A DNA stretch of 64,000 bases from Holothuria scabra. Lineage: Eukaryota; Echinodermata; Holothuroidea; Aspidochirotida; Holothuriidae. A program made the translations under genes and the position numbers. Shown in pieces: positions 1 to 64,000 of this stretch. Each line of letters starts with the position of its first letter. The stretch's first letter is position 1. The notes beneath the pieces were generated by a model. The model had not been told where the DNA came from and did no database searches. It saw only the letters and a program-made list of their open reading frames with translations. The stretch lies in the NCBI GenBank assembly GCA_037179385.1, contig CM074200.1, forward strand, positions 30,445,884 to 30,509,883, given 5' to 3'.

Positions 1-300
1 TGTTTGCGATTTGGACCTTTTTGTGAGTAACTCTCATGGTGAAACACAATGAAGCATTGAAGGACATCTGCCAGTCTTTTTCCCGGGTTAGTGATCTTTT
101 TGGAGCCCGTTTAGAATCCTCAGTAGTATTTATTTTACTATAAAGAATACAATCATCAGCAAAAAGTCTAATTTTGGAATGGACTTTTGAAGGTAGGTCA
201 TTAATGTAAGCTAAGGACAACAAAGGACCTAAGACTGTTCCTTGGGGTACACCTGAGGAAACTTTAGCTCTATTGGAAGATAGATCTTTGAACTTTGATT
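1..300 (-). pseudogene. Non-LTR retrotransposon reverse transcriptase fragment
   Basis: The minus strand is open for about 99 codons from 300 to the window edge. It reads the reverse-transcriptase motifs GVPQGTVLGPLL, then INDLP, then LFADDCILY (the catalytic F-A-D-D box), followed by a stretch ending in MRVTHKK. This order is typical of LINE-type (CR1/Jockey-like) polymerases, which copy element RNA at the target site. The piece enters from the left edge and a stop lies just upstream at about 300, so only the palm region is seen. I see no endonuclease or start codon. Clade assignment is uncertain; the RT identity is firm. Confidence 0.85.
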
Positions 301-1550
301 AACGTTAATAGTGCTCGGCCACCTCTACTCTCAGTCTCACTAGGCTTAGGCCTACCACAGGTTGTCCTAGCGTTATACACTTTATATAGTATAAAAAGAC
401 TTTTCTATAGACGAATCCGATTAGCGCTTGTTTTAGTGACTGTAGGCAGCCATTAGTGGGGTCCATCAGCCTTTAATCGTCTTCATTTATTGTCTACGTG
501 AATTTCAAATCCTCATATTCAGTGAAGTTGAGAAAATCAAGATACACTTTAGTGTACAACCATCCATGGAACAGGTAAGGAAGGAATTTAAAAGATTAAA
601 AGTGTTGGACTACAGTAATGGCCGACTAAAATCATACCATCACAATCTGTCGGGATTCGTCTATATACTGTTGTACAAAACTGCACAATTACTGTGTATA
701 GTAATTACGTTCACATAGCCCACGCTGCGCACAAGAGAAAGAATACAGTTGTGCAGCATTTCGTTCAAGAAACAAGCACAAACTCACCATTCGCATCGGC
801 ATTCTCACTTTATACTGTTATATGAATCATCAAAACGTCTTTGCTCATGTACAGTTTTGTCAGTGTCATTTGTTAACTGTAATTTGTAATTTTAAATGCA
901 TAACGTTCTGTTTGCATTCACCGATGAGGCCTCCATGTTGGTCTAGTGAACAGCTGATCGTCGCTAGTAGGTCTGAAATGATACGTGACGTCACTACAAA
1001 CACAGACATGATTGGACGAAACTAAAAAATCGGTCTGCTTTCCCAAAATAATCGCTTTGCTGAGCGATTAAAATAAAAATCAGAACGGATTTTTTTTCAT
1101 CGGTGAACAAATCGTTCCGGAAATAGCTGCAATGTGACCGCTCCTACACTAAACAAATAGCGAGCTATTTTTTCTTTAAAAATCGGTCCGGAAATCGGTA
1201 TCGTTATCGCTGTAGTGTGACCTCAGCTTTAAGCTTTAAACTTGTGCTGCTGTGCTTCTCCGGGAGTTGTTATGCAGAAGGTAGAATCTTAGTCATAATA
1301 AGGGCAGCACTGAGGTAAGGTAGGGGCGCAGAACAGAACGAGAGAAAATGTCGGTAGTTTGCGAAGAATTAACGTAATTCCGACAGTCTGAGAACCATTT
1401 GTAATAGAACACGACTAACATATAGATTCATGTCTCGGTCGAAAGCATATATCATGGCACACATGACATATTGTATGTCACCACTGAAAAAGAGGGGACC
1501 CAGTCCCCCCCTCCCTGGCTCCCAATGGACACGAAGCCAGTGTTCTTATA
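301..1550. other. No gene recognised
   Basis: I see no convincing exon or domain. The stretch around 1025-1230 is rich in short repeats of an ATCGG/CCGGAAAT type and ends in a GTAGTGTGACC string that could be the edge of a small non-autonomous DNA element, but I could not find a matching opposite end. Confidence 0.4.
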
Positions 1551-1772
1551 TTAAAGATGGGGTGTCGTCATTAAAAAAAATCTGAAACGCAAGTCTTCGG
1601 TAACCTTTTCACGGATTACGTCACGACCACGTGACTTCATAATTAATGTCTGAAATATGAATATTTCAGACATTAATTATGAAGTCATGTGGTCGTGACG
1701 TAATCCGTGAAAAGGTTACCGAAGGCTTGCGTTTTCAGAATTTTTTTTTCATGACGACAACCCATCTTTAAA
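1551..1772. repeat. Near-perfect palindrome (foldback MITE)
   Basis: The two arms, about 105-110 bp each, are reverse complements around a centre near 1662. The left arm starts TTAAAGATGGGGTGTCGTCA and the right arm ends TGACGACAACCCATCTTTAA. Differences are a few substitutions and the length of A/T runs. It has no coding capacity. The symmetry suggests a small foldback or hairpin DNA element. RNA through it would form a long hairpin. Confidence 0.8.
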
Positions 1773-4700
1773 CAAACTTTTGTTTTGCCATATCGACTCT
1801 TTCACAGGTTTTGGTTCTTGGGCACTACAGGAATTGAATAACCCCAAAAGAACTATGGCCAACGCTGCCCACATCATGTTTAGTATCGAGAATGTGATGA
1901 AGTGTACACTTAAACAAAACGAAATGACATGTGTAGAAGTATTTAAAACCAGACTTATTTAAAAGCACATTGCATGTTATGTAATAAATTTTACTTTCAT
2001 TACGCTTACTATTACGGTTACTAACTTCACATGCTGTTACAATGGTCTTAATTTATTTACATTCAGTAAATTTGAAATTTCGTGTACTCTAAAAGCATCC
2101 TTATCAAAATTTACAAGTAGAAATACTTAGAGGCACCAGCACGAATCTAGACAAAGTTGTCAAACATCTTATAAGGTTTGACCAAACATTTTATCGGCAG
2201 GCTTTCTTTTTAACGTTTTTTTTTAAATTTCATCAAGATCTATAGTAAATACGGTACAAGATTTTGGTCTGCCCATATTGGTCAGGTGCTCTTAGAGGGT
2301 ATGTTAGTACAGTTCACTGGTTACAAGAATAAATACCCTTACTCAAAATCCGTAAATGGCTTTATATCTGGATATGTCTGGCTAAATAAAGACTTTATCT
2401 GGCCATATCAAGCCAGATATAACTTGATATGCTAGATATGCAAATGAGCGTTTAACTGGTTTGTTCTATATTTTGTTAAGGTTTGATGCTTGAATTATAT
2501 TTGTTTCACATCAATGCGTAATGTATTAGATACTGTGGCACCTACCTAAACATTGCAGATTTTTTATTATAGCGGGTACACTTTTCTTTATACTGCAGAA
2601 TTAAGCAAACTTATGTAAATGATTTGCATATTTGGGCGGGGGCACTATCTAAATCTTCATGATTTTTCATGATTTAGGTAGTTAAAAGAAAAATATTCAC
2701 CAAGCAGTACACAAAATATACTCTCAAATAGAGGCTTTGCAATTACGTCACGGAACGGCCATGCTGGAGGACATTCATGCCAAATACACGTGGCTTTGTC
2801 CCGAACGCACTGCACAGTGTGCACTGTGATATGCACGGTGTGTACAAATTCAACGAGCAAGCGCGTCCCGTACGGTTTACTGCGTAGTTACATGTACTCC
2901 AACATGGCCGCCGGAGAGTATTATGGCGTCATGTGAAAAGCCTCTATACCTGGCAAAGTATCAAATGAGAAGCACAGATCACTGTTATCACACATAATAA
3001 GAAATTTCAAAGTATTTTTCCGTTCACTATTATTAAGAAAGTCGACTTTTTGTTCTTAAGTCAATTCAACCTGATATTTTAAATAAATCCTAATGGTGCT
3101 TTTAAAAACAGCTATTGCTCTTGCTTAAAGCTTCCAAGAGGATCGTGGGCTAAAAGTCCAGCTATGATTCATAACTGAAGCAGACATAGCAAATCGGGAA
3201 ATTTCTTCAAACCAGTGCCCATCAGCTGAAAAATTACAAATAACGACCCTCTCTAGTTTAACGCTTTCAGAAAAGAAATTAGAAAATCGACAAATGGTAC
3301 TCTACCTCATTACTTTAACCACAACACAAACACACACACACACACACACACAATGATAATTTGTCTCATACTTTGCAACATTGTTGCATTCTGACTTCTC
3401 CACTGCCTCTGAAGAAATTCTATCCTTTTTTGAAAAACGCCTCTAAGTTCTTACCACGGTGCCACTGACCCTATACTTTTAACTTAAATGGGATAATCTA
3501 TTAACCAAGAGCGTGACCAATTGATAAAACAGCTTTCACGAAGCCTTAGGAGCATGTCGCCATTCCAAAAATACTTTCAGCCGACCCTTCGTAGCAGTGG
3601 CGTCCCAAAACTAACGCCTGTATTTAACACATAACACGTATCGACTGTCACCACGGACTTCCGATACATGGCCAGAGCATACTGCACGGTACATTGTCTT
3701 CACCGTACGTGTGAGAAAAAATGCACCAAGATGGCTGTCTACTATGGTATTGTGTGAAAGTTTGGACTTGCTCAAGTATATCCCCAGATCTTGCAAGAAA
3801 GTTGAAATATTTTTGAACAATGGCAAGGTAAGGTCAAATTCACTTCACGTATTGCAGGAATATGATATTCTTTCCCATTCAAGTTTAACTTTTGTTTAAA
3901 ATGATACAGAGTCGTCGTCAAATCAGACGATTTATAGCTTCACGGCGGCCATCTTGGTACGCCTTTTTTTGTCCCAGTCTGTGGCGATAATCTACGGATA
4001 GAACACACACGTTACATGCTATGTCCATGTATATATAAGTCCATGACTGTCACGCATTCTCTTTCACCCCTAGATTAAGTATGGATTGGAACAATCTACA
4101 AACAGAGATCATCTCTAAAGAAAACTCAAAACCGTTTAAGACTGCAGTCCAGAAATATCCCACCACTTTGCACAGAAATATGGACTAAAACCGTTCCTTT
4201 TTCTTAGCACTGTCCACTCCTCACCCTTCTCGATTTGCCCTACATCGGGTATTGGACAGTAGAATCGAAGAAGTGTTTAAAATATCAGGCAAGATTTCAT
4301 ACATATTTAGTTTTATAAATTTCGGCGTTTTAAATATGTAGCATTGAAAATGCGAATGAAGGTGCGGATAATAATGGTAATGAAGAAAGAAAAGTTAAAC
4401 ATGTTTCTTCATTTAATAGGAACATGAGAGACATGTAATAAAACGTCAGCTATTGCTTACTTTTGTTATATATCTACCGCATATAACTCCAAGGCGATTT
4501 TACTTCATATTGTTAAAAGAATAAAACTTAAATTTCCAGATGAAATTGAAGTTTTTATTTGTATATCCTTTGGTACCGTGTATTCTTTGATATAATTTCA
4601 CAATAAAAGAGTCATTTCATACAGTTACAGGCGTGAGAAACCATCACCTGCATGGATCCAACCATCCTTGTCTGGACTTATTTGTTTGTTATAACAAATA

Positions 4701-7700
4701 CAGGTACAATAAACAGCCCTCAGGAAACTGTATGAGAGCAGTTTATGACGTCTTTCATGTACAACTCATGTCAATAGCTATACTATTCAATATTCTTTCT
4801 ATGTGAATAGATCGTAAATTTGAAACACCTGGTCTTCCGTAATTATAACTTAAAAGTAAAATTAAATGATATAATCCTATAATTCATTGTCACTAATTGT
4901 CGTCGATCCATACATGAAAGCAAATATAACTAACGCCTATTAGTTTAGGAAACTTGAAACACTTTTTGATTGATTATCTCTAACTTACACGAAGAGTATC
5001 AAACAAGTTTAGAATAAATTAAGTCCGGCAGAACTAATGCTGAAACCCGGTTTTGAGGTTTGTAGTCTTTTTAAAGCTGCTTCGTATGGTTCTTAATCTA
5101 AATAAGACATTTTTGACTACTGGTGTAGTAGAAACATTGAGTGTTTCCCTTGCAACAAAAGTCTAAATGAAAGCTGAAGCTGTTTAGTAATTTAAAATGA
5201 TTATTTTTCACATGAGTACGCTTCATTTCTTTTCTTTTGTTTTATGATGAATATTAAAATTAATTCACCGTATTTTCTTTTAATATAATGTTCCTTTCAA
5301 CCAAGATGGCTGAAAACAAGATTGCAGCCGACACAAGTCTTATAATAATAATATACAAATAATAGAGAAATTAAACACGTACATGTTATTATACATTGGC
5401 TCTTAAAATTGATCATATTTTTGGAGAACTATTCAATTTAATTTAGTTGAAATTTTTGCAAAATTTGATTTTACCCAAAATGAGCCCTGACGCTGTAAAT
5501 ATATAACTTTGAAAACAAATTTTCACTTACATTCAATATGTTCCAAGTACCACCCCCATCAAAAATATACAAAATATACATGAAAACATTATACAATACA
5601 TATGCCTTGAGAATCCCAAATTTACGCTAAATACTTTTTGCGCTTAACGTTAACCACACCAATCAAGTAAATGGGAAACCCTTAGTATCTAGCTTTTTCA
5701 CCTCATTATGACCTCCAACCGGTGACCGGTATCAAAGTATCTCATTAAAGGAAAGTGAATGTTTAAGCCAAGCTCCATAGTCAATTTTAGTTACCCTGAC
5801 AATATTTGCCAAATAAGACACTTCCCTGATGACCACGGAGTGCATTCCAATCTGTTAAGCATCAAATCTATTTTTCCTGGAAACAATACAACATTGGGGT
5901 AGCAACTTCAGTGTTTCAAAATATAAGTTTTCGACCGTTATTTAGTCTCCTCCATAACCTAAAAGTTACATGATTTTTCCGCCATTCAATGGTGATTATA
6001 CAGAAATCTCACCTCAATACAACTACAAGATAGCAACTTTTTTCATACAAATGCATCTGACTTATGACTGGTGGTATCACCGTAAAACTTGGCGTTGGCT
6101 TTGATGGTGACAGTAATGTTGACTTGCATTGTGAGCAAGTCAAATTAATATAAAGCCTATGTAGACAAAACACTGCGTAGAGTAAATGTTGAGAATGCAC
6201 AATATTCCTTCTTTGCCAGAACTTTCTAACTTTCTTGATACTATTTTGTTCTGTAAATTTAGAGAAAACCGTAGTAAATTCTTAATTATCACTTATATTT
6301 TAACAACAAAAAAAAAAATAACAAAGTAAGATGAAGAGGGCTGTCCAAACAGTAAGCTCAGTTTGAGGAAAAGAAATTTGAAATAAGTTTCAACACTAAC
6401 TATAAGACAGGACTATTCAAACTTAATGAACAAATATTTTACAAGACCGCACCGCACAGGAGGCACCGAAGAAGGGTTAGGCTATGTTTGTATCAGTAGT
6501 GACGTCAAGTGATAAACAGTTTGCGAAAAGTCTCCAAAAGTGGAGGGAGCGAGGCTATTATCATGATCGGATACTTTTAATGTTCCACAACGGTGGCAGT
6601 CATATGAGTAGTTAAATAATTTTCTGAATTAGTTAGTCTCTAAACAGTAACAAAACGATGACAGAACTTCTTATCGATTTCAATATCGTGTTTCCTTGGA
6701 ACCATTCTCACATAGAAGAACAACCGCAAAGTGGTTGAATAACCTAGAGTACATTAAAAGTTGTATCACTCAAAAGAAATTTTGCCAAAAATTTAAACTT
6801 AGACCTGTTTTGATATCTAAAACTTGGCTAAAAGGACGTTTGGGCTGTTAGACAGTGACAGAAATTTCCACGGACAAGAGTCTGTTCTAGTCAGCATTAT
6901 CCATACAGTACGTAGTACGCATGTCTTTTCTTGTGTCGTTGTAGGCTACTCTTCTAATAGCGAACTGCATGTCAAGGTATAATACGAGTACATAGTGGAC
7001 ACAAACGACGAATTTTGCGTAACCCAATATAGGCGATCACGAATGCACGTTTTATTTGGCCCGAGCACTCGCAATTACAGACCTTTACAGCTGCATTTAG
7101 CAGCTGGTTGAAAATTTTGTTCTTGAAAACTATTGTCCTTAGCGACGTTTACTATTACTAGAGTATTTAATATGATTCCATTATACTTTGCTTGCTTTAA
7201 GTATTTTCTGGCTTAAATATACGGGCAATATGAAAATATTAGAGACGGTATTTATTTATGTGCTTGGATTTTAGACATCAAATTAAAAGGAACAATATTT
7301 AAACCTGTTACAAATATATGTCTACCTAATTTATGGATTTCGTTCACAAGTCCTCAGACGTAGATGAGGCCAGACTGTATTGAGTTAATGTTAAACTTAT
7401 TTTGTGTATTCAGAACCCTCAATTCTTTTCAATTTTAAGTCGTCTTTTAAGTGTGGATGTCATTTATCAATTTAACATTCATAACAAATTGGTCTCCTTG
7501 CAATTTTTGATTTTACAATTGTAACGGCGTCCGACTCCAAGAAAAATATCAAGAAAATTTCAGTGATGTTTAAAAATGATATGTGGGTTGGTCCACAAAA
7601 TTAAAACAGAAACTGCTTATTTTCAATGGAGACATTGCAACGTGTTCTATGGGAACCTTACAAGATTTACATATTGTATAATTTTCAAAATAAAATGCAG

Positions 7701-9385
7701 TTAACTAAAAAAAGGGCGTGATGCGTTTGTTATCAGTTATAACTTAGAGAATTTGGGAGACATTTGGTCGGAAGTTGAGGGTTGAGGATTAGATGAGAAT
7801 GAATTCATTTAAAAGGATAAATGGTCATGTGAATAAGTAGTCAAACACCTATTCACTTTTTTGTGGGTGATGTGATGTATTGCGCTGCAGTCAACTTCAT
7901 GTTTTCAAGTGCATGAAAATTTTACTTCTAAAGGGCACAACTCGTCATAATTTGATCCATTTGCCACATATGTCACAACCATACACCTCTTTCAGTAAGG
8001 GCTGAACTCATTAAACCTTTATATAGGGGCAGGAGGGAAGGCAAAAGGCTTTAAAAGAGACTATTCTTTGTTAGGTCAATTCCAATGTAGGTCTTAAAAG
8101 TATTGCAGCAATAACTCTGTCAGGAAGAATGTTCCACATGATCTTTTGTCCCCTACGGATGGTGTGTCCACCTCCCTCTCTGCTTGGATAAACAACATCA
8201 ACAAACACTAGATAAGAAGTGGACCATACTGTTTGCTCTCATACTTGAGTGAATTTACCGGACAAATACACACCCACATCTTTCTTTGGATAAACTGTCT
8301 CACTGTTTGCTTTGAGCAGGAAGTCGGGTAAAAGTTAAATTTCAACATCGTCTTTTTTTTTGCTGTGGTGTCGGGCGAAATTCCTAATAGGGGAAGAATT
8401 TTGACATGCAGATAATAAAAACCATATGACTAAAGAAATCTTTGCAGATCCAATCAGGACAGAGGTTTGAACTTTTTGAATCTCTGACCATGTTTCACTG
8501 ATGCATCCATCATGCAGAACGACTGTAGAAGTTCGAAGTACATAACTTATATGGGAGTTATTTTGAGACGTATTTGCAGTCATATTTGACAATACTAAAA
8601 CTTGTAGTATTTTTCATGATTTGTAGGTGATTGCACTAATCTATTATAGTGAGATCCATGTTAGCTGTACTTTATGTTGAAGGTCACTGTCCAGGTCATG
8701 ACCGTCTGGTTACGTCATGACAAGATTGACTACGTAACGACAAATTCTAATTGCGCGGGCTCTGGTAATTTAAGTTATACGGAGCTCGTAGCGTTGTTTG
8801 CGTTCAGTTGGATTCGGCCCGTCAACTCAACCAGACGTGTATTTAGGACTCACTCATAAAATTAGTAATATAATTCGTATTTCCCGTTAGATTTGGATCC
8901 AGAATTATTGAACAAAGTGTTTCAATAAAATTATTGTAAACCGTCAAAGAACTTGTCTTCCCTTCGTTCAGTCTTTCGCCGTATTTATCGCTCGGGAATC
9001 GTAAAACTTTGAGTGAGGCCCGCGCGCTACGCACCGACTCAAAAATAGGCCTTACATTATAAATATTCAAAATTTTGCTCAAATCTCTCAAAAATACAAA
9101 TGGACAAGTATTCCCAGAAAGGCTATTTTATTTTCAGTTGAACTATCGTGTATTAAATTTTAGGAGACATTTAGTCTGACTGGCAGTGACGACGCTACGT
9201 GGATAACCAGGGGCATTTGTGTCCTCAAATGTTTTCGTTGTAACCACCATCTACAATGAGATCTTGTACTCATCCAAAATTAGTTTAATCATAATTATGT
9301 ACAGGTTATGACTGAGCGAGAACAACTTCCAGGGGAACCATTATTGGTGGATGCCTAGTTTTTTGTTATTCAGGCTTCCAGTTAT
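1773..9385. other. Intergenic, no gene recognised
   Basis: I find no domain or splice-consistent coding sequence in this AT-rich 7.6 kb. The short open frames are compatible with chance. A perfect (AC)n microsatellite lies at about 3329-3352. Confidence 0.4.
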
Positions 9386-9387
9386 AT

Positions 9388-9463
9388 ATTGCGTCACACG
9401 TATGCCCCGCCAAGCGTGGAAATGTAAGGAAGTTTGGCGGGGCATACTTGTGACGCAATGATG
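9388..9463. repeat. Short inverted repeat (hairpin)
   Basis: A 26-nt arm beginning ATTGCGTCACACGTATGCCC is repeated in inverse as GGGCATACTTGTGACGCAAT, with about 20 nt between. One or two mismatches interrupt an otherwise complete stem. It is probably the remnant of a small foldback element. Confidence 0.65.
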
Positions 9464-9782
9464 GATAGACTGTCTCGCTTGGTACTTGAATTAATTCAAC
9501 CGGTTCTTCCGACAGCTGCTCACACAGCTCGATGGGCAAGGCGTAAGTTCCCGGCTAAGGGGTTCTGATGTTGCTTGAATTCAAGTCCTGGGTGGAGCAC
9601 AGCTTTTCCATCATCTTTCGGTAGTAACGTCTTTCATAATAAGGCAAAGATTGCCAATGTAAGATGTAAAAATTCTACAAAAATTAAAAAATGCGACTGT
9701 TTCCGCTACTAATCATCTTCCTTCAGTTTCTTTATATATATATATGTTGGTACTTAAGGCATTAGCTGTTTCCTTTGTTACT

Positions 9783-9832
<50 letters not shown>

Positions 9833-9842
9833 GCCTTTCTGG

Positions 9843-9912
<70 letters not shown>

Positions 9913-9917
9913 ATATA

Positions 9918-10418
9918 AATTTACGGGACATTTTGGTTCGGGCAAAATTCCAGGACAAAGCCTCAGTCGAGGAAAACAACGAAAATTTTGGTTGTTCACC
10001 TTGCCCTTCCAACTGCAAGACGTGCGCCCTGGTTGATTCCACAAAAGGCTTCCAGAGCAATCAAAATGCACGCACCTTCCAAATTAGACAAGAAATTAAT
10101 TGTCTTTCCAAAAATGTCATTTATCTCATATACTGCAATTTATGTGGTGTGCAGTATGTCGGAGAATCTAAAAATACTCTTCGAATGAGAATGACACAGC
10201 ACAGGTCAGCAATTAAAACCAAAAAGGTTGAGCAACCTGTTGCAAACCATTTCAATTTGCCTCATCATTCTATCAAAAACTTACGGGTCATTGCTATCGA
10301 CCAAAACGATACATGGACCGACAAAGCTAGAAAAGCTAAAGAAAATTTCTGGGAACTCAATCTCAAAACCACATCGCCTTTCGGCTTGAACATCAGGAGC
10401 GATTTACCAGCTTGCTGA
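9918..10418 (+). pseudogene. Penelope-like element: GIY-YIG endonuclease end (copy 1)
   Basis: The frame opens directly out of the (TA)n array at the residues NLRD, a conserved point between the RT thumb and the endonuclease in PLEs. It continues for about 166 residues to a TGA at 10416. Visible are a Cys-rich linker ([11 protein letters not shown]) and the GIY-YIG nuclease core with VIYLIYCNLCGVQYVGESK and a downstream R-x-R/H segment (MRMTQHRS). In PLEs this domain nicks target DNA for retrotransposition. The RT part is missing, so this is a 5'-truncated copy; the remaining frame is intact. Confidence 0.88.
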
Positions 10419-10808
10419 TAACACCAACCTAAATAATCCGATCAGGCCATTCCGGCCTAACAATTTCTCTAATTACTTTGAAGAGGATTTTCCTATTGTT
10501 GATGGGTTACACCCGAGTAATCCGATCAGACCCTCCCGGTCAATCAACCTGCTCAATTGCCTTAAGAAGGATTATCCTGTCACAATAGAGGTGAGACCAT
10601 TGTCAACACCTTTAAAAGCTTCCAAAATTTCTTACTCCTTGTCATTCTCTGACCAAGTATTGACAAAGAGGTAGTATTCCTCGAAAGCTCTACTTCAAAC
10701 CTTTTGGCTGTTTAATTTATCCAAATTCTAGCCTTCCGCTATTTGTATCTCCTCGGAGATCCAGCCTTTCAATTCTGTAGCACCGTTGTTTTACAGTTTC
10801 TCCGTCAT

Positions 10809-10810
<2 letters not shown>
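10419..10810 (+). repeat. 3' tail of PLE copy 1 with hammerhead-like fold
   Basis: This non-coding tail follows the GIY-YIG frame and runs to the next (TA)n array. It has two related blocks, each with AATCCGATCAG followed by a CC(G/C)G(G)CC-like hairpin (about 10434-10460 and 10519-10540). Near 10660-10690 is TGACAAAGAGG, a loop, then CCTCGAAAGC. This matches the hammerhead order (core, stem II, GAAA), but the first core box deviates from CUGAUGA. Confidence 0.5.
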
Positions 10811-10878
<68 letters not shown>

Positions 10879-10922
10879 ATATAGATATATATATATCTAT
10901 ATAGATATATATATCTATATAG

Positions 10923-10983
<61 letters not shown>

Positions 10984-11206
10984 GGTCGAAAGAATTATAG
11001 TAATGAATTCGATCATGAATTTTATACCGATCCAAGATAGAGTATAAACTCTTATCAAAGAAGGAACGGTTGAAGAAAAATACCAGAGAAACACCATCTC
11101 TGGTGTTTTTCTTCAACCGTTCCTTCTTTGATAAGAGTTTATACTCTATCTTGGATCGGTATAAAATTCATGATCGAATTCATTACTATAATTCTTTCGA
11201 CCTACA
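10984..11206. repeat. Long perfect inverted repeat between (TA)n arrays
   Basis: Two arms of about 105 bp are reverse complements around about 11095. The element starts AGGTCGAAAGAATTATAG (from 10983) and ends CTATAATTCTTTCGACCT (to 11203). The motif AGAGTTTATACTCT in each arm resembles stem II of the hammerhead tails nearby, and TTGATAA in front of it resembles a decayed CUGAUGA box. I read it as two head-to-head PLE tail copies. Confidence 0.8.
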
Positions 11207-11236
11207 CATTCTAACTTCGATCTACCAACTTCGACC

Positions 11237-11333
<97 letters not shown>

Positions 11334-11350
11334 TATATATATACATATAT

Positions 11351-11710
11351 AGGTCGAAAAGAGGAAGTAAAAAGTGCTTAAAAGTTTGCGGAAAACACCA
11401 CGACGTTTCGGGTATAAACCCTTCATCAGAAGGCAAAAACCAAACTGAACAACTAACAGTAATAATTGGACACGACAAACATCAAATCCGAAGCGATCGC
11501 TGTAAAAACAGAACCGGACGAAAGTGATAGTCAGGAAACATGAGTGCGAAGAATAAAACACAAATCGAAAAAAAGAAAAAGAGCGTCCTGGAGGAAAAAG
11601 TGAACGTAAAAATCGAATATGGTCGGAAAAAAAGGGGAAAAAGGTAGACAAAAACTAGGATCGGCAAAAAAATAAGGCCTGCACAGTAAAAGACGAGCAC
11701 GAACGGGTGA
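11351..11710 (-). repeat. PLE tail segment carrying a hammerhead ribozyme (copy A)
   Basis: From AGGTCGAAAAGAGG at the edge of one (TA)n array to the next array, this 360-nt segment matches 14566-14805 closely over about 240 nt. It includes the strings AAAAGTGCTTAAAAGTTTGC and ATCAAATCCGAAGCGATCGC. It has no coding capacity in a recognised family. PLEs carry such segments in their terminal (pseudo-LTR) regions. Orientation is set by the ribozyme on the minus strand. Confidence 0.7.
11396..11434 (-). ncRNA. Hammerhead ribozyme motif, PLE type (copy A)
   Basis: Read on the minus strand: CTGATGA, then stem II GGGT-TTAT-ACCC, then GAAACGTC. The three invariant parts of a hammerhead (CUGAUGA, stem II, GAAA) are intact. 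The palindromic ACGU makes a minimal stem III, as in PLE hammerheads, which are known to act as dimers. Self-cleavage is expected after GUC. Stem I is weak here, because GCCTT faces GTGG. Known hammerheads in PLEs support the call; activity is inference. Confidence 0.75.
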
Positions 11711-11711
11711 G

Positions 11712-11760
<49 letters not shown>

Positions 11761-11772
11761 CTATATATATAT

Positions 11773-11952
11773 AACAAATAGTAAAAACTGGTAAAACAAG
11801 AGCATATATTTAGCTTTCAGGACCACTTCCTCAGAAACGTGTTTAGACAACTAAAAGGCCTTTTAGTTGTCTAAACACGTTTCTGAGGAAGGGGCCGGTG
11901 GTCCTGAAAGCTAAATATATGCTCTTGTTTTACCAGTTTTTACTATTTGTTT
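11773..11952. repeat. Inverted repeat, about 86-bp arms, centre at 11858/11859
   Basis: The left arm begins AACAAATAGTAAAAACTGGT and the right arm ends ACCAGTTTTTACTATTTGTT, and they meet at AAAAGGCCTTTT. The right arm has about 8 extra bases (GGCCGGTG region). Each arm reads outward CTGAGGA, a short stem, then CCTGAAAGC, reminiscent of a hammerhead core with one change in the first box. It is flanked on both sides by (TA)n, like the other PLE-related pieces. Confidence 0.8.
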
Positions 11953-11990
11953 TATGTTTTTACTGGTGTGGTGCTTTTCCATTTGGTTTA

Positions 11991-12061
<71 letters not shown>

Positions 12062-12149
12062 ACCCCGCTTGGGGACTTACCATGGTAACAGGAGAGAAAA
12101 TTGAGGGCGGCAGGTATGAGAACCCTAGTCTACGTCTAAAATCACAAGT

Positions 12150-12220
12150 GTCACGATGGCCGAGTGGTTAAGGCGGTCGCCATGTACGCGACAGACCCGG
12201 GTTCAAGTCCTGGTCGTGAC
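12150..12220 (+). tRNA. tRNA-like cloverleaf, probable SINE head
   Basis: A full cloverleaf can be drawn. The acceptor stem GTCACGA/TCGTGAC is 7 of 7, the D arm is GCC/GGC, the anticodon stem GTCGC/GCGAC is 5 of 5, and the T stem is complete with one G-U pair. The A box (TGGCCGAGTGGTTAAGGC) and B box (GGTTCAAGTCC) are canonical. The anticodon loop CATGTAC has A where U33 is nearly universal and would give anticodon TGT. The D arm looks Ser/Leu-like, yet there is no long variable arm. I therefore favour a tRNA-derived SINE head, with the tail running to the (TA)n at 12331. A working tRNA is the alternative. Confidence 0.6.
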
Positions 12221-12353
12221 TTAATTTTCTCTCTGAATTTATTTCTTATTTTCCCTTGTTCATTAGGGCTAATGCCAATGCTTGGGAATAATTTCAATTT
12301 CAAAATCGAACTTTAACACTCCTTTCGACCTATATATATATATATATATATAT

Positions 12354-12875
12354 TGCTAAATGCGGGCTAAAAAGGGTACTTTGGTGGACATATTATTATG
12401 GTATAATTTTAGATATATTATGCACCATTCAGGCATGTAAGAGTGATACTGCATGGTGTTTAGTACCACTATGGCATGTCTACAGTACTCCAGTATGGCT
12501 GCTTTTAAATTCCATGTTGTATTTGAGATATAATGTTGGCTTCACATAAAATCGTGTCCATTTAAGGTGTGTCACCTTTATCTGAAGTCAACAAATTGAC
12601 CCAATATGAAACTGGCAACATATATATCATGCTTATTTCAACCACTGGTGTCTACTGAGGGAGTGATTGAATCGGGTTCATTTGTTGACACAAAATAGAT
12701 GGCGCTCTGTTTTATTAGAAGTCGTGCTTTGCAGTCACTCACTCTGCAGAAAATACTCTTCTGAGAGGCCTGAACAATACGTGGACACGAAAATGTCCAC
12801 TTTATGTCAAAGTCCACGATTTGACTCAATTTTACATGCGCAATGTCCACGATAACCCGCTTTAAGATAAATATT
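12354..12875. other. No gene recognised
   Basis: This is unique-looking sequence between two (TA)n arrays. Open frames on both strands overlap around 12640-12855 but show no motif I know. Confidence 0.35.
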
Positions 12876-12941
12876 TATATGTATATATATATATATAAAT
12901 CAAATTGGTAAAGCTGGATATATATATATATATATAAATAA

Positions 12942-12976
<35 letters not shown>

Positions 12977-12978
12977 AA

Positions 12979-13013
<35 letters not shown>

Positions 13014-13015
<2 letters not shown>

Positions 13016-13184
13016 CAGTAACTTCCGTGGGTTGGTATGTTAATATAAATAAATAAGCAAATATCACTTGCCCCCGTTTCATGGGTGAGAGTGCCTCCAA
13101 TACCAACATAATATAAAAGCGTTGCCTAATATTTCGAGGTCCTACCTCTTCCTCGGAGACTTGAGTAATAAAGCAAAGTACACT
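13014..13184 (-). repeat. 3' tail of PLE copy 2 with hammerhead-like fold
   Basis: This lies directly downstream of the copy 2 coding region and ends at a (TA)n array. On the minus strand at about 13160-13122 it reads CCGAGGA, then GAGGT-AGG-ACCTC (a perfect 5-bp stem), then GAAATATT. The layout matches a hammerhead core, but CCGAGGA differs from CUGAUGA at two positions, so it is probably inactive. Confidence 0.5.
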
Positions 13185-13835
13185 CTACAACGTAAACTCG
13201 TTTAAAATGCCCATATCTTTGTTCAGACCCCTGGTATGTGTTTTTAAGGATAAAATTAGTTTAATCTCCTCAGCTTTTCGTTGATCGTCGTCCCTAAAGT
13301 TGCCTTTCCAGATGATTAGCTTTAGATTGTCTATTGTGTGTTCGGGAGAGGAAAAATGCTCTGCAAAAGAAAATCCAGTAAGTCGCTGTGAAATGGTGTG
13401 TTTATGATTGTTGAAACGGAGACGGAATTTTGTCTTCGTTTCTCCTACATAATTGCCTTCAGTGCATTTTTTGCAAAAGAGTACATATATAATATTGGCA
13501 GAATCACAGTTAAAGTTACCTGGATAAAGTTTGTCTGAGGTGCCGGGGGGGGGGGGTATGAGGGATGAAGTACAGAAATGCTTACATTTTGGCATCTAGG
13601 TCTGCTGCATGGCGAGTTCCCTGTAGGGCTATAAGGACGAGGAATTTTGCTGCTTACGAAAATCTTTCTTAGGTTAGAGGGCTGTCTGAAAGACAGAAGA
13701 GGTCCATTATTGAAGGCGGCCTCTAATTCGACGTCATTTTGAAGAATTCTCCACAGTGATCTAAAGTTCTGGAAAAGATCCCTCACGATAGGATGGAAAT
13801 TGGTGGTGAAGGGAATCCGTTCAGGAGGGGTGGCC
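13185..13835 (-). pseudogene. Penelope-like element: RT end plus GIY-YIG (copy 2)
   Basis: Two overlapping minus-strand frames form one broken coding region. The upstream frame (about 13835-13520) gives the end of the RT/thumb region with FTTNFHPIV, SFRQPSNLRKIF and a Cys motif (CSRPRCQN). The downstream frame (13595-13185) gives the nuclease with ANIIYVLFCKKCTEGNYVGET and a following RLRFNNHKHTI. The frame change lies near the G run at 13545-13555. Most of the RT is missing, so this is a 5'-truncated copy with its downstream tail still attached. Confidence 0.87.
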
Positions 13836-13855
13836 TTTTTTCAAATAATTAGCGT

Positions 13856-13893
<38 letters not shown>

Positions 13894-13983
13894 ATGAAGA
13901 GTGAAATATAAACATGTATATGCAAAGTGAAAATAATTTATAATATAAAGAATAAATCAAACCGAAAATCTGCCTCGACGAAA

Positions 13984-14029
13984 AATTGACCGTCTCCACT
14001 GGGACTCGAACCCAGACCTTCTGCTCTAC

Positions 14030-14033
<4 letters not shown>
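13984..14033 (-). repeat. tRNA-like 3' half (T arm), probable SINE fragment
   Basis: On the minus strand CTGGGTTCGAGTCCCAG forms a perfect T arm with a canonical B box, followed by TGGAGACGG. The 5' half is cut off by the (TA)n array at 14034. The trailing sequence (GTCAATTTTTCG and on) would be a SINE body. It is not a complete tRNA. Confidence 0.55.
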
Positions 14034-14805
<772 letters not shown>

Positions 14806-14837
14806 GAAAAACAAAATATAATAAAAAAAATAAAATA

Positions 14838-15718
14838 AAAATATACAACCATAGACGAGTTACAGTTGAAGGGACCGGGAGTAAGTTTGACCCCAAAAGA
14901 AGTGTCAATGAAGTGGGTAGAGTTATTAATAAAAGTTCAGAGTTCACACCTAGGTTTATTACAGGGTCGGTTGCCTCCTAAGGTAGAGTTGCGAAAAGGT
15001 TTGGTTCTGCTAATAATAGATCTTAAATTAAGGGGTTGTTTACGCGCTATGGTAGGAGGTAGAGGGAAAATGCCCTTAATTTCAGGGTCACTTTGGAAGA
15101 TGCTACAGGAAGACCTGATTTCCTGTAGGAGGGGGTCAAGGTCGGGATGATGGGTAAGCACTAGGGGAATGTGCTCTAAAGTGTTCTTCTCTTTATACTG
15201 TAGGAGCCGCTCACGCTTGAGTGGTTCAACACGTCGGAAGGCGGTATCTAAAAGTTTGAAAGGGTATCCTCTGCGTTAGAAATAGTGAAAAAGGTTTGTA
15301 ATTTCTTTGACAAAATCAGAGTTTTCGAAGCAAATGCGTTTGTATCTAAGGAGCTGACTTTAAACTATAGAACTTTCAATATGTAAAGGGTGAAAGCTTC
15401 TATAATGGAAGTATGAGTGTCTGTCGGTAGGCTTACTATATACTTTCGTAACAACACTACCCCCTTTAAGACAAATCTCGACACCAAGGAATGGAATACT
15501 GACTTGGGAGGACTCCATTGTAAATTTTATAGAGTGATGTTGGTCATTAGCCAGTTGAAAAAATTTAAGAGTTCTACAGGTCCCTCATTCCAGATAAAGA
15601 TAATGTCATCTATATCTAACATAGAAAAACGGTTTTACATTTGCCGAGCTTAATAATTTATGTTCAAAGTCCGACGTAAACAAATTTGCGTATGAGGGTG
15701 CCATTCTAGTACCCGTTT
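14838..15718 (-). pseudogene. Penelope-like element: RT segment, inverted part of copy 3
   Basis: Reading the minus strand from 15718 down: GTRMAPSYANLF, then the catalytic box DIDDIIFIW (first position changed from the usual Y), then FLGVEICLKGG, YSKPTDRHSYFHY and LRYKRI. Next come LEHIPLVLTHHPDLDPLLQ, QPLNLRSIISRTKPF, the Cys motif CNKPRCEL and FNCNSSMVVYF. This order is diagnostic of PLE reverse transcriptase. Two frameshifts and internal stops break it. The coding stops where the GIY-YIG domain should begin; that domain is found on the opposite strand from 15719. Confidence 0.85.
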
Positions 15719-16030
15719 GGGGCATTTGTCACAACTGTGACTAATGCCCCAACGGTAATTATGTAGGCGAAACCAAAACTCCATTCCGTCTCCGGTTTAT
15801 CAATTATAAACAGACTATTCGCGAAAAATCCGACCAATATACTGTTTCATTACACTTTAATCTCCAAGACCATGGACTTGAGAATCTACACTGTTGCCTG
15901 CTACGTGGAGGATTGAAATCCGACTCTGATCGTAAATCGTATGAGCTAAAGGTCATGAATAAGCTTAACACGCTGCACCACGGTCTGAATAGGGAACGGT
16001 CGCACTTGGGTTCCTTCAATTGCCTCCGAT
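15719..16030 (+). pseudogene. Penelope-like element: GIY-YIG end of copy 3
   Basis: The plus strand encodes [29 protein letters not shown] and [14 protein letters not shown], closely matching the nuclease of copy 2. One stop interrupts the Cys region just before NYVGET. It begins exactly where the RT segment on the opposite strand ends, so the two look like halves of one element with its 5' part inverted. It ends at a TGA near 16030, before the (TA)n at 16062. Confidence 0.85.
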
Positions 16031-16068
16031 GAACTCCCAGCTTTCTGTGTTTTCTGTATAAATATGTA

Positions 16069-16234
<166 letters not shown>

Positions 16235-16235
16235 A

Positions 16236-16267
<32 letters not shown>

Positions 16268-16268
16268 G

Positions 16269-16299
<31 letters not shown>

Positions 16300-16341
16300 A
16301 TAAACATATATATAAATATATATATAAATATATATAAACCA

Positions 16342-16822
<481 letters not shown>

Positions 16823-16957
16823 CGAACGTTGTAAGATCGACTGTAACTGTAGGTCAAAAACTTGGTAATAATTTGATCCTGAATTTTAATTCAACCCAAG
16901 TACTGACATTGCCTTCTGAACAAGGGAAGAAATATAGAAAAAAACCAGAAGGAAAAT

Positions 16958-17030
16958 TCAGCAAAGCGGGAATTTGAACCCGGGACGGCTCGCTTTCCGG
17001 GCGAGTGCCCTACCACTGCACTGAACGTGA
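16958..17030 (-). repeat. tRNA-like sequence, probable SINE head
   Basis: The minus strand has an A box (TGCAGTGGTAGGGC), an anticodon stem CTCGC/GCGAG with loop CCGGAAA, and a B box-like GGTTCAAATTCC. C replaces U33, the T stem is imperfect and the B box carries an extra base. A decayed tRNA-derived SINE fits better than a functional tRNA. It lies about 230 bp upstream of the lysozyme start codon. Confidence 0.5.
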
Positions 17031-17260
17031 CTGACGTGATATCCGGCTCGACCCAAGCTACAATTACTTTTCAACTTAAGGAAGACAGCTGGCAAAGTTA
17101 AAGTCATATGAACGAGTAATTCGCGCATTTTATAACGCATGAATATTCAGTGGACTAATAGAACCATAACACCAATAGAAAAACGTATATTATCTACATC
17201 CACATGTAACAAGAGCTCATATTTCAAGCAGTAAGAAGCAGATCAACAACTATACACGAG

Positions 17261-17309
17261 ATGAAGACCTTCATTGTAATTCTTGCGGTGTTTGTCGCGG
17301 TAAAGGGGG
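17261..17309 (+). CDS. i-type lysozyme, exon 1 (signal peptide)
   Basis: The ATG at 17261 starts a typical secretion signal, MKTFIVILAVFVAVKG: a short basic start, a hydrophobic core and a small-residue end. After one extra G comes the donor GTAAGT at 17310. The phase (1 nt over) and the last codon join in frame with exon 2 to give ...KGGPVPDDC, the usual start of mature i-type lysozymes. A TATATTA string lies about 75 bp upstream. The link over an 18-kb intron is inferred from phase, signal peptide and order; no other candidate first exon was seen. Confidence 0.75.
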
Positions 17310-19780
17310 GTAAGTTTTGGAACAGTAATTTGTACGTTGCTGCAATAAACTGATAAAAGATCTCATTAAACAAAAAGAAGAATATTGTCGAATTAAGAAT
17401 TTCGACTCTGATTCCAAACACGTCTACACAATTGTTAAACTTTTTGTTTCAAAATTTTAACTAGTGTCTATATCTAAATTGGAAACCGAAAACAACATAT
17501 AGCTGAGACTGCATTCTCGGTGTGTTCCATGTTTCGATATGGTATCCCAGTGATATTGTTTTCCAGCCCCCTGTGTATCCTCACACGTATCGCTTACATG
17601 GCAATGATCGTCTTCCCAGATATTTCCAAATCCTCGAAATGTGCTATTTGTATCTCTTCCCATAACTTCTTAACTATATAGATCACTTGAATGTGCATCA
17701 TGTGAATCAAAATGGACTATTTTATATACCTGACCACTAGCGTAAAGTACGGGAAAATTCCCCTGACCATTGGCCTAAATTACGGGGAAGGGGGAAGTCC
17801 CCTAATTTGAGCTTTTGGGATGTTTTGTAGGAACATTTGGCTGATTTTGTCGGTACTTCCGACCAGGTTGAACTGTGGGGAAGTATTCCGATAGATACCG
17901 TATAACTCAAACGTAATGATCGACCACCGTAGTAACAAAAAATAAATACAAAAAAATCTTAAACTCATTCACCTTCAGTTATGCTTTGATTCAAGATTAA
18001 AACCAGTTGAAATCAAATGTAGGTTGAATTACGGTATAGTGAGTTTCGCAATTAGGATATTGTTCTATCGTCTGAGCGTGATTTTAAAGGAACATGATTT
18101 GGGAATCGATAAGAAATTCTTTTATCTTTTTGTTAGTTTGTGGAAGATGCGTAACGCAAATGCAATATCATATTTCGTATGTCAAGTCAAGTAATTCTAT
18201 ACTGAGTCCATGGTAGTAGAAGGGGCTTTTCTATGTTTGGGATTTAACAAAAATCGGCCAGGCTGTTTTCACCTACACATAATGATAAACAGAAGTGCGA
18301 GAATGGTTCCCAATAAGTCTGAATCAATATTCATTTGAGCCCACCTTGTAACAAGGTAGCAAGTTATTATTTCTTTTCAAGTGAAATTTTTATTGTAAAG
18401 GAAACCTCTAAAGAACGACTGCTTTGTTTCTGTTGCAAGTGTGGGATACCCCTTTTCGACTGTTTGAGGGATTCGATTTTTCAAAAATTTTCTTTACGCT
18501 CCTCGCTTATCGAACAAACTACTTCACAGAAATATGCTTGCCTACAGATCATTCTTTGTTGGTGGCAGTATTAGGAATTATTATTCGCTGAATGCTTCAA
18601 AATCTAAGGAGAATAGCGCATTTTATCTGGTAATTTCCTTTGAAACAGCACGTTCCTGAGTTTTCTATTGAAGTGAAAATTTGATTGCAATCGAAAGCCA
18701 AATATCACGACTGCTTTAAGTCTGGGAAATGCCATTTCCAGCCACCCGGGTTTCACAATCTTTGAAAATTTTCTGCACGCTCGACACCTACCAGTGGTGG
18801 CGCTCCGCTTAGTTTTTCGGGCAAAAAATGTTCACCCCGCAAAACTAAAACGATTGCGCACACGTAAGTCAATACAGGGATCTGTTGGGGGGGGGGATAA
18901 CAGCTCCCAGGTCAATATGACACTTCAAAAATAGCCTATGTTAAGAGGTAGCCAACTTTTTCGTGGATTTTACCAATAATCTGCATGATGATATTCAGTA
19001 ACCCCAAGTTACGAATCGCCCCCGGCGACCTTCTTGATTTTTCACATAAACAGCCAGATTCTTCTGCAAAAACCACCAAATCTGTCATAAAACTACACTT
19101 TTTTTTTCAATATAAGCTTCAAGAGTTTCAAAAATGTCCTGAAAAATTTCCAATTTCGATGGATACATAAAAACAATAAAAAACCAAGGCCAACTTCTTT
19201 CAACTCCCAAATCAGCTCACTTAATGAAAACTCCGCATTTTTCAGTATTACCTTACAAAAGAAAGAAAAAATTTCCTTCAATAAATTCCAAAATTTCTGT
19301 AAAATATGCTCTAAATTTTCAAATCTTTGTTCGAAAAGGTTTCGGGCAAATTTCCAGTTTCGTCTTAGAGCCTAAGTGCGTAGACCTAAAATAATATGGG
19401 GAACCCCAAATGAATTTCAGCCGTTGCACATATAACTTGTTTGGTTTTGCTTTCATGGAGGGAATGTTCTTTAATAAACACCCCGAAATTTTCATGGTCG
19501 TTATAAAAAGCCAAAGTTCTTCCAAAAATTTCAAATTTTCTTCAAAAAAAAAAAAAAAACTCACGATCTTGCCAAGTGACGTCCCACTGGGAGTAATTCA
19601 TCCCCTTTGTCGGGTCTTTGATATTCTGCCCCCGCCCTTCGTCGATGTTCTGCCCCCCCCCCCCTCCGTTTGGGAGCTTTGTCCCCTTGTCGGGCAAATC
19701 CTGGCGCGCCACCCCTGAATAGTCGACAGCTTTCATGGCGAAGGGATGAGACATGAATTGTACAGTTACTAGATAACTTA

Positions 19781-20690
19781 GGTAGACCTAATTTTAGGGG
19801 TTGTATTGATGGTAAAAAGTGACCAAAGTTAGGTTTAATGTATACGGTGCAGACTGAACAGCATGGTGGTTACTACTGGATTCCATGAGAAGATTTTCCG
19901 TCTGCATTTGATGTGAGGTTGTTTGTTTTGAATAAATTAACGTTTCCTTATATTTGATCAGAAAGGGTATGACAATGTTTCTGAGAAATTTAAGAGAGGC
20001 CTATAACTAAATTACACTGAGGTGAGATGTCATGAATAAGTTTATGAAAATCCGTCGGCTCGGCGATGTACGGCGGTCTGACCTAATCCACCTTGTATTT
20101 TTTTCTACAGAGCCTTTGCCCTAGGCCCCATAAACTATAACGCTGGGACGACCAGTGAGTAAGGATTACCTGGCTATATTTAGAAGAAAGTAACAGTTAC
20201 TAACGTTAGGCTAAAAGTGCAGGCCTAACTTTAGAGGTCGTATTGATCGTAAAAAGTGACCAAAGTTAGCCTGGTTTCACCCCGTCTATACAGTTCAGAT
20301 TTAACAGCAGCGTGGTTTCTACTGAATTCCATGAGATGTCCCGTCTGTCTTTGATGTGAGGATGTTTGTTTTGAATGAGTTAACGTTCCCTTATATTTGA
20401 TCAGAAAGGAACTTATGACAATGATTTTGAGAAATTTTAAGAGAGGCCTATAACTAAGTTACACTGAGGTGAGATGTCATGAATAAGTTTATGAAAATCC
20501 GTCGGCTCCGTGATGTACGGCGATCTGACCTAACATACCTTGTGTTTTTTTCTTCATAAAGCATTTGCCCTAAGCCCAATAAACTTATATACGGAGTGTA
20601 TAACGCTGGGACGACCAGTGGGTACGGATTACCTAGCTTTATTAAGTATATAGAAAGTAACAGTTACTAACATTAGGCTAACAGATCTAG
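19781..20690 (+). repeat. Tandem duplication, two units of about 440 bp
   Basis: Unit 1 (about 19781-20221) and unit 2 (about 20222-20690) share long strings in the same order. Examples are GTAAAAAGTGACCAAAGTTA, GAGGCCTATAACTAA, GAGATGTCATGAATAAG, AAAATCCGTCGGCTC and CGCTGGGACGACCAGTG. Differences are scattered substitutions and small indels, such as an extra TATACGGAGTG in unit 2. Neither unit codes for a recognisable protein. Confidence 0.8.
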
Positions 20691-21149
20691 GCCTTAACTA
20701 ACGTTAAGTATAATTGAGAGGACTAGGAGACCTAAACCTGACTTTCTTCACTATTAACCGACAGTACAAACTCTAGCGTTGGGCCTACCTAAGTTATTTA
20801 GTAGTTGTGCAGCTCATGCCTCACCCCTCATCCCCATTAAATCTGTGAAAACGAAAAATGTTTGACTTTCTTTTCAGAGTGCTTGAAAAATTTAGAGCTT
20901 TTGTTGAAAAAATGGATTATTGTAAGGTAAAATGGGAAATTTTAGGATTTCTCTGATTTACCGTATGGTCTTCTTGTAAGCGAAATCAAGAAGATCGTCG
21001 AGGGGGATGGGAGACTGAAGTTAACAGGGTTTACATTTTTTCGTATAGATGAAGGCTCTCCGACGAAATTGGATCTGCCACCCGATCCCCTCGATGGCGC
21101 CACCCTTGCAACTATCCCAGTCCCAGTTGGCTGAAAGTTCGCGGGTAAC

Positions 21150-24060
21150 TAGCCAGCTAAATGTGAAGTACGCCACTATTTTGTACGTCTCGTTCGAAAG
21201 GTGTTTGTCGTGTACGTTTGCTTCATTAACGCACTTTGGGCCTTCTTCATTTAAGTGTGGATGATTACCGATTCAAAAGTGTTCGTTGTGTACTTTGAGT
21301 CGTTACCAATTGCAAAAGCGCCATCATTTAATTACTTCGTGCCTTCCTCTTGTGAGTTAGTGTCGTTATTATTTAAAAACTGTTTGTCATGTACTTGTTT
21401 ATCGTTTTTATTACGAGCGAATACGAAGTATTACGAGCGAATGCGAAGTATAGCAGTCGCTTTAAGGACTTGTTACAGTGTTTTCAATCTGCATGCCTTG
21501 TTGGTTTTGTTACTTTGTAAGTGTTTGTAAATTAAAATGCGTTAACCATGAAAGCAGATAATTTATTTAAGGATGTCTCTGGTTTCATTACACGTTGAGG
21601 CATATTACTTGAAGGATATTTCAATCACGTGTTCCTTGGAACGACTGTATGGGGTTCTCAGAACCCCTTTCTATAGTTTTTGTCAACTGCCGTTCTTTAT
21701 GACATAGTCGTTACCCTTTTTTTCTTACAGTTTGAAACATCCAAGCAACCCGTTGACTTAAAAGTTTAGGCGTTGTTTTAAGAAAAAATGAACGGGGAAT
21801 TCTTTTCATAATGAAGCAACTTATAACTGTAACAAGAGCGACAAACTTTAGTTATATTTTATTTTTTCAGAACTGAAGACAGTCACAGAGGGTTAGGAAT
21901 AGAGAACGGATAAGAAAACGTAGTCTCCCGGCTGCGAAAATTGCGCAATATTAACTGCGTAGTTTTCTTATGACCTAGACGTTTCAACTGACACATGAAT
22001 CGCCCTTACGTATAGGCGCTTGCTTTGCCGGTGACCACATGATCAGCCGAAAGACATATGATACAGTGGATGATGTCAATTGCTACCGTGGCTTGAAAAA
22101 GCCATTTAGAGATTTTGATGTTCTACATTTTGTAAATATTCTCACATTAGATTTTTCATTGGTGGCTGTACTTGACGGCATGGTATAATTAGATTTAGCA
22201 ATCTTGTAAGAGAAACTTGAAACGGTTCCTTTAAGCAACCGTACTGTAAGGGAAAAGACCACAAGCTGCGCACTTATCCAACCAAAGAAAGAGGAGGGCG
22301 GTGAGAAATTCTATACTGTTTTTTGTTGTTGACAATTACAGTAGGAATGGGAAGAGAGTTCTCTGATGAGGAGTAGCAAAATAAAAGACTGCGTAGTTAT
22401 CTCTCTCTACCCTTAAACCTCATTAGCCAAGACGATAGCTAAATTACATCTCTTCTGATCTGGAAGCATGTGCTTGCTTTGTTGGTGATCATGCGATGCA
22501 TTCACAGGTGATCCGGTTGAACTGCCGCACCGTAATAAGCACTGCCATCGAACAATACTGAGAACACTAAAAAAAAATTACTGAAATTGTCATTCGTGAG
22601 GAAATTTTGACATTTTGAACTTTATGTTATTTTGAATAATATGCGTGAAAATCTGAGAATTTTGGCTACGGCAGGAAATTCCTAATAAAATAATTCTTCT
22701 GCAATCTAAACACGTGTATTTTCTAGATCTAGTAGATAATATCATCCACTACTTGTTTTATTCAGTCAATTAATATCATTATAAACGTATCACTCACATA
22801 TACTTTTCCAAACCTCGAGCTTGTATCATAAACACTTCTTTTTCCCTCACCTCCCATCACTACTGTTTCACCTATATAAATTTTCAACAATGATATATTT
22901 TTCTGAAATGCGCAAACCTCATTCTAAAAAATTCACGTGTTTGGTCTAACGGTAGAACATCCCCTAACACGCGGAAGGCCTGGGTTCGAGGCCAGGTCGA
23001 GTCATACCAAAGAATCTAAAAATGGAACCTACTGCCGTCTGGGAGTTGCTAAGTTAAGCAACTTTTTATTAATATCACTAGAACCGGTAAAGACCGCCTC
23101 CATTCGCGAGTATGGATGCCTTGCATTCTGGTTAAATGTTAAGACCGTCATCAAGTTACTTTGGGCCTTTATTATGTAATTTTGGACCAACATTGTTTGA
23201 AAAAAAGCCCTCTAAATTACATTGGACATTCTTCATATAAGTTTGGGTTAGTATTGTATAAAAACTGTCTGCCATGTAATTTTTTATCGTTATTAAAGTC
23301 TCAAACTTCTCACCCCAAACTACAATTTTGGTACGAGGGTGCCGAAATTCTCAATTGGTTCAGCTCTCTGATTGACAGCTATTTCAAACAATGCAGAGTA
23401 CCAAAGCTTATATTACACAGCATGAACGGTACTGAGAGTGTTTTGATTATATAAATTGAGTTTTTCTTTACTCAACTTGAAGCAATAAACTGAGATTGTA
23501 TCGGATGAGCATGAATTTTAGAAAATTGTGGGAGGGGTTTAAGTAAGAAGGTTAGGAGAATTGGTACTGTTTGGGGTGAGAGAACTGGGCCTTTATGTGT
23601 AAAAAGGCCATCATCAAGTTACTTTGGGCTTTTATTATGTTATTTTGGACCAACATTGTTTGAAGAAAACGTTGTCGTGTACTTTTAAATCGTGTTTAAA
23701 TGCAATAGTACCGTCTTTAAATCCCTCTGGGCCTTCTCCATGTAAGTTTGTGTCGTTATTGTGTGAAAACTGTTTGTAATGTACTTTTTATCGTTTTTAA
23801 ATGTTAAAAGGCCGTCAACAAGTTACTTTGGACTTTCATCGTGATATTCTGGATCATAACTGTTGGAAAAGAGTTCGTCATCAAACCATTCTGGGTCTTC
23901 ATTATGTCATTTTGGGCCGTCGCCATTCAATAACTGATCGTCGTCAACGTTAAGTTGCTCTTCATCATTGAAAATTGATCGTCGTCAACGTAAAGTTGCT
24001 CTTCATCACCAAAGAGTGATTTTCACCAACGCAAAATTACCCTTTACCATACAAAAGGTG
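21150..24060 (+). repeat. Dispersed repeat units of about 100-200 bp
   Basis: Related units at about 21170-21400, 23140-23310 and 23590-23850 share a pattern: TCAAGTTACTTTGG, CTTTATTATGT, TTTTGGACCAACATTG, then AAAACTGTTTGT(A/C)ATGTAC and TTATCGTT. Copies are diverged and partly tandem. No coding potential was recognised. Confidence 0.55.
22935..23008 (+). repeat. tRNA-like sequence, probable SINE head
   Basis: TTTGGTCTAACGGTAGAAC resembles an A box and GGGTTCGAGGCC a B box; the T stem has one mismatch and the acceptor stem is not maintained. It lies inside lysozyme intron 1 on the same strand. Confidence 0.5.
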
Positions 24061-24085
24061 GTTGTCGTCAACATAAAATTATACG
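23937..24085 (+). repeat. Imperfect 40-bp tandem repeats
   Basis: Three to four units repeat the pattern GTCGTCAACG(T/A)AAGTTGCTCTTCATCA, with the later units diverged (CACCAACGCAAAATTACCC, then GTCGTCAACATAAAATTA). Confidence 0.7.
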
Positions 24086-26359
24086 CCCATGGCGTGAAAG
24101 AGAAGAACTCCACGGTACATGAGCTGAAGCAAGTTTTGCACACTTCCTTAGCTGACTGGCATTGGTTCAATTGTACAAAATGACAAGTGTGGAGGGTCCT
24201 AGTGGTGGCGTTACCTGGGGGGGGGAGGGCAGGGGACGGAAGCCCCCTCAAAAGCATTTCGACCAGACCCCCACTCGCTTCCCTATAACAATTAAGGGTT
24301 AAAAAAATCGGGAAAATGTGATTGAGACAAAACTTCACAAAGTAATACTTCTTGCAAGTATGGAATGTTAGTATTTACGCGGAAGCAAGTTATTCAAAAT
24401 TGAAAAAAAAAAACAAACAAACAAAAAAACAAAAAAAACAAAAACAAAAAACAAAACAAAAAAAGAAACGCAAACAAAAAAAAAAAAAAACACATTCGAA
24501 TTTAAACTGGGCCAAATTGTAAAAGTTCCTATACTATCACATTTTTGAAACTGTAGCAAGAGTTGCAAACATTGACTCTCTTTCGGTAAATGCATAATTT
24601 CATTTAGCCTGTATGAACGAAATAACCATGGTGGAGATATGAGTGTATGCATCTTTTTTGTTGACGTGAACAAAGAATGATCCTGTATAATTTTGGTAGG
24701 ATCGGGGGGGGGGTTCCCGAAATGTATGAAGCATCTGAAGAGAGGGCACCATAATAGCATTTTCTCCAATCAGTGGCAAGTAAGGACGCTTCACTTTTAC
24801 TACATTTTACTTTCAACGATAATTTTTTATGCAGATTGAAATAGAACGAGCAGAAAGCAAGAGGGTTAATTCAAAATAGAATATGATTACATGAGGATCA
24901 GGTTCAACGAAGGGAGGGGGCTCACAGGCCTCAGGAAAACCCCCTATCCATCGAAATGCCCAATTGTATTGAGCGGAAACCTCCAAACCCTAGGTAGGGA
25001 GATGTGTTCGGTTCTAGTATCCAAAAGCATGTATCAGCATAACGAAGTCCCTTATGAAAAACGCTTCTGAATATGATGTAGAAAGGGTATTTTCTGTAAA
25101 TGTTTACAAAAAGTGAAGAATCACTAAAAACTGTTAGGTTTTTTAACAAACATTTTTTTTCTGGTATGAGTAAGTTTAGCTTAAAATCATAATTATAGCC
25201 ATGAACCTAAATGGAAAATGCAATCATGCCAATTCGAATTCGTGTAGTAGTCCATCCTATTTCATGAATGACTCTTGACGATCATGTGACAATTTTTTTC
25301 TCACTGAATTCCAGAATTAACGGGTTGTTACTCATCGCTTTACGATTACTACGCAATGTACAAGTCCTAAAATTTCATGAAAGGTACTTGGAAGAGTAAT
25401 ATGGAGAAATTAGTGAAAAGTAGCTGTTGTTTCAAAATTAGCTTAAAGCAATGAAAATACAATTGGGTGTTCATTACAACAGGTCCGTAACAGCTCCCTG
25501 ATTACAAATGACTGTATTTCATTTAGAAGAAACATGATACCACCATCAATGTTTGCAGGTACAAAATTTTCTATATCCATGTGGTTTTCCAAACGTGGAT
25601 GGCCTCTGAGTTTCCGTCTGGCCAGGCACTTGGTAGTTTGATCTTTGCCCTGATCCATTATTCCAATTTTCGGTCGATTAAGACACATAAAAACAAAATT
25701 GAAACAGAGTAATCACCAAAATATTACTACATTTCACCCAAAAATTGTCAAAATATTTTTCTACTGACTAGCCACCGCATATAGTTGACTACTTTAGTGG
25801 TCAAATTGACCATTCCATTTTTAAAGTGCGCGCGAAGCCCCATCTCGATACATTCAGCACAGAGTGACGCATATTCCTTTGTTTACTGTCTGGTCGTCGT
25901 TCTGGAGATTTGCATAATAGGGCAATCTCCAAAACGAAGACCTCAAAAGGTTGACTTTTCGATGGCGCCACCCCTACAGGAAGAATAATTTTATGTATGC
26001 TACTGGAGGCACGGGAAGACAACCCCTGCCTTTTCAAACACATTGCATAACACCCTGCCGTATGTTTCTCTGTTTACTTTCGGGTCTTCGTTTGTCACTC
26101 CTATAGTATTCAAAAGTTCATTTAAATCTTCATTTGAACTTAGAATGTAAAATCGTTCCCGCTGTTTCTTCAACAGTCCAAAAATATTGCAGGCTACCAT
26201 TGTCAATCGCCTTTTTGCCGAATTTGCTCCGTCATTTGCAAAATCAATGTCAGCATCTAACACGCTACATCTTCATGAATACTGAGTACATACTAACTTT
26301 GCTACCACCATCACTAACGATGGCTTGGTCGATATATAGCATTATCAGTAGTGATAAAC

Positions 26360-26822
26360 CGTGTTCCCACTTGATCCTGCGAGATGGATCTTGATCGAGG
26401 TAGATCAACATTAATTACCTTGATCCAGAGTTGCGTTACCATTTGAGTCAGCGAGGTAGATCAACTTGCGATAAGGTCACCAAAGTTTAAAACTCGTATT
26501 ACATTGGGTTACGAGATAATGATAAATAAATTAATAAATAAACCGGAGATCCGGGCTCACTTGATCTACCGATTGTGTTCCCATTACAAATTTTGACCCA
26601 GTGGGGATGATCTGATCTACCCCGGTACGTTGATCAAAATCGATGGATCTTGATCTGCGTTCCCATTAGAGTTTGATCAGATCAAGATCCACCTCCAAAG
26701 ATCAACAGTGAGCCACAACTGGAAAAAAGGCCGTGGCCGGCTAGACTTGAACCAATAGGTTGGAAACTGGGCTGTAAGACTCTTATTTAACAAACTAACT
26801 ACATGGATCAAGTGGGAACACG
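26360..26822. mobile_element. Non-autonomous DNA transposon with 18-bp TIRs
   Basis: CGTGTTCCCACTTGATCC at the left end is exactly inverted as GGATCAAGTGGGAACACG at the right end, 463 bp overall. The interior is full of GATC-centred motifs (GATCTACC, TTGATC, GATCAAGATCC) in both orientations near the two ends, like subterminal transposase-binding repeats. There is no transposase ORF. The superfamily is uncertain because no clear target duplication stands out. Confidence 0.75.
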
Positions 26823-27640
26823 ACTAAAGTCAGGTGCGGCCATCTACTGACAGGCTATAAGCGCAGATAGCTAATCCTCTTTATCAGTTAGCTTCTGTTC
26901 GGTCAAATCTTGCTATCAGTGCTGATAGTGGTGTTGGTAGCGTCGTCAACGCTTCTGTGGTGCCGCTCCAGGACTATGAAAATTAAATTCATGCTATTTA
27001 TTTCGTGACGTCACATTGAGAGAGAGAATTTATCAGACTGCCGCTGCCCGATAAAAAAGTATGTCGGTGTGACATCACGAAGAAAAACCAGTTGGCATGT
27101 TATTTTCATAGACATCAGATGCAAATCATATATTTACACTGATTGACAAATTTTGGGCTCGGAGAAGATTTTTACAAAAACAAACCAAAAAAAAAAAAAA
27201 CCCTACAAAAACAAAACAAAAAAGGGGGATCGGAATCCGAATTAAATTCGTTGAAGTGTGACTGCCGCTTATTATTTACAATTAATTAATTACAACAAGC
27301 TTACCAACCATCCCAGGATCGACAGGCTAAAGTCATGTATTTCCCACCAATTTTTATGCATTTATCAATTGCAAGACGAGGCCTCTGGCCCTGGGCAGTT
27401 GTTAGTCAAAATAATGTGCGTCATATTCCTCCTAGTCATGTTTCTCCAAATGTTGCATCAAAGCAATCTAGATGCGGCATTGGTGCGTCTTATTCAACAG
27501 GGAACGTGCGCCAGAGTCTATTAAATGTTGGGTTAATTGCGTTTAATTGAGAGGTACGTCAATGCACCAACATGTTTGGCGTAGCCAAACAAATATGGAC
27601 TTACCATGTCCGGGGCGGCCAGAGGCAGATCTTACAACTG

Positions 27641-28203
27641 AAGTGTACCTCGAGTCAAAAAATTCAAAAATTTATACATTAAAGAGCATGAAAAGTGAAC
27701 TCTAACAGTCCAACTCCTATCTTCATAGGACATTCCTGCTCTAAGATATAAAATGTTGAAGTTTGTTTACTTAAAACAAATTTTTTCTTTGGGCAATAAT
27801 TTGTGACTTTCTTGTTGTACAACTCAAATTACCTGCTTTGTTTCCCTTTAAAATTAAAAATGTTTCCATAACGTTGAACACTTCCTGTTTGCTTGCACAG
27901 CATGTTGCACAGAGGGGGGCTTAATTAATAACATCACCTCATAAGAGTAAGAGTGATATCACACCTTGGCACAAGGTGCAAGAACTTTCAGAAAAACAAA
28001 GAAATACAAAGATTGTTATTTGAGAAGTACAACAATGACATCACAAATTATTGAGCAATGTACCATTTCAAGTTGAGCGAATAAATTTCAACAGTTTATA
28101 TCTCAGCTCAGGAATGTCCTATGAAGATGGGAGTTGGACTATTAGAATTTATTGTCGTGTTCTTTAACTGTATATTTTTGAATTTTTGACTTGAGGTACA
28201 CTT
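27641..28203. mobile_element. Foldback DNA element, copy 1
   Basis: It starts AAGTGTACCTCGAGTCAAAA and ends in the inverse TTTTGACTTGAGGTACACTT. The symmetry continues inward: GTCCAACTCCTATCTTCATAGGAC is mirrored by GTCCTATGAAGATGGGAGTTGGAC, and the stretches on either side of the centre are also related. No ORF. A second, partial copy is at 36935-37449. Confidence 0.78.
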
Positions 28204-28468
28204 TAATAATTGCATTACCACCATTTTAATCACAAATCATAACACAATTAGGGGTTAGAGAAGTGTCTTGATATCTGTTTGATTGATTATTTGAGGTGAG
28301 ATCGTGATATTTACTCCAAAAAGGAAGAAATGTTAAAAGGACGTGGACCAGATTGAACATGACCCATGCTGACTCTTTCTCCTCTTTATTTTTTTTATTT
28401 GTTTTTGTTTTTAGGTCCGTTCTTTTTTGTATTTTGATGTATTTTACTGTTTCACTTCCATTTGATAT

Positions 28469-28971
28469 TGTTACGGCTTGGTCGCAATACAAACCAATAA
28501 CAGCAAAAGACCACAGAAGAGCGAGATTAAAATGAACAACCTAATTACTATTCACCTCTTACTTCCTTAAATTTACAACAATTAATCTTAAATCTACTTA
28601 CAATCTTTTACAGCTTAAGGTATCACTCTTTGTCCAAGGGGTAGTGTTGTTAGCGTCGATTGTACAGCAGCACAGCGTAGGACTCTGTTCCGCGAAGGCA
28701 GGATGAAGACTATAGTGATCGGTAAATGGCGACACAATTACAGCGTTAAGCGGCGAAGAAGGCGTCTGGTCTCTGTATTATCTGTGTATCTTCTGTTCAC
28801 TTCTCTCTTCTCACACTTCTTGCATGACCTTTATATGCCTGGTAGTTCTTCCAGAAAAGTCTAGAACTTACTCTTATGGAAACGTCTCGTTTGATCTCGT
28901 ACAAAACAAACAGCGAACGTTCTGGGCTCAGTAACCCATAACCACAAGTTGGCTATTATTAGGCCATTACA
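28469..28971 (-). repeat. Possible solo LTR
   Basis: A block bounded by TGTTACGG and CCATTACA (TG...CA) has an internal TTTATATGC that could be a promoter TATA on either strand. It is of LTR-like size (about 500 bp) and has no coding capacity. I found no second copy in the window and no matching target duplication, so this stays tentative. Confidence 0.3.
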
Positions 28972-31900
28972 TCATACAGTAGTTTCCAGTAGGTGATCGT
29001 ACATTCTCGTAACTGTGCAAATGTTCTCTGGGGTCAGTCAAGCCTCGCAGTAAGCGTTAATGAGGCCTGTGACGTCATCCTCTAAAATGGAAACTCCGCC
29101 CACAAGAGAAAATCATGAGTTTCGCAGAATAGGTACCTAACATGCTGGGGGAACTTCAAGCTTCTGAATAATGCATAAAAAGGCGTTCCTTGTTGCTGTA
29201 TCCTTGGTCATTTGAAATCTGAAAGCCTTTTCTTTACTAAAAATATCGTGAGGTATTGTTTCTTTCGCAATTTCACAGAGAAATTTTCCATCAAAAACAG
29301 GTCAACTTTTGGTGGGGTTTTTTGACTGGCCTCAAATTTTGCGAATACCTGACCGTATTCAGGATCATTGGGGTGTAAAACTTCCAAAATCGAGTGTTTG
29401 AGACATAAAGCTAACTACTGATACCTATTACACTACGAGCAAAACAACTAAATAGTCGCAACGAACCTTTTTTGCAAGTTGGAATTTTGCCCTTTTTGGC
29501 CACGTAGAGCATCGCACAAAGCGTTAACGTTATGGTTAACATATGGTAACATATGGTAAGCTATTGTCATTGTCTTTTGATTCTAGGCTGCTAACTACGA
29601 TACTATTTTAGTCATTATGTCAAGTAATAAAGTGAATTTTAAAACGACTGATAGGCCATTTTAAGGTTTTAAACCACTAACAAATAACAGTAAAATTTTA
29701 CAGACAGGCCTAGTCTATACTAGGCCTTGGCCTATGCATTGCTTAAACTGCACACTATGGTACATAGTGAATGTATGAATGTGTACTGATGATCTGTGAT
29801 CATCATATACTACTTTACTAGTCCTTCCTTGCTGTATGAGTAAGTTTTCATTTTAGAAAAAAGCTTGTAAAAAATTTTAAGAGGCCTGTAGCACAAAATT
29901 ATTGTGTCATATGCACCTCGTGAGTTGAATCGGGAGCAATGTACAGTACCAACGATGAAGATGAAGAACCAAAATAAGCAAATTAGTGTTACACTTACAG
30001 GTATTGCAGTCTACATGAAACAATTGATATAGGCCCTATAGCCATTTATTTACACATACACTTTACCAACCTGTCAGTTCTTTCATATGGTTTTACCAGA
30101 CAAAGTCAAGAATTTTTAAAAGGAAAATGACTTGAGGAATATACTTAGAGTATATGGAATGCGCACCTATAAGAGCTCCATCAGTTTCAGGATTTTTTGT
30201 TTATTATTTTGCCTGGGCCATTGTTCTCAGTTTTCTTACTTACCGTATTTTTGTACTGTTGTGCTGAATCATATTTCTACACAAATGAATTAACTGTGCC
30301 TTATAGTTCTCAGCCTGTTCCTGTTGAAATGTAATTGCTAGTTATAGCCTACACCTACTAGTGCTCTAGGCCCATTTGGGGGTTAAGGTCAAGATTAGAG
30401 CTTGCATTGCTATATACCCTTTTCTTGTATAATGGCACAAATGGGATTCTGAGTCAGTGTATCCTAGAGGACAATTTTTCTCTACAAAAGCAAAATGCCA
30501 ATTTACTGACTTAAGAATTTTGGTTGTGCACTTGTGTCCTGTATCATCAGCTGTTAATTCTGATGGATGAAATCTCATATGTTCTTCTGAGACTGCCTTC
30601 TCATTTGAAGTATAAACTGTTGTCATTTTACACCACTAACTGAGCAGAGGAGAGATGAATAATGTAGCAATCGCCCCATCATATAGTAATGGCATATTAA
30701 AGTCAAAGTTTTTGTCACTAACTTGAATTAACTTGATGGCCTGTTGTTACCTTGGACTCTCAGTTGATATGTCTCCAGTTGTGCATGGGGGTGGGGGTTG
30801 TGTACTGAGTACCCAGTTCCCTAAAAAAAACTTACGACCCACCCAGTTCCACATGCTGTTCACAACTTACATTACTAAACAAAGTGGATAAGGACTGGCT
30901 GTATAGCGTAAATGACCCCAGAGTTCACTAACAAGCCTGACAAGAGATGATACATTCCAATATCCCTCCATTTTACCTCTTTATTGTCTAGTTTAATGCC
31001 ACAATTTTTCTGTCATGTTATTGTTTGCAATAATTTATGAGTCTAGTACAATAACTGTGATTTCCTGATTGTATAATCGTGCAAAGTGTATGGCCATGTA
31101 TGTCAAAAGGTTACCATGAGTCGGTCAATTAATAGGTGTTGTACATCGTGCCGTACCTTGTATAACACTGTGGTGATCGACTCAAGGTACTGACGTACTT
31201 AAGATACAATCACTATAACCCTTGCATCGGTAGCCACTTAATCGTTACAAGGTTTTCAAAAATTGACTCTCAATGTAATTTTCCTGCTATATATATATGT
31301 AAATCAAACGTAAAGGAAGACTCGACGAGGTTAACATGATTACTACTTACGTGGAGGATATTTTCTCGCTCGGTGTAGTTCGCGCAACTAATGCAAACAC
31401 CTCAGTACGGGAAATTGGGCTTTTTACATACGGTGCAAGGCAGTGTCAATACCTGCTCTAAACTTTGCTAATACCTGACCGTATTCAGAAATATTTCATG
31501 GTAATGTTAGATTTTTTAGGTGAATAAGGAAATTTCTGATGTACCCTCTTTCTGGCATACCGTGCCCGGCCAAAAAACTTGTTTTCGAGAAAAAACCAAA
31601 TTTTCCGTACAGAATGAAAACTGTTTTTACGAGTTCAAAAAATCGTCTCAAATTCATTGCTTTGTGTATAAAATACTTCAAAAATGTTGCGAAACTATCG
31701 GAAAATGTGTTCTCTATTAATTTTAATGATGATTTTGTAAGATTATGTGTTTTTCATGTCGAAATTTGGATTTGAAAACAGTTAGTTTTTGCTAATTATA
31801 TACGCAAAGGCTGTGTCGTCATGCATACTCAAATTAGAAAAGAAGCGACTTTTGGTGGCTGTGCAGACTGGCTGGGGTTATCCGTTGAATATGCTCGAGA

Positions 31901-32740
31901 GACAACACCGATGCTAGCACTTTCTAGAACTTTCCACTCGCTCGCCCGTGGATTCAATCTGGTTGATGTCGTCTCGTAACAATATATTTTTAATCGAAGC
32001 CACAGCTTTGATTGTAGGAATTGCTCGTTCAGTCACGTGTTTTCGTGCCTTCGTAAGCGGTCGGTGCGGATGAATATGAAATCATGTTCCGTTTGGATTC
32101 GTATTTCAATCCCGAGCTGTTCGTTCGTACAATGGAACAGCTGCGCAGTCATGTTAAGTTGTTCCGTATAGGGGGATTTTCAACAAAGTTTAACTATTTC
32201 TATATATAATGGGATTTGCTCGAAAAACTCCTGTATAGTAAAGTGGTAATGTGCAAATAAAGAAGTAGTTCCACATTCAAAGGTATTGTTCTGCATTGAA
32301 GGCTTCCTCTCTGGTTGAAAAAAAGTGTAAATATAGTTTGAAAACAATTTATACCGTTCAGGGATTTCAAAATAAATTTCAAAGGTTGCATTTTCCAACA
32401 TATGCCACTTTGTTTTGTCGGAACTGCTTCATCAAGCAACTTCGTCGACCGTACTCATTTCAATGTAAGCAATTCGCAAGTCCACTAACTTACGTTCATG
32501 CATAAACGCATGCAGCTAGCTATATAGTGTACGTATACTGTGTCGTTAACGTGATGGCGACAGTAACTAAGGCCAGGGAACGATCCACCAATTTTAAGGT
32601 ATTCAATTTGTCGTTCATTTCATCACCCTGTATGGGTTGTTAATGGCTTCTCTATTGTATTTTCAATGTTTGAAACAAAGGAAAAGACTGCCTACCCACG
32701 GTTGTCGTAGTTCTCAGTAAAGGACTAACGTTATGCATCG

Positions 32741-32789
32741 ACGGTCGCGTAGTTGCTCCCTATACATTTGTATAGGAAGCAATTACGCG
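32741..32789. repeat. Short inverted repeat
   Basis: GTCGCGTAGTTGCTCCCTAT is mirrored by ATAGGAAGCAATTACGCGAC around CATTTGT. The flanks share GTTGTCGTAGT and AGTCCT strings, suggesting a small foldback element spanning about 32690-32850. Confidence 0.6.
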
Positions 32790-32975
32790 ACTCTCCATAC
32801 ATACTCTAGTCCTTAAGGCTTCACTGAGGACAAAAGTTGTCGTAGTCTTACCCAAACACAGTTACGAAGGCCTAAAGCTAAACGTTGCAGAACAAAACAA
32901 CTCTTACATTAACACTTAGTCGTGTCCTAGTGCAAAAGGTGCGCTCAGGGTATATAGGACTAGACACTGCAGATA

Positions 32976-33185
32976 CAATCTTGGACAAAATAATTTGTTG
33001 GGACACCCTGCTCCCCCTTCTATTCCAGTGTTGGTTGACCACTGTTATGCAGTTCACGGCAAAGAAACATTCTTCCTGACACAACATTGGGAGTGGAAAA
33101 GGGGGTTGCATGTTAGCCTACTTCAACTAAAATTTACGGATAACATGTGAAGTGTCCCAACCGGCAACGGTTCTGTCCAAGATTG
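32976..33185. mobile_element. MITE copy 1 (CAATCTTGG family)
   Basis: Ends CAATCTTGGACAAAA and CTGTCCAAGATTG are inverted repeats, with the subterminal GTTGGGACAC mirrored by GTGTCCCAAC. 210 bp, no ORF. A TA precedes the left end, which could fit a Tc1/mariner-type TA target, but the right flank is TC. Confidence 0.75.
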
Positions 33186-33189
33186 TCCG

Positions 33190-34110
33190 AGAATTTCGAG
33201 AAGTCAGATAGGTGCACTGCCACCAGTTAGAAGTTACGCTTTGCTTATGGTTATTTGGTTATTTTATGACAGGTAAATGATATGCTGGTCATTACATGGA
33301 AGTATTTCCTGGACCGGATTTAGCTTGTGGAGTCCTGGACCCAGATTATTTTGGACCCTTTTCACAAATGTTGGGAGGGACCTACATGAGAGGACCCTGG
33401 AACTAAGCCCAAGCAAATACCACCAGAAATGGCCGGAATACTTCAATCTTCTGCCACATACGTTCTTTTGAGCAAAGGGACATTAATGATATTGTCCCAC
33501 TTGCTTTGCCTATTTTAATTCAGAGATATGGTTGTGCCCGGCCTACCTGCCACCTTGACGAGGTTGGGATGTAGGCTTAGTTAAAACCAAGTCTACCATT
33601 GGTTTGGAAAGCAACTTTCAGCTAAAAATGTTGAGAAACTGCTTCGGTTGAAAGAAGGCATAACAAATTTGTTACCAGTTGTAATACAACATGAAAAATA
33701 CAGCCTGAGATGCAAAATTGGCTGCAAAATGTGTTCCAAACCAACCGTACCTAACAATCTACCAAAGTTATGAAAGAAAGTCTGGCTTGCAGAGTTACTT
33801 TAACAATCTTATGGTAGATCGTGGCCCCTTTTCAATAAATTTCTCGTCTCCAACTATCAGTTTGAAAAAGAATGACTCTTCCATCCAGGAAGAGAATTAT
33901 TCCACTTGTTGCGACTGTTGATTTGTGCGTCTAAACAACATTGCATACTTTTGGTTTGTAATGAAATTTATCCTATGGTCGCCCTTAATTTGTTAAAAAT
34001 CCTCAAGAGTATAGTTGGCTTCTGGTAAAGGTCTTAAACAACCTTAGAACACTCAAAAAAATAAACGTTTTTATTGAATTCGGTGTCAAAAATGTATCTC
34101 TTGGGACCCA
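33190..34110. repeat. Core shared with 45320-45990, between two MITEs
   Basis: Ordered similarity to the other core includes GAATTTCG(A/G)GAAGT, TTGACGAG, GTCTACCATT, TTGCTTCGGTT-like strings and ATGGTAGATCGTGGC(C/G)C. It ends with the TCTCGTCTCC and CAGTTTG region. Both cores are flanked by the same MITE family, so MITE-core-MITE is a repeated unit. Confidence 0.65.
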
Positions 34111-34112
34111 GA

Positions 34113-34306
34113 CAATCTTGGACAATAACTTGTTGGGACACTCTGCTCTCCCTTCCAATGTTGACCACTGTTATGCTGTTCAGGGCAAAGAATCATGTTC
34201 TTCTTGACGCAACATTGGGAGGGGTAAAGGGACTTTAATGTTGGCCTACTTCAACTAAAATTGACAAATAAAATGTAAAGTGTCCCAACAGTTTTGTCCA
34301 AGATTG
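34113..34306. mobile_element. MITE copy 2 (CAATCTTGG family)
   Basis: CAATCTTGGAC and GTTGGGACAC at the left end are mirrored by GTGTCCCAACAGTTTTGTCC and AAGATTG at the right. 194 bp, no ORF. Confidence 0.78.
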
Positions 34307-35351
34307 TAGTCTACTGCTTGTTAGGAAAGTCAAGTAAGTCTAGGGTCAATACTTTTGCATAGCGCTAGGCCAATTTGTCACCACAAATAGTGTATCACAC
34401 AGTCTCAGGCAAAGTGTAACTAGGTACAAAGATTTTGGGGCAACTCTACATCCAGAATGGGCATCTGATTAAAAATAATAGCTTATCGATATTGTTACAT
34501 CCACGTGAATACTTTCATTTAAACATCAGTGTTTAGTAGAATATTTAATTTTACTGCTTTATCTCACATAGATCTCCCCAAACAAGTTGCAAGGAACAAT
34601 GCCCCCCTTCCCCCTCCCCGGCATATGTGGGAAATATTCCACTTTTGTTGGGGAACCAGTTCCAACAATATGCTTCATTTTGTTTATAAGAAAGTCCCAA
34701 GTGTGCACGTTTTCAAGGCTTCGATTAGTACTTGCCATGCAAGTACAATTGTCTAGTTAATGTCTATTGTTAGTCTGTTATACGTCTCCGAGGAGAAAAA
34801 AGAGAATAAATAAATAAATGAATGCATGAATGGGCTAACCTGTTACATATTTAGTGGCAAACGACAAGTTGTTGGAATGTTAAAATTATGCCTACTGTTT
34901 TATTACTTTATACTTAATCAAGAAAACTATTCATCACAAGTCTTTAAATGTAAAGAATCTTGTTTGATAGGAAATTTGGTAAATTTGGATGTCATGAAAA
35001 GTATCATTTATATAGTTATGTACTTACAATTGCTTTTCTAGATGAGAAATATTTTTCGCGGTTTGTACTGCAAATAGCGTATAGCTAGAAAACTATTATA
35101 AGAGAAATAACACTGGTATTTGTTGCCAGAGAACGTTCATGTGAGAGTAAGCACTGGTCACACTAAAGCAACGAAGAATTCGGATCAGATTCTGATCAAT
35201 GAATTCGTTGTAATGTCGGACCGCCGGGCTTAATGATGACATGGTTAAACACCATAAAATAGCAGTCTTCCAAAATGACCTTTTTCCACATGAAAACCCC
35301 TTCCACTGAACTGTTGAAATAAGTTTTTCCTTCTACCTTTACTCGGTACAG

Positions 35352-35513
35352 GACCAGTCCCTGACGATTGTATGCAATGCATCTGTAACGTCGAGAGTGG
35401 TTGTACAGAGCTCGGTTGTTCATGGGATGTCTACTCCCTTTCCTGTGGTCCATACCAGATTAAAGAGGATTACTACACTGATGCTCGAGCCATAGACGAC
35501 AATCTGGGATCAG
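35352..35513 (+). CDS. i-type lysozyme, exon 2 (catalytic core)
   Basis: Bounded by the acceptor TACAG and donor GTAAAT, phase 1 on both sides. It encodes PVPDDCMQCICNVESGC, then CSWDVYSLSCGPYQIKEDYY and TDARAIDDNLGS. In i-type lysozymes the Glu of VESGC and the Asp of WDVYSLSCG are the catalytic pair that hydrolyses peptidoglycan; here they are Glu31 and Asp42 of the precursor. Six Cys fall in the expected pattern. The Cys usually found after Y(W/Y)xD is replaced by Ala. The family call is firm. Confidence 0.93.
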
Positions 35514-36062
35514 GTAAATAATGTAAATCAGAACTGAATTTGGAAATGTTTCCCGAAAGGATAATGAAATAACTGCCAAGGGAATTTTTTCCCCAAAGTG
35601 CTAATGCGTACGCCTTTCTTCTGTAAGCCTTTTCTCGGCTTCCGTACGTTCTAAATCTCCTTTGAAACTCGATGGATACCTATTACGTAACTCAATGCCT
35701 GATAAAGGTTACGAACATTTCAAAAGGGGTAAAAACTGTAAATATTTTATACATTATACTTTTTGTTCCACGACGAAGTACGTGAATAATTTATTAATTC
35801 AAAGAAATTCAAAGGAGGTAAAAATTATTTCTTTCGTCCAAAGGTACCGCCCCTGGAAGTTTAAACTATGAAGTAAAAAACTAGAAAATCTTTTAAACGA
35901 TTCATATAAAAGAAATGGTGTTCCGGATTTTCTTTTGTAAATTCCAAACAATACTTTTTTGTAGAAACAGAGGAAACAATTGTCCACGTTAAAATGATCT
36001 CGTCTGGCTCAGTCATCAAAACCAATTTCGATGAAACACACTCTAAAACACGTCAAGTCAAA

Positions 36063-36202
36063 TGGGACACGAACCGGAATCTTGCGAAATATTTGAAAAG
36101 ATTCGTTTCAAAATTGACTAGAATTGGTTAAAAATGAAACTATTCGTTTCATTTATGAGTCGAATCTAGGCAAAGATTTGACAAAGTACCGGTTCGTGCC
36201 CC
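36063..36202. repeat. Small inverted repeat element
   Basis: GGGACACGAACCGG is mirrored by CCGGTTCGTGCCCC about 110 bp away, with further partial symmetry inside (GATTCGTTTCA and GAAACTATTCG). Probably a small non-autonomous DNA element. Confidence 0.5.
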
Positions 36203-36934
36203 AGTTGATTAGATTCTATTCAAAGAAATGTTTAAAAGTGTATGGTATTGGCTTCAGACAGTGAACACTATGGAGGTCTTCGAAGAAGTTAGGTAGTACT
36301 CGTGAACCTATGCAAACTTGAAGGACCATAGTATACTTCAGCATCAAAATACACGATCCAACATATTTTTTGCAAAGGTCAATTTCGGGAAAACAAAAAA
36401 GCTAATTTTCATGTCATAAGCACACCAACCTGAAAATTAGATTTGCTGGGTCTGATTGAAACCAAACCGCCATTGAGGTTACTTTGAAAATCCGTGGTTT
36501 CCTAAATAGGCCTAGGGGAAATACAGTAAAACCCCCAGCAAATGTCTAGCTAAATGGATTCAAACTTGCGCTGCAGTAAAACGAAAATATTCTGTAGTCT
36601 GTAGGCAAACTGTTTATGTAGAGAGAAAGAGGACAGTTATAGAAGAATAAATAAACTGGGCCACAAACGGGAAATTGCTCTTTGCTATTGAGGTCTGTAC
36701 CCGTGAAGTACTTCCATTGATCATGTAACTTGAGCATCAATACCCGGGGTTGCGTCTTTAGTGGTCTGTTGCGTTTCGCTGTAGAGAGCCGTAGTTTAAC
36801 ATTTTTCAAATGACGGTGCGTGAGATCATGGAAGTACTACCTCGGATGTTACTTCCATGTTAAGATCAAGGTAGACCACAACAGTAATAATTCCGTTGCT
36901 TCTTTGTCATGACCATGTTGACAGAATTTCATTA

Positions 36935-37449
36935 AAGTGTACCACAAATCAAAAAACTAAAAAATAGGCCTAAACATTACACGACATGAAAAATGGATTC
37001 CCAGTCCAACTCCCATCTTCATAGCTTGAGCTGAGATATAAACTGTTGAAATTTATTCACTCAACTTGAAATGGTAAATTGCGCAATAACTTGTGATGTC
37101 ATTGTTGTACTACTTAAATTACAATCTTTGTATTTCTTTGTCTTTCTGAAAGTTACTGCACCTTGTACCAAGGTGTGATAGCATTCTCAATCTTATGGGG
37201 TGATGTAATTAGGCCTAATTAATGAATAATCTCTGCGAAACATGCCATGCAAGCAAACAGGAAGTGTTCAAGGTCAAAAACACATTTTTAATTTTAAAAG
37301 GAAACAAAATGCAGGTTATGTGAGTTGTACAACAAGAAAGTCACAAAGTACTGCGAAATGGACCAAATTGTTTTAAGTGAATAAACTTCAACATTTTATA
37401 TCTCAGCTCAGGAATGTCCAATGAAGATGGGAGTTAGACTGTTAGAATT
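36935..37449. mobile_element. Foldback DNA element, copy 2 (right end lost)
   Basis: Matches copy 1 over most of its length. It starts AAGTGTACCACAAATCAAAA, contains CCAACTCCCATCTTCATAG and ends near ATGAAGATGGGAGTTAGACT. The right terminal repeat seen in copy 1 is absent. It sits in intron 2, while copy 1 sits in intron 1, so exon 2 lies between them. Confidence 0.75.
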
Positions 37450-39741
37450 CCTTTAGAACAAATAAAATATTGGTAGGAACTTAGGAATAAAAATACGAAA
37501 GAAAACATCCACCACTGCTCAGCTTTCCCAGTAAGGATCGAGATAGCAGTCTGCAGGTAGTGTAAACATATGGGTGGGATAGGTTCACAATGCACATATG
37601 TGCTATACGTTAGGCAATGGCCAAGTTGCCAAGACATGCTGAGGAAAATTACATCGTAGAGAAAAACTTTACACCTAAAACTCACAAATGTATTGCAGAT
37701 TGTTGTTTGAGGGTCTTTTGCACATGCCTTTTGAATATTTTTGGTGTTCTTGACCACATGGATTTTTGTCGACCCTTGTCAGTACGAGTTCGGTCCTGCT
37801 TTATGGAGAGAATGTACTGCTAACTAGCACAAACGTATGCAGAAAGTAGTAGCTCCCTTGGTCAATCAAAGCATACATTTTCGGCTTAAATCTCTTAGTT
37901 TAGGAAGCTAGACGCTTTGTGTTTTCAATTGTTCCTAATGTCAAGAATTGTCACTGTAAAATTTATGGTCAATTTATTTATTTTTTCCACCCATTTTTCC
38001 AACCATTTGAATTCATACATTGAACGTTTTTACGAAGCTCTTTAGCTGTTCATCCGGAAGTTGTGATGAATGTGTCGTGAGTTGTGATTGGCTGAACGTA
38101 GTGGCCGTTGGTGTATGGAACCAGTTACAAAGTCTTTAACAGTTGTTGCAGTTGCAGTTGCAGTTCACCTTGTCTTCTTGGCAGGCACAGAATGTGTGCT
38201 TTTCCTTTGTTATTACGTAGTGCAAAATATAGGGGCAGTTGCAGTACCAGCGCAAAAATACGTTTGCCAAGCGCGGGGCTATTACATTACAGCTTGCATC
38301 TGCTTTACAATAGATGAAACTGAAGTGCGGCGACCGGAATTTGCAAACAGAAAACAGTTATTGCCATAAAATACAAATGGTTGTATTTTTCACGTATTGT
38401 GCTGGATATTGTGAACAGTTATGAACTGGATTCCCCCATGTCTCCAATAAAGACCAAGAAATAATTTCCTTAGGGCCGATCCCGCGACCAAGGGTCAATT
38501 TTATTTGGGCTCTAAACGGGAATGCTTGCCGGTCGGAAACCTCGTTTTGGCAGATTGTGCCAGTCGGCAATTCTGCGTGCCGGCGGGCCCGACCGGCGCC
38601 TACCGGCAGCGGCAGACCACTGTACGTGGTATGTATAATTTGCTTGTTGCAGTGCAGTGTGCAAGCAATTGCCTACTATGATTGTGTGCGTTGCTGAACA
38701 CTGTGACAAATCACTGTGTGAGCCACTGCTTGGGAACGTTTGATGACGTCACTAAAAATGGCAACAGATATTTCAAGAAAATTACTTCTAATTCCACATA
38801 TGTTTGATATGGCTTAGTTTTAAATAGCAAGCAAAATAATCATTTTGACTGCCGATGTAAGGACAAATTCCTGACCAAAGAACTTGAAAATGATAAAGCT
38901 GAAAACTTTCGCAAAAGTTGACGAAATCTGCCAGACTTTATAAGCTCTCACAGTAATGTGTGTGAGCTAAAAATTACCAAAATATTCCCACACATTGGGG
39001 GAGCCTATATAAAACAACTATTCCTCAGCCCCACCTCATAATTACTAAGTAGTCTTGCGCGTTGTCGAATTGGAAGCGCTAATTAGGACGAAATTACAAA
39101 AAGAGTTCTGGAACGTTTTCGATTGTCAGATTCTACGAGCGAACGGGAGGGTGCATACAGGGTAGCTTAAAATTTGTCCAAAATGTTGGTGGGACATTTA
39201 TCTGGTGATGCTTTTTTATAATTTTGGAATTTTCTCATTTTTTTGTTGAAAGGAACATTTGATTGCGATCAAACACTCATCTTAACGAATATTTACATTC
39301 TACGTCTAAGACTGTAAAAAGCCGATTCCTTCTGTCTGAAAAGTGACGATTTTTCAAATTTTTCCGTGCGCTCGATTCTAACTTATGGTGACGCTCTACT
39401 GAGATAGTCTTTAGCACACGGTTTCATATTTCAGCAGAGGATCTAATTGACGCCTTTAGTCAAGCTTCATATGGGTTCGTTGTAGCATAATTACCCGCAA
39501 CCTCACCCGGAAAATGTTCTCTGACCCCCCCCCCCCACACACACACACACAAGTGATCCCAGATGCGCCACTGTCGCAACTTAAGAAGAATTACCATCAT
39601 ATTGACTGTGAATGCCCCCAAAGGAGGCCGGTACTTCCCAATCGGATTCTAGTTTTACTGGTAAGTCTTGTAGGATTAGATTCCGAAAAAGTTTTTCGTT
39701 CCTTGTTTGTAGCTAATGCGCTGTTTTATCATTTCTTGTAG

Positions 39742-39944
39742 GTTGGCAATCGTGCACCACAGAACTGGCATGTTCTAAGAAAACTGTGCAAGCTTACATG
39801 ACCCGTTACGCAACATACGCCAGACTCGGACATAATCCGACTTGTGAGGACTTTGCTCGCATTCACAACGGTGGACCTAATGGATGGAAGTATTCTGCAA
39901 CAGAAGGTTACTGGGACAAAGTTCAAGCCCAGGGATGTTCGTAA
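39742..39944 (+). CDS. i-type lysozyme, exon 3 (C-terminal)
   Basis: After the acceptor TTGTAG the frame continues as WQSCTTELACSKKTVQAYM, then TRYATYARLGHNPTCEDFA, RIHNGGPNGW and YWDKVQAQGCS, and stops at TAA (39942-39944). The segment TVQAYMxRYAT...GH.PTCEDFARIHNGGPNG is the family signature. Trp119 stands where many members have Cys (GGPNGC). That residue and the missing Cys in exon 2 may be a lost disulfide pair. The full product is 137 residues with 10 Cys, normal length for a secreted single-domain i-type lysozyme. Confidence 0.94.
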
Positions 39945-40412
39945 AAGGTCATATCTCTAAAAAGATCAGCGAAGCCTCTATAATATCAAGTTTCATGTTT
40001 ACCCCATGATAAACGGCGCTAAATAAGAATATTTTCAGATGACTTTAAATTTAGCATAAACGTATTTGATAAGGTAAAACATTTACGTAAGGTTTTATTG
40101 TCTAAATTAAGTTAATATAGGAAGATCTGGCGAGTATGTATATACAACAGCAAATATGTCCTTAAGCAGATGCGTATACCCAGACCAGGGAGTTGACACA
40201 AGACAGCTCCCGGAGACAACATATTCGACAGGTTCTAAAATTTTCCTACAGATTGGGTGGGTATTTGTAAGGTAATCAGCAAAACTTTTATGACTGCATC
40301 AGGTTTCATCATTTTCCCCACAGTACGGTACTTAACCTAAATATAACCTAATATAACCTAAAATATTCTAGCTTTGACTTGTTTGGTGGTTTGGAGAGAA
40401 CGTAAGGTTGAT

Positions 40413-40418
40413 AATAAA
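40413..40418 (+). promoter_or_regulatory. Candidate polyadenylation signal of the lysozyme gene
   Basis: AATAAA 469 bp after the stop codon is a clear hexamer downstream of exon 3. It would give a 3' UTR of about 0.5 kb; its use is inferred. Confidence 0.4.
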
Positions 40419-41475
40419 TGTATCTGAAGACGTAAACATTACTGCAAAGGAGTATGGCTGATTTATTGTGTGATTCTAAAGAGATAGAGGAGGATCCAGG
40501 ATCGATTCTAATAACTAAGTCCACCAACCGGTCCGTTGCCAGACATTAGGTGTTTAAAGATGCGTAATAGATGTAAGTGTGATGTAAGTTTTAAAAAGAC
40601 GGTTATGCTACTTTGTTTTAAGGGGGAGGGTTTGGAAACTCAACCCTTTCTCCCAAAAAATAGGGGCTATCCCAAACATTTGCCAAGTGCTCCGAGAATT
40701 GGGGACCGCTGGGAGAATTTTAGAGTGGGTTCTAAATATATTCTTGATCTACTCAATGCGCGTGCTGCTTAGAACGATTGAGAAGTGTGGTTACCGGTCA
40801 TCTAGGGGGTTAGAAAAGTTAAACATCTGAACGCTCCGCACAACCGATGGAAGCGCCCCGCTTGGATAGTCTTGTAGGCACACAGCCCCCGATATTTTGT
40901 CCGCTTTAACTTGCTTGATTAAGGTAACGGTATCTCCTTATTCTCATTGGGCACAAAATGCATATGTGTCCTAGCCTCCTAGGGGCCCTTAACCCTCTAC
41001 CGTTGTGCTCCAATCGGGGCATATTTGCGCGCCCCGGGAGAGGGCGGAAAAGCGGACGTAGCACGCCCGCATCCACTTCCGTAGGCTATTGACCCCGTGA
41101 CCTTAAACTATTGTCTCTCTCGTTGTTGTGGCCGAATTTTCGGGTAGCTACTCGCAGTTTCGAGCTCCGCGTGAAAAGGACCCAAACAACGGTAAAGGGT
41201 TAAGACCTTTCTTGATGACTCAATGCATGTGCCTGCGTGTATCTTCAGTTGGTCGCTTCTTTGTTTCACAAAAAGGAAATGTGTAGGGTTGTTTGTTAAT
41301 CATGGTTGAAATCTTTCATAATCTGATGAACCATGACAATAAAAGTGCTCAAATTTAGAGTAAAGGTCGCAAAATACTGAAAAGTGTGCAAGCTCTTTTG
41401 AAAAACGAAGTGCAGTAAGTGTAGGCCCTATAGAGTTATTGTAGTATTTGCACATGGAATTTGAAATACTACCTA
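40419..41475. other. No gene recognised
   Basis: No motif or splice-consistent frame was seen. Around 40990-41200 the sequence is locally GC-richer, with CGCGCCCCGGGAG near 41028, but no CpG-island gene start is evident. Confidence 0.35.
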
Positions 41476-41622
41476 CAATCTTGGACAAAACTGTTGGGAC
41501 ACTTTGCCATAATATTCTTGAATTTCAGTTCAAAGGCTTACATGAATCCCCTCCCCCGCTCCCCCTTTCAATGTTGCGCTGAAAGAGTGAAAGAGTGAAA
41601 GAGTGACTGTCTACCGTGAATA

Positions 41623-42149
41623 TTTTGGGATGTAAAGTAAAATGGTCTCACCTCCATTTACGAAAAACTCTAATGCCAGGGACGCAACAAAATGGCGTCG
41701 CTGTAAGGACCTCGTGCTCGGCGATGTAGTGGAACTGGTATTATCGCCGCACGCAACACCTCAGTCCCAAACAAAAACTGTCGAGCTGCCAGCTGCTGCC
41801 CGACTACACAGGACTGATGTGTTGGGGGAGACGAATGATTTCTTGTAGATATCTCCGAGATTTTGGTAGGTAATTCCAAGTGCACTAAGTACTGTCGTGT
41901 CAAAGTCGAGGACGGTTTATTCGGAAACTTCAGCGGAGTTGGTATCCACGTCTTTCCTGCGTCGCTGACTTGATGCTAGTGAGGACATCCTGACCGTTAC
42001 ATGCCTGCTCACCACGAAAGTCGTACGTGTGATTGGTCAGTCCGGTCCACTGCACACGTAGCTTATGTAAATAACAAGTTGTACTGGGACAACCTATGAA
42101 TATGTATATTTTGCACTCGAATGAAATTACTTGAAGTGCAAGTGCTACA
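41623..42149 (-). repeat. 3' LTR of deleted Ty3/gypsy element
   Basis: 527 bp, matching 44023-44548 with about a dozen substitutions and one indel. The minus-strand start is TGTAGCACTTGCAC. The AATA duplication lies at 41619-41622. A purine-rich run on the minus strand (CTAGGGGGGACTAA, about 42150-42163) directly abuts it and is a good polypurine tract. Confidence 0.85.
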
Positions 42150-42243
42150 TTAGTCCCCCCTAGATGACTTATGAATTAGAAAATCATCGATAAAGTTAAT
42201 ATTTACTAAAAATGGACAATCTGTAGGTACCCTTTGGGCCAGT

Positions 42244-43982
42244 TTACTTTTCTACCAGACCGAGTAGTAGTGGTCTTATCATCTGACTGTTTAAAATTGA
42301 CTTAGTGTCAGATGCAGGGTGTGGCACCACTGGAGGTGTAGAAACAGATAGGTTTGGTGAAGGTGGTATTGCCTGGCCAGAATGAGCAGTGTCACTGAAA
42401 TCATCGGTATAAGCAACTTTAAGCCTATCGATACTAATTGTGGAACGACGTCCATCTATGCTAATGGTAAAATGCTTGTCCTTCCTGTCAAGGACTAGAT
42501 AAGGCACTGAATACGGTGCCTGTAAGGGTTTTTTGACACCATCGGTACGTAACCACACATGCGTACAAGTAGCTAGATCTTTGGGAATGTGGCTTGATCG
42601 AGATGAAAGCCTAGTCAGAACTGGGCGTAGTTTTGCCATATGAGATTTCAGTCTATCAACATAAGTATCGTCTGGAATGGCTGACTGACCTGACGGGTGT
42701 ATAAATTCACCAGGAAACACCAAGGTGGTACCAAACACCATTTCAGCTGAACTACATTTAATGTCTGCTTTAAAAGCGGAACGAATATCTAACAGAATTA
42801 ACGGTAATGCTTCACTCCAAGCAGTAGGTTGATGGTGAGCTTTAATTGAGCTCTTAAGCTGGCGATGAAACCGCTCTACTAATCCATAAGCCATGGGGTG
42901 GTATGAGCAGGGAGTTGGTATGAGGTGGTTCTGAACCTTTCACATCCTAACAAGTTATTAAGGTTACGGAAAAGTGCAGATTCAAACTGCGCATCTCGAT
43001 CAGTGATAATTACAGAGGGTACGCCAAACATCGAAACCCAACGACTAATGAATGCTTTGGCGACGGTTTCAGCCGTAATGTCAGAAATTGGAATGGCCTC
43101 AGGCCAGCGTGTAAACCTATCTACTATGGTTAACAGGTAAGTGTAATTGTTGGAAGGCGGTAAAGGACCGACAATGTCCATGTGAATATGAGTGAATCTA
43201 CGTCCTGGTGACTCAAAAGAACCTAAAGGACCTTGAGAATGCCGGTGAATTTTGGACATTTGACAATGCAAACAAGACCTTGACCAGGCATTAATGTCCT
43301 TATTCATACCTTTCCAAACATATCTGCTAGAAATAAGCTTTCTAGTAGCAGCAATACCTGGGTGAGACAAATCATGGAGTGAGTGAAAAACAGTGCGTCT
43401 GAACTTAGAAGGGACATACGGCCTAGGTACGGGGGTAGACATATCGCACTAAATAGTCTTACCTGTCCCGAGTAGTGGTACATCCTGGACCTTCAAGGAA
43501 GATGATCCTAGTAGCTGAGTAAGCTCATCATCTTTTCCTTGTTGAGACGCAATGTCTTCTAAATTAAGGGGTGAATTAGGGGGAAGAGTTAGATTACTGG
43601 CTAGATTAGTTAAAGAACACGTGCTACGAGACAGTGAATCCGCAACAGTGTTTTCTGTGCCCTTAATATAACGGATATCCGTGGTAAATTGGGCGATGTA
43701 ATCAAGCTGCCTGATCTCTCTAGGCGAATGCCTATCAGGCTTGGCTTTTAAAGCATATGTTAGTGGCTTGTGGTCGGTAAGTATAAAAAATGGGCGACCC
43801 TTAAGCATATGCTTAAAATACTCAATGGGCAAATAAATTGTTAATAGCTCTCTCCCAAATGTACTGTACCTCGTTTGAGTAGGGGAGAGCCTACTTGAAA
43901 AAATGCAATTGGCTTCCACACACTATTTACATTTTGCTGTAAAACCCCGCCTACAGCAACAATGGAAGCATCAACAGTCAAA
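42244..43982 (-). pseudogene. Ty3/gypsy pol remnant: RNase H and integrase
   Basis: Reading down the minus strand, RNase H has LTVDASIVAVGGVLQ (Asp), FGRELLTIY (Glu) and ILTDHKPLTYAL (Asp). A 1-nt shift follows FF near 43900. Next is integrase, with a zinc-finger region (HPGIAATRKL, then CLHCQ) and the catalytic Asp in HMDIVGPLPP and ITDRDAQFE. Then come, after another frame change near 42890, GLVERFHRQLKSSIKAH with the catalytic Glu and a C-terminal part to 42244. Gag, protease and RT are absent; RNase H starts almost directly at the primer-binding site. A non-autonomous, internally deleted copy. Confidence 0.88.
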
Positions 43983-43989
43983 CCAGAAG

Positions 43990-44021
43990 GGTTGCGTGTT
44001 CAAATCACGTCGGGGTCACCA
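43990..44021 (-). other. Primer-binding site, 32-nt match to tRNA-Trp 3' end
   Basis: The plus strand reads GGTTGCGTGTTCAAATCACG followed by TCGGGGTCACCA. As I know eukaryotic tRNA-Trp(CCA), this equals its whole T arm, acceptor 3' strand and CCA. After one extra G, CAGAAG may extend it into the anticodon stem. A normal Ty3/gypsy site is about 18 nt (44004-44021). Confidence 0.8.
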
Positions 44022-44022
44022 A

Positions 44023-44548
44023 TTTAAGGATGTAAAGTGAAGTGGTCTCACCTCCATTTACGAAAAACTCTAATGGCAGGGCCGCAACAAAATGGCGTCG
44101 CTGTAAGGACCTCGTGCTCGGCGATGTAGTGGAACTGGTATTATCGCCGCACGCAACACCTCAGTCCCAAACAAAAACTGTCGAGCTGCCAGCTGCCGCC
44201 CGACTACACAGGACTGATGTGTTGGGGAGACGAATAATTTCTTGTAGATATCTCCGAGATTTTGGTAGGTAATTCCAAGTGCAGTAAGTATTGTCGTGTC
44301 AAAGTCGAGGACGGTTTATTCGGAAACTTCAGCGGAGTTGGTATCCACGTCTTTCCTGCGTCGCTGACTTGATGCTAGTGAGGACCTCCTGACCGTTACA
44401 TGCCTGCTCACCACGAAAGTCGTACGTGTGATTGGTCAGTCCGGTCCTCTGCACACGTAGCTTATGTAAATAACAAGTTGTACTGGGACAACCTATGAAC
44501 ACGTATATTTTGCACTCGAATGAAATTACTTGAAGTGCAAGTGCTACA
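44023..44548 (-). repeat. 5' LTR of deleted Ty3/gypsy element
   Basis: 526 bp. On the minus strand it begins TGTAGCACTTGCACTTCAAG and ends at TCCTTAAA, one base before the primer-binding site. It is followed on the plus strand by AATA (44549-44552). Confidence 0.85.
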
Positions 44549-44616
44549 AATAGGCTAACTGTGACCAACATTGCGAAGGGGAGCGGGGGTGTCCCAACGA
44601 GTTTTGTCCAAGATTG

Positions 44617-45126
44617 TCTGAGCTCCAAGCGAATTTTTACGAGAACAATTTCAATAGAAAATAGTTAATTTTTCGAGCCGACTTTTTCAGAAAAAAAAAA
44701 TTTCGGAGGCTTATAGGTCTGACGATTTTAGCGTAATGAAAGTAGAATTCAGAGTTGTTTCAATGTGTTGTTTGATTACAGTTATTTTGGGTCGAGACCA
44801 TCATAATGTCATGTAGTATGGTGCACTCTCCATGACCTTTACCAGACGCCATCTTGTTGTTTACGAGCAACTCGCCCTTCCTTTGTCCTAGATTCCCAGG
44901 GCCCTTCCTGTTTCCCGTCACGTATTACCGGTGGACGGGACATATTACATCGCCCTAGTTCCACGTGCACGCTGTAACCCATATTTTCGAGGTGTGGCTA
45001 ATTTCCCCCTTTGCAGCCTCCTCATTGGTCATCGATATCATTATACTTATTTACATTGGTGCGTCATAACTTTTGACCAATCAGGGGACTGCTGGTGTTA
45101 GGAGCTCGCACGATTCACAAGACCTA
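44617..45126. other. No gene recognised
   Basis: No motif seen between MITE copies 3 and 4. Confidence 0.35.
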
Positions 45127-45314
45127 CAATCTTGGACAAAACTCCTTGAGACACACCCGCTCCCCCTTCGCAATGTTGACCACAGTTAGCCTATTCACGG
45201 CATACAGTCACTCTTTCAGGGCAACATTGAAAGGGGGAGCGGGGGAGGGTAAGTCTTTTAACTGAAATTCAAGAATATTATGGCAAAGTGTCCCAACAGT
45301 TTTGTCCAAGATTG
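45127..45314. mobile_element. MITE copy 4 (CAATCTTGG family)
   Basis: CAATCTTGGACAAAACT at the left and AGTTTTGTCCAAGATTG at the right are near-perfect inverted repeats. 188 bp, no ORF. It contains the undisrupted version of the site used by the gypsy insertion in copy 3. Confidence 0.82.
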
Positions 45315-45319
45315 TCTGA

Positions 45320-45990
45320 GAATTTCGGGAAGTTAGAACTACTCGCTTCACACAGTAGAAAGTGTCATTTTGTCTTGATGGGTTGACTTGCAAAAGGGAA
45401 TAAGTTTAAGCGCCCGGTCGTTGATGTAGCTCTTCTCTACAATGACTTGTTTGGTTTACACTGTCTTAAAATAAAAAGAATATTTTGGAGAACAGATGCA
45501 CTGATGTCTCCTGCCTATTACTTGCGAACTTGACGAGACCGGCGGTGAAAGATAAGTTGAACCCAACGGTCTACCATTTATTTTGAAAGCAAATTTGGAA
45601 GCAAAACGCAATGAAATTGCTTCGGTTTAAAGAGGGAAAAAACATGCGTAACCAGTTTCATGTAACTTGAAAAATGGAGTCACAGGGGTGCAATTTGCTT
45701 CAAAATATGCCAAAAATCAGTCTTAACTAACGATCTATCATCGTTACATTTTAAAAGCTTGGATCTCAGATGTGCCTTTAACATTTCATGGTAGATCGTG
45801 GCGCTCTTTCAGTTAAAATCTCGTCTCCCTAACACCAGTTTGCAATAGGAGTCAGACTTTTCTATCCAAGAAATTGTTTTGGTTATATGTATATAATATA
45901 GTATCTATCGGAATAGAACGTATCCTGGAGATTACCCGGGCCTGAAAAATATTCAAAAGTCTCTTTCCATATTTCAAATGTTAAATTATT
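45320..45990. repeat. Core shared with 33190-34110
   Basis: Second, shorter copy of the core that lies between MITE copies 1 and 2. Shared strings include GAGAATTTCGGGAAGT, AACTTGACGAG, GTCTACCATT, TTGCTTCGG and ATGGTAGATCGTGGC. Confidence 0.65.
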
Positions 45991-45997
45991 GGCTCTA

Positions 45998-46107
45998 AAA
46001 TTGCCAACATTGAAAGGGGGAGCGGGGGAGGGTAATTCATGTAATTCTTTTAACTGAAATTCAAGAATATTATGGCAAAGTTGTCCCAACAGTTTTGTCC
46101 AAGATTG
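45998..46107. mobile_element. MITE copy 5, right half only
   Basis: Matches the right half of copy 4 from CCAACATTGAAAGGGGGAGC to GTTTTGTCCAAGATTG, with a small insertion (CATGTAATT). The left half is missing. Confidence 0.75.
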
Positions 46108-46336
46108 TAGGCCTGCGAGCTGTACACTCGTGCAACAAACCTCGAAGAACAAACATGTAGTATATGTACATATCGTAGTAATCATATTAGGCCGGCCGAA
46201 TTAATTAAAACTTGCTCACCTTTTTTGGGAACTCAAATCATCGAATAAAAATAATTTAAAATCAACTGGAACTCTCATCTGTTTTTTGTTTGGAGCTACA
46301 CCTCAAGATCCTGTACCTTTAACTCATTATCTAACA

Positions 46337-46354
46337 TGGTGGAGGAGCGGATTT
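46337..46354 (+). other. Primer-binding site of the decayed + strand Ty3/gypsy element
   Basis: TGGTGGAGGAGCGGATTT follows an LTR-like end (TCTAACA). Its complement ends in CCA preceded by AAATCCG, the expected spacing from a tRNA T loop. The LTR upstream cannot be delimited because no second copy was found. About 700 nt of leader follow, with three imperfect 40-bp repeats at about 46342-46440 (GGAGCGGA...TTAATCCAATTA). Confidence 0.6.
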
Positions 46355-47029
46355 TCACTCATATTAATCCAATTAAGGAGCAGACTTTCATATTAATCCA
46401 ATTACGGAGCGGACTTTCACACCGATTGAGGAGCGGACATTAACACTTATTTACGTAGATTTCCAGCCAAGACGTCCCCCTGTTCATCTCTGTTTTTTCA
46501 CCCTTGTTCCCTTCCTCTGGACAGCAGCTTGTGCTACAATTCTCCTCTACGTGGCCGGATCACTCCAGGCTTAATGCACAGTATCCCTGGACTGGAATTG
46601 ACTCTCTTTTGGACAGATGTACGGAGTATTCCTTTCGTTGTTTTCGATCTTAGCGATATCTTCATCCTCGTTGCCCGTTTTCACGCTCGGATAGGTGGTT
46701 TCCCTAGCCATTATATAATTAAAAGGTGAGTGCGAGACAATCCCCCCCCCCCCACTCAAGTATGTTTACTTCGATCTGCACGGCATAGGCCTAGGCTAGG
46801 CCTCGATCACTTAGAAACATGTCCGTAATTTAAATTTCATGTTGTCATGTGTGATTCCCTAATAAGTGTGCATTTTTGTATGATTTTATCGACGTCTGAA
46901 TTTTACGCCATTGTTGGTTCATGAGCTTTACCATTGGGCCTAACTTAGGCTTGCCTACTCATTATTGTTTTAATAGCCATGCATAGATTGACAGTTGGGA
47001 CCTAACCGCTGGTATTTAGGCTACCTGTC

Positions 47030-48000
47030 ATGGCGAATCTGCATTGTACAGACTTCCTCCCAAGCCGTTTTGAGGGCGATAAAATTAATGCAGATTTGGC
47101 AAGAGCACATTTTCTAGCCTTTTCAGATTATCTAGAGTCACACAATTTGCATAATCCCGCCGATAACGCCCAATGTCAGACCGTAATTTCGCTTTTCAAA
47201 CGTACCCTTTAAGGTACTGCACGTATTTGGATCGAGGGCAAGGTTTTTCCAGATCTTCCAAATTTAAGGGCCTCTTTTCTTGTCCGATTAAGTGAATGTT
47301 CCTCACATCATGCCTTAAGCAGACAATTTTCAGAACTCAAACATATTGAGGGCAATACTGCAGAACAATTTTTAGCCTTAATCAGAAAATTGGCTTTACT
47401 TCTGGGCTAAACCGAACTTCAGGTGCGTGATAAATTTTTATCCGCTCTTCCTAGTGATTGCCAATCTGCCGTGTCAATGTCGACAGACCAAAATGCAGAC
47501 ATAAACGCACTTGTGCAGAAAGCTCAGATCTATTTAGATTTGAAGAAGTCCTCTTCTTCTAGCCCCGCCTCTTCTACTGCAGTGACTAGTACTCATGGCA
47601 CGGCCTTGTCTACCCACACAGACAATGTGTTGACTAATGCAAGCATTTCAGAATTGTGTAACAACATAGACGGTCTGCTAAATAATCGCTCTCGTACTTC
47701 CGATAGGCAGGCAAATAATAATTAATCCCCTCGTCAGCGTTACAATTCTACGGATAGCAGACGACAGGGTCTTCGTCGTAAGCCACAACCACGGGCGCAT
47801 TTTAACCAAAGTAGGCCTAGACTTGGATTTCAGGGGCTGTGTTTCTAGTGTAATGCCCCAGGTCACAAGGCCGCAAACTGTTTCCTGCGTCAGGAACATT
47901 TAAGGGCGAAGTTCGGCCCTCATTTTCACTCTTATCAGCCTACTGAAAGGCACATGACCAATCCAGTTCCGTCTGCACGCAATACCCAAAATTTGCAATA
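47030..48000 (+). pseudogene. Ty3/gypsy gag, decayed
   Basis: One frame runs from an ATG (MANLHCTDFLPSRFEGDK) through IWIEGKVFPDLPN, LRKLALLLG and DKFLSALPSDCQSAVS, interrupted by in-frame stops at about 47210 and 47408. The layout matches a retrotransposon Gag that packages element RNA. A CCHC zinc knuckle near 47850 (CF-stop-CNAPGHKAANC) has the right CX2CX4HX4C spacing, but a TAG replaces one residue. Confidence 0.8.
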
Positions 48001-48048
48001 GGGGATGTCGGTGGGTGTACTCCTCACAGGCATTCCGGAAAAGAGGAC

Positions 48049-48928
48049 GTGCCAAATTTCAATGCATCTAGTAACACCGCTTCTTACCTAGGGGATGAGC
48101 CCGAAGCAACTATTCAATTAGATTGCAGAAATTTTGTCAAGGCACAATTAACAGACGGAAAGAATATTTTATTATTGTTTGACTCTGATGCCATTCATGG
48201 AAGTACTTCCATGGTCTATTTTATCTGCCTCTACTGTTAAGAATTCACGTTACTTATCGTCTCTCAAGCCATGTAAAATTAAGTCATTGTCTTTTCGCGT
48301 GGGAAATAGTCAATTTTTGGTTGCTCATGAGACTTTGACATTCGTCGTAAATATTCAGGGTCATAGCATTCAGTTAAATGCATTCATCACTGATAACCTC
48401 ACAGGTTTAGACCTAATTTTAGGAACAGATACCTTAAAACAGCTCAATGGAGTTCTAGATTTTTCAAACAATTCCGTTAAGATTAAGCCAGGTGTGCAAC
48501 GTTTTCGTCCTACGAGTAAAGTTGTTATTTACCCACGTCAGTGTAAGTATATTAATTTGCAAAGTCGTGTGCCATCTTGCTTACGTAACACTGACATAGT
48601 TCTTCAGCCTGCTGCATTTATTGCACACATGTACCCTACTTCAGTGATGGTAAAACTGCATAAAGGTAGGACTAGATTCATGTTTAAAGATATTGGTACA
48701 CACCCATTTGTTGTGTCGCCTAGGCAACATGTAGCTTCTTTTGACTTATCTGATATTGTGTCAGTAACTCATAAACTTCATGAGGATTGTTATCGTAAAT
48801 GGTTAGAAGAACGGCAGTTCTTTAGGCAGTCTTTAGAGCATGTTAATGCTATAACATCACAATTTTCAGGTGATGATAATTGCAGTGAATATTCACAACG
48901 TGACCATATACGGTGTTATAACTTGTAA
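48049..48928 (+). pseudogene. Ty3/gypsy protease and connector, frameshifted
   Basis: The first frame (48049-48240) ends with LLLFDSDAIHGSTSM. DSD with preceding hydrophobics stands at the aspartyl-protease active site, normally DTG/DSG. The second frame (48179-48928) continues with the flap/C-terminal part (GLDLILGTDTLKQLNGVLDF) and a connector. A +1 or -1 change separates them near 48200. The active-site Gly is replaced. Confidence 0.7.
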
Positions 48929-48940
48929 CGTCACCCACAT

Positions 48941-50435
48941 TTGAGTGCAAATGATCCCTTAACTTCATTGACAGAGTCTGAAATCATTAGGCAACAGGTC
49001 TCCTTACAGGAGAGTGTTTTAGATCCAAATGAACACGACGAATTTTACCAAATGCTGGATAACAATAAGAAAGTCTTCTCCTTAAATGGTGAACTCTCCA
49101 GTTGCCCGAACTTGGAGGCAGATATAACGTTAACCAATACCCTGCCTTTTTTCATTAGGCCATATAAATTATCTCCAGATGATAAACTTATTGTCTCAAG
49201 AGAACTAGATAAAATGGTAGATCTTGGAATCTTGGCAGTTGGGAACCAGTCTTATACGTCTCCAGTTTTCTTAATTCCAAAAAAGGGCACAAATGAGAAA
49301 CGTGTGGTAACTGACTTCCGTTTTTTTTTTGAATAGCAGGATTCAGAGACTTAACCACCCCTTCCCACTCTTGAACGAGACGTTACGCACAATTGGTAAC
49401 TCTGATGCCACAATTTTGAGTGTTTTAGATTTGAAATCCGCCTTCTTTTGTATTCCTTTGAGCAAAAATGCTCAGAAGTACACAGGTATTGCATCTTATA
49501 GTGGAGGCCGACTTTATTTCTATAAGCGTCTGCCACAGGGACTGAATCTCAGTCCGAGTATCTTTAGCGCTAAGATGACTGAAGTACTGTTACAGGTACC
49601 AAATTCCGATCAGTTTTGTATTTCTATGCATGACGACATTATTGTTTACAGCAAAGACAAGTCGTCTCATTCCAAACACTTGTTAGCAATTTTTAAAGCT
49701 TTGATGGCTAATGGTTTGAAGATTTCGCCACGCAAGTGTAGTTTATTTCGCTCATCGGTCACCTATATGGGACATATCATAACTGTTCATAATGATAGAA
49801 AGGCTACAATTCAGCCACTAACTGATAGATGTAAAGCGATTCGCAGCACGCCAGTCCCCCACAATGCAAAGGCAGCACGCAGGTTTGTAGGTGCAGTAAA
49901 CTATGTATCAAGCTTTTTTTCCCGAATCCAGGAAGATTTAAGACCTATTCACAAATTCAGTAGGCAGAAACGTCACTTTCAGTGGACAGAGGAACATCAG
50001 AAAGCCTTTGACACAATTCGCAATTTAATGTGTAATCCACCAGTTCTTCATATGCCTAAAAGAGAAGGTCGTTTAACTCTTTATAGTGACTCATCAAGGA
50101 TTGCCACTGGTTCGTACCTTACCCAGACTGTTGATGGGAAATAATATCTTTTATGTTACTACTCTAAGGTTTTACCAGAACCTTGCACTCGATATAGTGT
50201 AACAGAGTTAGAATTATTTGGTTTGCTCATTAATATTAATGGGTTTGTTCACCTTCTCAAAAATGTCGAATTTGACGCATATGTGGATTATGCTGCACTT
50301 GTTGAAATTCTCACATTAAAACGTGAGCCCCCTACCTCACGACTCAGAAATTTGTTGTTTAAGTTGTCACAATTTTCATTCAAGGTTGGCTATAAGAATG
50401 GTTCTGAATTTGCTTTAGCAGATTACCTCTAGAGC
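48941..50435 (+). pseudogene. Ty3/gypsy reverse transcriptase and RNase H, broken
   Basis: The first frame (to 49336) carries the RT fingers (SPVFLIPKKGTNEKRVVTDF). A homopolymer T run at 49321-49330 shifts the frame. The second frame (49329-50144) has VLDLKSAFFCIPL, RLPQGLNLSPSIF and the catalytic HDDIIVYSKD, where His-Asp-Asp replaces Tyr/Ile-Asp-Asp. RNase H starts at LYSDSS, passes a stop at 50142 and goes on to VTELELFGLL and FDAYVDYAAL, where Asp-Tyr stands for the usual Asp-His. It ends FALADYL. Confidence 0.85.
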
Positions 50436-51190
50436 GCCTCAGAATGGCGACTCCGAAATCGATAGGATACTTCCTCTTGCATTTTCTGCCATCTCAGAAT
50501 TCCTGGAAAATGACTTTGAAGATCACGCTCTTCCAGTTTTGACTAGAGCTAGAGCTAAAGCTTTACGTGTTCGAGTGCCAGATTTGCTCCCTGGGAGGAA
50601 AACTTCTCCACCCCCTGCAGCCACGAGTGGGAATGTGCATACTCCTGCACAAAGCAGTGATACTTCATAGCAGCAAAACACTCCAACCCCACCACCCCAC
50701 CTGCTTTCCGTGGTAATTCAGCCCCCAACAGGTGCCCCCCCCCCTCTCTGTGCAGCAACCGCTTCTCCCAGCGCCGCCTCTCTTACATCATCATCCTTTA
50801 CCATCACAAGGTCCAAAGGCGAGCACACCAAAGGCCCAGCCAGAGCCACGTCTGGTAGATTTGCCAGAAGAACGCCACAGAGCACCCCCTGATGACTTGC
50901 TTACGACAAGTAAGCCCTTCCTTGCCGATGTGAAGAATTTTCGGACTTCACACATACCGCATCAAAGAGATATACAACGTGTCATGCACAAATTTCAAAG
51001 TAAAATCATTCGAAACTACGATTTACCATTTGACGCAAAGCAATTGAAAATGCAACAGGCAACGTGTCCCTTCTTTAAGCCAATCTACGATTTTTTGGCG
51101 TATTATATTTTGCCACAAGATGTTAAGTCTGCTCGTACTATTCGTACCCGAACTGAACGATATATTATGTGTGATGGTCTTTTGTTTAGG
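50436..51190 (+). pseudogene. Ty3/gypsy linker between RNase H and integrase, Pro-rich
   Basis: The frame at 50732-51193 reads a Pro-rich, low-complexity stretch and then FLADVKNFRTSHIPHQRDIQ, KMQQATCPFFKPIYDFLAYY and YIMCDGLLFR. The last part is the usual sequence just before the integrase zinc finger. Stops near 50670 and at 51191 break it. Confidence 0.6.
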
Positions 51191-52280
51191 TAGAGAAAAT
51201 TCTTTCAAAATATCATGATGATCTTCTCAGTTGTCACCAAGTTGTTATGAGAACGTATCTCACCATAAGACAACACTTCTTTATGAGAAACATGTTTCAA
51301 GTTGTCAGCAATTATGTTAAAGCTTGCCTTAAATGTCAACAATTTAAACCTAAGCAGGATAAAATCAGACAATTTCATGCAAGAGTACCAGATTCATATC
51401 GTCCTTTTGATAAGATTTGTTTGGATTTCAAAACCATGCCTACATCCAATGCAGGGTATAAACATATGGTTGCATGTGACGAAATTACCAGATTTGTTAT
51501 TTGTGTTCCTTTAAAAACACTTGATGCTCCAACCATTTGTAAGGCGATCTTATACAAAAAATTGTTACTCTTTTTGGTCCTCCTTCTACGCTTATAACAG
51601 ATGCGGCCAGGTCTCTCACTGGGAAATTAGTGGAATTATTGTGTTCTGCACTAAATATAGACAGAAAAGTCATCAGTGTCTGTAATCATGGTAGCCTCCA
51701 AGTTGAAAAGCAGATAAAGACACTTTCAAATTTTTTAAAGGTCAATCTTAACCAATTTTGCACTGATTGGGTGCGATATATTCCTCTCTACGACCTATGC
51801 GTACAACGCATTTCCCTCCCCCCATTTGGGTGACCACAGCCCTTTTGAGTTAGTCTATGGTCGCAAACCACGTGATCTCACAAATTTGAACTTTAACCCC
51901 ATGGAAGGTCTTTCTCACTCGTACAGTGAGTATGTTAATCTTTTGAAGAAAAGGTTTGATCACTTGTCACAAACGATGTTTACACTTCAAAAGCATAATC
52001 AGGATAAGCAACAGCTCGTCTACTTGTACAAGCAAACGAGCTCGTCACTTACTGCCAATTCTCGTAAGATTGTTGCAGAATGGGTTGGACCGCTTGTCAA
52101 ACATGAAATTCTTGACCGCGCTCACTACCTTCTGCAGACATTACAAGGTGATGTTTTGCAAGACGTATTTAACTTTAACAGGCTCAAACCATGTTTTGTA
52201 GAGTATCATATCACAGTAAACCCATTACAAGTGTTGACAAACTTAAAGCAGCATGCGACGAAAATGTGCATATGGGTGTA
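51191..52280 (+). pseudogene. Ty3/gypsy integrase, broken into several frames
   Basis: Visible in order are the HHCC domain with CLKCQQFKP, the first catalytic Asp in FDKICLDFKTMP, the second Asp in TLITDAARSLTG (frame changed near 51570), and the Glu in GSLQVEKQIKTL. After another shift and a stop near 51831 the GPY/F module reads VAEWVGPLVKHEILDR and FNRLKPCF. At least three frame changes make it non-functional. Confidence 0.82.
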
Positions 52281-52698
52281 AATGACGAATCTCATCATAT
52301 TCATCCCAAGATGAAACAGGCAATGTTTTGCCTTCCGTCACAAGCAAAGATATTTTTGCCATTTATCATGTAGATCCCATTGATGTCTCCCTGTGCCTGC
52401 ACCACGTTAAACCCAATCATAATTTAGCTACTATAGTGCCTTTAAATGACCACCAAATAAAGTTTCAATTTCGACGTCTAGCACGATGGAAGTTTGCCGT
52501 GCACGTTTTCATGGAGGAAATTTACAGATTTTGCTGAGTATGCGATTTATGGGAACACTCCCTGATGCTCAGCCCTATAAATTTTGGTGGAATGCTCATC
52601 AATATGCGGACACGACTGACATTTTAGATCACTTATTGGATGCATGTGTCCCAATCACAGGTGGTCCTGCTAAGTTTGTTCAGCGATTGTTTCAGTAA
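52281..52698 (+). pseudogene. Post-integrase coding extension, unknown function
   Basis: Two overlapping frames (52328-52537, 52486-52698) appear to be one sequence interrupted near 52500. They contain DVSLCLHHVKPNHNLATIVP, KFQFRRLARWKFAVHVF and KFWWNAHQYADTTDILDHLL. It lies after the GPY/F module, where Ty3/gypsy elements may have a chromodomain or env. It matches neither by eye. Confidence 0.4.
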
Positions 52699-53225
52699 CA
52701 GGCAGGCATCAATGCGACATTAACTTTTCCACGTATATTTTGCTTATCATACAATCTTCCTTGAATATTGTATTTATCATAATTTCGTGGTCCTTTTGCC
52801 CTGTTCTATACATCTCTGAAATGCCTTGATAAACTAGAAGAAACGTTATGCACTTTATGAAAGTTTATTGCATCTTGTGGTGATAATTGCACTATACTTT
52901 GAAATGTGAGCAAATATTCACTGTCAATCAAATATGTACAGGGGTAAGACAGGAGTGGTATGTCATTGTGGATTCGTCAGAGCGTTTACCCAGTTTACTA
53001 GAATCTACCTGGAACATTAGCAACACTGGTCTTCACATAGAAAATGCTTATCACAAATGAACTTTTGTTGAACCTGACAGTGTTTTCCCCGCTTGCTCAC
53101 AGTCGTAACGAGTTGTATTACCTAAATCTATCAGTTTGAGTCTAGTTACACATTTTTTTCAACAAGAGAATGTTTTCACATTTTAATGTTGTTTGTAACT
53201 CCTAAACTTAACATTTTAAGTGAAG
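52699..53225. other. Non-coding 3' part of the decayed gypsy element
   Basis: AT-rich, no ORF. Probably the 3' untranslated region. I find no LTR here that matches the sequence before 46337. Confidence 0.4.
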
Positions 53226-53306
53226 TGTTCGGCTGGGTTGAGTGTTGGCTCCGACCAGTGTGGTCGTACGTTTGTATAGTCCTGTACATATCGTCTTTTA
53301 TTGTAC
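53226..53306 (+). repeat. Left part of an interrupted LTR (continues at 61389)
   Basis: TGTTCGGCTGGG is a plausible LTR start. It is cut at GTAC by the young gypsy element and resumes at 61389-61636, ending GTTACA next to a primer-binding site. The start is uncertain; the continuity across the insertion follows from the target duplication. Confidence 0.5.
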
Positions 53307-53789
53307 TGTCGTGGATCAAGTGTGACCCAGGCTTCCGATGAAGAGTTCTAACATAAATACTCGAAGGCGACAGGACACAAATGATGAAAAGACTATCGTC
53401 TATATTATTAACAACTGAATGATCAATTTGATGTATTGCTGATTTATAGCTGGGCTGGAATCAACAACTGACAAGGTCATATCATAAGCGAAGTGTACAG
53501 CTTCACTAAAGAGTAAGCAAGAGTTACTGTACGCAACTTAAACTTAGAAAAAGAGTACCTCTGGAAGCAACTCCACAACAAATAACTGCTCTTACGACCA
53601 GCTCTAGGCCAGAGAGATACAGGCCCCGCTGTCGACTAAAATAAGAAGAGAATGAACATATGTGCGCAAATCCTTATATACCCATCCAACCAGCTAACAA
53701 TGATGGATTGTGGGAATACATCCTCTCTTGTACGGATACCCTAAATAAACTCTATGTCAAGGAGACATGGAAATGTCCACACTCCGACA
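53307..53789 (-). repeat. 3' LTR of young Ty3/gypsy element
   Basis: 483 bp, TGTCGTGG...CTCCGACA on the plus strand. It equals 60902-61384 except for four substitutions and no indels. Target duplication GTAC lies at 53303-53306. On the minus strand the purine run AGCAGGGAAGA (53790-53800) precedes it and is the likely polypurine tract. Confidence 0.97.
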
Positions 53790-54138
53790 TCTTCCCTGCT
53801 TGAAATGACAATTTGCCCTCAAACTGGAATTTCAACACAACTCTGTTTTAACTTGTGATCACTATTAAGTAGGTAAATTATTCATTACAGATACACAAAG
53901 TAATTACAATCTAACAAGATGAACAGGTTTACTAATAAAATGATAGCTCACTAGCAGAAAAGTGTGGAAACAACCAAGTGTCTCTCTGAAAGAGCAAGGT
54001 TACTCCCCACTAAAAGCTGGAACACTTGAAAAATGTGAACACAAAACACTTTGATCAGAAGAAAGTACCTCATAGCTTTTCTTCATCTATTAATGCTTTC
54101 ACCTTTAAACAAATGTGAATGACATTTGATCCATATTT

Positions 54139-54675
54139 TTATAGACCTCCCTCGGTCAGATGACAACCATCCCAAATATATTTGGGAAAATTGATTTTCT
54201 TCTGTGGCAATAACTGAATCTTAGGAAACAGGGACTCTAACCTGGTTGCTAGTAGGGAGTTGTATCTTCTAACCCTATGATTGAACATTGCCACTTTTAC
54301 CTGACCAGGTCGAGAAATCTTCGTTCTCTGGATAACAGATAAAAACACAATACACTTAGGCTTAACATTAAAGTGATCAAGCATATTTATGAACTCGAAA
54401 ACCTTATCTACTAATTGACCTGGGGTAACTTCGTGGTCACACAGATCATTTGTGCCCAGATCAACCAGAATAACATCAAAATTACAACGACCTAATGTGA
54501 TTAGATATCTACTAGGTCTCTTAAAAATCTTGTTGAATGTTAGGCCTGAATAACCATGAATTGTGAGAGAACAACTTTCTGGCAAACTTTTTACACATCC
54601 CTCATGGGCCTTAATATACCTTTCTGCACGAGCTGGAAACGAGTGTCCAAATAAACAAAATCGCAATGACGCCAT
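54139..54675 (-). CDS. SGNH/GDSL hydrolase-like ORF inside the gypsy element
   Basis: 178 residues starting MASLRFCLFGHSF. The four SGNH blocks can be placed. The nucleophile is Ser12 in FGHS (GHS in place of GDS). Block II Gly is likely Gly44 in GYSGLT. Block III is Gly74-x-Asn76-Asp77 in VDLGTNDL. Block V is Asp169-x-x-His172 in DGCHLTEGG. SGNH enzymes are esterases/lipases using this Ser-Asp-His set. The ORF lies 115 nt after the last integrase frame and before the 3' LTR, the position of env in gypsy-type retroviruses. It ends soon after the catalytic His. All catalytic positions are kept; the substrate is unknown. Confidence 0.75.
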   Translation of the reverse strand: MASLRFCLFGHSFPARAERYIKAHEGCVKSLPESCSLTIHGYSGLTFNKIFKRPSRYLITLGRCNFDVILVDLGTNDLCDHEVTPGQLVDKVFEFINMLDHFNVKPKCIVFLSVIQRTKISRPGQVKVAMFNHRVRRYNSLLATRLESLFPKIQLLPQKKINFPKYIWDGCHLTEGGL

Positions 54676-54790
54676 GACTACACAGCCTCAGCTCTAGAGA
54701 ATAGCTACTCACGCAAAGAGGATAAACCTTGTTCCGCAGTAAACGGACAACTTCTTGTGAGGCACCAATGACTTAAACGTTTGACATTAC

Positions 54791-55309
54791 TCAATTTTGA
54801 ACTGCTGAACGTGGTAAGTGAAGGGGATTGGAGTGAAGACCCTTTGATTGTCGAGTAGAACGACGGAGAGTAGGCTCAGGTAGACATGAAGACCTCCCTT
54901 GTTCCAAACCTTCATGAACAATAGAGAAAGAAGTTGGTAAATCATCATCACTCTCAGAAGTATCACTTTCAGAACTGTCAGTCTCTGGCAATCCCTTCAA
55001 TACACTATCAATAGGTGGGTCCTGCCCTTTGTCTAAATCTTCCCTTGGATCTTGAATTAGCATTCTCCTATTGACCCACTTTTCACTACCTCCCAGCCAT
55101 GGTCGTATACAATATAAATCCTTTTCAGTGTTGGAAGACACTATCACATAGGCATCTTCACAAAATGCATCTTCTAGCTTGTGCCTGCCCTTGAAAGCAC
55201 ACTTTTTCAATAACACTCTACTACCAGCAGACAGAGGTACAGCATTAGCCCTCTTATCATGCTTCAATTTATCCTTGTTAATTGCGGATTCAATCCTTTG
55301 CCTAACCAA
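54791..55309 (-). pseudogene. Young gypsy element: C-terminal part of integrase
   Basis: Continues the integrase in a third frame. It has RQRIESAINKDK, then a GPY/F-like beta module (AGSRVLLKKCAFKGRHKLED, YCIRPWLGG), an acidic Ser/Asp tract and a basic end (LRRSTRQSKG). A single-base change near 55310-55320 separates it from the preceding frame. No chromodomain is seen. Confidence 0.75.
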
Positions 55310-55773
55310 CTCATAACCCGCTGCAGGAACTTACTTTGTGACTCAACAAAACTTTCAGCCCATTCGCCTCTTGGTATGTTCAATAGATTGTCTAAAGGTA
55401 TCCTTGGTTCCACACCATACACAAGAGTGAAAGGTGCCATCCCAGTGACCCTATGAGGTGTTGAATTGTATATAAACACCAGATGCGGCAAAAGCTCAGG
55501 CCACTGCCGACGATTAGCTCTGTCTATTGATTTGATTAGCCCACATAATGTTTTATTGAAGCGCTCTGTCTGCCCATTACCCTGGGGATGATATGGGCTA
55601 GTTCTGGTTTTCTGAATACCATACAACTTACAAAACTCCTTCACAAGAACGCTTTCAAAATTTCGATCTTGATCAGAATGTATCCTCATAGGAATGCCAT
55701 AATATGCAACCCACTTATCTCTTAAAAACTTTTGCAACAGTAGGGGCAGTTTGATCTTTGCAGGGAACTGCAT
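55264..55773 (-). pseudogene. Young gypsy element: integrase catalytic core, second half
   Basis: This frame gives YYGIPMRIHSDQDRNFES (second catalytic Asp), TSPYHPQGNGQTERFNKTL (catalytic Glu) and the usual LVFIYNSTPHRVTGMAPF. It joins the long gag-pol frame through a one-base shift in an A/T-rich run near 55730. That could be a real inactivating indel or a base-calling error. Confidence 0.85.
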
Positions 55774-58700
55774 GAGCCAGCTTACTGAATGCGTCAGTCA
55801 TAACAAGCACATCTTCAAACCCATGCTTCCCCTTGTCTAGCTTCAAAAAATCAATCGCTAACAACTCAAATGGTCTAAAAGCTAACAAATGTCTGAGTGG
55901 TGGACGGACATTGGGCATTGGAGCTTTGGCAAACGTACACTTAAAACATTTTCGTATGTGTTCCCTAACATCTCTATTCAACCCTGGCCAGTAACATCGT
56001 GCACCAAGTAAACCAATGGTCCTCCCCATACCTTGATGACCCCAGTCATCATGAACTGCTGTCAAAATGACCTTTCTCAACTTAAATGGAACTAGCAGCT
56101 GGAGTCTGTTTGGAAATACCTCCCCCTTAACCTGCCTATACAACACACCTTTGTGTTGCACGATAGTTGGCCACTCCTTCAGCCACACATTACACTTGGC
56201 ATCTATGTGGGAAGGACGTTCTTGACCTATCTCCCACTTGGCATCCCACAATTCCCATATCTGTGATAGAATAGGGTCTTCCCTTTGCATGATTGACAAC
56301 TCCTCATGAGAGAATGAAGGCATTACACTACATGATGCAGCCTTCAGCCCATCAGCACCCAGGCTTTGGTGACCAGACTGTTGCCCCAAATTCAGTGGAA
56401 GAACAGTGCAACCTACAACATCACAACACACATTTGCCATCACATTTTCTCCAACATTTTCTGATACATCCTGTGGACGTCGGCTGAGTGCATCTGCACA
56501 TAGATTTAATTTACCTGTACGATACCTAATTTCTAGATCGAACGGTGCTAGCTGAGCGTCCCATCTCAGCTCAGTTGCCCCTAATTTGGCGGTTTTCAAG
56601 TATGCCAATGGGTTATGATCAGTTAAAACAATTGTATGAGTCCCTCTTAAATATCCTCTAAACTTTTCAGTAACTGCCCATTTAAGGGCAAGAAGCTCGA
56701 TCTTAAAGCTTGAATAATCAGGATACCTTTTCTCTGCTCCCCTAAGACACCTACTGGCAAAGGCTATAGGATTTAAATCCCCTTTAGCATCATATTGAGA
56801 TAGGCATGCACCCAGCCCACTCAGCGAGGCATCCACCTCAACCACAAAATCCTTCCCAAAATCTGGATATGCCAGAACTGGGGCTTTGCATAATTTTGAT
56901 TTCAACAAGGCAAATGCATCTTCAGCCTTGTCTGACCACTGAAAATCTCGAGACTGTCCCTTGCCAGAATTAGCCCGACCGTTGCTGACCAACGCATGTA
57001 GGGGTCCAGCAACTTGAGAGAAATGGTCAATGTACTTCCGATAATAGGATGCTAGGCCTAGGAAAGAGCCAAGCTGATCAATGTTACTTGGCCTTGGCCA
57101 GGCCAAAATCTTCCCCACTTTCTCTGGATCAGTTGAGATACCACAGCCATTAACCACATGTCCCAAAAACTTAACCTCATGCTTAAAAAATTCACATTTA
57201 GCAGGATTGAACTTCAATGAGAATTTACTCAGTCTCTGGAATGCTTTTTCCAGCCTAGATAAGTGCTCCTCAACACTAAAAGAAAAGACTAAAATGTCAT
57301 CCAGATATATAACTAACTCTGTAAGATTAAGGTCACCTAACACCAACTCCATTAACCTTTCAAAGGTACTTGGACTGTTGACTAATCCCTGAGGCATTCT
57401 CGTAAACTCAAACAATCCCCACGGTACCCTAAAAGCTGTCTTTTGCACAGAGTCCGGATGCATTGCCACCTGAAAATATCCCTGTGACAAATCTAGAGTG
57501 GAAAAATACTGTGAACCACCCAAAGCCTCCAAGGTTTCTTTAATGCGAGGTAATGGGAAAGAGTCCTTAACAGTTTTGGCATTTAACTGTCGATAATCAA
57601 TACACAGTCTTAAGTCACCATTTTTCTTCCGTACCAAAACGGTAGGACTTGCGTAAGGACTTACTGATTTTCTTATAATTCCCTTCTGCAGCATACTTTG
57701 TAATAACTCCTTAACCTCTGATATCTGTTGGGGGTAAATTCGCCAGTAGGGCAGATTAACTGGCCTCATGTCAGTCAAATTAATTACATGGGGTATGGCT
57801 TCACAATACCCTAAATCCAAATCATCTTTGGAAATCACATGACTGTAACGTTTCAGCAAATCCCCCACTTGAGCCAGTTGGCTTGTACTCAACCCTGTTG
57901 TCTCAACATTTGGAAAAACTGAATTAGTATTTGCATGGCAGGATTCTTCCTTATCCCCTTCTGAGTCTGTTACCACCTCTGACTCAAGATTACGAGCCTC
58001 TCCATGCAACACTGCGATATCCCTAATATCTACAATTATACCATCGTCTTGTGTTGCCATCATCACTTCTGGCAAAACACTTGCTGTCACCCCTGTGGCC
58101 AGCATAGAAAAGGGTGGCATAACCAAAACCTCCTCCCCTGAATTCTCTACTAAAACCTCAACAGAATTTCGGTGAATACTATAGATACCTTCGTGCACAA
58201 CACCTCCATGGACACCATGTGAATTCTCAACTAAGCACAGTGACTCAGAGATGTTCCTGTCAGGTTTTGAAACAGGAAGGTCTACTACAACACCATCATC
58301 GAAATATCCGGTCAACAGTCTCGCCTCCCCAGGTTGCAAAAGTTGTACACCCTGTCCCAGCCTGAGACTAAAATTCTCAACACTGATAGCCCTTGCGTCT
58401 GTAACCTCATCATTACCCTTATCTGTAGGAGCATTAGCTTTAACCGAATGCAAACTCTGGTGGGCAACTGCTGTAGTACAGTCCCCCGACTCTACAGATA
58501 CCCTGTTAACTTCGGGCAGGCAATTGAACACGAAATCCCAGCAACCCCCATCCTCGCTGGCTGGTACTACTGGGCCTAGAGACTTTAACTTCTTCAAAAT
58601 GTTACAGCCCAGAAGAACTGGGTATTCTTCCCTTTTCCTGGACTTGAACTCTGAGTCTGGTTGTATGAAAAAGCTACCCTTCAATGTGTGGTTCCTGACC

Positions 58701-60076
58701 ACTATATCTAACTCCACATACCCCTCAAAGGGGATATCAACCCCTGAGGCACCATACAAATTAAAATGAAAGTGATCACTAGGCTGCTTTGGCTGACCTC
58801 CTTGATGAGATAGGTACTTAAAATAATATGATGATGGGATGAGAGAGGTCTCTGCCCCAGTGTCCAGAATACAAGTGACTGGAACCCCTGCTATCTCAAC
58901 AGTGGCAGTTGGGCTTCTACTAACTAGTTCCTCAACCAATTTGCTGTCTTCAAACCCTGGATCTGAAACCCCTAACCCTGTAACAGTATTCACTGAGACC
59001 TCTGAGCCGCCCTCAGACTCCTTCACAGTGCCACTTGACTGCAGTGGAGCTGCCGCAGGCTGCATGGCAGTCGCTGCTTTTCCCCCTTCTGCGTTATCTT
59101 TTTCGTCCCGAGAGCCCAAAGACAGTATAGGTACTTGCTTCTCAGGACAATCTCTGGCATAATGGCCCTTCTTGTGACATGAGAAGCACACTAAATCTTT
59201 CACAGGCACACCACTACCCCTTGTAGGACCTGCATATTTCTTAAAACCTCGTCCTTGACCACCACCTATGATAGAAAACAATTTATTAACTTGCTCTTGC
59301 AAGTGTTTCTGTCCCTCAATTAATTCTCTCACTACAAGGTGGTTGGCTGTTGGGTCATTAGTTTCCTGTACACCAACCTCCATAGCCCCTAGGCCTACTT
59401 CTCTCACATAACTTTTCTTAGTGCTCAATGATTCCTGGTCCTTAAAAAAATGTAAGACCTCATCCCTCATAGCAAAAAAGTCTTTATCTTTATTAGCCAT
59501 TTCTATCCTTCTTAACTCACGTTTTGTTAAAGGATCCCTTGCCCCACTTACAAATCTTTCCTTTAGGGCACCTTCCTTAAGGCTAGCTAAGGCTCTTCTT
59601 TCCTCTGTGGAAGCTATGTTCTCCATTTTAACATATATCTTCATTAGTGCCCTACTAAAGTCAGCTAGACTCTCCCCTTCTGCCTGATTTCTTGAATAGA
59701 AGGCAGCATTCAATGACTGGTAGGTTTCAAGGGGGCTAAACCTATTCCTTAACACCTGTGTAATGTCTTCAAAAGACCCCCTAGTTGCAGGGGAGTAACA
59801 CATCAATTCTTCCCTTGCACTTCCGGCTAAATGGTCAATGAGTACCGACGCCTTTTCACCATCTGCTATGGCATACTGCCTACAATATGTGTCACACTCG
59901 TCTAACCATTCTGGCAGTGTTGGATCACCTGCCTTCCTGTGAGATCCACTAAATTTATGAAGCCTAGCCGTAGGATAGGCTTGCAGCTTTAGCCCCTGTA
60001 GGGACTGGGCAAGGGAGTCTGCCAACCCCTTATTAGATTCTGCTAGAATCCTTGCAATGTCTTCAGCTGACATCAT
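55715..60076 (-). CDS. Young Ty3/gypsy element: gag-pol polyprotein
   Basis: 1,453 residues in one open frame. Gag occupies about 1-290; the CCHC knuckle is Cys297-Cys300-His305-Cys310 (CFSCHKKGHYARDC). Aspartyl protease is at 405 (DTGAET). RT spans about 780-970 with LDLSQGYFQV and the catalytic YLDD at 924. RNase H has Asp1082, Glu1127 and Asp1153 (TDHNPLAYL). The integrase zinc finger is His1342/His1347 and Cys1377/Cys1380, with the first catalytic Asp1409 (AIDF). The frame stops inside integrase at a one-base shift; the rest follows in the next frames. Gag and Pol are fused without the usual frameshift. It would copy and integrate the element. Confidence 0.95.
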   Translation of the reverse strand: MMSAEDIARILAESNKGLADSLAQSLQGLKLQAYPTARLHKFSGSHRKAGDPTLPEWLDECDTYCRQYAIADGEKASVLIDHLAGSAREELMCYSPATRGSFEDITQVLRNRFSPLETYQSLNAAFYSRNQAEGESLADFSRALMKIYVKMENIASTEERRALASLKEGALKERFVSGARDPLTKRELRRIEMANKDKDFFAMRDEVLHFFKDQESLSTKKSYVREVGLGAMEVGVQETNDPTANHLVVRELIEGQKHLQEQVNKLFSIIGGGQGRGFKKYAGPTRGSGVPVKDLVCFSCHKKGHYARDCPEKQVPILSLGSRDEKDNAEGGKAATAMQPAAAPLQSSGTVKESEGGSEVSVNTVTGLGVSDPGFEDSKLVEELVSRSPTATVEIAGVPVTCILDTGAETSLIPSSYYFKYLSHQGGQPKQPSDHFHFNLYGASGVDIPFEGYVELDIVVRNHTLKGSFFIQPDSEFKSRKREEYPVLLGCNILKKLKSLGPVVPASEDGGCWDFVFNCLPEVNRVSVESGDCTTAVAHQSLHSVKANAPTDKGNDEVTDARAISVENFSLRLGQGVQLLQPGEARLLTGYFDDGVVVDLPVSKPDRNISESLCLVENSHGVHGGVVHEGIYSIHRNSVEVLVENSGEEVLVMPPFSMLATGVTASVLPEVMMATQDDGIIVDIRDIAVLHGEARNLESEVVTDSEGDKEESCHANTNSVFPNVETTGLSTSQLAQVGDLLKRYSHVISKDDLDLGYCEAIPHVINLTDMRPVNLPYWRIYPQQISEVKELLQSMLQKGIIRKSVSPYASPTVLVRKKNGDLRLCIDYRQLNAKTVKDSFPLPRIKETLEALGGSQYFSTLDLSQGYFQVAMHPDSVQKTAFRVPWGLFEFTRMPQGLVNSPSTFERLMELVLGDLNLTELVIYLDDILVFSFSVEEHLSRLEKAFQRLSKFSLKFNPAKCEFFKHEVKFLGHVVNGCGISTDPEKVGKILAWPRPSNIDQLGSFLGLASYYRKYIDHFSQVAGPLHALVSNGRANSGKGQSRDFQWSDKAEDAFALLKSKLCKAPVLAYPDFGKDFVVEVDASLSGLGACLSQYDAKGDLNPIAFASRCLRGAEKRYPDYSSFKIELLALKWAVTEKFRGYLRGTHTIVLTDHNPLAYLKTAKLGATELRWDAQLAPFDLEIRYRTGKLNLCADALSRRPQDVSENVGENVMANVCCDVVGCTVLPLNLGQQSGHQSLGADGLKAASCSVMPSFSHEELSIMQREDPILSQIWELWDAKWEIGQERPSHIDAKCNVWLKEWPTIVQHKGVLYRQVKGEVFPNRLQLLVPFKLRKVILTAVHDDWGHQGMGRTIGLLGARCYWPGLNRDVREHIRKCFKCTFAKAPMPNVRPPLRHLLAFRPFELLAIDFLKLDKGKHGFEDVLVMTDAFSKLAHAVPCKDQTAPTVAKVFKR

Positions 60077-60877
60077 GAATAACTACTGTGAAGCCAACAA
60101 CCACAGAATACAAACTAGTATGATACTCTAGGGTATTAAAATGGAACTTAAGGCAGCACCAAAGCTACTGTACATGCAATTACAATTTACTAAGGAGCCT
60201 TCCCCGCTGTTCCAATTTTATAACTAATGAAGTGTGCATGCACAACCTACACACTGAAATGAAACAGCTTGGTTGCATGTACTCGAGCCTACTACCCCAT
60301 TGATCTATTCACAAACAACACAGTCTACAGCATTAATTGAATTCAGAATCCCACTTACAGTACAAATACCACCTGTTATGTACATGCTAATCTCAATATA
60401 GCACAGTCCCTGCACCAGTAGTAGCTACGCAAACTGCAATCCCTACAGTTTGATGTGAAACTGGCTCACAAACAAGAAATGTTCTCTGATGACTCCCAGC
60501 TCACTGACTTAGGCACTCCCAGCCTAGACATGAAACTGCCACTGCCATAGTACACCAGACTGTCTATAATAATTCGCTGTGGTGGTCCAATAACTCCCAG
60601 CCTGAGTTCCTTCCCCCAGGTACAGTATATCTCAACTCTTAACAGTCACCTACAGTACTGTAGAACACTGAATTCAACAATTACCATACATGTGGCTGCT
60701 TTCTTGTAGCTTCCCTTCTACTTCCTTTAATGTGGCCAAGGAGACTGAATTAGCATCGATCACAACTTCCAGCCCGCAGACCACAGCTCTTCCTTCTTGA
60801 TTCCAGAGGTACTCTTAGAACTCTTAAAACTAACGTAATTAAGCAAATGCAATTCTGCATCAACTGCTCTTGCTCGC
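60077..60877 (-). other. 5' leader of the young gypsy element
   Basis: About 800 nt between primer-binding site and Gag start, with no ORF of note. It probably holds packaging signals. Short echoes (CCCAGCTCACTGACTTAGGC and CCCAGCCTGAGTTCC types) suggest internal duplication. Confidence 0.5.
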
Positions 60878-60895
60878 ATCCCACTTCTGATACCA
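60878..60895 (-). other. Primer-binding site of the young gypsy element
   Basis: On the minus strand TGGTATCAGAAGTGGGAT lies six bases after the 5' LTR. Its complement, ATCCCACTTCTGATACCA, ends in CCA and resembles tRNA-Leu 3' ends (an inference from memory of such tRNAs). Confidence 0.75.
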
Positions 60896-60901
60896 AAAAT
60901 C

Positions 60902-61384
60902 TGTCGTGGATCAAGTGTGACCCAGGTTTCCGATGAAGAGTTCTAACATAAATACTCGAAGGCGACAGGACACAAATGATGAAAAGACTATCGTCTATAT
61001 TATTAACAACTGAATGATCAATTTGATGTATTGCTGATTTATAGCTGGGCTGGAATAAACAACTGACAAGGTCATATCATAAGCGAAGTGTACAGCTTCA
61101 CTAAAGAGTAAGCAAGAGTTACTGTACGCAACTTAAACTTAGAAAAAGAGTACCTCTGGAAGCAATTCCACAACAAATAACTGCTCTTACGACCAGCTCT
61201 AGGCCAGAGAGATACAGGCCCCGCTGTCGACTAAAATAAGAAGAGAATGAACATATGTGCGCAAATCCTTATATACCCACCCAACCAGCTAACAATGATG
61301 GATTGTGGGAATACATCCTCTCTTGTACGGATACCCTAAATAAACTCTATGTCAAGGAGACATGGAAATGTCCACACTCCGACA
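60902..61384 (-). repeat. 5' LTR of young Ty3/gypsy element
   Basis: 483 bp, TGTCGTGG to CCGACA. GTAC at 61385-61388 repeats the GTAC before the left LTR. Four mismatches to the other LTR indicate recent insertion. Confidence 0.97.
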
Positions 61385-61388
61385 GTAC

Positions 61389-61636
61389 CGTCTTTGTTCT
61401 TACTTAATTTCTGCTCCGTTACTTTATTATTGAAGTGCTTCTGTACCAATAATAAGTCTTGTTTTTACCGTATTTTATCGTTGTTGTTGTATTTTGCCTG
61501 GTCATTGTCTGCGTGATTTATTCTGGCCACTTATCGCCATAAAACCCTGCTCCAGTCTGTGGAAATCTATAACTCGGTTCTCCTCTAAGTAAATTGTTTT
61601 AGTGCCGCCGGAAGGACACACCGATTTGGCGTTACA
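61389..61636 (+). repeat. Right part of the interrupted LTR
   Basis: Continuation of 53226-53306. It ends CGTTACA, immediately before a primer-binding site (TGGTGGCCAGCAGTCGGATTC from 61638), so it is a 5' LTR on the plus strand. Confidence 0.55.
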
Positions 61637-61637
61637 T

Positions 61638-61825
61638 TGGTGGCCAGCAGTCGGATTCTGTTACTGAGAATGGCTGTTCACCTGAGCAATGGTCCTACTG
61701 GACAACAGGAGGTGTTGCCTTGTTTAGGTTCACAGTGGGAAGACAGAGTCCGCGAGGAACCCACACTTGGTGTTATTGATACTCCGGCGAGAAATTTTAA
61801 TAGTTCTTCGGTTAGTGGAGGGTAG
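61638..61825 (+). pseudogene. Start of a third Ty3/gypsy-type element (PBS and gag N-terminus)
   Basis: After the primer-binding site an ATG at 61670 opens MAVHLSNGPTGQQEVLPCLG, reaching a stop at 61823. It shows no diagnostic motif, but position right after a PBS suggests a Gag start. The frame decays beyond. This element is distinct from both the young and the decayed gypsy elements. Confidence 0.45.
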
Positions 61826-62068
61826 TGTCACAGCGAAGACAGGGGCGATGGACACACGCTACCTGGTGAGTGTTTGTCAGTTTTTCGTAAGTCGTGTTTA
61901 GATATTAGGCCAGGTAGTATGAGAAGCAATGATACTTCGACCAGGGCTGTGAGGTCACCGCTAACGGCGAGTGACAGGGGTGTGATGTTATCTGGTGACG
62001 AAGTCGATAAGTTCCACTCAGATATATGTGAGAAAGAAAGATACCCACAGACGGGTGTAAGCAAAACG

Positions 62069-62127
62069 AAGACCGAAGACCGAAGACCGAAGACCGAAGA
62101 CGGAAGACCGTAGACGGAAGACTGAAG
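62069..62127 (+). repeat. 7-bp minisatellite (GAAGACC)
   Basis: About eight units of GAAGACC/GAAGACG, some with CGTAGACG variants. Confidence 0.85.
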
Positions 62128-62369
62128 CTCATATACACAAACGCATTTACAATTAATCTTAGAAGCATAGCCAAGCTCCCTGCATCGGTGAAGTCTATGC
62201 GTTCCAACTATCAATACGACGAAGCTAGTCGCAGTTCCGCACAAACACAGGAGCTAGGCCCCCTAGTTCTCTCAAAAGTTAACATGAAGGGGCGGCCACT
62301 GACAAACCCTTCCATTAGTATACATATATACGCATGTTTTATTTTGATTTGCACCCAATCAGCTTTCGG

Positions 62370-63770
62370 GTGGTGACACGTCTCCGTTTTGAATACCCCG
62401 ACCTGCAAATGTAGCTTTGAACGCTACTTTCCTTGCGACACTGCCTTAATTATTAGTTAAATTTTGTCGGTAATTCACTCATAATGTTTGCAAATAAAGC
62501 CATTAATTGTACGATAGGTTCTATCGACTTTGCATTTGTGCTAAGGGTACAAAAGTCTGGTCTTTGTTTTGAAAATCTAGAGTTATTATAGTGGCGGTGA
62601 GAGGGGACAGGGATAGCTAGAATGTACGTACTTAAGTTGATATATAACCTATGCCCCAATTCGAATTAAGCCCCAAAAGGACGCTTGAAGGCGATTTGAG
62701 TCTGTCGGGAGGGGGGTGGGGGACTGGAACGCCCAACGGACTATATGGACGCACAACATTGCCCGCTTCTTTTCCCATAACTTTTTATACGTTTCAATTT
62801 GTCTGCGGACCTCCGTGGTTCGGTTTGTGGCACGTTTTCGTTTTAAAGATCATGATATACAAATTTATTTTTGTTTACTACATTTTTTTTAATACTCTCT
62901 TAGTTATCAGTCAGTTTTGTCGGAAATTTGCTCGGAATATTTTTGAATGAAGTCTACAATTCCACGATAAGTTTCATCGAATTTGCATGAATGCTAAGGG
63001 TGTAAAAGTCTGGTCTTCGTTATGAAAACCTAGACTGCTAGAGTCATTACAGTGTAGAAAACAGGGAGTTCAGTGACAGGGACGGAAATGGCCTGTATGG
63101 ACGTACTAAAGTTGATATAAACCTACGCCCCAATTGAAATAAAACCTGACCAGCTTACAGGTAATTTGAATCTGCCAAGGGGAAGGAGGGGGTGTAGAAC
63201 GCCTTTCTGGACTTGTATGGACGCCCAGCCATTGCCCACCTCTTTTCTCAAAAGTTTTTACACCGTTCAATTTGTCTGCGACCCTTTGTGGTTCGGTTTG
63301 TGACAGGTCTTCGTCGCAGACGAATTGAACGGTGTAACAACTTATGGGAAAAGAAGCGGGCAATGGCTGGGCGTCCATACAAGTCCAGAAAGGCGTTCTG
63401 CACCCCCTCCCCTCCCCTTGGCAGACTCAAATTACCTGTAAGCTTGTTAGGTTTTATTTCAATTGGGGCATAGGTTTTATATAAACTTTAGTACGTCCAT
63501 ACAGGCCGTTTCAGCCCTGTCATCGAATTCACTGTTTTCCACACTGCAGTAATAACTCTAGATTTTCAAAACGAAGACCACATTTTTTTCACCCTTAGAA
63601 ATTATGGAAATTCGCTGAAACTTATCGTGCATTCGTAGATATTCTTTGCAATTATTCTAAGCGAATTGCCGACAAAATTCAACTAATAACTAAACAGGTA
63701 TCGCTAGAAAAGTAAAGATCAAATGTACATTTGCGGGTCGTGATATTCAAAACGAAGACGTGTCATTACC
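62370..63770. repeat. Large foldback element with internal duplication
   Basis: The left end (TGGTGACACGTCTCCGTTTT) is mirrored by the right end (AAAACGAAGACGTGTCATTA). Symmetry continues inward for about 400 bp (GTCTGGTCTT, GCCCCAATT, GTATGGACG, AATTTGTCTGCG) to a centre near 63310. The left arm is present twice in tandem (about 62450-62850 and 62905-63300). The ORFs inside are mirror images of each other and not convincing genes. Confidence 0.75.
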
Positions 63771-64000
63771 GGACCGTTCCCAGGGGCAGATCAAACTTAA
63801 ACATATAAAAACTTATGGGAAGGTGAGCGGTAACTGGATCAGGGCCCAGGTAGTTTGGGGGTGTTCATGACCCTTCTACCCATCCCGTACGGACTCCAGT
63901 GACCTGTCGCTATCATTTCATATTTTCCCAGAATTGAGGAATAGGGTGTATTTTTACTTCAGAACGCCTATACAAACTGCTAATGCACTTTTGACTGAAT
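63771..64000. other. No gene recognised
   Basis: Nothing identifiable to the window edge. Confidence 0.4.

Follow-up and report, generated by a model that had tools for sequence, protein, structure and literature searches.

Why would an LTR retrotransposon carry a hydrolase gene where an env gene might be expected? The question is raised by an open reading frame (ORF) of 178 codons at positions 54139..54675 of the window (the whole 64,000-nucleotide stretch of Holothuria scabra DNA that was analysed). An earlier note had described this ORF as bearing a complete SGNH set and as lying between integrase and the 3′ LTR of a recently inserted Ty3/gypsy element, on the same strand as gag-pol. The ORF map and a Pfam scan confirm the env position and the strand, and the element is laid out as follows.

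53307..61384, minus strand: Ty3/gypsy LTR retrotransposon, 8,078 bp, with GTAC on both flanks (TSD)
60902..61384, minus strand: 5′ LTR, 483 bp, 479/483 identical to the 3′ LTR
60083..60901, minus strand: leader of 819 nt ahead of the open frame, with a PBS-like TGG 6 nt past the LTR and one GTAAGT donor-like site
55715..60082, minus strand: gag-pol ORF, 1455 aa, with gag, zinc knuckle, PR, RT, RNase H, integrase zinc finger and the start of the integrase core
55264..55797, minus strand: continuation of the integrase core in another frame after a frame break, with an rve match below the curated cut-off
54791..55330, minus strand: integrase C-terminal part in a third frame, its tail resembling the tail of relatives
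54676..54790, minus strand: 115-nt spacer from the pol stop to the SGNH start, with putative acceptor-like pyrimidine-AG stretches
54139..54675, minus strand: predicted SGNH hydrolase ORF, 178 codons, C-terminus truncated compared with relatives
53790..54138, minus strand: 3′ spacer up to the 3′ LTR, with a short purine-rich, polypurine-tract-like end
53307..53789, minus strand: 3′ LTR, 483 bp, 479/483 identical to the 5′ LTR

Assignment to Ty3/gypsy follows from LTRs bounded by TG..CA, the GTAC TSD and the domain order PR-RT-RH-IN. In the Pfam scan, gag, PR, RT, RNase H and integrase all fall on the minus strand between 60082 and 54791; the gag match of the gag-pol ORF is below its curated cut-off, 54791..55330 shows no convincing Pfam family of its own, and no dUTPase was detected in the gag-pol ORF at E ≤ 1. 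The near-identical LTRs and the TSD uphold the recent insertion; however, pol is interrupted by two frame breaks (ORFs 55715-60082, 55264-55797 and 54791-55330), so the element is young yet defective.

The SGNH ORF runs on the minus strand from an ATG at 54675 to a stop at 54141-54139 (ORF listing), beginning 115 nt beyond the pol stop and ending 349 nt before the 3′ LTR. The Ser, Gly, Asn and (Asp)His blocks of the SGNH superfamily are present in the correct order as FGHS (Ser12), GYSG (Gly44), GTND (Asn76) and DGCH (Asp169, His172). The set is thus complete as described, but the protein itself is not: the frame stops ~23 residues early, full-length relatives being ~15-25 residues longer in the alignment, and a C-terminal helix in the predicted structure of one relative (P0018) is missing from the window model. 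A chance ORF is ruled out by the existence of homologues and by mononucleotide shuffles of 53790-54790, 0/2000 of which produced an equally long ORF (182 aa stop to stop). A host gene beside the element is also ruled out, the ORF lying inside the LTR pair and in other close copies. Because its frame differs from that of the last pol piece, read-through would not produce the SGNH protein; the donor-like GTAAGT in the leader and the acceptor-like stretches of the spacer suggest that a separate protein is likely to be made from a spliced message.

The ORF product is a predicted SGNH-fold hydrolase. The profile check by itself falls short, with a Lipase_GDSL_2 match of 20.9 bits against the curated cut-off of 32.9, whereas the structural model is confident (pLDDT 94.1) and adopts an α/β/α SGNH fold whose best Foldseek and VIA matches are SGNH enzymes, including PAF acetylhydrolase; the SGNH identity proposed earlier is thereby strengthened. 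Across the family, a Pfam match at E ≤ 0.01 was obtained for 69 of 70 aligned SGNH sequences. Mammalian brain PAF acetylhydrolase (3dt6, 1bwp) is alike in predicted fold and catalytic set, but is a host enzyme of only ~16% identity. The thioesterase/lysophospholipase TesA is also among the matches, and the fold matches do not distinguish a lipid esterase from one acting on glycans or proteins. Absence of the ZfL2-1 esterase structure from the fold matches listed has no bearing either way, and a sequence search of the PDB with the single window protein gave one meaningless match.

A protein database search found 136 homologues of the SGNH ORF, indicating that its presence in the element is not a recent accident. 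We aligned 69 of the 120 listed homologues, picked by eye for length and coverage, with the window ORF (n = 70); a second alignment comprised 62 of the 120 listed proteins. S, G, N, D and H are all kept in 65/70 aligned sequences, window ORF included, and the catalytic set is mostly preserved in homologues of as little as 30% identity. The relatives measure ~0.6 kb, with a median of 201 aa.

Within the genome, 1.5 kb of pol used as a DNA query gave at least eight matches, of which four are 96-100% identical and the other four 65-69%. Other copies devoid of the ORF would have made it a capture in one copy, as the earlier note reasoned; instead, it is present at the same place in each of the four close copies found, with the order pol, spacer, SGNH, 3′ spacer, LTR retained, and a one-copy capture is ruled out. 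No working SGNH copy was seen in this genome, all four being broken: the window copy has its early stop, the C23 copy an internal stop, one C1 copy an 11-nt deletion, and the other C1 copy stops and an insert. The gene is split by ~5 kb in the copy at C1:2.62 Mb, for which alignments of the 5′ and 3′ LTRs were unreliable and the result was not used. At the four distant loci (C3, C4, C6 and C19) the pol tail is retained, and neither the 2.6-3.0 kb past pol nor the rest of the stretch yields an SGNH match better than E 0.07; the gene was therefore gained in the lineage of the window element or lost in those loci, which fits the proposal of an acquired accessory gene.

Of the 34 matches to an LTR search, 22 map outside the four copies and have the appearance of solo or partial LTRs, many being of a longer type with ~570 extra bases. 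The family accordingly has two LTR types, 483 bp (window) and ~1.05 kb, the latter carrying the ~570 extra bases at one site (L018, L006, L019 and other loci); L017, L023 and L024 yielded no LTR piece.

Comparison of the copies reveals signs of past purifying selection on the SGNH gene. Against the most diverged, and oldest, copy, the SGNH gene gave a dN/dS of 0.31 (11 synonymous and 13 non-synonymous changes; Fisher p 0.008) from one uninterrupted piece of 414 nt, which fits a gene under constraint before the copies decayed; pol gave 0.46 for the same pair. The comparison across copies suggested earlier points to constraint against the oldest copy and is uneven among the three younger ones (0.35, 1.01 and 1.45, with few changes).

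We also sought the SGNH gene beside pol elsewhere. Fused pol-SGNH proteins numbered 0 among the 120 listed of 951 pol homologues (SGNH domain, E ≤ 10), and 0/23 and 0/11 pattern matches in viral and genome contig collections encoded a relative. Comparison of contig sizes between the 120 listed SGNH proteins and 113 pol contigs (7 of the 120 listed pols being without a size) identified five exact coincidences, at 8,049; 764,437; 2,377,792; 3,029,036; and 4,677,478 bases, compared to four matches in total over forty shifted offsets. SGNH and pol thus appear to lie on one contig in five public contigs, as judged from equal contig size rather than from neighbours read, adjacency on the four long contigs being not proven. 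On the 8,049-base contig, which is about the size of the window element, a pol protein of 1,402 aa would sit together with an SGNH protein of 197 aa. The SGNH/pol pairs (P0018/P0068 at 8,049 bases, P0012/P0054, P0006/P0074, P0008/P0076 and P0147/P0061) include pols 52-54% identical to the window pol over shared columns.

Trees and distances give an uneven picture that is no more than suggestive of a long co-inheritance of SGNH with pol. In the pol tree, SGNH-linked members occupy two separate places with the SGNH-less loci C3 and C19 branching between, the node that joins C3/C19 to the window element having a support of only 0.05; this tree left out P0025, P0032, P0033, pols beyond P0099 and loci C4 and C6, and 75/75 rows passed its coverage filter. 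Pruned dense SGNH and pol trees have 3/3 splits in common, one split per tree being supported near 0.2. The six-taxon trees disagree: the four long-contig elements group in 100/100 bootstraps for pol versus 24 for SGNH, where the window element falls beside c4677478 in 61. In the test of SGNH against pol distances, 43/720 permutations were at or above the r of 0.64. The named relatives of pol are sequences of sea cucumber, sea urchin, fish and frog; among those in the tree, the echinoderm sequences are the close ones.

What might the protein do for the element? The highest 19-residue hydropathy of the truncated window protein is 1.02, with no transmembrane-like segment, and its N-terminal 12-mer reaches only 0.88 (a hydropathy measure). 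Similarly, 64/70 SGNH sequences stay below 1.6 over 19 residues, a hydrophobic 19-mer occurring in 6/70. The window protein has a pI of 9.5, and the pI exceeds 8 in 67/70 sequences. The lack of a transmembrane-like stretch together with the basic charge speaks against an envelope and is in keeping with a protein of the cytosol that encounters acidic membranes or RNA. By sequence, then, the SGNH protein is probably not an envelope; an Env glycoprotein is disfavoured insofar as hydropathy reveals no transmembrane anchor in the window copy.

On balance, and with modest confidence, we favour a third gene that follows integrase in all four close copies, and apparently in relatives, and whose product is likely a cytosolic enzyme acting on membrane-lipid acyl esters in the particle cycle. 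The SGNH gene would give rise to a basic protein of its own, for which a spliced message is the probable source. The positive charge of this protein could dock it, along with nearby particles or RNA, on acidic membranes, although basic charge is equally compatible with RNA binding. By slowly hydrolysing a lipid or acyl ester, the protein may then aid assembly, transport or release. The model is the SGNH esterase in ORF1 of ZfL2-1, for which a solved structure and assays are reported; that enzyme is slow, binds acidic phospholipids and is proposed to bring RNPs to membranes (PMC3905857).

The protein could instead be a glycan O-acetylesterase that strips acetyl groups from sugars such as sialic acids on host glycoproteins, a receptor-destroying or surface-modifying activity for intercellular spread. 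We consider this unlikely, as animal PAF acetylhydrolase, a cytosolic lipid enzyme, matches about as well, and contact with surface glycans is not expected of a window copy that, by hydropathy only, has no signal- or anchor-like hydrophobic segment. Distinctly unlikely is a functional replacement of env, by which a membrane-active protein would let particles leave or enter cells and so spread horizontally. The env position of the ORF and its patchy presence among related pol loci speak for such a role, and the same idea has been raised for the GDSL genes of Vesta (PMC5408684) and Terminons (PMC6431247); against it stand the missing transmembrane-like segment, in the window copy as in the 64/70, and the doubts that the Vesta authors themselves voice, since transmembrane and coiled-coil regions are lacking (PMC5408684). 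A counter-defence or signalling enzyme that deacylates a host protein or lipid messenger, for example by depalmitoylation of a restriction factor, appears improbable: TesA is among the SGNH matches and depalmitoylation is one option named for ZfL2-1 (PMC3905857), but nothing in the analysis points to a host target. That the ORF is a host gene picked up by chance, a passenger with no role for the element, is highly improbable, because the four SGNH-less pol loci, the weak constraint among young copies and the decay of all four SGNH copies are countered by retention in place in those same four copies, the catalytic set kept in 65/70 and in homologues down to 30% identity, the dN/dS of 0.31 against the oldest copy and the five contig coincidences with pol.

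Returning to the favoured membrane-lipid esterase, the third gene is a real, conserved element gene, and a GDSL ORF3 in LTR elements is already known from Vesta. The idea raised by the earlier note is therefore not new in kind, and a Ty3/gypsy form without detected dUTPase is now added. The Vesta elements of bdelloid rotifers are LTR retrotransposons published as carrying a GDSL esterase/lipase as ORF3 (PMC5408684), a finding cited in a review (PMC5718144). By this published description, and not by sequence comparison, Vesta resembles the window element in having a GDSL/SGNH ORF3 downstream of pol with intact catalytic residues and no transmembrane or coiled-coil region reported. In contrast, PR and RT of Vesta are separated by a dUTPase, a domain that Pfam did not find in the window gag-pol; the GDSL clones of Vesta are ~1.3 kb versus ~0.6 kb for relatives of the window ORF; and Vesta is reported as rotifer-specific, whereas the close named relatives of the window pol are sea cucumber and sea urchin sequences, which are not known to carry SGNH. 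Within A. vaga, no significant departure from neutrality is reported (PMC5408684).

Other mobile elements offer further parallels. The ORF1 esterases of ZfL2-1 and other CR1/L2 elements are likewise SGNH enzymes of retroelements (PMC3905857), but of non-LTR elements, where the esterase sits upstream in a gag-like position fused to a coiled coil; the window ORF stands alone downstream of pol. The Hydro-SGNH ORF of Ngaro/DIRS elements is a separate ORF after the recombinase gene, with function unproven, although its host is a tyrosine-recombinase element with split direct repeats (PMC9210276). SGNH or GDSL ORFs also occur in Terminons (PMC6431247). The Helitron-mobilised texim genes of fish, with sea urchin and amphioxus members, tie an SGNH hydrolase to a mobile element, but have introns and no link to reverse transcriptase (PMC4021074). 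Among the open-access matches listed, with subscription papers and Repbase outside the scope, no further report of an LTR element with a third gene of the SGNH type was recognised.

Retroelements already reported with SGNH esterases comprise non-LTR, tyrosine-recombinase, Penelope-like and bdelloid LTR types, to which this case adds a minimal one-domain form, with many homologues, in a Ty3/gypsy lineage without detected dUTPase. Repeated use of one enzyme fold suggests a shared need in retroelement life cycles, perhaps for membrane lipids, which a stand-alone protein of ~200 residues makes testable by an ordinary lipid and esterase assay. A bolder extension, which we regard as unlikely, is an old and widespread animal Ty3/gypsy lineage in which a cytosolic membrane-lipid esterase, inherited with pol and needed for particles, has replaced the envelope; if true, such a lineage would represent an enzymatic, env-free route for a retroelement to host membranes.

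Several side observations concern this genome and the surroundings of the element. A second family of SGNH ORFs, at 27-32% identity, was found at C1:74.77 Mb of G000 (L008/L021), C21:10.18 Mb (L022) and C1:71.28 Mb (L007). It sits in a stretch of at least 8.3 kb that is present on two chromosomes at 99.7% identity and has 134-bp direct repeats; within 8.5-9 kb, there was no match to the 120 listed pol homologues. Inside the window, plus-strand ORFs at 47411-52281 adjoin the SGNH element and resemble a degraded Ty3/gypsy element with many frame breaks. Direct repeats at 41622-42149 and 44022-44548, 97.2% identical, surround minus-strand ORFs resembling pol fragments, and 41622-44548 is perhaps an internally shortened LTR element. 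Finally, the ORFs at 13188-13595 and 15745-16029, which lie amid long TA/TG microsatellites, appear to resemble Penelope-like GIY-YIG endonuclease ends.
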